From Gammaproteobacteria bacterium (GTDB lineage: Bacteria > Pseudomonadota > Gammaproteobacteria > SZUA-140): a stretch of 43,093 nt of DNA. The stretch covers positions 1 through 43,093 of the forward strand of contig JADLET010000117.1 of NCBI GenBank assembly GCA_020845975.1. Reading direction: 5' to 3'. Below are positions 1 to 43,093 of this stretch, one piece after another. The notes beneath the pieces are model-generated. The model saw only the letters and a list, made by a program, of their open reading frames with translations, had not been told where the DNA came from and made no database searches. Both the position numbers and the translations under genes were made by a program. The stretch's first letter is position 1. Every line of letters begins with the position of its first letter.

Positions 1-599
1 CTGCAGTTCACCGCGAGAAAGGGTTTCTCGCGTCGCGCGCCGGCGCGGCGGATGGCCTGCGCGAGCAGTTCCTTTCCGGATCCGCTTTCACCCTGGATCA
101 GGATGCCGATGTTGCTTGCCGCCACGCGATAGGCCTGGCTCAACACCTCTTCCATCGCCGCGCTGTGGCTGATGATGTCCTCGCGCCATGCCTGCGCGCC
201 GTCGGCGGCGCCTTCCTCGGCGGGGACGGCGTTGATGCGATAGGCCTTGTCGACGCAACTGAGCAGTTCCTTGCTGTCGAAAGGTTTGGTCAGGAAGGTG
301 AACACGCCGCGTTTGGTCGCCTCGACGGCCTCCGGAATGGTGCCGTGGGCGGTAAGGATGATCACTGGCAGCGTGGGATGATGCTCGTGAATCGCGGCGA
401 ACAGGGCCATGCCGTCCATGCCGTCCATGCGCAGATCGGTAATCACCACGTGCGGCTGATGCTTGTCGAGCTGGAGCAGGCCGCGTTCCGCGTTGTCCGC
501 CGTCGCCACATCCCAGCCCGCGGCGTTGAGCCGGATCGAAAGCAGCTTCAGCAGGTCGAGGTCATCGTCGACGAGCAGGATTCTGGGGCGTGAGCTCAT
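1..599 (-). CDS. glrR: Sigma-54-dependent response regulator, GlrR/QseF type (C-terminus outside window)
   Basis: Transcriptional activator of a two-component system; phosphorylated by its partner kinase, it drives sigma-54 promoters. Only the first 199 residues are in the window. The receiver domain (about 5-120) shows the acidic pocket DDD at 11-13, phosphoacceptor D55 in ITDLRMDG and K105 in FLTKPFD. The sigma-54 AAA+ domain follows, with Walker A GESGSGKE at 170-177, and the reading runs off the window at AVNC. The ATG at 597-599 overlaps the TGA of the upstream lipoprotein gene in an ATGA arrangement, so the two are probably translationally coupled. The kinase-lipoprotein-regulator order matches the glrK-qseG-glrR (yfhK-yfhG-yfhA) locus of enterobacteria. 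The missing C-terminus should hold a helix-turn-helix. Confidence 0.9.
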   Translation of the reverse strand, partial: MSSRPRILLVDDDLDLLKLLSIRLNAAGWDVATADNAERGLLQLDKHQPHVVITDLRMDGMDGMALFAAIHEHHPTLPVIILTAHGTIPEAVEATKRGVFTFLTKPFDSKELLSCVDKAYRINAVPAEEGAADGAQAWREDIISHSAAMEEVLSQAYRVAASNIGILIQGESGSGKELLAQAIRRAGARREKPFLAVNC

Positions 600-1210
600 G
601 GCGACGGTGGGGGCATATCGGTCCCGTCGCGGTCACCCAGCTGTCGTTCGATGGCCTTCAGCTGGTTCAGTTTTCGCGTCAGCTCGGAGTTCTGCGCAGA
701 CAGGCGCCCGCGTTCACCCAGGGTATGCGCGAGCAGCTGTGCAAGCGGGACAAGGTCGGCATCCGTTGATTCCGCGGACGGCTGCGTGAGCAGGTCGAGC
801 AGCCGGGAGGAGGTGTCAATATCGAGCTGGCGATTTGCATCGCTGAGCGATAACAGCAGCGCGAAACGCACCAGCGCCTGTGGAGTCTGTTCGTTCCCGA
901 GCCGGATCCCGGCGCCATCAATGGCGGCGCGCTGCTCTTCCGGGGATGACGCGCCGTAGTCGGCGGCCTCGCGCAGCAGATCTGCGACCCGGGCCGATTC
1001 CGGCGCCGGTATTTCCGTGAGCGGCTCGCTCGGGATCTGGGTGCCACGCGTGGGCGGTGTGTCCATCTCCGCGGAGGGAGTGGTCACCGGCTGCGGCTCG
1101 GATTCGGTCGCGGTGGTGGACTGGGTGTTTCCGTGCGGGTGCAGCGCGGCGCAGGCGGAGACAAGCGCCGCGAGCAGGGATGCCGCCAGCGCGCGCTCAA
1201 TGTGCATCAT
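596..1210 (-). CDS. qseG: QseG/YfhG-like lipoprotein of the GlrK-GlrR system
   Basis: Predicted outer-membrane lipoprotein of 204 residues. The signal peptide ends in the lipobox LVSAC with Cys20 as the lipidation site. A low-complexity Thr/Pro/Glu linker (about 25-70) follows, then a helical domain whose last 60 residues look like a coiled coil (LSAQNSELTRKLNQLKAIE). It lies between kinase and regulator, as qseG does in enterobacteria, where the protein is known to contact the sensor kinase. The start is one of two tandem ATGs (1208-1210 or 1205-1207); it overlaps the last codons of the kinase frame by 14 bp. The TGA overlaps the ATG of glrR. The family assignment rests mainly on position and architecture, because sequence conservation in this family is low. 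Confidence 0.72.
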   Translation of the reverse strand: MMHIERALAASLLAALVSACAALHPHGNTQSTTATESEPQPVTTPSAEMDTPPTRGTQIPSEPLTEIPAPESARVADLLREAADYGASSPEEQRAAIDGAGIRLGNEQTPQALVRFALLLSLSDANRQLDIDTSSRLLDLLTQPSAESTDADLVPLAQLLAHTLGERGRLSAQNSELTRKLNQLKAIERQLGDRDGTDMPPPSP

Positions 1211-2669
1211 GTTGCGAGTTGCCTCCGCTTGTATCGGGCAGTGTGACGCGGAAATGGGCGCCTCCGTCTCCGTCGATGATCTCGATCGTGCCATGGTGCA
1301 GGTGAATGAGTTCCCTGGCGATGGAAAGCCCCAGGCCGCTGCCCTTGATCGGCCCCGCCGAGCGGGCGCGTCCCTGGTAAAAGGCCGCGAAAATTTTATC
1401 ACGCTCGTCGGGATCGACACCGGGCCCGGTGTCCGCGACGTCGATGACGACGGCGTCGTCGCGGCGCGCCAGGGATATGCGTACATTTCACTTGGCAGGC
1501 GTGTACTTTACGGCATTCGAAAGCAGGTTGTCCACGATGGTGCGGAGCTTTTCCCGGTCTGCTGTCACCACGGCGGGTTCGAGTTTCAGGAGCAGTTCAA
1601 CCGAGCGGGAGCGCGCCGCGAGTTTCTGATTCGCGCATACCTCCCGGATCAACTGGTCGAGCGCGACCGGTTCCAGGTTCATGCGCTGGCTGTCGATCTC
1701 CAGAGTGCTGAAGCTCAGCAGATCCTCGATCAGTTTCTGCAGCTTCAGACTTTGCTGCTTGAGCATGTTGACGATCTCGCTCTGTTCCTCGTTGAGGGAG
1801 CCGACCACCTGTTCCTTGAGCAGCTCGCTGCCTTCGCGGATGGTAGTGAGCGGAGTCTTCAATTCATGCGAGATGTGCCGCAGGAACGACACCTTCTGGT
1901 TCTCCAGCGTGAGGAGGCGCTGGCGCATCCATTCGAGCCTGCGGCCCAGTTCCCTCAGATCGCTGGGGCCGCCGACGGTGATTTCCTGGTCAAAGTCGCC
2001 GTCACCCAGGCGCCGGATCGACTGATCGAGCTGCCGGAGAGGTTTGGCGATCAGGGTGATGAACAGGATGGTGAGCAGCAGTGCGATCGGTATCAGGGTG
2101 AGCGCCTGCCACAGCAGCAGCAGGCGCGCGCGCTCCGCCAGGCCCTGTATCTCGCCGACGCTTTCACCGATGAGCTGGCTGCTCTCGGACAGAATTTCGC
2201 GGGCAGAGGCGTTGAGGGCGGAGAAGGAGTCAATAACGGTGGTGATTTCCGCCGCGCTTGTCGCGGTATCGTCGAGTTTCTGGTAGACCACATCTTCCCG
2301 CTCGATCAGTGTGTCGATGGTTTCCCGCTGCAACGGTTTAAGATCGAGCTGGCGCAGTTCGCCGACGGTCTGGTACAGCTGTTTGCGCCGGGCCTTGTAG
2401 GCGTCGAGCAGCGTGCGGTCGTTCAGTACCTGAAACTGCCGTGCGCTGCGTTCCATGGCGGTCAGGTGTTCCACCAGCAGACGGCTCGACTGGGTCGCGG
2501 CGACGGCTTCGAGTACGCTGCGTTCACTATGCGTGGTAAGGCGGTCGACATAGACCGCCGCGGTAATCAGGGCGATGACCAGCGGCAGCGCCACCACGAC
2601 GAAGCCGAGCAGTATGAGTTGCAGTATGGATCGTGTCGGGAGCAGGGTCACGGGTCGCTGAATACGCAT
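1197..2669 (-). pseudogene. glrK: Sensor histidine kinase GlrK/QseE type, interrupted by an in-frame TGA
   Basis: The reading from 2669 gives a membrane kinase: N-terminal TM (about 15-40), periplasmic helical sensor region (about 45-180), second TM (about 185-208), HAMP, H-box SHELKTP with His268, and N-box DNLLSNAVKYTPAK. It then hits TGA at 1488-1490. The same frame continues without further interruption to TGA at 1197-1199 and encodes the rest of the ATP-binding domain: DTGPGV (G1) and GSGLGLSIARE (G2). A full-length product would be about 490 residues, close to the usual GlrK size. GGA (Gly) to TGA would be a single G-to-T change. As written, the 393-residue product lacks the ATP lid and should be unable to autophosphorylate. 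Alternatives are a sequencing error, strain-specific loss or stop readthrough. Confidence 0.8.
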
Positions 2670-2800
2670 CGCTCACTGCAGGGACAGGTTTCCGGAAACG
2701 GATACGGGGAACCGCCGGCGGTGTATCGGGTCGCCCGCGGTAGCGGGAAGGATAGCACAGAGCGCCAGCGGGCGGACTTGCCCTCGCGTATAAGCGGGGG

Positions 2801-2825
2801 CCGGGCGGAAACGTTTCCCGCCCGG
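2801..2825. terminator. GC-rich hairpin between glrK and an upstream lipoprotein gene
   Basis: An inverted repeat with arms CCGGGCGGAAA and TTTCCCGCCCGG around a CG centre, one base bulged. It follows the minus-strand lipoprotein gene that stops at 2880 and precedes glrK. No T-run follows on the minus strand, so it is only a weak terminator candidate. Confidence 0.35.
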
Positions 2826-2879
2826 CGGTTGAAATTTACGATGAGAGGTTGGCTGCCGGCCGATTACTGTCAGATTTTC

Positions 2880-3209
2880 TCAGTCCGTTTCGCCCGCGAT
2901 GCTCTTCGCGGCATCACCGGTGGCATCCACGGCCTGCGAGGCGGTCTCTTCCACCGCGACAGCGGCGTCGGAGGCTGCCTGCTCAACGTTTTCCATGGCC
3001 TGTTCACCGGTCTCCTGCGCCTGTCCGGCAAGCTCTTCCGTCTTCTCGCCCATGGCGCTGGCGGCATCGCCGACCGCGGTCGAGATCTGGGACTGGGTCT
3101 CTTCGAGGGACGCGGTCTCTTCAGATTTGTTGCAGCCGGTCACCAGTGCGAATGAGCCCGCGGCCAGGATCAGGGCCAGGGAGGAAAGGGTGGTCGATCG
3201 TTTCATCAT
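2880..3209 (-). CDS. Small Ala/Glu-rich lipoprotein
   Basis: A 109-residue predicted lipoprotein. The signal peptide ends in LVTGC with Cys26 as the lipidation site. The mature part is rich in Ala, Glu, Thr and Ser and contains irregular 11-residue-like helical repeats (GEKTEELAGQAQETGEQAMEN), suggesting a long amphipathic helix or coiled coil that could bind membrane or envelope surfaces. The start is one of two tandem ATGs at 3204-3209, with a strong AAGGAGA about 6-8 bases upstream. It resembles small alanine-rich stress lipoproteins found in many proteobacteria. No specific function can be assigned. It appears to be its own transcription unit, with a terminator-like hairpin on each side. 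Confidence 0.8.
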   Translation of the reverse strand: MMKRSTTLSSLALILAAGSFALVTGCNKSEETASLEETQSQISTAVGDAASAMGEKTEELAGQAQETGEQAMENVEQAASDAAVAVEETASQAVDATGDAAKSIAGETD

Positions 3210-3271
3210 GCTGTCTCCTTGCTTGAGAATATTTGGTCAAGATTTTACGTCTTCCCCGTAATAAAACCTGA

Positions 3272-3297
3272 CCGGGAGGCGCTTTTGGCGCCCCCGG
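3272..3297 (-). terminator. Rho-independent terminator after the EF-hand gene
   Basis: A stem with arms CCGGGAGGCGC and GCGCCCCCGG and a short T-rich loop, one bulge. On the minus strand it is followed by TCAGGTTTTATT, a reasonable U-tract. It lies 46 bp beyond the stop of the EF-hand gene. Confidence 0.65.
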
Positions 3298-3342
3298 CCA
3301 GCATGCTCTCAAATGGGGGAAGGAAGGGTTACGAGAGCAAAA

Positions 3343-3642
3343 TCATCCGCCTCGCCGGTCATGCGCCTTCAACATGGCGTCATATTCGGTTTTGCTCAGA
3401 ACGCCATCCTTGTCCTGGTCGGCGGACGTGAAGTCGGAATCCTGTTGCACAACCTTGGCCGCACCGGCCTCATCCTTGGTGATCGCGCCGTCCTTGTTGA
3501 TGTCGACCTGATCAAAGGATGGGTGTTGGGTCATCGCGGCAGGGTGCATCGATGATTCCGGCAGCTGATCCGCCATTCCGGCGCCCGCTGCCATGATCAT
3601 TGTCAGTGCCGTCAATGAAGCCTGGATCGTCATCGATTTCAT
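3343..3642 (-). CDS. Secreted two-EF-hand calcium-binding protein
   Basis: A 99-residue protein with an N-terminal signal peptide (hydrophobic core about 8-22, likely cleavage after AGMA near 24). Two canonical EF-hand loops follow: DINKDGAITKDE at 47-58 and DQDKDGVLSKTE at 75-86, each with Asp at loop positions 1, 3 and 5 and Glu at position 12. It is therefore likely to bind two Ca2+ in the periplasm. The start is well supported by AGGAGGT about 6 bases before the ATG. It is a single-gene unit, with a terminator downstream and an AT-rich region upstream. Small EF-hand proteins of this type are common in gammaproteobacteria; the partner or target is unknown. Confidence 0.88.
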   Translation of the reverse strand: MKSMTIQASLTALTMIMAAGAGMADQLPESSMHPAAMTQHPSFDQVDINKDGAITKDEAGAAKVVQQDSDFTSADQDKDGVLSKTEYDAMLKAHDRRGG

Positions 3643-3908
3643 GGCTCACCTCCTGTGTTCCCGCTGTGTCCGAGTCATCAGTCGCGCGCGAGTGTTCCGC
3701 GCGGACAAATGCGATATCCGTGCCATCTATATTTAAATATATTAAATCAACAGCTTATGTGGGAATGGCGGGCTCGCTCATGCCCGCGGGCGGGAGATTC
3801 TGTTGGGGGATGGCGACAGTCCTGCGGTGCGGCTTTGCAAGTGTTGGAAAAGTCTGGATTTTATACTGTCGCCATGGAGCGACAGGGGTGATTTCCCGAT
3901 CCCGGACT
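3643..3908. other. AT-rich intergenic region, putative promoter for the EF-hand gene
   Basis: About 265 bp without a convincing gene. The stretch at 3725-3760 is far more AT-rich than its surroundings and contains a 12-bp palindrome ATATTTAAATAT at 3729-3740. Read on the minus strand it holds TTGATT and TATAGA, but the spacing (about 13) is short for sigma-70. It may be an UP-element or promoter region for the EF-hand gene. Confidence 0.3.
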
Positions 3909-4178
3909 TCAGCGCCGACGTTTTCCCCCGGGGCGCCGTTCGGTATCTTCGAAGCGCACGCGCATGGGCTTGCCTCCAAAGGTCTTACCGTCCAGGCCCG
4001 CGATGGCGGCGCGTGCCTCATGGCCTTCCATCTCTATGAAGCCGAAGCCGCGGCATTTACCGGAAAAGACCTCGGTCACGAGATGAATGGAGCGTCCCTT
4101 GCCGAATTCGGAGAACAGTTCGCTGACAGTAAGTTCGGAGGCCTCCGCGGGCAGGTTCCCAACATACATCTTTTTCAT
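3909..4178 (-). CDS. RRM-domain RNA-binding protein
   Basis: An 89-residue single-RRM protein of the bacterial type best known from cyanobacterial Rbp proteins and many proteobacteria. RNP2 is MYVGNL at 4-9 and RNP1 is KCRGFGFIEM at 41-50; both keep the aromatic RNA-stacking residues. The C-terminal tail is basic (RRPGGKRRR). It probably binds single-stranded RNA, perhaps in the cold or other stress, although no target can be read from the sequence. I chose the ATG at 4176-4178 because the RRM begins immediately after it and a GGAG lies about 9 bases upstream. The frame stays open further upstream, but those codons look non-conserved. Confidence 0.9.
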   Translation of the reverse strand: MKKMYVGNLPAEASELTVSELFSEFGKGRSIHLVTEVFSGKCRGFGFIEMEGHEARAAIAGLDGKTFGGKPMRVRFEDTERRPGGKRRR

Positions 4179-4470
4179 TCCATCAATCTCCGGGGTGGGC
4201 CGTTGCCCGAGGAAGGGCGCGGGGTGAATTAGGAGGGCCAAACACACGCTTCTGCGCCTGTTCCACGCCCTGGTCGGGGACTCTGATGCCAAAAACAGGT
4301 TGCCTCGCAGCCTGGGATCCTCAGCTCGCGGCGATGGATGGGTACAGGAAACAAGACGTACGATCGACGCAGGAATCCCTCCACTCTCGTGTCAGGTCAG
4401 TCTGCGGCAGGCGCTGCCACTATAAAGGGTGCGGTGATGTATTACAAGCAAGACGAGGTGAGCGCAGCGA
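4179..4470. other. Intergenic region with no gene recognised
   Basis: About 290 bp between the Ycf45-like gene and the RRM gene, both on the minus strand. Small open frames on the plus strand here have no ribosome-binding site and unlikely composition. It probably holds the promoter and 5' leader of the RRM gene. No clear terminator was found. Confidence 0.4.
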
Positions 4471-6021
4471 TCAGTCCGGAGTATCGTCGTTCGAAACCGA
4501 GAAGGCGTGCGGATAGATCACCAGGTGGCGTCGCGGCTCGCTGCCCACACTTTCCGCCACCATGTGGTGGCGGCTCGCCACGCGATGTTGCAGGCGGCGC
4601 AGCGATGCCGGGCGAGGTAGAAGCGAGACCGCCACGCCGTCGCGCAGGGCACGGCGGATGCCATCCTCGATTTCGCGCACGGCGGTTTCCGTTTCCTGTT
4701 CGTCCAGGCCCGGAGCCACATTGAAGAGATTGCGCAGCAGGTGGCGGATCTGCGCGGTGGAATTCTTTTTCACCGTGTGCACGGGCAGCCCGGTGAGCTG
4801 AACCAGGCGCTGCAGGCGGGAGTCGCCGGAGCGCGCGCGCAAGGTCACGATCAGCTGGGCGCGCTCCGCGCGATTCACCACCTGGGCGTTGAGTTGCAAG
4901 TCGCGGATCACGCGCTCGAGCAGGTCGCGACTGAAGGCATAAGGGTAGATGCGCACGGTCTGCGTGAGATCGCCTGTCGAGAACGGGGTCCGCGGCGACG
5001 CGGGCCCCGCCGGCGTGGTGGTCTCCTGGTGAGTTTCCAGTATCTGCTGCTGCCCCGGCGTGCGGCGCAGCCCTCCGGGCGCCTGGTTGCGCAACAGGCG
5101 GTCCACGGCCTGGGCGGTATCGGGATGCACGATCACCTGCTCGTGATCGACGATCTCCACCACGGCGTCGAAGGTGGGCGGCGACTTGCGTTCACTGATG
5201 GTCTTCTGCGATCCGCGCAGGCGTGCCTCCTCATCTCCGAGCGTTACCGTCTGCACGCCGCCGACAAGATCGGAGAGTGTCGGGTTGCGGATCAGGTTCT
5301 CGAGAGTGTTGCCATGGGCCGTGCCGATCAGCTGTACGCCGCGCTCGGCGATCGTGCGTGCCGCCAGGGTCTCGGGCACGGTGCCGATTTCGTCGATGAT
5401 AATGACCTCGGGCATGTGGTTCTCGACGGCCTCGATCATGACGTCGTGCTGGGCCGCGGGCGAGGCGACCTGCATGCGGCGCGCGGCCCCGATCGCGCGG
5501 TGCGGCACGTCACCGTCGCCGGCGATCTCGTTCGAGGTGTCGATGACGATGACGCGTTTGTCGAAGTCGTCCGCCAGTACGCGCGCGATTTCGCGCAGCT
5601 TGGTGGTCTTGCCCACGCCGGGGCGCCCCAGCAACAGTACACTGCGGCCGCCTTCGATCAGGTCGCGGATGAGGTCGATGGTGCCGAACACCGCGCGCCC
5701 GGCGCGCAGCGTCAGTCCGACGATGTCGCCGCGGCGGTTGCGAATGGCGGAGATGCGATGCAGTGTCCCTTCGATTCCGGCGCGGTTGTCGGCGCCGAAG
5801 GCGCCCACGGCGCGGACGACATGTTCGAGATCGGCGCGCGTGACCGCGTCTTCCGTCAGTGTGATCGCGCGTCCGGGCAGGCGGGCCTGCGGGCGGCGGC
5901 CAAGATCGAGCACGATTTCAAGGAGCTCATCTCCGGGCAATTCATCGACGGCGTGCTGGAGTGACGGCGGCAGCGTCTGGATCAGCAGCCGGAGATCGTC
6001 GGTGTGAGGATGTGCAATCAT
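4471..6021 (-). CDS. Ycf45-like AAA ATPase with C-terminal R3H domain
   Basis: A 516-residue protein related to plastid/cyanobacterial Ycf45 and, more distantly, to SpoIIIAA-type ATPases. Walker A is GRPGVGKTT at 132-140 and Walker B is VIIIDEIGT with D210/E211. Sensor-like motifs follow (GTAHGNTLENLIRNPTLSDLVGG). The middle region (about 370-440) has RIYPYAFS and VNRAERAQLIV. An R3H-type nucleic-acid-binding segment lies near the C-terminus, with RRLQHRVASRHH followed by ESVGSEPRRHLVIYP. It is probably an ATP-dependent nucleic-acid-associated protein of unknown process. The start ATG at 6019-6021 has only a weak GGGGCG upstream. The gene stands alone between an unknown upstream and the RRM gene downstream. 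Confidence 0.88.
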   Translation of the reverse strand: MIAHPHTDDLRLLIQTLPPSLQHAVDELPGDELLEIVLDLGRRPQARLPGRAITLTEDAVTRADLEHVVRAVGAFGADNRAGIEGTLHRISAIRNRRGDIVGLTLRAGRAVFGTIDLIRDLIEGGRSVLLLGRPGVGKTTKLREIARVLADDFDKRVIVIDTSNEIAGDGDVPHRAIGAARRMQVASPAAQHDVMIEAVENHMPEVIIIDEIGTVPETLAARTIAERGVQLIGTAHGNTLENLIRNPTLSDLVGGVQTVTLGDEEARLRGSQKTISERKSPPTFDAVVEIVDHEQVIVHPDTAQAVDRLLRNQAPGGLRRTPGQQQILETHQETTTPAGPASPRTPFSTGDLTQTVRIYPYAFSRDLLERVIRDLQLNAQVVNRAERAQLIVTLRARSGDSRLQRLVQLTGLPVHTVKKNSTAQIRHLLRNLFNVAPGLDEQETETAVREIEDGIRRALRDGVAVSLLPRPASLRRLQHRVASRHHMVAESVGSEPRRHLVIYPHAFSVSNDDTPD

Positions 6022-6142
6022 GTGATACCGGCGCCCCGTAATGCGGAAAGCCCCGTTGCCTGAATTATATTGGCAGATGGCGCTACCCGGTCAACCTCGA
6101 TCGCGCGGTGTTGTCGCGCGTGGCGCCATCGCGCAGAGATGA

Positions 6143-6532
6143 TCAGGGAAACTGGATCTTGCCGCTTCCCGGGAATTCATTCCTCGCGCCCGAATCCGGC
6201 AGCACCAGTGACGAGGCTGATTCCCGCCGCATCTGGCGCAGTTCCTCGATGGTATGCTCGGCAGCCGCCTGCGCCGCGTGACCGAAATTGCGCACCGCTT
6301 CTTCCAGAGACGACGCATCGATCTCGAAATTGAGCGGCAGGGCGCCGACGGGGGTCAGGATCTGGGTCTGCCCCAGGTAACTTACCGTGCGGGAAGCGTC
6401 CGGCGAGCCGTCGGGATTGACAGGGGAGAGCCGCCGGATCGTGCCGACCTGACGATCGGTGAACGCCTCTTCGCGATAGAGATCGGCCGCTTCCATGCTC
6501 AGGTCCATGGCCAGGCTGTCGGTGTCGTTCAC
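6143..6532 (-). CDS. Conserved-looking hypothetical protein
   Basis: A 129-residue acidic cytoplasmic protein with no signal peptide or TM segment. I do not recognise the family. Visible features are an N-terminal acidic stretch (MNDTDSLAMDLSMEAADLYREE), a middle segment likely to form beta strands (TVSYLGQTQILTPVGALPLNFEID) and a helix (SLEEAVRNFGHAAQAAAEHTIEELRQMRRE). The ATG has a good AGGAAAG about 6 bases upstream and the codon use matches its neighbours, which supports a real gene. It precedes the Ycf45-like gene on the same strand with a 121-bp gap, so the two may be cotranscribed. Confidence 0.75.
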   Translation of the reverse strand: MNDTDSLAMDLSMEAADLYREEAFTDRQVGTIRRLSPVNPDGSPDASRTVSYLGQTQILTPVGALPLNFEIDASSLEEAVRNFGHAAQAAAEHTIEELRQMRRESASSLVLPDSGARNEFPGSGKIQFP

Positions 6533-6740
6533 GTTGCTTTCCTCGCATGTCGTCGCGGTGGTGTGTGCTTGATAGACTAACAGATCTCGTCGCGCCCTGT
6601 CTCAATGGGTCAGTCTGGCGCCCGGGCTCATCCCTTCATCGGTATGCGGCAGGGCCTGAATCCGGTCCGTCCGGCGTGTTATGATCCGCAGCAGCGGGTC
6701 GCTGGCGCGGCGCTGACGAACGGATCGCGAGGTCTCGACA

Positions 6741-7211
6741 ATGATAGAGAAAATCCTTTCGGGCGGGCAGACGGGCGTTGACAGGGCGGCGCTCGATGTC
6801 GCCATGGATCTGGGAATTGCCTGCGGGGGCTGGTGTCCGGCGGGCCGGCATGCTGACGACGGACCCATTCCCGCGCGTTATCCCTTGCAGGAAACGGCGG
6901 ATATGGACCATACCGTTCGCACCGAGCACAATGTGCGCGACTCGGATGGAACCCTGATGTTCTATCGTGGTGAATTGCAGGGCGGTACCGCCTATGCCGT
7001 GCTGATGGCAAGGCAGCTCAATCGTCCGGTGCTGGCGGTGAATGTGGAAACGCCGCCAGCGTCGGCGGAAGTGGTGGCATGGCTGGAGCGCCACGGCGTT
7101 CGGCGTGTCCATATCGGAGGTCAGCGCGAAAAGACGAGTCCCGGCATCTATGCCGAAGCGGGCCGTTTGATCCGCGATATTCTGCGTCAGTCGCAGCAGC
7201 AGGAGGTGTAG
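6741..7211 (+). CDS. Putative molybdenum-carrier / SLOG-fold protein
   Basis: A 156-residue Rossmann-like protein. The glycine-rich signature SGGQTGVDRAALDVAMDLG at 7-25 and CGGWCPAGRHADDGPIP are typical of the putative molybdenum carrier (MoCo carrier) family, part of the SLOG/YpsA-like nucleotide-binding superfamily. By family analogy it binds a nucleotide or molybdopterin-like ligand, but the ligand cannot be read here. The C-terminal third contains GGQREKTSPGIY. The ATG follows a weak GAGG. The end is separated by 3 bp from the next gene, whose ribosome-binding site (AGGAGGT) lies inside this gene's last codons, so the two are probably one operon. Confidence 0.82.
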   Translation: MIEKILSGGQTGVDRAALDVAMDLGIACGGWCPAGRHADDGPIPARYPLQETADMDHTVRTEHNVRDSDGTLMFYRGELQGGTAYAVLMARQLNRPVLAVNVETPPASAEVVAWLERHGVRRVHIGGQREKTSPGIYAEAGRLIRDILRQSQQQEV

Positions 7212-7214
7212 GGC

Positions 7215-7790
7215 ATGGGCAGGACGGTGAAAAGCGCGATAGTTGCGGGTTGGTTGCTGGGCCTGTGCGCCCTGTCACTGGCGGCGGAGCAGGGCGATGT
7301 GACGGGGGCCTTCGGCTTTGAGCTCGGGCAGGTGATCGACCCGGCCGGTCTGAAAGCGCTGGATGATGACGAGGATGGCGGCCCCGCCTATGCCATAACG
7401 ACCGACAGTCCTTATGGCCCGCTCACCGACTATGCCGTTGCCATTACGCCCGCGACTCACCGTGTATACCGGATCGCCGCAAGCGGCGATTTTCGTTCGA
7501 TGCAGCGCTGTCGCGAGGAGCTGGTGAAGCTGGAGGCGGCGCTGGAGCGTAAATACGCCAAGATCAGTGGCAGCAAGGCCTTTGGCTTCGATGATAGTCC
7601 GATGATCAGCTTCGGCAAGTCCCCGCGCAAGATCCATGGCAAATGCACTGGCAGGATCATGCACAAGACGCTTACTTTGAGCTACTTCGATGAGGCGCTG
7701 GCGCAGGAGGCGCGCGCCGAGGCGAATCCGGCGGGCGGCGGGGCCGCCGCGCAGGACAAGGACGCGCCGCGCGACGAATCCGGCCTGTAG
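7215..7790 (+). CDS. Secreted hypothetical protein
   Basis: A 191-residue protein with an N-terminal signal peptide (KSAIVAGWLLGLCALSLAA, cleavage near 25). The mature part has an N-terminal beta-rich region (GAFGFELGQVIDP, AVAITPATHRVYRIAASGDF), a cysteine in SMQRCREELVKLEAALERKY and one in KIHGKCTGRIMH, so a disulfide is possible. The tail is Ala/Gly/Asp-rich and probably disordered. I do not recognise the family. The pattern of a periplasmic beta domain followed by a helix with one Cys resembles uncharacterised proteobacterial proteins of similar length. The start is supported by AGGAGGT 8 bases upstream. It is translationally close to the SLOG gene but has no obvious functional link. Confidence 0.78.
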   Translation: MGRTVKSAIVAGWLLGLCALSLAAEQGDVTGAFGFELGQVIDPAGLKALDDDEDGGPAYAITTDSPYGPLTDYAVAITPATHRVYRIAASGDFRSMQRCREELVKLEAALERKYAKISGSKAFGFDDSPMISFGKSPRKIHGKCTGRIMHKTLTLSYFDEALAQEARAEANPAGGGAAAQDKDAPRDESGL

Positions 7791-7808
7791 CCCGTGCCAG
7801 AGGCGGGA

Positions 7809-8330
7809 TTACTTGCGTTCCCCCGGCCGCTTGCCGGGTCGCGGCGTCAGCGTGAACCAGTCCGCGCTGGTGATCTCATGGAAATAGTCCGCCTCCTCTT
7901 TCAGCATTGAGGAGGTCGCGGCGGGCACCGCCGCGATCTCCACCCGCACTCCCTCTGTTTTAAGGTGGCGCACCAGTTCGACGAAGTCGGAGTCGCCCGA
8001 CAGGATGATGATCGTATCCACCTTGCTCGCCAGTTGCATCGCCTTGATCGTGAGCGGGATGTCCGCGCTCTTGTGGCAGGGCTGTACCGAGCCGTGGTAG
8101 TGATAATGCAGGCGCTCCTGCAGCTTGGAAGAAATCTGGCGTCCCTCGCGAAAGTAGAACAATCGGTTGAGGCCGCGGTTATCGAGCAACTTCGGAATCA
8201 GCGTGTCGAAATTGAGCATGGTGTGCTGATCGCCCGTCGCGTCGTGAATCGAGCGCTCCATGTTGTTACCGTCCACGAGGATTGCGACGGACTGGTTGAT
8301 CGTGACATTGTCTGGTCTGGGTTCGGGCAT
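7809..8330 (-). CDS. NYN-domain (LabA/DUF88-like) predicted nuclease
   Basis: A 173-residue NYN domain protein of the PIN-like fold. The acidic active-site signatures are present: AILVDGNNM with D20 and SGDSDFVELV with D113 and D115. The family is predicted to cut RNA with divalent metal ions. The segment GRQISSKLQERLHYHYHGSVQPCHKSADIPL forms the usual insert. The protein ends with a short basic tail (RPGKRPGERK). The start ATG at 8328-8330 is preceded by AGGAAAA. The gene converges on the secreted hypothetical gene with only an 18-bp gap, and is divergent from kefB across a 157-bp spacer. Confidence 0.88.
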   Translation of the reverse strand: MPEPRPDNVTINQSVAILVDGNNMERSIHDATGDQHTMLNFDTLIPKLLDNRGLNRLFYFREGRQISSKLQERLHYHYHGSVQPCHKSADIPLTIKAMQLASKVDTIIILSGDSDFVELVRHLKTEGVRVEIAAVPAATSSMLKEEADYFHEITSADWFTLTPRPGKRPGERK

Positions 8331-8487
8331 GGCGCCGGTTTTCCTGTATGGGGATGATGTGCAAGAATGATTTTAGCCGCGAAACCACCGGATACGGAAT
8401 CCTTCATCGAACGGGACGGCATCTGCTGCCGGATCGCGGGTGGTTCGACGGTGACCAATCCAGTAGAGGGACCCGCGTAATACGAAT

Positions 8488-10290
8488 ATGACCTTGCTCG
8501 AGCAGGCAGCCATCTATCTGGGGGCGGCGATCATTGCGGTGCCCCTGTTCAACCGGCTCGGATTCGGTTCGATCCTCGGTTATCTGATCGCGGGCATCGC
8601 CATCGGTCCCGGGGTGCTCGGGCTGGTGACGGATGTCGACAATATCTTTCATTTCGCGGAACTGGGTGTAGTCCTGCTGCTGTTCCTCATCGGGCTTGAG
8701 CTGCAGCCGAGCCGGCTGTGGGTGCTGCGCCGGTCCATCTTCGGTCTGGGCGCCGCCCAGGTGCTGGTAACCGCCATGGCGCTTGCGGCGGCGGGCTGGT
8801 GGCTGATGGGCCTCAACTTTACGGCCGCGATTGTCGCCGGACTGGGCCTGTCCCTGTCATCGACCGCCTTCGTCGTGCAGCTCCTGGCCGAGAAGAAACA
8901 GTTGGCCACGCTGTCCGGTCGCTCCGCCTTCGCCGTGCTGTTGTTCCAGGATCTCGCGGTGGTGCCGATGCTGGCCCTGATCCCGCTGCTCGGACCGCAC
9001 AGCGGCCAGGGTGTGATCACCCCTGGCGCGGTGCTGGTCGCGCTGGCGGCGTTTGTTATCCTGATCGCCGTCGGACATTTTCTGCTGCGTCCGGTATTCC
9101 GCCTGGTGGCGTCGGCGGGTGGCCCGGAGATCTTTACCGCGGCGACGCTGCTGGTGGTGATCGGCGCCGCGCTGCTGATGGAAATGGCGGGTTTTTCCAT
9201 GGCACTCGGCGCCTTCCTGGCCGGTGTCCTGCTCGCCGACTCCGAGTATCGCCACGAGCTGGAGGCGAACCTCCAGCCCTTCAAGGGCCTGCTGCTCGGA
9301 TTGTTCTTCATCGCGGTCGGCATGTCGGTCAATCTCGAGGTGGTCGGCGAGCGGCCGCTCGTGATCGCGGCGCTGGTGTGCGGTCTGCTGCTGATCAAGG
9401 CCACGGTGCTGTACGCGCTGGCGCGCCTGTTTCGCATTGATGGCCATCACGCGCGCAACCTCGCCCTGGTGTTACCGCAGGGTGGTGAGTTCGCCTTCGT
9501 GCTGTTCGGCGCGGCGTTCGAGCACCAGGTGCTCGGGCGCGATCTGGTCGATTTGCTGATCGTCGCGGTCACGCTGTCGATGGCGGCCACTCCCGCGCTC
9601 TATCTGTTCAATGAGCGCGTATTGCAGCGCTGGCTGGAAGGGGAGAAGCCGCCGGTGTTCGACAGTATCAATGAAGATGAGGCGCCGCCGGTCATCATTG
9701 CCGGCTTCGGTCGTGTGGGCCAGATCGTCGGTCGTGTCCTGCGCATGAGCCAGATCCCGTTCACTGCGCTGGAGATCAGCCAGACGCAGGTCGATTTTGT
9801 GCGTAAGTTCGGCGGCAAGCTCTATTACGGTGATGCCTCGCGCGTCGAGCTGTTGCGTGCGGCACATGCCGACAAGGCCAGGCTGCTGGTGCTCGCGATC
9901 AACGATATCGAGGCATCGGTGAAAACAGCGCGCACGGTGCGCCAGCACTTTCCCAATCTGGAAATCCTGGCGCGAGTCCGTAACCGCCACCATGCGCATC
10001 TGCTGATGGAGCTCGGGATCCGGGTCCTGGTGCGGGAGGTGTATTTTTCCAGCCTGGAGCTTACGCGGAATGTGCTGTCCCGGCTCGGTTTCTCCGAGGC
10101 ACAGGCCAGGCTGACCGTGAATACCTTCCGCGAATATGACGAGGACGCACTGGTCAAGCAGCATGCGATCCACCAGGACGAAAAGATGATGATTCAAGGT
10201 GTGAAGGCCGCGGCGCGCGAACTGGAGGCGCTGTTCGAGTCCGATATCAAGTCGCGCGCGCGTCCCGAGTCGAAAAAGGCCGGGGTCTGA
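8488..10290 (+). CDS. kefB: KefB/KefC-type potassium/proton antiporter
   Basis: A 600-residue inner-membrane antiporter, closely similar in length and sequence to E. coli KefB. The N-terminal two-thirds is a CPA2 Na+/H+-exchanger domain with about 12 TM segments. It includes LGFGSILGYLIAGIAIGPG, AELGVVLLLFLIGLEL and the conserved FQDLAVVPMLAL (about 152-163). The C-terminal TrkA-N/RCK nucleotide-binding domain begins near residue 400 with IIAGFGRVGQIVG and is followed by YYGDASRVELLRAA. In E. coli such proteins export K+ when glutathione-electrophile adducts bind the RCK domain, acidifying the cytoplasm for protection. No KefG/KefF ancillary gene is adjacent. The symbol is by similarity; a KefC or YbaL role is not excluded. 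Confidence 0.9.
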   Translation: MTLLEQAAIYLGAAIIAVPLFNRLGFGSILGYLIAGIAIGPGVLGLVTDVDNIFHFAELGVVLLLFLIGLELQPSRLWVLRRSIFGLGAAQVLVTAMALAAAGWWLMGLNFTAAIVAGLGLSLSSTAFVVQLLAEKKQLATLSGRSAFAVLLFQDLAVVPMLALIPLLGPHSGQGVITPGAVLVALAAFVILIAVGHFLLRPVFRLVASAGGPEIFTAATLLVVIGAALLMEMAGFSMALGAFLAGVLLADSEYRHELEANLQPFKGLLLGLFFIAVGMSVNLEVVGERPLVIAALVCGLLLIKATVLYALARLFRIDGHHARNLALVLPQGGEFAFVLFGAAFEHQVLGRDLVDLLIVAVTLSMAATPALYLFNERVLQRWLEGEKPPVFDSINEDEAPPVIIAGFGRVGQIVGRVLRMSQIPFTALEISQTQVDFVRKFGGKLYYGDASRVELLRAAHADKARLLVLAINDIEASVKTARTVRQHFPNLEILARVRNRHHAHLLMELGIRVLVREVYFSSLELTRNVLSRLGFSEAQARLTVNTFREYDEDALVKQHAIHQDEKMMIQGVKAAARELEALFESDIKSRARPESKKAGV

Positions 10291-10294
10291 GGTG

Positions 10295-11590
10295 ATGAGG
10301 CGGCTGGACAACAGGATGCGTGTTCCCGGCAGGCCCTGGCGGTGGGTTAGTGCTGTCGTCAGCTTGTGCATCACGCTGCTGCCGCCTTTCTCGATGGCGG
10401 AGACCGCGACGCCGGCCTATGCACCCGCGGGCTCACCTCCGCCCGCCGCGCCGTGCGCGCGCGCGAAGCCCGTTGTCGAGATGGATTTCCTCTGCCGTTT
10501 TCTTACCCAGGAGCTCTGGGAGCAGGCGGGGCGTCCGGAGTTCATTGACGCCGGAGGCAGGCGCTGGCAGGCATGGTTTTACGGCAGGGACGGCGTCACC
10601 AATCAGCTGCTCGTTGAGGGGCGCGACTATCTTCCGGATCATGAGGGCTGGTTCGAGGCCTTGCTCGACGCCGGCAATTTTGAGGCGCAGACCTATGAGT
10701 ATTTCTGGGATCTGCTTCGCTACGCGCCGTGGAGCGTGCAGTTCCACGCTGCGGCGGAATGCCGGGATGTCGAGGTGCTGAATCCCGCCACCCTCGCTTC
10801 GGCGCGCTTCCGCCGCATGCATGTGCTGGGGCTCGGCTGGCCTGGTCTGGATCCTGATCCAGGCGATCCCGCCCGCACCTTCGGCCCGGCGGCGTTGCCG
10901 CTGTTGTCGGGGCTGGTGAATCTGCGCCATGCGCTGGAACCGCCACTGAGGGCACGGTTCGCGGACGCAGGCTCAGTGCGGGCCGAAGTCAGCGCGCTCG
11001 CCGCCGGACGTGGCGCGCTATGGCCGGATTTCGCGCGCGACGGTGGCGTGTGGGAGATCGACCGCAATGGCGCCGCGACGTCTGTCGATGATCTGGACGA
11101 GGCCGCCCGGCGCCTGACGGCGCACGGGCTTCTGGTGACCAACGACGCGATGCGCTCCTGGGCGAGCGCTCAGGCGGTGGCGGCGGAGATCGCGCGTGAG
11201 CGAGGCCCGCTGCTGTTTATTTATTTCGCCCAGGATGCCTTTCTGCCGATCGATGATGACGGAGTATATGGCTGGCGACTGCGCTATCTGCTGGGCGCGG
11301 TCGAGCGCGCCTCGGAAGGCAAGACATCGGTCCGTGTTCTGAGTCATGGTCGCAGCACGGGCGTCGTCGCGCGCGCCCTCGCGGATCATCCGGCAATCAA
11401 CCATGAATCCTACGCGCCCATGACATCGTCGCTCGATGCGGATGAGTACGCCAGCACCCTGCGCCAGGCGGTCGCCGACGGGCGCATCGATATCACAGCG
11501 CCAGGACTGCCCGTGACAATGGGGGAGGGCGTGGCGGCTCCGGAATGTCTTGACTGGTCAGACCTTGGAATAGGACTAAAGACTGAGTAA
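10295..11590 (+). CDS. Secreted protein of unknown function whose stop lies in a repeat
   Basis: A 431-residue protein with a signal peptide (basic start, hydrophobic VVSLCITLLPPFSMA, cleavage near 36). I do not recognise the mature domain. It has the segment FLCRFLTQELWEQAG, aromatic-rich patches (YEYFWDLLRYAPWSVQFHA), a helical middle and a C-terminal segment PLLFIYFAQDAFLPIDDDGVYGWRLRYLLG. Three to four cysteines in the mature part may form disulfides. It starts 5 bp after kefB, so cotranscription is likely; ATG 10295 is chosen, with ATG 10316 as an alternative. The last eight codons (GIGLKTE) and the TAA come from a repeat element, so the native C-terminus may have been altered by its insertion. 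Confidence 0.75.
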   Translation: MRRLDNRMRVPGRPWRWVSAVVSLCITLLPPFSMAETATPAYAPAGSPPPAAPCARAKPVVEMDFLCRFLTQELWEQAGRPEFIDAGGRRWQAWFYGRDGVTNQLLVEGRDYLPDHEGWFEALLDAGNFEAQTYEYFWDLLRYAPWSVQFHAAAECRDVEVLNPATLASARFRRMHVLGLGWPGLDPDPGDPARTFGPAALPLLSGLVNLRHALEPPLRARFADAGSVRAEVSALAAGRGALWPDFARDGGVWEIDRNGAATSVDDLDEAARRLTAHGLLVTNDAMRSWASAQAVAAEIARERGPLLFIYFAQDAFLPIDDDGVYGWRLRYLLGAVERASEGKTSVRVLSHGRSTGVVARALADHPAINHESYAPMTSSLDADEYASTLRQAVADGRIDITAPGLPVTMGEGVAAPECLDWSDLGIGLKTE

Positions 11591-11706
11591 AAAACAATGG
11601 CTCTTGTTGCGGTGGAGCCTGAAGCAGAAAAACGAATAGAAAAGAGAACGAAAGTAGATGTATAGAAGGTTCTGACTCGGCACTTAGTCCTTAGTCCTGT
11701 TTTTTA
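11572..11706. repeat. Repeat element A: inverted GGACTAAGGACTAAG arms between convergent genes
   Basis: The left arm at 11572-11588 reads AGGACTAAAGACTGAGT and is followed by AAAAAACA. The right arm at 11682-11706, read on the minus strand, has AAAAAACAGGACTAAGG followed by ACTAAGT. The arms are inverted around about 95 bp of AT-richer DNA than its surroundings. The left arm supplies the TAA stop of the plus-strand gene and the right arm the TAA stop of the minus-strand gene. A related element lies at 21979-22146. Confidence 0.75.
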
Positions 11707-12815
11707 TCCATCACCAGCTCCCCGATCATCTCCTTGATGTCCTTCTCGGACAGCTCGATCTCCGCGGATAAACGCAGCTGCGTGGTCGCTCGCACCAGGT
11801 TCTGTTCCGGATATTCGATGCGGAAGTAGTGATTGCCTTCGAGGTAGTCGGTCAGGAAGCGTACGCCGAGCTCGAACGGGATCAGCCGGATTGCGGCATA
11901 CAGCAGGTCTGTGTCCGAAAAAGGCGTGCGATCCCCGAGGGCGGCGAAATAATGCTGCAACAACATGCGGCAGATCTCCAGGTCGAAACGCACCGCCTCG
12001 CCCAGGCCGGGAGATTCGCCCACGCGGTTGCAGCATGATCGCAGGCAGTCGGCTACGTCATGCTGAAGCAGGCCGGGTTTGACCGTATCCAGGTCGATCA
12101 GGCTGACTGCGTGTCCATCCGTCTCGTCGAACAGGAAATTATTGAGCTTGGGATCGCCGTGGATGACGCGGACAGGGAGTTCCCCCTTCAGCCTGGCGGC
12201 TTCGAGTTGTCCGGCCAGACGTCTGCGTGCGCCGATGAACGACAGGCAGAAGCCAAGGTCCTCCGATTCCGGGAGCGGGCCAGCGGCGGCGCGGGCGCGG
12301 TCGAAGCGTTCGAGGTGGCGCGGCGTGTTGTGGAAGTCCGGCCGGGTGTCATGCAGGCTGCGGGTGTCAAGATCGCTCACCAGCGTGTGGAATCGCGCCA
12401 GCGCGAAACCGGTCTCAGCTGCGCGTGGCAGGCCGTCCGGTTTGTCGAAGGTGCAGGTGTTCTCCAGATAGGAGAGGGCGCGCCACAAGGCGCCCTCGGC
12501 GTCGAGGATGAAATCGCGTCCATCGTGCGCCGGGCACAGGTCGGGGAAGCGCAGATCGCGCTCGCGCGGGTCGTGCCGCTGCCGGGCATGGATATGCTCG
12601 AGCAGGGTGCGCAGATTGGCAATGATCAACTCGGGTTCCGGAAATGCGCGCCGGTTGATGCGCTGCAGGATCAGACGCGGCTGCCCCGGGTTGTCCGTGC
12701 TCACCAGATAGGTGTCATTGATGAGGCCGCGGCCATGCGGGTGTATGCCGAGCACGGCGCCATGCGGCACGAAGGCGCGCGCGATTTCCTGCGTTGCTTC
12801 CGTCACTGCCTGCAT
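11691..12815 (-). CDS. APH-fold phosphotransferase
   Basis: A 374-residue kinase of the aminoglycoside-phosphotransferase superfamily (choline/homoserine/N-acetylhexosamine kinase-like fold). The catalytic loop is VIHGDPKLNNFLFD with D221 and N226, and the metal-binding DFG-equivalent is LIDLDT with D241. The N-terminal lobe contains LINDTYLV and RLILQRIN, the expected ATP-binding strand and lysine-equivalent region. The substrate is unknown; similarity by eye is closest to kinases acting on sugars such as N-acetylhexosamine, and not to antibiotic-resistance enzymes. The C-terminus ends MDKKQD, with the last codons and stop inside repeat element A. A 39-bp gap separates it from the small gene upstream on the same strand. 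Confidence 0.85.
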   Translation of the reverse strand: MQAVTEATQEIARAFVPHGAVLGIHPHGRGLINDTYLVSTDNPGQPRLILQRINRRAFPEPELIIANLRTLLEHIHARQRHDPRERDLRFPDLCPAHDGRDFILDAEGALWRALSYLENTCTFDKPDGLPRAAETGFALARFHTLVSDLDTRSLHDTRPDFHNTPRHLERFDRARAAAGPLPESEDLGFCLSFIGARRRLAGQLEAARLKGELPVRVIHGDPKLNNFLFDETDGHAVSLIDLDTVKPGLLQHDVADCLRSCCNRVGESPGLGEAVRFDLEICRMLLQHYFAALGDRTPFSDTDLLYAAIRLIPFELGVRFLTDYLEGNHYFRIEYPEQNLVRATTQLRLSAEIELSEKDIKEMIGELVMDKKQD

Positions 12816-12854
12816 GCGTACCCTCGATGATTCATGGCCGCGCCGAACTCCCGG

Positions 12855-13181
12855 TCATTCGTCTGAATCCTTTTCCACGGAAAAGCGCAGGGTCCTGGGC
12901 GGGTCGTCGTCGCCCCATGTCAATCGGTCCTTGCCGGTGATGCGCGGCCAGCGCTGTGTGCCGCCCAGCTCGGCTTTCCAGTAGAGCGGCTGGATCCAGC
13001 CATACTCGTCGCGACCGAAGCCCACCGGGACCTTGCGCTCGAGCACGGCTTTCACCATGGCCTGCTCGGCGGAGTCCGCCTCTATGACGGCATTGCGTTC
13101 CAGTTCAGGGCGCTCATAGAACGCGGTGACGCGATAGCGCTGTGTCCGTTTCATGGCGGGCATTCCGTGCGCGGGCCGCAT
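12855..13181 (-). CDS. Small conserved-looking hypothetical protein
   Basis: A 108-residue protein (99 if the ATG at 13152-13154 is used). I do not recognise it. It has a strand-helix pattern (RYRVTAFYERPELERNAVIEA, then SAEQAMVKAVLERKVP), tryptophans in YGWIQPLYWKAE and RWPRITGKDRLTWG, and an acidic end. Helices of the type DSAEQAMVKA often occur in small ferredoxin-like folds. The longer start at 13179-13181 has GAGGT about 9 bases upstream; the shorter start has no clear site. It probably forms an operon with the downstream APH-fold kinase. It is divergent from the VOC gene. Confidence 0.68.
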   Translation of the reverse strand: MRPAHGMPAMKRTQRYRVTAFYERPELERNAVIEADSAEQAMVKAVLERKVPVGFGRDEYGWIQPLYWKAELGGTQRWPRITGKDRLTWGDDDPPRTLRFSVEKDSDE

Positions 13182-13318
13182 GTCGTGCGACCTCGCGCAG
13201 ACAGCATAGGCGATTCGCCGGAATATACCAACAGGCGCGCGGCGCCCGGCTGCGGATGGTGGAGGTGAGTATGATATTATTCCCCACCAAAGCGCGATAC
13301 AGACGACGCGGGGCAGGC

Positions 13319-13714
13319 ATGCGGATAAGCGGGCTTCATCACGTGAGTATCGTTGTGTCCGACACGGCGCGTGCGCTCGCCTTCTATCGCGACGTGCTCG
13401 GGCTGGTGGCCGTCACGCGCCCGGATCTTGGCTATCCCGGCGCCTGGATCGAGCTGGGGGGCCGTCAGCTCCACCTGCTCGAGTTGCCGAATCCGGATCC
13501 GGTCACGGGTCGGCCGTTGCATGTCGGGCGCGACCGCCACATGGCGTTCCTTGTCGATGATCTGGCCGCCTGCGCGGCACGACTGGAGCGCGCGGGCATG
13601 GCCTGCACGCACAGCCGATCCGGCCGCGCCGCGCTGTTCTGTCGCGATCCCGACGGCAACGGCATCGAGATCATCGAAGACGGGATCGGTGGCGCGTCCG
13701 CCGCCGGTATTTGA
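13319..13714 (+). CDS. VOC-family (glyoxalase/dioxygenase-like) metalloprotein
   Basis: A 131-residue single VOC domain. The N-terminal motif is GLHHVSIVVSD with H7/H8 as the first metal ligand, FYRDVLGL is the typical helix, and DRHMAFLVDDL and DPDGNGIEIIED supply the later His and Glu ligands. The product could be a glyoxalase, dioxygenase or thiol-transferase-like enzyme; the substrate is not evident. I chose the ATG at 13319 because the domain begins there. The open frame extends further upstream without conserved sequence. TATGAT at 13270-13275 is a possible -10 box. The LOG-family gene follows after 30 bp, so the two are probably cotranscribed. Confidence 0.88.
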   Translation: MRISGLHHVSIVVSDTARALAFYRDVLGLVAVTRPDLGYPGAWIELGGRQLHLLELPNPDPVTGRPLHVGRDRHMAFLVDDLAACAARLERAGMACTHSRSGRAALFCRDPDGNGIEIIEDGIGGASAAGI

Positions 13715-13744
13715 AACCGCAATCCTGACAGGGAGTAACGCAGC

Positions 13745-14560
13745 TTGACCAAACGATCGAAGCATCTGTCCGAGGCCTATCTCAACGAATCTTTTCTCGG
13801 CAGCCGCAGTGCACGTTCGCTGCGCATCCTGTCCGAATATCTTGAGCCGGAAAGCCGCTTTTCCCACTATGCGGTGGACGATACGGTTGTCTTCATGGGC
13901 TCCGCGCGGCTTAAGTCGCGTGAGGATGCCGAGCAGGCGCTGGCTCGCGCCGAGGCGGGGGAGGGCGACATCGCCGCCGCTCGCCGCGACCTCGACACGT
14001 CAAGCTACTACGAGGCGGCACGCGAGCTCGCGCGCCGTATCACCGAGTGGTCCAAGGGGCTGGGGGACGAGGGACGCCGATTCGTGGTCTGCACTGGCGG
14101 CGGACCCGGCATCATGGAGGCGGCCAACCGCGGCGCTTCAGAGGCCAAGGGGAAGAACATCGGGCTCACCATCTCGATCCCGGTGGAGGAATTTGACAAT
14201 CCGTACGTCACACGCGAGCTTTCGTTCCATTTCCATTACTTTTTCATGCGCAAATTCTGGTTCGCCTATCTCGCCAAGGCGGTTCTGGTTTTCCCTGGCG
14301 GCTTTGGCACACTCGATGAACTGTTCGAGCTGCTGACCCTGCTGCAGACGCGCAAAATGCGCAAGCACCTGCCAGTGGTTCTGTTCGGCACCCGATTCTG
14401 GCGCGAGGTGATCGATTTCGACGCGCTCATCCGCCACGGCACGATCAGTCCGGAGGATGTCAATCTGATGTTCCGCACCGATTCGGTGGATGAGGCCTAC
14501 GATTACATCGTCTCCGAGCTCAGCAAGTACTCGCTGGAAGAGCGCGGTGCGACCCTGTAG
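13745..14560 (+). CDS. LOG-family (TIGR00730-type) nucleoside-monophosphate phosphoribohydrolase-like protein
   Basis: A 271-residue LOG/SLOG-fold protein. The signatures are CTGGGPGIMEAANRGA around 117-131 and PGGFGTLDE at 184-192, the family's ribose-phosphate-binding and catalytic motifs. LOG enzymes cleave nucleoside 5'-monophosphates to base and ribose 5-phosphate, and some activate cytokinins; older annotations call them lysine decarboxylases. The N-terminal 100 residues form an extension relative to the minimal LOG, including an Ala/Glu-rich segment. The start is TTG at 13745, supported by GGGAG about 9 bases upstream and by the lack of an ATG before conserved sequence. It is downstream of the VOC gene. 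Confidence 0.87.
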   Translation: MTKRSKHLSEAYLNESFLGSRSARSLRILSEYLEPESRFSHYAVDDTVVFMGSARLKSREDAEQALARAEAGEGDIAAARRDLDTSSYYEAARELARRITEWSKGLGDEGRRFVVCTGGGPGIMEAANRGASEAKGKNIGLTISIPVEEFDNPYVTRELSFHFHYFFMRKFWFAYLAKAVLVFPGGFGTLDELFELLTLLQTRKMRKHLPVVLFGTRFWREVIDFDALIRHGTISPEDVNLMFRTDSVDEAYDYIVSELSKYSLEERGATL

Positions 14561-14702
14561 CCGCCCTGGGCGGTGACAGCCCCGGGATCCCGGCCGCAAG
14601 CGCCTTCAGACCGTTTGCATCGGGGCCGGCGCGGCGCGACATCCCGGCGCGGTATTGATATAGTGAACGCGTTTCCGGGGCGGATGACAGGGGCGCGATG
14701 CG

Positions 14703-15806
14703 GTGAGGACCTTTGCGTGTGCATGCGGCAACACCCTGTACTTCGAGAACACCCGGTGTCTCGCCTGCGGGCGCGGCGTTGGTTTCCTGCCGGATGTCCG
14801 GCGGCTGAGCGCGTTCGAGATCGAGGCCTCCGGCACGCTGCGCGCGCTCGCTGATGGCCGCCGTTACCGACGGTGCCGCAACCAGAGCGACTACGAGGTC
14901 TGCAACTGGCTGGTGCCCGCAGAGGATACGCAGGAATACTGCGCATCCTGCCGTCTGAATCGCTTCATCCCCAGTCTCGATGATCCGCAGAACCTGACGC
15001 TCTGGTACCGCATCGAGGGCGCCAAGCGCCGGCTGCTGTATTCCCTGTACGCCCTTGGCCTGCCGGTCACCGGACGGGACAAGGATCCCGCTCGGGGGCT
15101 GGCCTTCGAGTTTCTCGCTGACCCCCTGGCGGGCGAGGATGAGTTTGTCAACGAGGCCGCCCCGCGCCACCGCGTAATGACCGGTCACCGCACCGGCGTG
15201 ATCACGATCAACATTATGGAAGCGGAGGACAGCGTACGCGAGCGCATCCGTGTACAAATGAACGAGCGCTATCGGACTTTGCTCGGCCATTTCCGCCACG
15301 AGAGCGGGCATTATTACTGGGACCGCCTGATCGTCGGCACGCAAAGGGTTGAGGGTTTTCGTGCGCTGTTCGGGGACGAGCGTGTCGATTACGCGGAGGC
15401 CATGCGCCGATATTATGCCGCCGGACCGCCGCCGGGCTGGTGGCAATTCTGGATCAGCGCCTATGCGAGCATGCATCCGTGGGAGGATTGGGCGGAAACC
15501 TGGGCACATTATCTCCACATGGTCGATACGCTGGAGACGGCTCATGATTTCGAATCCAGCATCGGCGGGCGCAGCCTGTCCAGCGTGGCGGCGGTCGGCA
15601 CGCTGGCCGCTTCCGCCTACGGCGCCTTCGGGTCATTCGATGCGCTGATGGAGGACTGGGGCCGTCTCAGCGTCGCGCTCAACGCGCTCAATCGGAGTAT
15701 GGGCCTGCCCGATGCCTATCCCTTCGCCGTCGCGGGTGGCGCCCTGGAAAAGTTGCGGTACGTCCACACGGTGATTCATGCAGGGTGTGAAGGGGGGCGG
15801 ACTTGA
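14703..15806 (+). CDS. Putative zinc-binding metallopeptidase (COG4307/Peptidase_Mx type)
   Basis: A 367-residue protein with an N-terminal zinc ribbon (C6, C8, C19, C22) and a second cysteine set (C58, C67, C80, C83). A metallopeptidase-like domain has the HExxH motif HESGH at 199-203, and WEDWAETWAHYLHM further on probably supplies the third ligand. The C-terminal part is helical. Members of this family often sit near Anbu, ATP-grasp and alpha-E genes, as here, so it may process the product of that module. The start is GTG at 14703, after AGGGGCG; the first residues already contain the zinc ribbon. The stop TGA lies inside the loop of a palindromic repeat, so the last few residues (GGRT) are encoded by repeat sequence. 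Confidence 0.87.
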   Translation: MRTFACACGNTLYFENTRCLACGRGVGFLPDVRRLSAFEIEASGTLRALADGRRYRRCRNQSDYEVCNWLVPAEDTQEYCASCRLNRFIPSLDDPQNLTLWYRIEGAKRRLLYSLYALGLPVTGRDKDPARGLAFEFLADPLAGEDEFVNEAAPRHRVMTGHRTGVITINIMEAEDSVRERIRVQMNERYRTLLGHFRHESGHYYWDRLIVGTQRVEGFRALFGDERVDYAEAMRRYYAAGPPPGWWQFWISAYASMHPWEDWAETWAHYLHMVDTLETAHDFESSIGGRSLSSVAAVGTLAASAYGAFGSFDALMEDWGRLSVALNALNRSMGLPDAYPFAVAGGALEKLRYVHTVIHAGCEGGRT

Positions 15807-15818
15807 AATCCGTCCCCC
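15792..15818. repeat. Repeat element C1: GGGGACGGA-type palindrome between convergent genes
   Basis: Arms GGGGGGCGGA at 15792-15801 and TCCGTCCCCC at 15809-15818 surround CTTGAAA, with one mismatch. It lies in the 21-bp gap between the metallopeptidase and anbu and also covers the metallopeptidase stop codon. The sequence is related to the element at 19098-19121 and could serve as a bidirectional terminator hairpin. Confidence 0.75.
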
Positions 15819-15827
15819 TGTCTGCAT

Positions 15828-16559
15828 TTACTCCCACTCGAAGCGCGGCAGGTCGCGGAAGGCGTTGTGCAGCCCTTCGTTCCAGCGCGCCTGCAGGTCC
15901 CGGTACAGCGGGGAGGCGAGGGTAAGCTTCAGCCGGCGCGGCTGGTCCAGTCCGTCACGCTCATGGATTGCCACCTCGAGTGGAGGACCCACCGACAGGT
16001 TGCTGCGCATGGTTGAGTCGAGTGAGACCAGCGCGCAGCGTGCGGCGTCTTCCAGTGTCGTGTCAGCTTCGATGACGCGGTCGAGGATGGGTTTGCCGTA
16101 TTTGTTTTCTCCGATCTGCAGGAAAGGCGTTTCTGGCGAGGCGCTGATGTAGTTCCCCTGCGGATAGATGAGGAACAGTTCCGGAGGTTGTCCCGCGATC
16201 TGCCCCCCTACGATGAAACTCGCCTCGATGCTGATGTTGGAGCCTTTCGCCACCTCTGCGTGCTGACGTTGCTCTGCCTGGTTCAATGTGCCGACATAAT
16301 GGGCGATCTCGAACATGTGACGTGCGCGGCGCAGGTCGAATTCCGCCGCGGTGTCCTCGAGATGGCGCTGGATGTTGTTGATTACCGCCTGTGTCGTGGC
16401 GAGATTCCCGGCGGTGAGCAGGATGATCACCCGATCGCCGGGCCAGATGAAGGTGTGCATCTTGCTGTAGGTCGTTACATAGTCGACGCCGGCGCTGGTG
16501 CGCGAGTCCGAGGCGAACACCAGTCCGCGGTCGACCTTGATCGCGAGGCAGTACGTCAT
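15828..16559 (-). CDS. Anbu proteasome-type peptidase
   Basis: A 243-residue Ntn-hydrolase of the proteasome beta/HslV superfamily, Anbu type (COG3484). It begins MTYCLAI; removal of Met would expose Thr as the nucleophile. D17 lies in FASDSRTSAG and the lysine near position 32 in TYSKMH, matching the usual Thr1/Asp17/Lys33 geometry counted from that Thr. Anbu assembles into open rings; its cellular substrates are unknown. I chose the ATG at 16557-16559 because an AGGAAG precedes it by about 7 bases and the Thr must be residue 2. It is divergent from the ATP-grasp/alpha-E pair across 152 bp and convergent with the metallopeptidase, the classic neighbourhood for this family. No transglutaminase partner is present in the window. 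Confidence 0.92.
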   Translation of the reverse strand: MTYCLAIKVDRGLVFASDSRTSAGVDYVTTYSKMHTFIWPGDRVIILLTAGNLATTQAVINNIQRHLEDTAAEFDLRRARHMFEIAHYVGTLNQAEQRQHAEVAKGSNISIEASFIVGGQIAGQPPELFLIYPQGNYISASPETPFLQIGENKYGKPILDRVIEADTTLEDAARCALVSLDSTMRSNLSVGPPLEVAIHERDGLDQPRRLKLTLASPLYRDLQARWNEGLHNAFRDLPRFEWE

Positions 16560-16657
16560 GAGGGACTTCCTGTATCGATTTGGATCATTGCTCCGGGTGC
16601 GCGCACCCGCATAGTGCGGCGCAGAATCCCGTTTGCAGGTCTGGTTACCCATGCGGT

Positions 16658-16672
16658 ATGTTTAGCAAACAT
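16658..16672. promoter_or_regulatory. Palindrome in the anbu/ATP-grasp divergent promoter region
   Basis: ATGTTTAGCAAACAT is a 6+3+6 inverted repeat near the middle of the 152-bp intergenic region. It is AT-rich against a GC-rich background and sits 40 bp before the ATP-grasp start. It is a candidate operator for coordinated control of the two transcripts. No matching copy was found elsewhere in the window. Confidence 0.4.
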
Positions 16673-16711
16673 TAGCACGAAAAACGACGGGGAAATACCG
16701 CAACACGCACC

Positions 16712-18163
16712 ATGGCGATTCGCTGGGGAAGTTACAAGGTCAAGGGTATACACGACGAGCTGATACGCGCGGCCGGTCGCCCGCGGCCGGCCGCGCGCGC
16801 ACTGTGCCAGTACCTGAGCGCGCTCAAGGATGAGGAGATCGCCGAGTACAAGGCGGCGGCAGATCTCGCCATCCGTGTCATGGGCATCACCTTTCGCGTC
16901 TACACCGAGGCGGAAGGATCCATCGACCGCGCCTGGCCCTTCGATATCATCCCGCGCGTCATCGCCCGCGACGAGTGGGTGCGCATCGAAGCCGGATTGC
17001 GCCAGCGCGTGCGGGCGCTCAACCTGTTTATCGATGATGTGTACCATGGGCAGCGCGCGCTGAAGGACGGAATCGTCCCGGCGGAACTGATCGCGGATTC
17101 GAAGAACTTCCGCCCGCAGTGCGTCGGCGTCGACCCGCCCCGCGGCGTGTGGGCGCACATCTGCGGTTCCGATCTGGTGCGTGACAGCGACGGAACGGTA
17201 TATGTGCTGGAGGACAACCTGCGCGTCCCCTCCGGCGTGTCATATATGCTGGAGAATCGCGCGGTGATGAAGCGCGTGTTCCCGGAGCTGTTCCAGAGCC
17301 ACAGCATTTTGCCGGTAGACGACTACCCCTCGCAGCTGTATGACATGCTGGCGTCGCTGTCACCGCGGCCGGGGCCGCGTCCCGAGGTCGTGGTGCTGAC
17401 CCCGGGAGTGTACAACTCGGCCTACTTCGAGCATTCCTACCTGGCGCAACAGATGGGCGCGGAGCTGGTGGAGGGCGGCGATCTGGTCGTCGACAGCGAC
17501 GATTGCGTGTACATGCGCACCGTCGCGGGGCTCGCGCGCGTCGATGTCATCTACCGCCGCATCGACGATCTGTTTCTCGATTCCGAGGTCTTCAATGCGG
17601 ACTCCCTGCTCGGCGTGCCGGGACTGATGCGGGCATGGAAGGCCGGCAAGGTCGCGCTTGCAAACGCACCCGGCGCCGGCGTCGCTGACGACAAGGTGAT
17701 CTACAGCTATGTGCCCGACCTCATCCGCTACTATCTTGCGGAAGAGCCACTGTTGCCAAACGTTCCGACCTACCGTTGCGTCAATCGCGATGAGCGCGAT
17801 TACGTGATCGGCAACATGGAGAAACTGGTGGTCAAGCCGGCCAACGAGTCCGGCGGCTATGGCATGCTGATCGGTCCGCAATCGACCACGAAGGAGCGTG
17901 AACGCTTCGCGCGCCTGATCCGGCGCGACGCGCGTAATTATATCGCGCAGCCGCACCTGAGCCTGTCGACGACACCAACCCTGGTCGCCAACCATGTCGA
18001 GCCGCGCCATGTCGATCTGCGCCCCTTCATTCTGTCCGGGCAGGAGACCTATGTTACCACCGGCGGGTTGACGCGCGTCGCGCTGCGCAAGGGCTCGAGT
18101 GTGGTGAATTCCTCCCAGGGCGGCGGCAGCAAGGATACCTGGATCGTGGATACCGAGGCCTGA
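16712..18163 (+). CDS. Circularly permuted type 2 ATP-grasp ligase (COG2308)
   Basis: A 483-residue predicted carboxylate-amine ligase of the circularly permuted ATP-grasp family. Visible signatures are YVLEDNLRVPSGVSYMLENR (about 168-187), VLTPGVYNSAYFEH (about 228-241) and the ATP-binding strand MEKLVVKPANESGGYGMLIG (about 370-389). A further motif HVDLRPFIL is near 432, and the family C-terminus GSSVVNSSQGGGSKDTW follows. Such enzymes are predicted to form peptide or amide bonds, with alpha-E, transglutaminase and Anbu partners, but the substrate is not established. The ATG at 16712 has no strong Shine-Dalgarno. The alpha-E gene starts 2 bp after the stop, so the two are certainly coexpressed. 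Confidence 0.92.
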   Translation: MAIRWGSYKVKGIHDELIRAAGRPRPAARALCQYLSALKDEEIAEYKAAADLAIRVMGITFRVYTEAEGSIDRAWPFDIIPRVIARDEWVRIEAGLRQRVRALNLFIDDVYHGQRALKDGIVPAELIADSKNFRPQCVGVDPPRGVWAHICGSDLVRDSDGTVYVLEDNLRVPSGVSYMLENRAVMKRVFPELFQSHSILPVDDYPSQLYDMLASLSPRPGPRPEVVVLTPGVYNSAYFEHSYLAQQMGAELVEGGDLVVDSDDCVYMRTVAGLARVDVIYRRIDDLFLDSEVFNADSLLGVPGLMRAWKAGKVALANAPGAGVADDKVIYSYVPDLIRYYLAEEPLLPNVPTYRCVNRDERDYVIGNMEKLVVKPANESGGYGMLIGPQSTTKERERFARLIRRDARNYIAQPHLSLSTTPTLVANHVEPRHVDLRPFILSGQETYVTTGGLTRVALRKGSSVVNSSQGGGSKDTWIVDTEA

Positions 18164-18165
18164 GC

Positions 18166-19086
18166 ATGCTGTCGCGAGTGGCCAATGACCTGTACTGGAT
18201 GGCGCGCTACATCGAGCGCGCCGAGAACACCGCGCGCCTCATCAACGTCAATACCCATTTGCTGCTCGACCTGCCCAGGCACATCCGGCCCGGCTGGGAG
18301 CCGATCATCGACATCACCGGCAGCCGGCCGCTGTTCTTTGCCCAGCACCAGGAAGCCGACGAACGCAGCGTGGTGCGTTTCCTGGTGGCCAGCCCGGCGA
18401 ATCCGGGTTCGCTGCTGAGCTCATTGTACGCGGCGCGCGAGAATGCGCGCACCACGCGGGAATTCATCCCGCGCGAGGTGTGGGAGCAGGTGAATCAGCT
18501 CTATCTGTTCGCCAGGGAGGAGTCCGGTCTCGCGCTGGTGCAGCGTACCCGTTACGACTTCCTGAGCGGGATTATCCGCGGCGTGCAGACCATCACCGGC
18601 ATGCTGTCCGGGGCGATGATGCATGATGAGGGCTACGACTTCATGCGCCTGGGACGCAATCTGGAGCGCGCCGACATGACCACGCGCATCGTCGATGTGC
18701 GCTCGGTGACGCTGTTGCCGGAACTGCATGAGGATCTGACGCCGTTCGAGAACATCCAGTGGATGAGCGTGCTGAAGTCGCTGACCGCGTATCAGATGTA
18801 CCGCCGTACCATGCAGGTGCGCGTACGCCGGCCCGACGTGCTGCGTTTTCTGCTGCAGGAGCGCTGTTTTCCGCGTTCCTTCTATCATGCCGTATCCGAA
18901 GCGGAGTCCTGTCTGCGCCAGTTGCCGCGTCCGGCGGTTCCGCTCGGCGCGCTGCACGACGTTCAGGATCAGGTGCGTGCGGCAAAGCCCGACCTGCTGC
19001 TCCAGGATGAACTGCACCGCTTTATCGATGATCTCCAGCTTGGCCTGATCCGCGTCAACGAGGCTGTCGCGGCCACGTATTTCTGA
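18166..19086 (+). CDS. Alpha-E domain protein (COG2307)
   Basis: A 306-residue all-helical protein of the alpha-E family, starting MLSRVANDLYWMARYIERAENTAR, which is the family's characteristic N-terminus. Further conserved segments are LYAARENARTTREFIPREVWE (starts near 87), and FMRLGRNLERADMTTRIVDV near 162. It has no known catalytic motif; it is always found with the circularly permuted ATP-grasp ligase and is presumed to be a partner or substrate-binding subunit. It directly follows that gene. In many genomes a transglutaminase-like gene comes next, but here the next gene is a convergent HAD phosphatase separated by repeat elements. The protein looks full-length. Confidence 0.92.
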   Translation: MLSRVANDLYWMARYIERAENTARLINVNTHLLLDLPRHIRPGWEPIIDITGSRPLFFAQHQEADERSVVRFLVASPANPGSLLSSLYAARENARTTREFIPREVWEQVNQLYLFAREESGLALVQRTRYDFLSGIIRGVQTITGMLSGAMMHDEGYDFMRLGRNLERADMTTRIVDVRSVTLLPELHEDLTPFENIQWMSVLKSLTAYQMYRRTMQVRVRRPDVLRFLLQERCFPRSFYHAVSEAESCLRQLPRPAVPLGALHDVQDQVRAAKPDLLLQDELHRFIDDLQLGLIRVNEAVAATYF

Positions 19087-19097
19087 ACAGTAATGAT

Positions 19098-19184
19098 GGG
19101 GACGGACTTAAGTCCGTCCCCTGCGGGGCAGGATGGCGCGGACTGGGGTGAGCAAACCGGGTCTGATTTGAAATCTATCCCCAT
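19098..19184. repeat. Repeat elements C2 and C3 between convergent alpha-E and HAD genes
   Basis: C2 at 19098-19121 is a perfect 24-bp palindrome with half-site GGGGACGGACTT. C3 at about 19159-19184 is an imperfect relative ending CTGATTTGAAATCTATCCCC. The core TTGAAAT is shared with C1 at 15792-15818. Together they fill most of the 98-bp gap and end one base before the HAD stop codon. They are probably mobile REP-like sequences or terminator hairpins; no associated transposase is in the window. Confidence 0.7.
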
Positions 19185-20015
19185 TTAGAGTCTGTCGAGC
19201 AGCCAGGTGGGGTGCAGGTGCGCCGGCAGCGATGCCGGGATTCCGGTCGATATCCCGCCGGCCACCAGCGCCGCCGCCAGGCCGAACTCGCGCGCGCCGC
19301 GAATATCCGTGGCGAGCTGGTCGCCGATCATGACCATGTCGCGCGTGCCGCTGCGTCGCAGCGCCTCCTCGAAAATCGTCGCATGCGGTTTGCCGAGGCG
19401 GAGAAAGGTCAAGCCGGCCCGTCCCGGGTAACGCAGGGCCAGCGCCGCCTCGAACATCAGCGCCATGGCGCCGGCGGCGATGCCAAACTCCCCGGCGGAT
19501 TTGAGGAAGACCAGGTCGGGATTGGGCAGGATCAGGTGCGCCGAATCACCGCGGTCGAGCCTGGCATAGAGCGCGGACAGGGTGCGGTCGATGCCGTCCA
19601 GAAAGGGAAAGCCATTCTCGTCGCACAGCACCAGAGTCTCGAAATCCTCTCCGATCGGCACGCTCACGCCGCCCGCGCGTTCGACGAAGCGGACGCTGTC
19701 CGTTGTGCCAAGCACCGCGCAGCGGCTGCCGGTGAGATTGAGTCCGGCGAAGCAGGCGGGCAGCAGTGTGCCGGCGGAGATGATGCGGTCGGACTCGATT
19801 TCCAGTCCGAACCCCCGATAGCGCCGGCTCGCTGTCTCCGGAAGCTTGGAGGCATCATTGGTCAGGAGGTAGTAGGGTTTTCCCGTGCGATTGAGGCGTT
19901 CGATCAGTTCGCGCGCGCCGGGGAGCGCGCCCGCCGTGCCCACCAGTACACCGTAGGCGTCGAGCAGCAGTACGGAATGGCGTTCGATCAGTTCGTCAAT
20001 CCGGGTCGTCTTCAT
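19185..20015 (-). CDS. HAD class IIA hydrolase-like protein with altered motif I
   Basis: A 276-residue HAD superfamily protein of the IIA (NagD/PLP-phosphatase-like) subclass. Motif I is LLLDAYGVLV: the nucleophile D19 is present, but the second Asp of the usual DxD is Tyr21. Motif II is LLTNDAS, the lysine motif is RLGKPHATIF and motif III is MIGDQLATDI. The protein belongs to a subgroup (TIGR01459-like) in which DxDG becomes DxWG or DxYG; catalysis may be weak or use another acid. The substrate is unknown. It has the two-domain layout and normal length. The ATG is at 20013-20015, and the stop abuts repeat C3. It is divergent from the DMT transporter gene. Confidence 0.87.
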   Translation of the reverse strand: MKTTRIDELIERHSVLLLDAYGVLVGTAGALPGARELIERLNRTGKPYYLLTNDASKLPETASRRYRGFGLEIESDRIISAGTLLPACFAGLNLTGSRCAVLGTTDSVRFVERAGGVSVPIGEDFETLVLCDENGFPFLDGIDRTLSALYARLDRGDSAHLILPNPDLVFLKSAGEFGIAAGAMALMFEAALALRYPGRAGLTFLRLGKPHATIFEEALRRSGTRDMVMIGDQLATDIRGAREFGLAAALVAGGISTGIPASLPAHLHPTWLLDRL

Positions 20016-20159
20016 GAATTACGTATGTTCCAGTAATATCGGGTGCGCCGGTTCCGGGGCGCGCATCGTGCGATGGTAGGGGCCGTGCCCGGGAAACGCA
20101 ACGGGAACACATGAGACGATCCAGACCTCCATTCCACTCCGCCGGACAGTCAGGCTGAC

Positions 20160-21035
20160 GTGCACTGGCTCATTCTCGCGATGATCTGCGCCATCTCCCT
20201 CGGCGCGGCGGATGCCCTGACCCGGCACTACTTCCGGGATTATCGCGGCTGGGAGCTGGTGTTGCTGCGCTTTGCCGCGCCGGGCATATTGCTGCTTCCG
20301 CTCGCCGTGGCCAATCCGATCCCGGCCTCGCTGCCGCCGGCGTTCTGGATCGGCATGCTGGTGCTCGCCCCGCTCGAGCTGGGCGCGATGTGGCTCTATG
20401 TGCGCGCCATCCGCGACAGCCCGCTCTACCTCACGCTTCCGTATGTATCTTTCACCCCGGTGTTCAATGTGCTGACCGGCTATCTGTTTCTTGGCGAGAC
20501 TATCAGCACGCGCGGGTTCTCCGGCATCCTGCTGGTGGTGCTCGGCACCTGGCTGCTCAATGTGGACAGGAGTGCGCAGGGATTCTTACGCGCCGGATTC
20601 GCTCCCTTGCGCGCCATCACCCGCGAGCGTGGTTCGCGCGAGATGCTCATCGTGGCCGTGGTCTATGCCGTCACCTCGGCGCTGGGAAAGCAGGTGATGG
20701 GATATGCTACGCCGGAAAGCTTTGGCGCGTTCTATTTCGTGTTCATTGGCGGCATCGTGCTGGCGGCGACCCTCGTGTTGAGGCCGGCGGGTTTGCGTGC
20801 CCTGGCGCGGCGTCCGCTGCCGCTGCTTCTGGTCGGGGGGATGATGGCTGTCATGGTCGTGACGCATTTCATTGCCATCGCCGCCGTGGAGGTGGCCTAT
20901 TTCCTCGCGGTCAAGCGGAGCAGCCTGATTTTCGCTATCTTATTCGCCATGGTCCTGTTTCATGAACGTCCCTCCGGGCGCCATCTCCTCGCGAGCGTAT
21001 TGATGGTCGCCGGTGTGGCCTTGATCCTGATATGA
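20160..21035 (+). CDS. DMT-superfamily (EamA-like) transporter
   Basis: A 291-residue inner-membrane protein with about ten predicted TM segments in two EamA-like halves. The first half contains LPYVSFTPVFNVLTGYLFLGE and the second ends FLAVKRSSLIFAILFAMVLFHERPSG, the typical EamA repeat ends with their conserved Glu. It may export metabolites or amino acids; the substrate cannot be inferred. The start is GTG at 20160, directly before the first TM segment, without a strong ribosome-binding site. Its TGA overlaps the ATG of the phospholipase gene by 4 bp (ATGA), so the two are translationally coupled. A functional link between a transporter and OMPLA is not obvious. Confidence 0.87.
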   Translation: MHWLILAMICAISLGAADALTRHYFRDYRGWELVLLRFAAPGILLLPLAVANPIPASLPPAFWIGMLVLAPLELGAMWLYVRAIRDSPLYLTLPYVSFTPVFNVLTGYLFLGETISTRGFSGILLVVLGTWLLNVDRSAQGFLRAGFAPLRAITRERGSREMLIVAVVYAVTSALGKQVMGYATPESFGAFYFVFIGGIVLAATLVLRPAGLRALARRPLPLLLVGGMMAVMVVTHFIAIAAVEVAYFLAVKRSSLIFAILFAMVLFHERPSGRHLLASVLMVAGVALILI

Positions 21036-21967
21036 ATGTGACGCACCCCTTCAGAGGCTCCATGGCGTCGCCGTGGCGCCGCGTCCTGCTGGCCGCCCTC
21101 TGCGCCGTGGCGTCCGGAGCGCAGGCCGGGGAGGCCGGCGCGTCATCGTCAGCGGACGCGACGGCGCATGTCTATCAGTCGCCGCTCGACAAACGCATCG
21201 AGATCGAGCAGATGTCCCAGGACAATCCCTTTGTGCTGACTTCGCACAAACCAACCTATTTATTGCCGATCGCCTATAACAGCCGGCCGAACGGCATTGC
21301 CGTGGGTGAGGACGGTGAAGATCTGGACAGCATCGAGATGAAGTTCCAGGTCAGCCTGAAATTCAGCGTGTGGCGTCATATTTTCGGTGACAACAGCCAC
21401 CTCTCCCTGGCCTATACCCAGCAGGCCTACTGGCAGGCCTATAACGATGACATCTCTTCACCGTTCCGCGAAACCAGTCATGAGCCCGAGGTCATGCTCT
21501 CCTTTACTACTGATTTCGACGTGCTCGGCATGCGCAACCGCATGCTGGTATTCGGTTTCGTTCACCAGTCGAATGGACAGACCGAAGAGTTCTCACGCAG
21601 CTGGAACCGTCTATATGCCAGCTTTATCCTGGAGCGGCGCAATCTGATGATCAGCTTCCGGCCCTGGTATCGCCTGCCCGAGGAGGCCAAGGACGATGAC
21701 AATCCGGACATCGAAGAGTACATAGGTCACGGCGACCTGACGCTGGCGTATGAAAGCGAACGCAATGTGTACAGCCTGCTGTTCCGCAACAATCTGAAGA
21801 CCGGAGGCGACAACCGCGGCGCGATACAGCTTGATTGGAGTTTCCCGCTCAAGAACAGGATCAAGGGCTATGTGCAGATTTTCAACGGTTACGGGGAAAG
21901 CCTGATCGATTACGATCATTCGGTGACCCGCTTCGGCCTCGGCATCATGCTGAATGACTGGCTGTAG
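21032..21967 (+). CDS. pldA: Outer-membrane phospholipase A (OMPLA)
   Basis: A 311-residue outer-membrane beta-barrel phospholipase. The signal peptide ends near residue 32 (SGAQA). The catalytic residues of OMPLA are present: H178 and S180 in FVHQSNGQ, and N192 in SRSWNRLY. The rest alternates into 12 expected strands and ends in an aromatic/hydrophobic C-terminus (NDWL), though Leu replaces the usual Phe. The enzyme is Ca2+-dependent, active as a dimer, and hydrolyses phospholipids that have reached the outer leaflet, maintaining membrane asymmetry. The ATG overlaps the preceding transporter stop. Repeat element B starts 12 bp after the stop. Confidence 0.93.
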   Translation: MNVTHPFRGSMASPWRRVLLAALCAVASGAQAGEAGASSSADATAHVYQSPLDKRIEIEQMSQDNPFVLTSHKPTYLLPIAYNSRPNGIAVGEDGEDLDSIEMKFQVSLKFSVWRHIFGDNSHLSLAYTQQAYWQAYNDDISSPFRETSHEPEVMLSFTTDFDVLGMRNRMLVFGFVHQSNGQTEEFSRSWNRLYASFILERRNLMISFRPWYRLPEEAKDDDNPDIEEYIGHGDLTLAYESERNVYSLLFRNNLKTGGDNRGAIQLDWSFPLKNRIKGYVQIFNGYGESLIDYDHSVTRFGLGIMLNDWL

Positions 21968-21978
21968 AAAAATATTCG

Positions 21979-22146
21979 GGACTAAGGACTAAGGACTGAG
22001 TAATGCCCTGTAATGTTGTGTTTGAATCCTGCGGCCTACCCCGGACTGTCTAAAAGAGTCTGTCTTCCCGGATTCCGCTGCTCTCCATCCGGGCTACAAG
22101 ATCGATGTGGTTCTGACGTGTTTGTATTGCTTAGTCCTTAGTACTG
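21979..22146. repeat. Repeat element B: inverted GGACTAAGGACTAAG arms between convergent genes
   Basis: The left arm at 21979-22003 carries GGACTAAGGACT twice in overlapping form followed by GAGTAA. The right arm at 22130-22146 reads CTTAGTCCTTAGTACTG, its inverse. The spacer is about 125 bp and shares GGTTCTGAC with element A at 11572-11706. The right arm supplies the TAA stop of the pseudouridine synthase gene. Confidence 0.75.
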
Positions 22147-22706
22147 CCTTTCAACCGGACGGGGTCTTCGTAACGCCACGCGCCGGGGGCCAGTCCATCC
22201 AGCGTGATGGCGCCGATCGCGTAGCGGATCAGACGCAAGGTGGGGTGGCCGACCGCGGCGGTCATGCGTCGCACCTGGCGGTTGCGACCCTCGCGGATGG
22301 ATAAGCTGATCCACGTGGCAGGGATGTTCGCCCGGAACCGGATGGGCGGGTCGCGCCGCCACAGGTCCGCCGGTTCCTCCATGCGTTTGGCGCGGGCCGG
22401 TTGCGTTGGTCCGTCATTCAGTAGCACGCCAGTCGCCAGCCGGCGCAGCGCGGCATCGTCAGGGACGCCCTCCACCTGCACCCAGTAAGTTTTCCACAGC
22501 TTGAAGCGCGGATGCGCGATGCGCTGCTGCAGCTTTCCGTCACCGGTGAGCAGGACCAGGCCTTCGCTGTCGCGGTCGAGGCGGCCCGCCGGGCGGAAGC
22601 CGGGCGCGCGCAGGCAGTCGGCGAGCGTCCGTCGCGCACCACCCACATCGCTGAATTGACACAACATATCGTAGGGTTTATTGCAGGCGATGAGCTGAGT
22701 GGCCAT
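22131..22706 (-). CDS. rluE: RluE-type 23S rRNA pseudouridine synthase
   Basis: A 191-residue member of the RsuA/RluB/E/F family without an S4 domain, as expected for RluE. It starts MATQLIACNKPYDMLCQFSD and has the catalytic motif RPAGRLDRDSEGLVLLT with D44. The motif WKTYWVQVEG and the RNA-binding end IREGRNRQVRRMTAAVGHPTLRLIR match the family. In E. coli RluE modifies U2457 of 23S rRNA. I chose the ATG at 22704-22706 from the alignment by eye; an ATG at 22728-22730 is possible, and neither has a strong ribosome-binding site. The stop codon is contributed by repeat element B, giving the tail KGSTKD. It is divergent from the next gene. Confidence 0.9.
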   Translation of the reverse strand: MATQLIACNKPYDMLCQFSDVGGARRTLADCLRAPGFRPAGRLDRDSEGLVLLTGDGKLQQRIAHPRFKLWKTYWVQVEGVPDDAALRRLATGVLLNDGPTQPARAKRMEEPADLWRRDPPIRFRANIPATWISLSIREGRNRQVRRMTAAVGHPTLRLIRYAIGAITLDGLAPGAWRYEDPVRLKGSTKD

Positions 22707-22873
22707 CGGGTGATTATTGCAGTTTCTCATCGGGTCGCGAATGGGGAGGTTCGTCATACCGGTTGATGCGATGGGTAAGAGTAAGAAATTCACTGATAAT
22801 CGGCTAGGAGCGCCGGTGGGGAATGGATTAAGATATGTCTGTTCATCGATGTACAGCCTGATAGAGGGAAACC

Positions 22874-23533
22874 ATGGCGGGATCCGCGTATGTGCTTCGA
22901 TTGATTTCGCTGATGGGGATGCTGCTGCTATCACCCTGGGTGCGGGCGGACGTTACCGACCCCGGCATCGTGGCATCGCGTGAGCTCTTTTATCAGGGCG
23001 TCGACGGAGACAGGCGCGCCGTGCGCGAGGCGCTGCGCCAATTCCGGGAGTTAAAGGCGGGACGCCCCGACGACCCGCTCGTCCAGGCCTATATCGGGGC
23101 TTGCGAGGCGCTGCTTGGGCGCGATGGCAGTAACGTGACAGCCAAACGTACCAATACGGGCCAGGCGGTACGCGATCTCGACGCGGCGCTGGTCTTGCTG
23201 GTCCGTCGGGTGGGTGACGATTCCGCCACAGTCTCCGCATCGACCGTCCTCGAGACCAAGCTCGTCATTGCCAACGCCTACCTGCACATTCCGAGTTTCT
23301 ACAACCGCCTGGAGGATGGTCAGCGCCTGCTGCGTGAGCTTCAGCAGGATCCCCGCCTCGACTTCATGTCGCCCGGTTTTCGCGCCTCCGTCCTGGTTTC
23401 CGCCGCCACCGTCGCGCGAATGCGTGAACGTCCGGACGACACAATGCATCTGCTGAAGCGCGCGCAGGAACTCGACCCCGTGGGGCGCGAGGGGAAGCGT
23501 GCGCAGCACATGCTGGCTGCTGAGACGGAATGA
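22874..23533 (+). CDS. Secreted helical-repeat hypothetical protein
   Basis: A 219-residue protein with a signal peptide (MAGSAYVLRLISLMGMLLLSPWVRA, cut near 26). The mature region is helical and looks like a short TPR or superhelix: SRELFYQGVDGDRRAVREALRQFRELK, PDDPLVQAYIGACEALLGRD and VLETKLVIANAYLHIPSFY. The end, MHLLKRAQELDPVGREGKRA, resembles a closing TPR helix. I do not recognise the specific family. The start has GAGGGA about 8 bases upstream. tRNA-Leu lies 85 bp downstream on the same strand. It is probably periplasmic and may mediate protein contacts. Confidence 0.8.
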   Translation: MAGSAYVLRLISLMGMLLLSPWVRADVTDPGIVASRELFYQGVDGDRRAVREALRQFRELKAGRPDDPLVQAYIGACEALLGRDGSNVTAKRTNTGQAVRDLDAALVLLVRRVGDDSATVSASTVLETKLVIANAYLHIPSFYNRLEDGQRLLRELQQDPRLDFMSPGFRASVLVSAATVARMRERPDDTMHLLKRAQELDPVGREGKRAQHMLAAETE

Positions 23534-23618
23534 CCCTCACCGATTTCGCGCGAGGTGACGGGAACTTCGTGCTACCATAGGCGCCTGCATCCGCGGTCCG
23601 TATCGAGGGACGGCATAT

Positions 23619-23702
23619 GCGCAGGTGGCGAAACGGCAGACGCGCTGGTTTTAGGTACCAGTGGGGCAACCCGTGAGAGTTCGAGTCTCTCCCTGCGCAC
23701 CA
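23619..23702 (+). tRNA. leuW: tRNA-Leu (anticodon UAG)
   Basis: An 84-nt class II tRNA. The acceptor stem pairs GCGCAGG with CCTGCGC, followed by discriminator A and an encoded CCA at 23700-23702. The anticodon stem is CTGGT/ACCAG with loop TTTAGGT, giving anticodon TAG at 23652-23654 (reads CUA/CUN). A short variable arm (GGGGCAACCC) and a T arm with GAGAGTTCGAGTCTCTC complete the fold. Long variable arm and TAG anticodon identify tRNA-Leu. Confidence 0.95.
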
Positions 23703-23735
23703 GCATATTTCCCGTTCGGGCCGCGACCCTGACGC

Positions 23736-24287
23736 TTAACCATGAAACGCCCCTTCCGATTTCAGGTAGGCGATTTCGTCCGCCGTGCTTTCCCGTCCCA
23801 GGGCTTTATTGCGATGAGGAAATCGCCCGAAGCGCCGGATGATGTCGCGGTGATGCAGGGCGTAGCGGGCGTTGTCTAGTCCTGCCTCGGTGAACAGGCG
23901 GACCGAGTAGTCCTGGTCGTCCGGCGCCTCACTGTGCATCAAGGGCATGTACAGAAACGCGCGCCGCCAGCCTTCGAGCTCCTGGTCGAATCCCCGCGCG
24001 ATCGCGGCGAGTACGATGCGGCGGGCGTGCGCATCGTTGGCATAGGCATCCCCGCGGTTGCGGTTGAAATTGCGCGAACACTGATCAAGAAGTATGACGA
24101 GAGCCAGGGACCCGGTGGCGGTACTCTCCCAGCCATCGAGCTCCCCATTCGCGGCGCGGCGGTGCAGAGCGCTGAAGCGTCGCACCAGATCGCGGTCGAA
24201 ATCCTCCGAGGCATTGAACCAGTATTTACGCGCGGACGCGGAAAACCAGTGGTCGAGCACGGATTGGGTGGCGGAATCGGGTATCAC
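23736..24287 (-). CDS. DUF924-family protein
   Basis: A 183-residue all-helical protein of the DUF924 family. Conserved segments are VLDHWFSASARKYWFNASEDFDRDL, SLALVILLDQCSRNFNRNRGDAYAND, FLYMPLMHSEAPDDQ and a C-terminal GRFPHRNKALGRES. The biochemical function is unknown; the fold is TPR-like. I prefer the GTG at 24285-24287: it overlaps the TGA of the upstream HAD gene in a GTGA arrangement, has GGAG just upstream, and places the start a few residues before conserved sequence. A GTG at 24321-24323 in the same frame is an alternative. The short upstream gap and overlap show an operon with the HAD gene. It ends 33 bp from the tRNA. Confidence 0.9.
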   Translation of the reverse strand: MIPDSATQSVLDHWFSASARKYWFNASEDFDRDLVRRFSALHRRAANGELDGWESTATGSLALVILLDQCSRNFNRNRGDAYANDAHARRIVLAAIARGFDQELEGWRRAFLYMPLMHSEAPDDQDYSVRLFTEAGLDNARYALHHRDIIRRFGRFPHRNKALGRESTADEIAYLKSEGAFHG

Positions 24288-25087
24288 CGGTCTCCGGCCT
24301 CGCCCTGAATATTTTCGCGCCACCAGTCGGGCAGGGACGCGATGGTGGGGAGCACATCGTCGGGGTTGATCCCGAGCCCCAGATCCTGTGGACGAAACTT
24401 GCCGGTACGCACGAGGATTCCGTGCATGCCGGCCCGTTGCGCGGCCTCGATATCGGTGCGGATGTCGTCGCCGATCATCCAGGTCTCCGCCGCGGGTGTG
24501 CCCAGCAGGGACAGCGCGGTCTCGAAAAATGGCGCTGCCGGTTTTCCCGTCACGACCGCTTCAATGCCGGTGGCGTATTCCAGTGCCTTGATGAACGGGC
24601 CGGTATCCAGTTGTAATCCGTCCGAGGCGCGCCAGTACCGTGTCAGTCCCAGGGCGATGAGCTGCGGGCGCGGCTCGGTCATCAGCAGGCGGAAGGCGTG
24701 GTTCAGGCGTTCGAATGACCATTCCTGGCCGAGGTCCCCGATCACGACGGCGGCCGGGTGGTCATGATATTCCGGATCCACCACCGGGAGACCGGCGAAT
24801 TCCTCGAGCGTATCGTTCGCCACGAAGAGCGCGCAGCGGCCGGCGCCATGCTGCCTGAGCCAGAGCGCTGCGGCGAACGGAGGGGCGAGGATATCAGTGG
24901 CTTCGGCCTCGATTCCCATGCGCGCGAGCTTCGGCACCAGCGCGCGACGCGGGCGTGATGTGGTGTTGGTAAGAAAGAGGTGCGGTATGCCTTGTGACCG
25001 GCACCAAGCCACGGCCTCGGCTGCGCCCGCGATGGCGCTGTCGCCTTCGTAAAGCACACCGTCCAGATCGAACAGGATTCCGGGCAT
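24284..25087 (-). CDS. HAD class IIA phosphatase (TIGR01458/LHPP-like)
   Basis: A 267-residue HAD IIA phosphatase. Motif I is complete, ILFDLDGVLYEG with D7 and D9; motif II is LFLTNTTSRPR, the lysine motif is VVTGKPAAPFF and motif III is MIGDDIRTDIEAA. The cap domain lies between about 80 and 190. Relatives include animal LHPP, which removes phosphate from phospholysine, phosphohistidine or pyrophosphate; the bacterial substrate is unknown. It is distinct from the other HAD IIA protein in the window, which lacks the second Asp. I chose the ATG at 25085-25087 because motif I follows at once. The end overlaps DUF924 by 4 bp. Confidence 0.9.
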   Translation of the reverse strand: MPGILFDLDGVLYEGDSAIAGAAEAVAWCRSQGIPHLFLTNTTSRPRRALVPKLARMGIEAEATDILAPPFAAALWLRQHGAGRCALFVANDTLEEFAGLPVVDPEYHDHPAAVVIGDLGQEWSFERLNHAFRLLMTEPRPQLIALGLTRYWRASDGLQLDTGPFIKALEYATGIEAVVTGKPAAPFFETALSLLGTPAAETWMIGDDIRTDIEAAQRAGMHGILVRTGKFRPQDLGLGINPDDVLPTIASLPDWWRENIQGEAGDR

Positions 25088-25270
25088 GGAAATATCTATA
25101 ACCCGGGGCGCGGCCCGAGTCAAAGCCTCTGGAGGCCGCCATGAGTCAGTCGCGTCGGGAGAATGGGCAAGGTCTCTTCCGTCTCCCTGTTCTGGTCGGG
25201 GTATTTCAGAACGGATCCCAGATCCTCTGTTAGAATAGCCCGTGTAGTGGGAATCTGGAGGTGCCCTAGC

Positions 25271-25576
25271 GTGGTAGATGAGCAAGAAGAAGCGACTTTC
25301 GATGAGGCGGCCTGGCGGGCCGTCGATCTCGGCAACCAATTGGCTCAGGAAGATGAAGAGACCGATGTCTGGGATATTGCCGACGGGTTGCTGGCGGGTG
25401 CCATCCAGTACTGGTTGTACTCGCGCGAACCCTGTGACAATCCCCGTTGCGAGGATTGTGCGCCGATCAGCACCGCCGAGCAGCGCCTTGCCGAATTGAT
25501 GAAACTGGTGCGGCAGTATGCGGAGGAAAGCGAGTACTATCACTCCCAGAACGACGCCAACGTCGGGCGCGCCTGA
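25271..25576 (+). CDS. Small acidic protein with a C-terminal cysteine cluster
   Basis: A 101-residue acidic protein that I do not recognise. It begins VVDEQEEATFDEAAWRAVDL, contains an aromatic helix (WDIADGLLAGAIQYWLYSREP) and has the cluster CDNPRCEDC, a CxxxxCxxC pattern that could bind a metal ion or form disulfides. The end is a helix (AEQRLAELMKLVRQYAEESEYYHSQ). The start is GTG at 25271, with GGAGGT 9 bases upstream; longer frames upstream lack conserved features. TAGAAT at 25231-25236 is a possible -10 box. Compact, with a good start site and clean helical pattern, it is likely a real gene. It converges on another hypothetical gene across a hairpin. Confidence 0.72.
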   Translation: MVDEQEEATFDEAAWRAVDLGNQLAQEDEETDVWDIADGLLAGAIQYWLYSREPCDNPRCEDCAPISTAEQRLAELMKLVRQYAEESEYYHSQNDANVGRA

Positions 25577-25657
25577 CGTTGGCGGCATGCCCCCGGATTA
25601 CGCCTTGATATTGCGCCGGGGCAGAGTCAGGCGGTAACGGATGAGCGGAATAATGTG

Positions 25658-25676
25658 CCGGGCGGTTCCCGCCCGG
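25658..25676. terminator. Hairpin between convergent genes
   Basis: A perfect 8-bp stem, CCGGGCGG and CCGCCCGG, with a TTC loop, lies between genes ending at 25576 and 25711. It is suited to act in both directions, although the T-run after it is weak (TCTGATTCCCTCTT on the plus strand). It is not one of the repeat families found in the other convergent gaps. Confidence 0.55.
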
Positions 25677-25710
25677 TCTGATTCCCTCTTGAGGTCCGTG
25701 CCGAACCTTG

Positions 25711-26112
25711 TTATTCGTCTTCCTCGTCGACCCAGTCTTCCGCACCCACGCCGTCGACTTCCGTCTCGAGGGAGGGGAAGGATTCCTCATCGCCTTGAGA
25801 CTTCCTCTCGTTCGGGCTGCGCGTCTGTTTGCGCGCCGGGGCGGCGAGCACGCGGTCGGGGTTGAATTTGAAGGAACGGCGCGCCTTGGTATAGGCGTTC
25901 TTCAGTTCCTCGGCGAGAGCGGCTTCATTACCCCTCAGTTCGCGCAACTTCGGTTCCACCAGCTCGCGGTTGTATTGCAGGATCTCATCGCGGCTGAGGT
26001 TGTACAAGTAGATGGTGTTCGGATTTCCTGTTTCCAGTCGTTCGTCCTGCAGCACTGCGCTGCTTCTGTCGCCGGCTTCCAGGTATCCGCACCAAAGAGG
26101 AGTTTTGGCCAT
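25711..26112 (-). CDS. Hypothetical protein with acidic tail
   Basis: A 133-residue cytoplasmic protein. The N-terminal half looks globular (AKTPLWCGYLEAGDRSSAVL, TIYLYNLSRDEILQYNRELVEPKLRELRG), followed by a helix (NEAALAEELKNAYTKARRSFKFNPDRVL). The tail is charged and probably disordered, ending EDWVDEEDE. I do not recognise the family. The start ATG at 26110-26112 fits the N-terminus; the upstream GGATA is weak. Codon use agrees with its neighbours. It is divergent from the Nudix gene across about 370 bp and convergent with the small cysteine-cluster gene. Confidence 0.75.
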   Translation of the reverse strand: MAKTPLWCGYLEAGDRSSAVLQDERLETGNPNTIYLYNLSRDEILQYNRELVEPKLRELRGNEAALAEELKNAYTKARRSFKFNPDRVLAAPARKQTRSPNERKSQGDEESFPSLETEVDGVGAEDWVDEEDE

Positions 26113-26479
26113 GGTTATCCATTCATGCTATCGAGATGTTATAGGTCCAGCCGCCGATGTCGGCGCATTCGCCCTGTAGTCCCCCCCCGCGGATCGGGTC
26201 CGCGCGGAAGGTGCCGAAGCGGCAAAATATTATTTCCGGAGTCGGTATAAAAGCAAGGGCTTGGCTGTGATTAGCGGGATGAGGCCGGAAATCACCCGCG
26301 ACTGACGCGGTCTGTACCGCTCCGGGTGGTTAGGGTTCCTCCCCGGGACAGCCGTATAATCCCGGATACGCCGCGCCCCCGCGCGCGCGGGGCGCCGGTG
26401 GCGGCAATCGAAAGGTGGTGGTCGGGAGCCCCGCAAGCCATTGCCACAACGCCATAAGAGACCGCCGAGGATGCCCGCC
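26113..26479. other. Long divergent intergenic region without a gene
   Basis: This 367-bp spacer separates the acidic-tail gene from the Nudix gene. It contains an 8-bp C-run at 26181-26188 followed by a GC-rich hairpin (CCGCGGATCGGGTCCGCGCGG-like, about 26187-26206). There is a TATAAT at 26355-26360 as a plausible plus-strand -10 box without a good -35. I saw no open frame with a ribosome-binding site or recognisable RNA. Confidence 0.4.
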
Positions 26480-26932
26480 ATGCCCGTGCCGCAAACCCCA
26501 TTACTCGCCGCAGACGTGATCATCGAACTGGATGGAACGGATCGCGGCATCGTTCTGATAGAGCGCAAGTATCCGCCGCCTGGCTGGGCCTTGCCCGGCG
26601 GTTTTGTGGACATCGGCGAGACGGTGGAGCAGGCGGCGGTGCGAGAGGCGCTGGAAGAAACGAGTCTGCATGTAACGCTGTGTTGCCTGCTCGGCTGCTA
26701 TTCTGATCCACGCCGCGACCCGCGCGGCCACACTGTGAGCCTGGTATTCATCGCCGCCGCCGCCGGTAAGCCGTGCGCGCGGGACGATGCCAGAAGTATC
26801 AAGGTCGTCGATCCGGCGGCCATTGCCGAGACACTCGCCTTCGACCATGCGCGCATTGTGGACGACTATCTACGCTACCGCGCGTCGGGTCGTTCGCCGG
26901 CCTGGTTCCCGCGCGAGGCTCAGTCCGGGTGA
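26480..26932 (+). CDS. Nudix hydrolase
   Basis: A 150-residue Nudix protein. The Nudix box is at 41-63, reading GFVDIGETVEQAAVREALEE and then TSL: Gx5Ex7REUxEE is complete, but the usual Gly near the end is Ser62. Such enzymes hydrolyse nucleoside diphosphates linked to another group, with Mg2+ held by the box glutamates. The start region ADVIIELDGTDRGIVLIER and WALPGG resembles ADP-ribose pyrophosphatase-like members. The substrate is uncertain. I chose the ATG at 26480 since GAGG lies about 9 bases upstream; the ATG at 26471 is too close to that site. The gene appears monocistronic, possibly from the TATAAT at 26355. Confidence 0.9.
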   Translation: MPVPQTPLLAADVIIELDGTDRGIVLIERKYPPPGWALPGGFVDIGETVEQAAVREALEETSLHVTLCCLLGCYSDPRRDPRGHTVSLVFIAAAAGKPCARDDARSIKVVDPAAIAETLAFDHARIVDDYLRYRASGRSPAWFPREAQSG

Positions 26933-27034
26933 GTCGCTGCATATTCCTCGTGGCGGCATTCGTCAGGCTTGACCGGCATGCGAACAGCTGCTTTTAATGA
27001 TGGCCGGATCGGGGTGTCGCAACAGGGGGAGAGG

Positions 27035-28144
27035 ATGAAATTGTGGAAAGAATATGGTTGCGGTGCGGCGATCCCGGCGTGTCTGGCGCTGTTCGCCCCC
27101 GCGGCGGTGGCCGACCAGCCGGTCGCGCATGGCGAGTATGTGTTTTCCGCGAACCAGGCGGATCATAACCTGTCCGCCTATCGTATTGATGCGGGGAACG
27201 GCGCGCTCCTTCCCCTGGATGGCTCTCCATTCATGACGGGCTCGTTTCCGGTCTCGGTCACCGTGTCGCCCGGGGGAGATTTCATCTACGTGACCAACCA
27301 GGGTTCCGGCTCCCTGTCCGGCTTCAGCATCACGGATGACGGCCGCTCCCTCGAACCCTTGCCCGGCTCTCCCTACTCGGTCGATTCCTGTCCCGACGCG
27401 GTGACAATGACGCCGGACGGTCGCTTTTTGCTGGTGAGCTATGAGGACGAAGGTATCGTGGAGACTTTCCGCATCGATGCCGAATCCGGCGCCCTCAGCG
27501 CGACGAATCAGCGCGCGAAGACGGGACGGCATCCGATCTCGGTCACGGTCGCGCCGAATGGCCGCTTCGTGTTCATTTCAAACTATGACGATGACAGCAT
27601 CAATGCCTACCGCCTCGACGCCGACAGTGGCGCGCTCATGCCGGTGGGGGCAGGCGCGAAGACGGATACCCACCCGATCTATATCGCGGTCAGCGCGGAC
27701 AACCGGCTGCTGTACACGGCCAACTACGGGTCAACCACGGTGTCTGCCTTCCGCATCGATCCGGCCAGCGGAATGCTCAGCCCGGTACCGGGTTCGCCCT
27801 TCGTCGCCGGGGCCAAGCCGTATTCGGTCACCATCGATCCGGAACAGAGATTTCTCTATGTTGCCAATTGGGCCGGGCATGACGTCAGCGTATTCACGTT
27901 GCACCACGACAGCGGTCTACTCACCGAGGTTGCCGGCTCGCCCTTCAAGGCCGGCTGGTATCCCTACGCCGTGGTGGTCGATCCAAGGGATCATTATGTT
28001 TATGTCGCCAACAATGGCGAGGCCTCCATTTCCGCGTACGATATCGAGCAGGGTACCGGCGCACTGAAGCCGCTGCCGGGCTCGCCGTTTCTTTCCGGCC
28101 AGGGGCCGTATTCGCTGGCGATAGTAGCGAATCACGGAAGTTAA
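27035..28144 (+). CDS. Secreted lactonase-like seven-bladed beta-propeller
   Basis: A 369-residue protein with a signal peptide (cleavage after AAVA near 26) followed by seven or eight repeats of about 43 residues. Each repeat has a pattern like YVANxxxxSVSAYxIDxxSGAL and xxGSPFxxG, for example VTNQGSGSLSGFSI and YTANYGSTTVSAFRID. This is the 6-phosphogluconolactonase/YncE-type propeller family, but the signal peptide argues for a periplasmic or extracellular role and no catalytic residues can be confirmed. The ATG at 27035 follows GGGGGAGAGG. The L,D-transpeptidase gene starts 22 bp after the stop on the same strand, so the two probably form an operon, suggesting a cell-envelope context. Confidence 0.88.
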   Translation: MKLWKEYGCGAAIPACLALFAPAAVADQPVAHGEYVFSANQADHNLSAYRIDAGNGALLPLDGSPFMTGSFPVSVTVSPGGDFIYVTNQGSGSLSGFSITDDGRSLEPLPGSPYSVDSCPDAVTMTPDGRFLLVSYEDEGIVETFRIDAESGALSATNQRAKTGRHPISVTVAPNGRFVFISNYDDDSINAYRLDADSGALMPVGAGAKTDTHPIYIAVSADNRLLYTANYGSTTVSAFRIDPASGMLSPVPGSPFVAGAKPYSVTIDPEQRFLYVANWAGHDVSVFTLHHDSGLLTEVAGSPFKAGWYPYAVVVDPRDHYVYVANNGEASISAYDIEQGTGALKPLPGSPFLSGQGPYSLAIVANHGS

Positions 28145-28166
28145 CGTCGCGGCCGGCGAAGGCGCA

Positions 28167-28709
28167 ATGCGCTTCATCATGGTTCTGTTGTCGTTGCTGG
28201 CGGTAGCGGTCTGTCCGGTCGTCCAGGCGGAGCCATGGCTGCTTGTCGACAGTGAAAAAGGCACGCTCGCGGTGATGGAAGATGATCAGACCGTGCGCGT
28301 GTTCCGTCATATCGCGGTAGGGCGCGGCGGCGTTGCCGCTGTCCGTCGAGCCGGGGACGGAACAACGCCGCGCGGCGAATTCCGCATCGCCTGGGTCAAT
28401 CCCGACAGCTCCTATCATCTGTTCTTTGGCCTTGATTATCCCGGCATGACACAGGCGGAGGAGGCCTTGCGCAGCCGCTTGATCGATCCGGCGACCTACG
28501 AGCGAATCCGCCGCGCACGCGATCACGGGGAGCTGCCTCCGCAGGACACCCTGCTGGGCGGCTATATCGGTATCCACGGCGTCGGGTCGATGAATGCCGG
28601 GATCAATCCGCGCTACAACTGGACACAGGGCTGCATCGCCCTGTCGGACGAGGAAATCGATCATCTGGCGCGATGGGCGGGAATAGGAACCCGCGTGGTG
28701 ATACGCTGA
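28167..28709 (+). CDS. L,D-transpeptidase (YkuD domain)
   Basis: A 180-residue periplasmic L,D-transpeptidase. The signal peptide ends near 21 (PVVQA). The YkuD domain has GTTPRGEFRIAWVNPDSSYH, the catalytic histidine in YIGIHGVGS (H137) and the nucleophile in NWTQGCIALSDEEID (C156); the Ser often found two or three residues before the Cys is Thr153. The reaction would cross-link peptidoglycan peptides or attach proteins or other amines to them, or hydrolyse these links. It belongs to the short single-domain secreted type with no LysM or SH3. It is directly downstream of the propeller gene. A sigma-70-like promoter for the next gene lies beyond it. Confidence 0.92.
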   Translation: MRFIMVLLSLLAVAVCPVVQAEPWLLVDSEKGTLAVMEDDQTVRVFRHIAVGRGGVAAVRRAGDGTTPRGEFRIAWVNPDSSYHLFFGLDYPGMTQAEEALRSRLIDPATYERIRRARDHGELPPQDTLLGGYIGIHGVGSMNAGINPRYNWTQGCIALSDEEIDHLARWAGIGTRVVIR

Positions 28710-28823
28710 CGCGCCTGCGCGGAATATTGTGATAGCTTCTCAAGATCACCTCATAACAGTCTGATTTATCTTTGTAAACCATGGAGGTCTCCAGTCGCGG
28801 CCGCGCCAGTGCGCGGCGTGGCA

Positions 28824-28851
28824 TTGAAACGATGCCTGTTCCATGTATAGC
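28824..28851 (+). promoter_or_regulatory. Sigma-70-like promoter upstream of cfa-like gene
   Basis: TTGAAA at 28824-28829 and TATAGC at 28846-28851 are separated by 16 bp. Transcription would start near 28858, giving a leader of about 35 bases before the ATG at 28893. No competing open frame lies in the 183-bp gap. This is the best-looking promoter of the window on the plus strand. Confidence 0.55.
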
Positions 28852-28892
28852 ATGGGAGGCGTGGTTAGAGTCCATCTAAGGACGGTCGCCCC

Positions 28893-30242
28893 ATGAAAGA
28901 TCGTGAGAAGGAGCTGTTGAGTGCGCCTTCCGGTCCGCGGTCCATAAGATCGCGGGAGACGGGAGACCCGGCCCGCGCGCAGGGCCGCGTGAGCGCAATC
29001 GAGCGACGCCTGCTGGCGTACATGCTCGACGCCATTGGCAATCCGCCTGTGCAGCTCGTGCTGTGGGACGGTGAGCGATTCAATTGCTCCAGGCTTTCTC
29101 CCGTCGCGCGCGTACACGTCCACGACCGCAGCGCGCTCTTGCACCTGATCCTGGATCCTGAGCTCTATTTCGGTGACGCCTATACGAACGGCGGCATCGA
29201 GGTCGAGGGCGATCTGGTCGGATTCCTTGAGGGTATCTATCGCAGTATGGCGCGCGCCGGAGCGAACAGGCCGCTGCGTAAATTCCTGCTGAGCTGGTTC
29301 CATCGGCCGTGTTCGACCGCGATCGCCGAGGCGCGCGACAACATTTACAGTCATTACGACATCAGCAATGAGTTCTACCGCCTGTGGCTCGACGAGCGCA
29401 TGGTATACACCTGCGCCTACTTTCCTTCGCCCGAGGCGACCCTGGAGCAGGCCCAGATTGCGAAGATGCATCATGTCTGCCGCAAATTGCGTCTGCGCCA
29501 GGGGGAGAGCGTCGTGGAGGCGGGCTGCGGCTGGGGCTCGCTCGCGCTGTTCATGGCGCGTCACTACGGTGTGCGCGTGCGGGCCTACAATATTTCGCGC
29601 GAACAGATTGCTTATGCGCGCCGGCAGGCGGAACTGCAGGGGCTGGATTCCCGCGTCGAGTTCGTAGAGGACGATTATCGCAATATTACCGGCGCCTGCG
29701 ATGCCTTCGTCTCGGTGGGCATGCTGGAGCATGTCGGGCAGAGGTACTATCGCTCGCTCGGGAAGGTGATCAACCGCGTGCTGACGGCCGACGGACGCGG
29801 CCTCATCCATTCGATCGGCCGCATCCGGCCCGGGCAGATGAACGCCTGGATCGAGAAACGCATCTTCCCCGGCGCCGCGCCGCCCAGCCTGGCCGAAATG
29901 ATGGAGATTTTCGAGCCCGTCGGTCTGGCCGTGCTTGATGTCGAAAACTTGCGCCTGCACTACGCACGCACACTGGAGCACTGGTTGCGGCGCTTCAATC
30001 GCGCCGAGGCGGGCGTCGAGGAAATGTTCGACGCCCGCTTCGTACGTGCCTGGCGTCTCTACCTCGCCGGATCAATCGCGGCATTCCTGAGCAGTGATCT
30101 GCAGCTGTTCCAGGTGGTGTTCAATCGCGGCTCCAGCAACGAGGTCCCTTGGACGCGGGAGCACCTTTACCGTGATCGCGCCGGTGAGAAGTCCGCGCCG
30201 GACACCGAGGAGGCGGCGGCGCGTGAGCACGCCCCCGTTTGA
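28893..30242 (+). CDS. cfa: Cyclopropane-fatty-acyl-phospholipid synthase-type methyltransferase
   Basis: A 449-residue SAM-dependent lipid methyltransferase of the Cfa family. The N-terminal lipid-binding domain has FGDAYTNGGIEVEGDL (about 93-108). SYHYDISNEFY-type motif NIYSHYDISNEFYRLWLDER and MVYTCAYF precede the SAM site VEAGCGWGSLALFMARHYG at about 208-226; VSVGMLEHVG follows. The enzyme methylates acyl-chain double bonds of membrane phospholipids; the usual product is a cyclopropane, but related enzymes make methylene or methyl branches. It is about 65 residues longer than E. coli Cfa. The next gene, a flavoprotein reductase, starts 20 bp before this stop, suggesting the pair makes one modified lipid. 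Confidence 0.9.
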   Translation: MKDREKELLSAPSGPRSIRSRETGDPARAQGRVSAIERRLLAYMLDAIGNPPVQLVLWDGERFNCSRLSPVARVHVHDRSALLHLILDPELYFGDAYTNGGIEVEGDLVGFLEGIYRSMARAGANRPLRKFLLSWFHRPCSTAIAEARDNIYSHYDISNEFYRLWLDERMVYTCAYFPSPEATLEQAQIAKMHHVCRKLRLRQGESVVEAGCGWGSLALFMARHYGVRVRAYNISREQIAYARRQAELQGLDSRVEFVEDDYRNITGACDAFVSVGMLEHVGQRYYRSLGKVINRVLTADGRGLIHSIGRIRPGQMNAWIEKRIFPGAAPPSLAEMMEIFEPVGLAVLDVENLRLHYARTLEHWLRRFNRAEAGVEEMFDARFVRAWRLYLAGSIAAFLSSDLQLFQVVFNRGSSNEVPWTREHLYRDRAGEKSAPDTEEAAAREHAPV

Positions 30243-31365
30243 GAGCTGTGATGTCTTGATCGTCGGCGGCGGGCCAGCCGGTTCAACCTGCGCCCGCGCG
30301 CTGTGCCGCGCCGGTCTCGACGTCGTGGTGATGGACAGGCAGGAATTCCCGCGTGACAAGGTATGTGCCGGCTGGATCACCCCGTCGGTGATCAACCTGC
30401 TCGAACTCGACGTGGAAGATTACCGGCAGGGGCGGGTGTTCCAGCCGATCACATCCTTTTTGACCGGCATCGACGGCGGGCCGCAGGTGGCCACGATCTA
30501 TGACAGTGAGGTCAGCTTCGGCATCCGGCGCTGTGAGTTTGACAATTATCTGTTGCGGCGTTCGGGGGTGCGCCTCGTGCTTGGCGAGGCGCTCGATTCG
30601 ATGCGGCGCTCGGGGCGCGGCTGGGTCGTCAATGATCACGTCGAGACGCCGCTGGTGATCGGGGCGGGCGGGCATTTCTGTCCGGTCGCGCGACATCTCG
30701 GGGCCCGGCCCGGGAGAGGAGAGATCGCGGTTGCCGCGCAAGAGATCGAGTTCGAACTCGACGCCGGGCAGCGGCACACCTGCGGCATTCAGCCGCAAAT
30801 GCCGGAGCTGTTCTTCTGCGACGACATGAAAGGCTACGGCTGGTGTTTCCGCAAGGGGAATTTTCTCAACGTCGGTCTGGGCCGTGAAGGCGGGCATCAG
30901 CTTTCCCGGCATGTGCAGGCGTTCCGCGCATCTCTCATCGCGCGGGGCAAGATCCCGCCCGGCACCCCGGCCGATTTTCACGGCCACGCCTATCTGCTGT
31001 ACTCCAGTGCACGGCGCGCGGTGGTCGACAACGGCGCCCTGCTGATCGGTGACGCCGCCGGCCTGGCTTATCCACAGAGCGGCGAAGGTATCCGCCCTGC
31101 GATCGAGTCCGCGCTGATGGCGGCGCAGATCGTGCAATCCGCCGCGGGAGATTACCGTCATGCCAGGCTGGCGCCCTATCAGGATCGACTGGGTGCGCGC
31201 TATGGTCTGCGGGAGGCGCCGGCGTCGCAGGGCCTTCTGCCGGAGCGGTTCAAAATGGCGGTGGCGGGCTGGCTGCTGCGGTCACGCTGGTTCGCCCGCC
31301 ATGTCGTGCTGGACCGCTGGTTCCTGCACAAACATGACAAGCCGCTGGTAACGCCTTCTGCCTGA
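30223..31365 (+). CDS. Geranylgeranyl-reductase-like FAD-dependent oxidoreductase
   Basis: A 380-residue flavoprotein. The FAD-binding motif is CDVLIVGGGPAGSTCARAL with GGGPAG at 15-20, the second FAD motif is LLIGDAAGLAYPQSGEGI at 274-290, and KGYGWCFRKGNFLNVGLG at 203-220 corresponds to the geranylgeranyl-reductase motif YxWxFPKG...NVG, with Arg in place of Pro. This family reduces carbon-carbon double bonds in prenyl or lipid chains. I chose the GTG at 30223, with GAGGAGG upstream. The overlap with cfa implies translational coupling and a shared substrate, possibly an acyl chain methylated by the first enzyme. An electron donor is not encoded nearby. Confidence 0.85.
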   Translation: MSTPPFESCDVLIVGGGPAGSTCARALCRAGLDVVVMDRQEFPRDKVCAGWITPSVINLLELDVEDYRQGRVFQPITSFLTGIDGGPQVATIYDSEVSFGIRRCEFDNYLLRRSGVRLVLGEALDSMRRSGRGWVVNDHVETPLVIGAGGHFCPVARHLGARPGRGEIAVAAQEIEFELDAGQRHTCGIQPQMPELFFCDDMKGYGWCFRKGNFLNVGLGREGGHQLSRHVQAFRASLIARGKIPPGTPADFHGHAYLLYSSARRAVVDNGALLIGDAAGLAYPQSGEGIRPAIESALMAAQIVQSAAGDYRHARLAPYQDRLGARYGLREAPASQGLLPERFKMAVAGWLLRSRWFARHVVLDRWFLHKHDKPLVTPSA

Positions 31366-31409
31366 GCAGAACCTGTCTCAAGATTAGCCAAGGGGTGAAG
31401 AGGGCGGAT

Positions 31410-31491
31410 GTCGTTCCCGCGAAGGCGGTATCTGGTGACTTCTGGTCGTTGAGACGTGGAGATTCTGGACTCCCGCCTCCGCGGGGCTGAC
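31410..31491. repeat. Repeat element D: CCCGCGAAGGCGG-type inverted repeat between convergent genes
   Basis: The left arm at 31410-31434 has GTCGTTCCCGCGAAGGCGG and the right arm at 31465-31491 has CCGCCTCCGCGGGGCTGAC, its imperfect inverse, around about 30 bp. Similar sequences (TCCCGCGAAGGCGGGA) are dispersed widely in proteobacterial genomes, so this is likely an old, decayed copy. The surrounding 225-bp gap also has a CTGTCTCA/TGAGACAG pair flanking it at about 31374 and 31511. Confidence 0.65.
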
Positions 31492-31590
31492 CTAAATCAC
31501 GCGGAGCCTGAGACAGCTTCCGGTCTGTGCGTAATGGAAAACCGGACATGCCGCGCCGGAGACATGGACGGCATGGCCGGTGTGGCGGGG

Positions 31591-32451
31591 TCAGGCGTTC
31601 TTCTTCTCCGGGGCAAACAGGTCAACGTTCGATGTGCTGGTATGCCACTTGCCGTTGCTCACGGTCACCTCGATGATGTCGGAATCTTGCAGTTCATCCG
31701 ATTGAGCCTGCGGTTGGGGGGTGGCGGGCGCCTTCATCTGCGACTGCCGGTGGCGACGCAATATCTTGTCGCGCGCGGCGGCGTACACTTCTTCCGTGAG
31801 AATGCCCTGGTCGCGCAGACGCCGGTGTTCGCGCAGCTCTGCGCCCAGCTTCTGGTCCGGTTTGCGCCGGTCGCTGCGCTGTGCCGCGTGGATATGCTGC
31901 ACCAGCTCGCGGCCGAAGGTCTCGAATTCCGCGCGATTGGGGGCGTTGTTGTACATCTCCAGCAGCACCGCGTCGCCGCTCTGGCTGTGAAAACGTACCA
32001 GGTTCTGCGAGCGATGAACGAACGCCAGCAGGGCGATTACCGAGGCGCACAGCGTCAGCAATGTGAAAGGGCTCCAGGCGTGCGTGTACCACGGCATGCG
32101 CGAAAATACGCTGATGAGGGTGAGGATCGCGCACAGTCCGAACATGCCGCCCGAGGTATACAGAGAATGGCGGTCATTCTTGACGAAGAAATGAGGAGTC
32201 GAGTCGAGCAATGCGAGATCGATCCAGTACTGCCGGGACTTGCCGCCGAAGTTCTTGCGATAGACCGACAGGAAGCGTCGATCGAAGATGGTGTAATGAG
32301 AGGTCTGCGCGCGCAGATAACTCACTTGCGACAACTGGATCAGGATCGACGGACGCGGTGTGCCGCGGTCCGCCCCGGCGGCGATCTGGATATGTTCCTC
32401 CGCAGGATTCCTGTTTCCCGCATCCTGGTTAAGGGTTGCGCTGTGCTCCAT
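31591..32451 (-). CDS. Membrane protein with two TM segments, unknown function
   Basis: A 286-residue protein (start at 32449-32451, GGAGG about 11 bases upstream; a start at 32467-32469 would add six residues). The N-terminal half has strand-like segments and RRFLSVYRKNFGGKSRQYWIDLALLD, then two hydrophobic helices (GGMFGLCAILTLISVFS and SPFTLLTLCASVIALLAFV). A second cytoplasmic-like domain follows with NLVRFHSQSGDAVLLEMYNN and AEFETFGRELVQHIHAAQ. A charged SHOCT-like segment (GAELREHRRLRDQGILTEEVYAAARDKIL) resembles short helical oligomerisation modules. I do not recognise the family. It is the last gene after the ligase operon, but a 173-bp gap makes cotranscription uncertain. Confidence 0.78.
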   Translation of the reverse strand: MEHSATLNQDAGNRNPAEEHIQIAAGADRGTPRPSILIQLSQVSYLRAQTSHYTIFDRRFLSVYRKNFGGKSRQYWIDLALLDSTPHFFVKNDRHSLYTSGGMFGLCAILTLISVFSRMPWYTHAWSPFTLLTLCASVIALLAFVHRSQNLVRFHSQSGDAVLLEMYNNAPNRAEFETFGRELVQHIHAAQRSDRRKPDQKLGAELREHRRLRDQGILTEEVYAAARDKILRRHRQSQMKAPATPQPQAQSDELQDSDIIEVTVSNGKWHTSTSNVDLFAPEKKNA

Positions 32452-32469
32452 GGTGTTCACCGCCTCCAT

Positions 32470-32624
32470 TGACTTGTGGGGTTGTGATTTGCGGTCTGGC
32501 GTTATCTCCGTGGGGATGGACGCATCGACCGTGATCGGGAATGGTGACTCGACTTGGGGTGCTGTTTATTATCAACAGCGCGCGGCGGGATTCTGTGACC
32601 GGTGCGGCATTTCGTACGGGTGTC
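32470..32624. other. Short intergenic stretch, no gene seen
   Basis: About 155 bp between the amidohydrolase and the membrane-protein gene on the same strand. No hairpin with a T-run or promoter is clear; it may contain the promoter of the membrane-protein gene. Confidence 0.3.
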
Positions 32625-33332
32625 CTATTTGCGCAGAGACTGGCGCAGCGTGGCCGCCAGCGTGGCGGCCAGTTGCTCCTGATCGGCATTGCCACGGAGC
32701 CGGCCATGGTTGATCTCGAGCTCGATGCCGGCATAACGCGAGGCGGGGAAACGGGTGCGCAGATAGCGGGTGAGACCGTCGCTTGCGCCGCGGTAGGGAT
32801 AGTTGCGCCGCACAGTGAGTGAACCGCTGCCCGACTCCTGCAGGGCGGCGCGCCAGCGCTGGCACAGGGCGGCCTCCACCCGGCGGGCGGGATCGTACAG
32901 CAGGCCAATATCCGCCTTGCGCGTCACCCCGTCCAGTACCGGCGTAAAGCTGTGCACGGCCACATGCACGACGCGGTGTCCCGCGGTGATGCGGGCCTCC
33001 ACCCAGCGTTCCACGCGCGCCCGGTGCGGGTGGTAGTAACGCGTGAGCACGCGATCCTTCTCTTTCCGCGGCAGTGTCCGGGTGAGCGCCGAGAACAGCG
33101 CGGGGTGACCGGGGGAGCGGTTGAGGTCCACCAGCAGGCGACTGCAGGATGCCGCGATCAGCGGTGCGCGCAGCCGGCGCCCGATGGCCCGCGCGCAGGC
33201 GAGCGCGCCGGGATCATAACCCCGGTGGCTGGCGATTAATGAGCCACAGCCATGGAACAAATGACGATACTCATCCGGTATGCGGTTGGAGGCATGCTCG
33301 CAACTCAACAGCAGGACCGGCCCGTCAGTCAT
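32625..33332 (-). CDS. N-formylglutamate-amidohydrolase-like enzyme
   Basis: A 235-residue protein of the N-formylglutamate amidohydrolase (FGase) family. Zinc-site and family signatures are LLLSCEHASNRIPDEYR at the N-terminus, ASHRGYDPGALACARAIG, RLLVDLNRS and VVHVAVHSFTPVLDG. The end has YAGIELEINHGRLR. In histidine breakdown FGase cleaves formyl-glutamate, but no hut genes are near. It is the last member of the C39-RimK-GCS2 operon, so it more likely cleaves an amide bond in the product made by those ligases. The ATG at 33330-33332 overlaps the end of the GCS2 gene by 8 bp; a TTG just before it is less likely. Confidence 0.9.
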   Translation of the reverse strand: MTDGPVLLLSCEHASNRIPDEYRHLFHGCGSLIASHRGYDPGALACARAIGRRLRAPLIAASCSRLLVDLNRSPGHPALFSALTRTLPRKEKDRVLTRYYHPHRARVERWVEARITAGHRVVHVAVHSFTPVLDGVTRKADIGLLYDPARRVEAALCQRWRAALQESGSGSLTVRRNYPYRGASDGLTRYLRTRFPASRYAGIELEINHGRLRGNADQEQLAATLAATLRQSLRK

Positions 33333-34587
33333 CAAACAAGGTGCCCTGCGCCAGGCAGTCGCACAGGCGGCGGTAGACAGTTTTCATCCGGTCGGGCGAC
33401 GGCGTGTTCTCCAGTGCGCCGGCGATACGGCGCGCCAGGCTGCCGCGCCGCAGGTATAGACGGTAGACTTCCAGCCATGCCGCCGACAGATCGGTGCGCG
33501 GGAAAATCAGCGTCTCGATGAGATGCTGCCACAGGTCGCGGGCGCGACAGGGGCCGCGCTCCGGAAATCCGAAGGCGGCGCGGAAATCGTCATCGTCGAT
33601 CACCGCCTGGTCGGCATGCTGTACGCACAGCATGAAGAGCCGCTGCAGCGGTCCGCTGTCCCATTTCTGCAAATGCCGCAGGCCGCACCAGTGTTCCTCC
33701 GTCAGGGCGCGCACAATCTCGACGACGAGCGCGGCCACGGCGATGTCCGCGGCTGGGCATTCCTGGGTGTCGAGCACACGGATCTCAATGGTGTTGCGGT
33801 CGAAGCGCGCGATCGCCCCGCGTGCGTTGACCCACTCGTGTCGAAGTACGCCTTCCGGGTCGAGCGGGGACATGTCACGGTAGATACGTTGCAATATCTC
33901 CGATTCGTAGGCGCGCTGTGAGTAGGCCGGCTCCGGGATGATCCGGCCGGTTACCGACGGGACGCGCCGGCAGTTGTCGCGGTAGACCTCCAGCCGGTTG
34001 TCCAGCAGACCAGTGAGGCGGCCGTCCATGACGGGAGAACTGGCGGCGAGCGCGGGCATCAGCGGCATTGCCATGCGTACGGCCGCGTGCAGGCGCGCGA
34101 ATTCTTCATCGTCGGCGAACGGCAGGTTGATGTGCATGCTTTGCAGGTTCGACCAGCCGTGTCCCTGGCAGCCAAAGATGCGGTCAAAGGTCCGGTAGAT
34201 AGCACTGTTGTCGTAAGGCCACAGTCGTGTCTCGCGTTCCGGATCCATCCAGGGATGCATGGCCGTCGGCATCAGGCGTCCACCGAGCGGCGCGAGCAGG
34301 GCGTTGAGACGGGTGACGTCACGCTGAAAGTCCTGGTGCAGCCCGGTGAGCGAGCGGGCCGGACCGTTGGTCTTCATCTCGATGACGTGCAGGGCGAGTT
34401 CATTGGACCAGGCAAGCGAGCCGGTTTCGACCTCGTTGGCGAATCCCCCCGCGAGGGATTCGAGCGCGCGGTCGGCCACGGGCAGCACGGACAGGCTGTC
34501 CCCGTCCACGATCATGTATTCCAGCTCAATGCCGTAGGCCTCGAACAGGCCCAGATCCGGCTGCTCGTCAACGCGGCTTGCGTTCAC
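33325..34587 (-). CDS. GCS2-type carboxylate-amine ligase (COG2170-like)
   Basis: A 420-residue member of the glutamate-cysteine ligase family 2. The N-terminal active-site signature is FEAYGIELEYMIVDGD (about 14-29), followed by NELALHVIEMKTNGP, the MHPWMDP motif and MHINLPFADDEEF. The C-terminal half includes NARGAIARFDRNTIEIRVLDTQECP, the metal/substrate end of the site. The family joins an amino acid's carboxylate to an amine with ATP; whether glutamate or another acid is used here is unknown. The start is GTG at 34585-34587, with GAGGA upstream, and overlaps the RimK-like gene by 20 bp. Position between RimK-like ligase and amidohydrolase suggests it extends or caps the same product. Confidence 0.9.
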   Translation of the reverse strand: MNASRVDEQPDLGLFEAYGIELEYMIVDGDSLSVLPVADRALESLAGGFANEVETGSLAWSNELALHVIEMKTNGPARSLTGLHQDFQRDVTRLNALLAPLGGRLMPTAMHPWMDPERETRLWPYDNSAIYRTFDRIFGCQGHGWSNLQSMHINLPFADDEEFARLHAAVRMAMPLMPALAASSPVMDGRLTGLLDNRLEVYRDNCRRVPSVTGRIIPEPAYSQRAYESEILQRIYRDMSPLDPEGVLRHEWVNARGAIARFDRNTIEIRVLDTQECPAADIAVAALVVEIVRALTEEHWCGLRHLQKWDSGPLQRLFMLCVQHADQAVIDDDDFRAAFGFPERGPCRARDLWQHLIETLIFPRTDLSAAWLEVYRLYLRRGSLARRIAGALENTPSPDRMKTVYRRLCDCLAQGTLFDD

Positions 34588-36037
34588 CCTTGCGTTCCTC
34601 GATGCGGGCCAGCATGCCGCGCATGATCCTGGTGTAAAGATCGAGCTGGATGATGCCGTCCTCAAGACCGGAATCGATGTTCGGATTGTCATTGATCTCG
34701 ATTACGAAGACTTTCGAGTCGATCTCCTTGGCATCGACGCCGTAGAGCCCGTCGCCGATCAGGTTGGCCGCCTTGAGGGCGGTGGTGACGATGTTGCGCG
34801 GCACCTGCTCGATCGGGATCGCCTCGGTGCGTCCCTCGCGCGGCTGGCCGGCGTGGTTGTGGTTGATGATCTGCCAGTGACCGTGCGCCATGTAATACTT
34901 GCAGGCATAGAGCGGCTCGCGGTTGAACACCCCTATGCGCCAGTCGAACGGCGTGGGCATGAACTCCTGCGCGATGATCAGGTCGGATTTTTCCAGCATG
35001 CGCGTCGCTTCGGTGATGAATTCCGCCTTGCTGCCGACCTTGATCACGCCCTGCGAGAAGGCGCTGTCCGGCTGCTTGAGGATGCATGGCATGGCAATGG
35101 TCCCGGCCACGGCCGGCATGTTGCCGCGATTGACGATGCTGGTATTGGGTGTCGGGATCCTGTGGCGTGACATCAGCTCGGCCAGATACACCTTGTTGGT
35201 GCACTTGAGGATCGAGGCGGGATCATCGATGACCACCAGGCCCTCCGCGGTCGCGCGGCGCGCGAAGCGGTAGGTGTGGTGGTTCACGCCGGTGGTCTCG
35301 CGGATGAACAATGCGTCGAATTCAGCGATACGACCGTAATCGTTCTTGGTGATCATTTCCACGTCGAAGTCGAGCTGTTGCGCCGCCTTGATGAATTTCT
35401 TCAGGGCCTTGGCGTCGGATGGCGGCTGCGCCTCCGCGGGATTGTGGAGTATCGCCAGGTCGTAGCGCATCACCTGCTGCGTGCGCCGGCGCAGGCCCTT
35501 GCCGGCGAAATGTTCGCTCGCGGTCTGCAGCAGGAACGGCTTGTGATCGTCCGGGATGTCGTTCCCGGCGATGGGCCCGATGCTTTGCAGCTGCCAGTTA
35601 CGGTTGTGGATGAAGCGCGCGCGCAGCAGCGGCGCCGGGAACAGGTTGAACAGCGTCAGGCTGAGGCGCGCGTAGCGCTTGGCGAAATTGCGCCCGAAAT
35701 AGATGCTGAGCTCGTACTCCTCCGACCTGATCGGCGCCAGCGTGCGCTGGATCAGTTCGAACAAGTCATCGGACACGAAGCGCGTCATGGTCTGCGACTT
35801 CATGTCCTGGATCGTGTTCACGCTCGGCAGCGGTTTGTGGCCGCGCGCCTCGGCGAGCAGCGAAACATAGTAGCCCACGCTCTGGTAGCGATACGAGCGG
35901 CACAGGTTGAAGATCTTGAGACCGCGCAGATCGCTGAAGCGCGGATCAGACAGGTAGGTCTTGGCCGCGATGACCTCCGCTCCGTGGATGTTCAGCGGCC
36001 AGTCTTCCGGGTTGTTAACTACTATGAATATCGACAT
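34568..36037 (-). CDS. RimK-like ATP-grasp ligase
   Basis: A 489-residue ligase. An N-terminal RimK-like domain (RLAN-type, about 1-150, starting MSIFIVVNNPEDWPLN) precedes an ATP-grasp domain. Visible ATP-grasp features are NKVYLAELMSRHRIPTPNT (about 286-304), MPCILKQPDSAFSQGVIKV, IIAQEFMPTPFDWRIGVF and the Mg2+-binding end VFVIEINDNPNIDSG. Such enzymes add amino acids, often glutamate, to protein or peptide carboxylates. The start ATG at 36035-36037 is chosen because the RLAN domain begins there. It overlaps the C39 gene by 23 bp and the GCS2 gene by 20 bp, evidence of tight coexpression. The acceptor and donor are unknown. Confidence 0.92.
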   Translation of the reverse strand: MSIFIVVNNPEDWPLNIHGAEVIAAKTYLSDPRFSDLRGLKIFNLCRSYRYQSVGYYVSLLAEARGHKPLPSVNTIQDMKSQTMTRFVSDDLFELIQRTLAPIRSEEYELSIYFGRNFAKRYARLSLTLFNLFPAPLLRARFIHNRNWQLQSIGPIAGNDIPDDHKPFLLQTASEHFAGKGLRRRTQQVMRYDLAILHNPAEAQPPSDAKALKKFIKAAQQLDFDVEMITKNDYGRIAEFDALFIRETTGVNHHTYRFARRATAEGLVVIDDPASILKCTNKVYLAELMSRHRIPTPNTSIVNRGNMPAVAGTIAMPCILKQPDSAFSQGVIKVGSKAEFITEATRMLEKSDLIIAQEFMPTPFDWRIGVFNREPLYACKYYMAHGHWQIINHNHAGQPREGRTEAIPIEQVPRNIVTTALKAANLIGDGLYGVDAKEIDSKVFVIEINDNPNIDSGLEDGIIQLDLYTRIMRGMLARIEERKGERKPR

Positions 36038-36752
36038 GACGGGGCTGTGGCGGTTGCTCGCGTGGCTCAATGATTAACAGGTTGGCGTCGTGGGTCAACA
36101 CGCCGAGCAGGATCGCTCCCAGCACGCGGTCGATGCTGATCTCATAAACCTGGCCCGGCGCCAGCGGGTTGGGGTGCAGCGGATCCATGATCAGCACCGA
36201 TCGTGTCTCGGCCGTATAGCCGGCCAGGATCACGAAATGTCCGCTCGGCAAGCCGCGCACATCGTCGTAGAGCGGGCCGTGCTCGCGCGTCGAGTGGTAA
36301 AGATAGGTGGCGCTGAGGCCGGTCAGGATGGGGATACCGCGCTTGAGGTAGCGCCGGATCAGCCCGCTGGTGAGATCCTCGAAGCGCAAGGTCCCGCCCA
36401 GTTCGATGTAATCCATGTAGGCATCGGTAGCGATCTTGAATCGTGACGAGTTCTTGAACACCAGTTGCCGGCTCAGGCGATCGCGCAGGTCGATGTCCTG
36501 CGCGCCGAACCAGGAGGGATCGAACATCTCCAGGTTGTAGGTGAAGATCTTGGTCCGGTAGCCGCGCCGCAGCGCGTGACAGGCGAGAAACACCGCCAGT
36601 GTCCCGCCGTCGCGCAGGGTGGGGATCTCGCCGATCAGCCGGTCGAGGGGAACCTCGTCGCTGAAATAGCTGTAGACCGCATGCAGGCAGGTGGGACCGC
36701 AGGTCGTCTCGTCGGGCTGCGGCAGGATGTCGAGATTGAGACGATGCTCCAT
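36015..36752 (-). CDS. C39-like papain-fold peptidase
   Basis: A 245-residue cysteine peptidase-like protein. The active-site Cys18 lies in LPQPDETTCGPTCL, the His172 in LPSGHFVILAGY and Asp190 in LIMDPLHPNP, giving a full C39 triad. In other genomes this domain is often fused to a GNAT acetyltransferase beside RimK-like and GCS2 ligases; here it stands alone and no GNAT gene is seen. No signal peptide or TM is present, so it acts in the cytoplasm, perhaps trimming a precursor or acting as a transpeptidase. It starts the overlapping set that ends with the amidohydrolase. Confidence 0.88.
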   Translation of the reverse strand: MEHRLNLDILPQPDETTCGPTCLHAVYSYFSDEVPLDRLIGEIPTLRDGGTLAVFLACHALRRGYRTKIFTYNLEMFDPSWFGAQDIDLRDRLSRQLVFKNSSRFKIATDAYMDYIELGGTLRFEDLTSGLIRRYLKRGIPILTGLSATYLYHSTREHGPLYDDVRGLPSGHFVILAGYTAETRSVLIMDPLHPNPLAPGQVYEISIDRVLGAILLGVLTHDANLLIIEPREQPPQPRHVDIHSS

Positions 36753-36849
36753 CGCGCGATGATACTATCTTGCCGGCGGGCGTCCAAACGCCAGCAGGGA
36801 TGCGTCCCGCGCGGCGGGGCGAAAGGTATCCGGGGCTGGAATCATGGCG

Positions 36850-37149
36850 CTAGTCGGAGGGGAGTTTTCCGGCCCCGCTGTCGCGCGGGGCTTCCTCCGC
36901 GTCGAGGGTATCCTCAGTGCCCGCGGCCTGCTCCTTCTGTGCGTAGAGCTCGTCGATGCAGCGATCGATGAAGTCGTCAACACGGTCCTCGTCGATCTTC
37001 TGCTCCGCCGCGCGCTGCAGGCATTGTTCGATGGCGGCGATGTCGCGATCTTCCGCCACGTCGCTTATATCCTGCGCCGTGGCGGGCATGACCAGGCATG
37101 CGCACGGCAGCAGCAGGCCTGCGAACAGAAGATGGATGCGTTGTATCAT
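36850..37149 (-). CDS. Small secreted protein with acidic tail
   Basis: A 99-residue protein with a signal peptide (LLFAGLLLPCACLVMPATA, cleavage near 25). The mature part is short and acidic, with two cysteines (EQCLQRA and DRCIDELY), probably disulfide-linked, in a helical hairpin-like segment (residues 30-75). The tail (EDTLDAEEAPRDSGAGKLPSD) is probably disordered. I do not recognise it. The ATG at 37147-37149 has no strong ribosome-binding site. A TATAAT on the minus strand at 37215-37220 could start transcription about 60 bases upstream. It lies between the M42-like peptidase gene and the ligase operon on the same strand, with gaps near 100 bp on each side. Confidence 0.7.
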   Translation of the reverse strand: MIQRIHLLFAGLLLPCACLVMPATAQDISDVAEDRDIAAIEQCLQRAAEQKIDEDRVDDFIDRCIDELYAQKEQAAGTEDTLDAEEAPRDSGAGKLPSD

Positions 37150-37214
37150 CGTTCGGTGTCCGCGGTCATCTCGGGCGGGGCGGGGCGCTGTCCGGGACCG
37201 GTCCGCAAGGTGCG

Positions 37215-37220
37215 ATTATA
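37215..37220 (-). promoter_or_regulatory. Candidate -10 box upstream of the small secreted gene
   Basis: A perfect TATAAT on the minus strand about 65 bp before the start codon at 37149. The -35 region at the expected distance (CTTTCC) is poor, so this is a weak promoter call. If real, it drives the secreted gene and possibly the ligase operon downstream. Confidence 0.4.
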
Positions 37221-37262
37221 ACGTATTCGCCATGCCCGGAAAGGCTGCCGCACGTAGCGGGC

Positions 37263-38453
37263 CTACAGCCGGCGGCGGTGGCGGCGCACAGTGCGTCGCA
37301 GCAGCGTGCGTTGGCGCGCCCACGGGTCATCCCACGCCAGGTCCCGGCGCATCAGTTCCCGGCACAGGCGCAGCAGTCCGGCGACATCGCGCGTACTGAC
37401 GAACTCCGGCGCCGGGCCGTTCGGCGCCAGGCAGTCCGGGCCGCCCTCGAAGCCTTGGTTGTGGTAATTACCGAGCGGGACCGAAATGCCTATGGCGGGC
37501 AAGCCCCAGGCGGTCGCGGCGGTCGCCTCGCAGGCGCCGCCGTCCATGACCCGGCGCTGATGCCGGCCGGGCAGGGCGCGGGCCGCCGTGTCACTCAGCA
37601 CCTTCAGCCCGTCGGGTTGAAACACGGTTCGGCGGTCGCCGAGGCGCACCACCGGCCCCTTGCCGATTTCGGCGCCCGGCAGGGTGCGCGAGGCCTCCAG
37701 GCTGACGACGACCGGGGGGCGGCTGGCGCGGTACAGCCAGCCCAGATCGAAATGGGCGACCGCGCCGACGAAACCGACCTCCTCGGCTCGCGTCAGCAGT
37801 CCGAGGAAGGGTGGGCGGGTGCGCGGCGCGCGCCACAGACGGCGCGCCGTCTCCATGATGGCGAACACGCCGATCAGATCGTCCGCCGCCGGGCAATGGA
37901 CATGATCGCCCCGCATCCAGACCGGGGCGCGGAATTCGAACCCGCCGTAGAGGGAGCGCGCGCCATGGCCGCGCAGTGCCTGCGCCTGCTCCGGCGTGAA
38001 CCGGATCTCGGCCGTATCGATGGCCCAGCCGCCCGGATTGATGCGCGCGCGCGCGAAGACGCCGCTGCCGGCGACGCCTTCCGGACCGACCAGGCGCGCG
38101 CGGGCGCCGGCGACATGTTTCACCGGTGAGCCGCCGTACCAGCGCACCGCCAGGCGGTCGCGCGCCAGCCAGCGCACACCGTGAAAGCCGGGGTGATCCA
38201 TGTGGGCGATGAACATCCGCACGGGCTGTCTGGCGCGGTCGCGCAATATCGCGGCGTAGTCGCGCCGGGATTCGGCGCCGACCACCAGATTGCCGTGGGG
38301 GTCGGCGAAGAACGGCACATGGTGACGGAGGAGGTAACGGCTCACATGATCGATGACATGGGTCTCGCGGAACGGCGCCGTCGGTTGCGCCAGCAGTTCG
38401 ATCAGGCGTCGCGTCACGACCGGCGACAATGTGGACTGGGACGATGTGCGCAT
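37263..38453 (-). CDS. M42/M28-like metallopeptidase
   Basis: A 396-residue protein similar to M42 (glutamyl aminopeptidase/deblocking) co-catalytic zinc peptidases. Likely metal ligands are in MFIAHMDHPGFHG (H84, D86), PAADDLIGVFA (about 193-203) and TRAEEVGFVGA (about 229-239), the last containing the catalytic Glu. The end has ATAWGLPAIGISVPLGNYHN with the final His-like ligand. It may cleave N-terminal residues from peptides. I chose the ATG at 38451-38453 after AAGGA. It is divergent from the HugZ-like gene and upstream of the secreted gene and ligase operon, so a link to peptide processing is possible but unproven. Confidence 0.85.
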   Translation of the reverse strand: MRTSSQSTLSPVVTRRLIELLAQPTAPFRETHVIDHVSRYLLRHHVPFFADPHGNLVVGAESRRDYAAILRDRARQPVRMFIAHMDHPGFHGVRWLARDRLAVRWYGGSPVKHVAGARARLVGPEGVAGSGVFARARINPGGWAIDTAEIRFTPEQAQALRGHGARSLYGGFEFRAPVWMRGDHVHCPAADDLIGVFAIMETARRLWRAPRTRPPFLGLLTRAEEVGFVGAVAHFDLGWLYRASRPPVVVSLEASRTLPGAEIGKGPVVRLGDRRTVFQPDGLKVLSDTAARALPGRHQRRVMDGGACEATAATAWGLPAIGISVPLGNYHNQGFEGGPDCLAPNGPAPEFVSTRDVAGLLRLCRELMRRDLAWDDPWARQRTLLRRTVRRHRRRL

Positions 38454-38560
38454 GGGAATCCTTTGTCGGTTAGAATCCGGTCTATGCCGGTCTCGATGCA
38501 TCTATCATACGGCAGTTGCGCTTGCGGCAGCGCGTGCGGCAGCGCGCGGGAGGAAGCGTC

Positions 38561-39082
38561 ATGAACGATGATACGCCGGAAGGCGCGGGTGACATCACGG
38601 CGGAGGCGGCGCGCTTTCGCGCCGGTTTCCGTTCCGTCATGCTCGCCACCGTCGATGCGGACGGGACCCCGGAGGCAAGTTATGCCCCGTATGTCACGGG
38701 CGCCAACGGATGTTTTTATATCTTCGTGAGCGGGCTTGCGCGCCATACCCGCAACCTGGCGCGAAGCGGCAAGGCCGCGGCGCTATTCCTGCAGGAAGAG
38801 GGCGCCGCCGCCAATCCGTTTGTCCGCGTGCGCCTGAGTTATTCCTGCGCGGCGGTTGCCGTCGCCCCCGATACGCGGGAATGGGCGGAGGCGATGGAGC
38901 ATTTCGAGCGGGAGTTCGGCAACATCGTTCCGGTCCTGCGTTCGCTGCCGGATTTCCGTCTGTTTCGCCTGGCGCCGGATCCGGGGCGCTATGTGCGCGG
39001 CTTCGGCCGGGCCTACGATCTGAAGGATGGGAGTCCGGTTCTGGTCGGGCCGGGCAGGCCGACGCCAGGCGGGCCGGGGTGA
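38561..39082 (+). CDS. HugZ-like pyridoxamine-phosphate-oxidase-fold protein
   Basis: A 173-residue split-barrel flavin/heme-binding-fold protein. The N-terminal VMLATVDADGTPEASYAPYV is the typical split-barrel start; the end FRLFRLAPDPGRYVRGFGRAY resembles HugZ/HutZ heme-degrading proteins (GFGRAY motif). It may bind FMN or heme; the activity is not decided by sequence. I chose the ATG at 38561 because GGAGG lies about 7 bases upstream, ahead of the conserved region. It is divergent from the M42-like gene across 107 bp, where three imperfect copies of TGCGGCAGCGC lie at 38519-38550. No heme-uptake genes are nearby. Confidence 0.88.
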   Translation: MNDDTPEGAGDITAEAARFRAGFRSVMLATVDADGTPEASYAPYVTGANGCFYIFVSGLARHTRNLARSGKAAALFLQEEGAAANPFVRVRLSYSCAAVAVAPDTREWAEAMEHFEREFGNIVPVLRSLPDFRLFRLAPDPGRYVRGFGRAYDLKDGSPVLVGPGRPTPGGPG

Positions 39083-39194
39083 GGGGCCCGTGCCCGCTGT
39101 CATGAAACATTCACGCGGATGACATCCCGGCGACACACCTTCCCGCTAATCTCCTCCGCGTGATCGGGCCGACAGGGCGGGAGTGAGGTGAATC

Positions 39195-39392
39195 ATGCGG
39201 ATCTATGTCAAAGAATGGCCGAACCGCGCCGCAACATTGTATTCCGATGCGGGCGAGGAACTCTGTACCTTCCCCAGCATCGAATCCGCGCTGGCGCTCT
39301 GTCTGGAGGGGGCCGTCGCCCTGAATGAACTGCTCGGTCGTGGCGATATCGGCGCGCCGAGCGCCCGGATCGACGTCAGGTCCGCCGCCTGA
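39195..39392 (+). CDS. 65-residue hypothetical protein
   Basis: A short protein starting MRIYVKEWPNRAATLYSDAG, then CTFPSIESALALCLEGAVAL and a Ser/Ala/Arg end. The first half looks like a strand pair and the second a helix; two cysteines are present. I do not recognise it. Support is a very good AGGTGA-type ribosome-binding site (GAGGTGAATC before the ATG) and a rho-independent terminator directly after the stop. It is flanked by HugZ-like and sthA genes and appears to be its own transcript. Confidence 0.7.
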   Translation: MRIYVKEWPNRAATLYSDAGEELCTFPSIESALALCLEGAVALNELLGRGDIGAPSARIDVRSAA

Positions 39393-39395
39393 GTC

Positions 39396-39428
39396 CCGAC
39401 CCCGCCGCGGCGGGGTCGGCTTTGTCCC
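39396..39428 (+). terminator. Rho-independent terminator after the 65-residue gene
   Basis: A perfect 24-bp palindrome with half-site CCGACCCCGCCG at 39396-39419, followed by a short T-rich stretch CTTTGT. It separates the small gene from sthA. Confidence 0.7.
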
Positions 39429-39542
39429 TTCCGCCTGGGCGGGATGTTTGTGCTATCCTCCCGCACATGAATCCGTTTCCCGGCCCATTACCGCGGCATG
39501 CCACGCCTCTCACGAGCGGGATGACTCCCCCGGTTCGTTTCG

Positions 39543-40910
39543 ATGTCTGACCATTACGACATCATCGTGATCGGAAGCGGGCCCGGCGGCGAGGGTGCCG
39601 CCATGAAGGCCGCGAAGGAGGGAAAGCGGGTGGCGATAGTCGACGCCCTTCCCGAGGTTGGCGGCAACTGCACCCACCACGCGACCATCCCGAGCAAGGC
39701 CCTGCGCCAGGGCGTCCAGCAACTGATGGACAGCGGCCGCCACAGCGGCGCCCGCTATCCGGACCTGCTGAGGGCGGCGCGCGGCGTCATCGAGAAGCAG
39801 GTGAGCATGCGGCGCGGCTTCTACAGCCGCAACCATGTCGATGTGATCCACGGGCGCGCCGCCTTCGTCGATGATCATACCGTCGAGGTATCGAAGCCGA
39901 ACGAGGGCCGGAAGCGCCTGGGGGCGGATGCCTTCATTATCGCCGCCGGCTCGCGGCCTTATCGGCCCGCCGATATCGATTTCAGCCATCCCCGCATCCT
40001 CGACAGCGATACCGTGCTCGGGCTCGAGGACAGTCCGCGCTCGATCACCATCTACGGCGCCGGGGTGATCGGCTGCGAGTACGCCTCGATCTTCCGCTGT
40101 CTCGGCATCAAGGTAAACCTCGTCAACACGCGCGGGCAGCTGCTGTCATTTCTCGACGACGAGATCATCGACGCGCTGGGCTATCACCTGCGCGAGCAGG
40201 GCGTGCTGATCCGGCACAACGAGGAATATGAAAAGGTCGAAGCCGACGCCGAGGGCGTGACGCTTCATCTGAAGTCACAGAAACAGATTCGCACCGATTA
40301 CCTGCTGTGGGCGCAGGGGCGCGCCGGCAACTCGGACGGGCTCGGTCTGGAGGCGATCGGCGTCGAGCTCAACCGCCGCGGCTCCATCGTCGTCAACCCC
40401 TGCTATCAGTCGACGCGCGGGCACATCTACGCCGTGGGCGACGTCATCGGTCATCCCAATCTCGCGAGCGCCGCCTACGATCAGGGCCGTTTCGCCGCCA
40501 CCCACCTGGTGGAGGGCAGTTGCTCGGACTATCTGGTCGAGAATATCCCGACGGGAATCTACACCCTCCCCGAGATCAGCTCCATCGGCAAGACCGAGCG
40601 CGAGCTCACCGCGGAGAAGATCCCGTACGAAGTGGGGCACTCGCTGTTCCGCCATCTCGCGCGCGCACAGATCTCCGGCAAGACCACCGGCATGCTCAAG
40701 ATCCTGTTTCATCGCGACACGCTGAAGATCCTTGGCATCCATTGCTTCGGAGATCAGGCCTCGGAGATCATCCATATCGGACAGGCGATCCTGGCGCAGC
40801 CCGGAGAGGCCAACTCGCTCATGTACTTCATCAATACCACCTTCAATTATCCGACCATGGCGGAGGCTTATCGCGTGGCGGCACTCAACGGCATCAACCG
40901 CGTCTCCTGA
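39543..40910 (+). CDS. sthA: Soluble pyridine nucleotide transhydrogenase
   Basis: A 455-residue FAD enzyme that moves hydride between NADPH and NAD+. FAD-binding is [15 protein letters not shown] (about 7-21); the region that in disulfide reductases holds the redox CxxxxC reads [15 protein letters not shown], keeping only one Cys, as is normal for SthA. The NAD(P)-binding motif is [17 protein letters not shown], the second FAD motif is [12 protein letters not shown] and the dimer domain ends with [14 protein letters not shown]. The N-terminus fits the ATG at 39543, though no strong ribosome-binding site precedes it. The length matches E. coli SthA (466). It balances NADPH and NADH pools. Confidence 0.94.
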
Positions 40911-40990
40911 ATTCCGGGTATACCGGCGCCGCGGCCGGGCGTACAATGTCGACCTTGTGATTCCCGACTGACTGGCGAAGAAGAACCGGA

Positions 40991-41194
40991 ATGAAGGATC
41001 TGCTCAGACTGCTTGTTTACGGCGGCGGCGCCGCGCTGGTGATCGGCCTGCTCTCGCTCCTGGCGATGGGTCGACTGGTTTCGCCGGATATGCTCGTCGC
41101 CATTTCCGTGCTGCTGGTCATCATATTGCCGGTGATCCTCGGCATCATGCTGGCGCGGCGGGAGCGGATGCAAGGCGACAAGTCCCCAAAATAA
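40991..41194 (+). CDS. Small membrane protein with two TM segments
   Basis: A 67-residue protein with two hydrophobic helices (LVYGGGAALVIGLLSLLAMG and MLVAISVLLVIILPVILGIML) and a charged C-terminal tail (ARRERMQGDKSPK). I do not recognise it. It lies 80 bp after sthA on the same strand and 100 bp before the TraB-like gene. The ATG at 40991 has a GAAGAA-type weak site. The hydrophobic pattern and position suggest a real gene. Confidence 0.7.
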   Translation: MKDLLRLLVYGGGAALVIGLLSLLAMGRLVSPDMLVAISVLLVIILPVILGIMLARRERMQGDKSPK

Positions 41195-41293
41195 TCCCCC
41201 GTGCGCCATCCGGGCGTCCACCCGGGCGCTTCAGCGGCCCGTGTCGGCGCCGATATCAGCCGTAGAGATTATCCAGGCGCAGGTGGGAACTGT

Positions 41294-42325
41294 ATGAAAT
41301 GCGAACCTCGCGGGCACGGGCGGAAACGGGGCGGTGTCACCGCGCTGTGCCTCGTTCTGATGGCATTGTGGGCGGGCCCGATGACGGCCCATGCCGGCGT
41401 CTATAAATGCGTTGATCATGACGGCCGGGTTTCCTTCCAGGAAACGACCTGCGACGGGATGGCTCCCGGCAATGAGACTGCCGCCAGGCTCGATAACGCC
41501 TGGCCCGCATCCGGCAAACATATCTTCTGGGAAGCCAAGTCCCCGGCCAGCGGCAAGATCTACCTGCTGGGATCCCTTCATTTCGGCGCGCCCTGGATCT
41601 ATCCACTGCCGGCGGTGATCGGCGATGCGCTTGCGACGGCGGATGCGCTCGTCGTAGAGGCCGATCTCTCCCGGACGCCGCCCGCGGATCTCGCCGCGCG
41701 TCTGCAGGCGGCCGGGACCTACGCGGATGGCCCCGGGCTCAAGGGTGCGCTGGAACCGACCGAATGGGAGGCGCTATCCAATGTGAGCCGTACCTTCGGG
41801 TTGCCGGTCGCCCTGGTTGAGCGCCAGAAACCCTGGCTGGCCTCGCTGACCCTGACCTCCGCGGTTCTGCAGGAACTGGGTTACAGTGCCGCCTACGGCG
41901 TCGACATGCATGTCATGCACGAGGCGGCGCCGCGGATACCGATCGTCGAGCTCGAATCGGCCGCGTACCAGTTTGATCTGCTGAGCGGAATGGAGCCCAA
42001 GGACCAGGTCGCGATGCTGATGCAGACCCTGCATGAGATCGATGATGCCGGACGCCATTTCGGCGATATGCTCGATGTCTGGCTGAACGGCAACGTCGAA
42101 AAACTGGACCGCGTCATGTTCGAGGCATTTGATCGCATGGTGCGCGGCGATGTGATCTATCGTCGCCTGATCCTGGAGCGGAATGACCGGATGACGGACG
42201 CCATCGCCAGGCTCGCGCGCGAGCACCGCGTCATCTTCGTGGTGGTCGGGGCCGGCCATCTGGTGGGGGAGAACGGCATCGTGGAACGCCTGAAGTCCGC
42301 CGGTTACTACGTCGAGCAACTCTGA
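41294..42325 (+). CDS. DUF4124 + TraB/GumN fusion protein
   Basis: A 343-residue protein. A signal peptide or TM segment (about 14-34) is followed by a DUF4124 domain (VYKCVDHDGRVSFQETTC, about 36-53) and then a TraB/GumN (ChaN-like) domain with IYLLGSLHFGAPW at 89-101, VVEADLSRTPP, and near the end IFVVVGAGHLVGENGI. TraB/GumN members include putative metal-dependent peptidases of the Tiki type. The fusion places the domain in the periplasm or envelope. I chose the ATG at 41294, with AGGTGGG upstream; the frame is open further up but without conserved residues. Confidence 0.88.
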   Translation: MKCEPRGHGRKRGGVTALCLVLMALWAGPMTAHAGVYKCVDHDGRVSFQETTCDGMAPGNETAARLDNAWPASGKHIFWEAKSPASGKIYLLGSLHFGAPWIYPLPAVIGDALATADALVVEADLSRTPPADLAARLQAAGTYADGPGLKGALEPTEWEALSNVSRTFGLPVALVERQKPWLASLTLTSAVLQELGYSAAYGVDMHVMHEAAPRIPIVELESAAYQFDLLSGMEPKDQVAMLMQTLHEIDDAGRHFGDMLDVWLNGNVEKLDRVMFEAFDRMVRGDVIYRRLILERNDRMTDAIARLAREHRVIFVVVGAGHLVGENGIVERLKSAGYYVEQL

Positions 42326-42400
42326 GTCAGCGCGCCTTTCCTCACGGTATGCGGGGCGCGCGCCCCCGTATCCGCCTCGCCAGCGGCCCGAGCCCTCGGG

Positions 42401-42406
42401 TATAAT
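42401..42406 (+). promoter_or_regulatory. Candidate -10 box upstream of the last gene
   Basis: TATAAT at 42401-42406 lies 54 bp before the ATG at 42460. No convincing -35 hexamer was found at 16-18 bp spacing, so confidence is limited. Confidence 0.4.
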
Positions 42407-42459
42407 GGCGCCTCACCCGGAAACCCGATCGACTTTGAACCAGCCTGGGAACAAACATC

Positions 42460-43093
42460 ATGAGCCAGACCTCGTCCAGCGCGCCTGACTATACCCTCGG
42501 TTACTATGCCGGCAACCGCAAGACCGGATCCATCAGCGTGATCCGCCGTGAGAACGGTCAGACCCGAGTCGATGCGCTCCCCGTTGAGCCAGAGACGGGG
42601 CTGGCGGCCGAGCTCAAGCCGGTCTTCGTCGGCCTCAGCGAGGATCGCCGCGTCATCCTGCTCGATCCGAAGAGCAAGCAGATCAGCCTGCGCGCGGGAT
42701 TCCCCGCCGACGCCTTCCCGGCCCACATCTACTCCGATCCGAACTCGGATCGCGACTGGTTCATGAACGACGGTGACAAGGAGACCGGCAACGACCGCCT
42801 CAACTGCGGCGACCAGGGATCCTCGGTGACGGTGGTGGAAAAGACCTCGAGCTCGCAGGCGCGGTTTCTCAAGACCATCTGCGTCGGCCGCGGTCATCAC
42901 CAGGCCGCGTTTACCTGGCCATCGGCGCAGGCGCCAGGCGTGCCACGCCGCGCCTACATCAGCAGCCTGAAGGACGGTACGCTGTCCGCCATCGGCAATG
43001 ACCCGAACGATCCGGCGACCTATCTTCAGGTCATCGCCACGATCAATCTGTGCGAGACCGACAAGGAAGAGGGCATGACGGCGCCGGCGGTGC
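42460..43093 (+). CDS. Hypothetical protein, truncated by the window end
   Basis: The first 211 residues of a cytoplasmic-looking protein without a signal peptide. Segments such as GYYAGNRKTGSISVIRRENG, FVGLSEDRRVILLDPKSKQI and GVPRRAYISSLKDGTLSAIG suggest beta-propeller-like strands, but no diagnostic family motif is seen; several cysteines (LNCGDQ, TICVGR, NLCETD) are present. The ATG at 42460 is the first of the frame and is preceded by TGGGA. The frame stays open to the window edge. It could be a propeller or a conserved unknown; the missing C-terminus prevents a decision. Confidence 0.7.
   Translation, partial: MSQTSSSAPDYTLGYYAGNRKTGSISVIRRENGQTRVDALPVEPETGLAAELKPVFVGLSEDRRVILLDPKSKQISLRAGFPADAFPAHIYSDPNSDRDWFMNDGDKETGNDRLNCGDQGSSVTVVEKTSSSQARFLKTICVGRGHHQAAFTWPSAQAPGVPRRAYISSLKDGTLSAIGNDPNDPATYLQVIATINLCETDKEEGMTAPAV

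Follow-up and report, generated by a model that had tools for sequence, protein, structure and literature searches.

A widespread C39-RimK-GCS2-FGase gene cassette in a gammaproteobacterial genome, with a possible role in small glutamate-type peptide metabolism

The window analysed here, the 43,093-nucleotide contig JADLET010000117.1 of a gammaproteobacterium, carries an ordinary member of a known, widespread and annotated cassette that is as yet uncharacterised. It encodes a C39-like cysteine peptidase, a RimK-type ligase with an RLAN domain, a GCS2-type ligase and a protein of the N-formylglutamate amidohydrolase family (FGase). As read from the sequence, these four tightly packed genes would form one operon that makes and trims a small peptide or peptide-like metabolite of the glutamate type, joined by amide bonds; to this joint reading we give slightly less than an even chance. 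The grounds established here are the operon anatomy, the catalytic residues, the conservation across phyla and the mutual exclusivity of two locus types, A (C39-RimK-GCS2, with or without FGase) and B (a GNAT acetyltransferase, often fused to PF11814/DUF3335, with RimK and no GCS2). The cassette is strongly conserved across phyla, and the absence of a GNAT, which had come as a surprise in the first-pass annotation, is explained and ordinary.

Table 1. Position of the cassette genes and adjoining features in the window.
Feature	Position	Strand	Remarks
C39-like (papain-fold) cysteine peptidase or transpeptidase, predicted	36015..36752	-	245 aa; C18/H172/D190
RLAN-RimK ATP-grasp ligase, predicted	34568..36037	-	489 aa; start ATG 36037
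RLAN domain (PF14401) of RimK protein	35528..35965 (wider span 35468-36037)	-	Pfam and fold prediction
GCS2-type carboxylate-amine ligase, predicted	33325..34587	-	start GTG 34587
FGase (N-formylglutamate amidohydrolase family) metallo-amidohydrolase, predicted	32625..33332	-	start ATG 33332
M42-like (glutamyl aminopeptidase family) gene, upstream of C39	37263..38501	-	membership of the unit uncertain

Start and stop codons were read from the sequence, and the overlaps of 23, 20 and 8 bp given in the first-pass annotation proved exact. The C39 gene ends (TAG, 36017-36015) 23 bp inside RimK (ATG, 36037), RimK ends (TGA, 34570-34568) 20 bp inside GCS2 (GTG, 34587), and GCS2 ends (TGA, 33327-33325) 8 bp inside the FGase gene (ATG, 33332). 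The first-start versions in the open reading frame list were longer (RimK from 36070, GCS2 from 34692, FGase from 33335); for RimK, most relatives aligned only from about residue 12, which corresponds to the ATG at 36037. An M42-like gene was also found upstream of the cassette in two genomes of the same taxonomic family (G001 and G004), and the linkage was confined to that family. Divergent from the M42 gene, positions 38516-39082 encode a HutZ/HugZ-like haem utilisation protein, in whose name 'Hut' refers to haem and not to histidine.

Pfam searches assigned the C39 protein to Peptidase_C39_2 (5e-10), PF13529 and PF03412 being its only matches; the RimK protein to RLAN (PF14401, 1e-46) and RimK (PF08443, 1.5e-5); and the remaining two to GCS2 (1e-33) and FGase (6e-25). 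The matches to NCBIfam models (rimK_fam, LysX, YbdK/GshA and similar) were all sub-threshold. RimK scored 63 bits against the RimK family model TIGR00768, short of the curated cut-off of 143 that was taken as the mark of an S6-type RimK, and the best score for GCS2 was 64 bits against TIGR02050 (cut-off 176), with the glutamate-cysteine ligase models lower still. GCS2 was closest to the YbdK-type models, under every curated cut-off, and YbdK was found by PDB profile search.

The catalytic residues of C39, RimK and GCS2, noted as intact in the window, were conserved across alignments of their relatives. In the C39 protein, C18 and H172 were invariant and D190 was at least 90% conserved in a 47-row alignment, and a 72-row alignment gave the same picture. 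Residues D435, E447 and N449 of RimK, conserved in locus types A and B, aligned to the D..E.N magnesium-binding end of solved RimK/LysX structures. For GCS2, the E21-x-E23 motif was at least 90% conserved among relatives, and the E-x-E residues, H67, E70, K72, H143, N147, E268 and R270 were invariant or nearly so. The FGase showed invariant C11-E12-H13, H36, D40, N71-R72-S73, H127, E204 and E206, and its PDB profile match was Atu2144 (2odf, 4e-41).

A search with the RimK protein returned 468 relatives, of which the best 80 loci, from many phyla, were used. Where enough flanking DNA was available, C39 was present upstream in 71 of 78 loci, GCS2 downstream in 69 of 72, and FGase within the operon in 38 of 63. 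Chance arrangement can be excluded, because the order C39-RimK-GCS2 recurred in most of the 80. Short overlaps between adjacent cassette genes were usual. The families were 40-64% identical to the window proteins across phyla, with active sites kept, and the cassette was found in more than 10 bacterial phyla (Planctomycetota, Verrucomicrobiota, Thermodesulfobacteriota, Myxococcota, Fibrobacterota, Chlamydiota, Spirochaetes and others), and also in Legionella. Cultured carriers of a type A locus include Desulfobulbus alkaliphilus (L054) and Blastopirellula marina (L045). In the RefSeq record of Legionella adelaidensis (NZ_LR134436), RimK, GCS2 and FGase follow the order of the window and are annotated as 'RimK family protein', 'glutamate-cysteine ligase family protein' and 'N-formylglutamate amidohydrolase'; the record begins within RimK, and the C39 position falls outside it. 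The genes stayed together even where their order differed, with C39 relocated to the cassette end in two Chlamydiia (L081, L088) and FGase placed first at one locus (L060). A divergent C39-RimK-GCS2 version occurs in three Planctomycetota (L217, L218 and L219), with RimK profile matches split in the RLAN part.

About 40% of the loci whose flanks were long enough had no FGase in the operon. It was found elsewhere in 7 of 13 genomes without an operon FGase, and 6 of those 7 scored like operon FGases. A second C39 paralogue was paired with an FGase, away from RimK-GCS2, in the genomes of L041 and L052 (L182:2044-3677 and L183:3012-4501). This suggests that the hydrolases (C39, FGase) and the ligases (RimK, GCS2) are separable halves, since in these two genomes the C39 paralogue-FGase pair stands apart from RimK-GCS2. 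No wider conserved neighbourhood was found across loci beyond the four genes; histidine kinases, regulators and DUF1501 genes recur near cassettes but look incidental. The flanks held no conserved small ORF, and thus no dedicated peptide precursor or carrier was seen. The idea of a RiPP or carrier protein was set aside, as those small ORFs that did recur resemble antisense shadows of large genes. No description of the four-gene combination was found in the literature searched, which did not cover Iyer et al. 2009; this founding survey of amidoligase neighbourhoods reportedly describes related RimK/GNAT/GCS2/papain-like neighbourhoods.

The proposal that the FGase does not serve histidine degradation was supported by the whole assembly. 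Neither urocanase nor HutH had a match anywhere in it (about 95% complete), and thus no hut genes were found beyond the window either. The window's FGase is the only one in the genome. A hut role for it there is very improbable, because neither urocanase nor HutH was found and FGase is tied to the ligases in many phyla.

No GNAT was detected by Pfam in the four proteins, where the first-pass annotation had allowed that a profile search might find one, or in the six neighbours scanned, in agreement with its statement that no acetyltransferase is fused or adjacent. Six Acetyltransf_1 genes occur in the genome, none of them on the window's contig. The expectation of a GNAT, on the ground that the C39 domain is often fused to one in such loci, is not supported, because the fusion is a feature of a different family: DUF3335 is often fused to GNAT (PMC10318531), and the fused C39-like domains of type B, in the examples tested, were PF11814 (1e-82 to 1e-86), which barely align with the window's C39. 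The latter did not reach PF11814, and a Pfam scan of 72 type A C39 proteins gave no match to a GNAT family. It is therefore highly improbable that the window is a GNAT-C39 locus that lost its GNAT. GNAT or GNAT-C39 is indeed common beside RLAN-RimK in Pseudomonadota (72 of the 80 loci sampled there), but the different C39 family, the lack of GNAT domains in type A C39 proteins and the phylogeny of RimK all stand against such a loss.

That phylogeny was a maximum-likelihood tree of 121 RimK proteins, in which all 45 type A rows fell on one side of a branch with SH-aLRT 100, as one clade that spans more than ten phyla, and type B on the other. The window RimK was represented by the copy from a same-genus genome (L175), which fell in the type A clade; the window protein itself shares 55-64% identity with type A sequences and 39-44% with those of type B. 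Type B loci share with the window an RLAN-RimK ligase family, often a papain-like partner, and an acyl-transferring partner. They differ in having GNAT instead of GCS2, no FGase, a PF11814 C39-like domain and a RimK outside the type A clade.

RLAN loci were also sampled without regard to the window, with positives in 72 of 398 genomes of Pseudomonadota, 15 of 55 relatives and 37 of 149 genomes of Planctomycetota. Among 116 loci taken from around these RLAN genes and scored by profile, 81 had a type B GNAT within 5 kb, 32 had GCS2, 3 had neither and none had both. One of the three (L169, from G004) is a contig end, with its GCS2 on another contig. This mutual exclusivity is a side result and possibly new. 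Judged by the tree, it reflects essentially one ancient partner change that then spread across phyla, and the locus counts should not be taken for independent events. Both types occur in the window's taxonomic family, in separate genomes (type A in G000, G001, G004 and G005; type B in G002 and G015).

A different GNAT, fused to a nitrilase (carbon-nitrogen hydrolase) domain, was found near five type A loci (L063:4093-5670, L068:5466-7223, L069:472-2076, L171:5845-7413 and L193:6759-8321), mostly in Planctomycetota, with one in a gammaproteobacterium. It lies directly upstream of C39 in L171 and between GCS2 and FGase in L193, and is distinct from the type B GNAT. The window's genome contained no full-length fusion of this kind, nitrilase-domain matches being all that was found. 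In five further Planctomycetota loci (L220-L224), a GNAT stands beside a very divergent, split-matching RLAN-RimK, whose RLAN may have an insertion.

AlphaFold models were made of the C39 protein and of the RLAN domain alone. The C39 model (pLDDT 91) gave C39 double-glycine peptidases as top Foldseek matches, and further matches were PeiR, a pseudomurein endoisopeptidase, and glutathione-bound phytochelatin synthase. The predicted fold fits an enzyme acting on peptide or isopeptide amides, without choosing among them. The RLAN model (pLDDT 92) matched ATP-grasp structures of LysX, ArgX, RimK and synapsin (E 6e-5, TM about 0.5 on the query), with a high rmsd, and held none of the ATP-grasp catalytic half. 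As a lead from the model, RLAN may be a shrunken ATP-grasp repeat, and RLAN-RimK a tandem with a degenerate first copy. This likeness is a side result, possibly also new.

Taken together, the most constant core consists of two predicted ATP-dependent amide-forming enzymes and a papain-like hydrolase, with FGase optional and capable of being unlinked. In the small-peptide reading, GCS2 would use ATP to activate a carboxylate, most likely a glutamate side-chain, and join it to an amine. RLAN-RimK would then activate the resulting product at its carboxyl end, again with ATP, and add a further amino acid, probably glutamate. C39 would cleave or transfer at one of the ligase-made amide bonds, and FGase, in a proof-reading or turnover step, would hydrolyse an amide of the N-acyl or glutamyl type. 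The glutamate specificity of GCS2 is a guess, because the protein is closest to YbdK-type models but below every curated cut-off. In type B operons, GNAT would stand in for GCS2 as the amine-acylating enzyme; the two are plausible substitutes because both acylate an amine, and their exclusivity narrows the chemistry. A more specific version, in which type A makes a glutamyl peptide metabolite in many Gram-negative phyla, GCS2 takes the N-capping role of the type B GNAT and RLAN is a degenerate second ATP-grasp unit holding the substrate, seems to us, taken as a whole, rather unlikely.

A COOH-NH2 ligase of the GCS2 type and an ATP-grasp enzyme form the glutathione synthesis pair where GshA is GCS2-type. 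The window resembles this pathway in having a COOH-NH2 ligase followed by an ATP-grasp ligase, but its GCS2 and RimK reach no curated cut-off for the enzymes concerned. That the operon replaces glutathione synthesis was not favoured, given a strong GSH-S_ATP (GshB-type) match in the window's genome; such a match was also present in nearly all type A and type B genomes tested. The match of the C39 model to glutathione-bound phytochelatin synthase, an isopeptidase and C39 peptidases supports a small-peptide product. So does a general statement in the literature: operon-linked ATP-grasp ligases, paired with COOH-NH2 ligases or GNATs, often perform successive peptide ligations, and a GNAT may cap the product (PMC4431377). 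NAGGN synthesis is a described small-peptide pathway, with an operon of AsnO, the GNAT-family Ngg and a glutamyl aminopeptidase (PMC8070244). What it has in common with the window is the principle of a small, capped peptide of glutamine/glutamate together with a glutamyl aminopeptidase gene, here the nearby M42-like gene, and the type B GNAT weakly matches the N-acetylglutaminylglutamine synthetase model TIGR03103. The window, however, has neither an asparagine synthetase nor a fused GNAT-ATP-grasp protein. Models of the NAGGN trio (TIGR03103 and partners) had no match among the window proteins scanned at E 1e-3, and the M42 protein matched no NCBIfam model.

Against the small-peptide reading, the best-studied RimK target is a protein (S6), which makes a protein target possible; FGase, missing from many operons, is not strictly needed; and the cassette holds no export or regulation gene that would name a role. 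The cassette might instead tag and untag proteins, with RimK, perhaps together with GCS2, adding amino acids to a protein C-terminus or side chain, C39 removing the tag and FGase salvaging the released piece. We regard this as a serious rival, although the less likely of the two. Among solved structures, RimK/LysX come closest to the ATP-grasp part, and a substrate peptide is not encoded nearby, which fits a housekeeping protein target. In Escherichia coli and Pseudomonas, ribosomal protein S6 is glutamylated by RimK, whose partner is the protease RimB (PMC12239564). The window likewise has a RimK-type ATP-grasp adjoining a protease, but RimB is an aspartic (retropepsin-like) protease, and RimK-RimB lacks GCS2, FGase and RLAN. 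GCS2 partners typically go with the ligation of small molecules, and known FGase members act on small N-acyl amino acids. To our knowledge, the RLAN domain and GCS2 or GNAT partners are not features of S6-type RimK, which also counts against protein tagging.

A mainly catabolic or salvage role, where C39 and FGase would open glutamyl or N-acyl peptides taken up from outside and the ligases would use the fragments again, appears distinctly unlikely. Hydrolases make up two of the four genes, the M42-like peptidase gene lies upstream in the window's taxonomic family, and five type A loci are accompanied by a GNAT-nitrilase amidase fusion. The most constant part of the cassette, however, contains two ATP-consuming ligases, the optional part is a hydrolase, and no transporter is linked. 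Elsewhere in the window, positions 28893-31365 encode a cyclopropane fatty acid synthase and then a geranylgeranyl-reductase-like FAD protein, possibly a lipid-modification pair.
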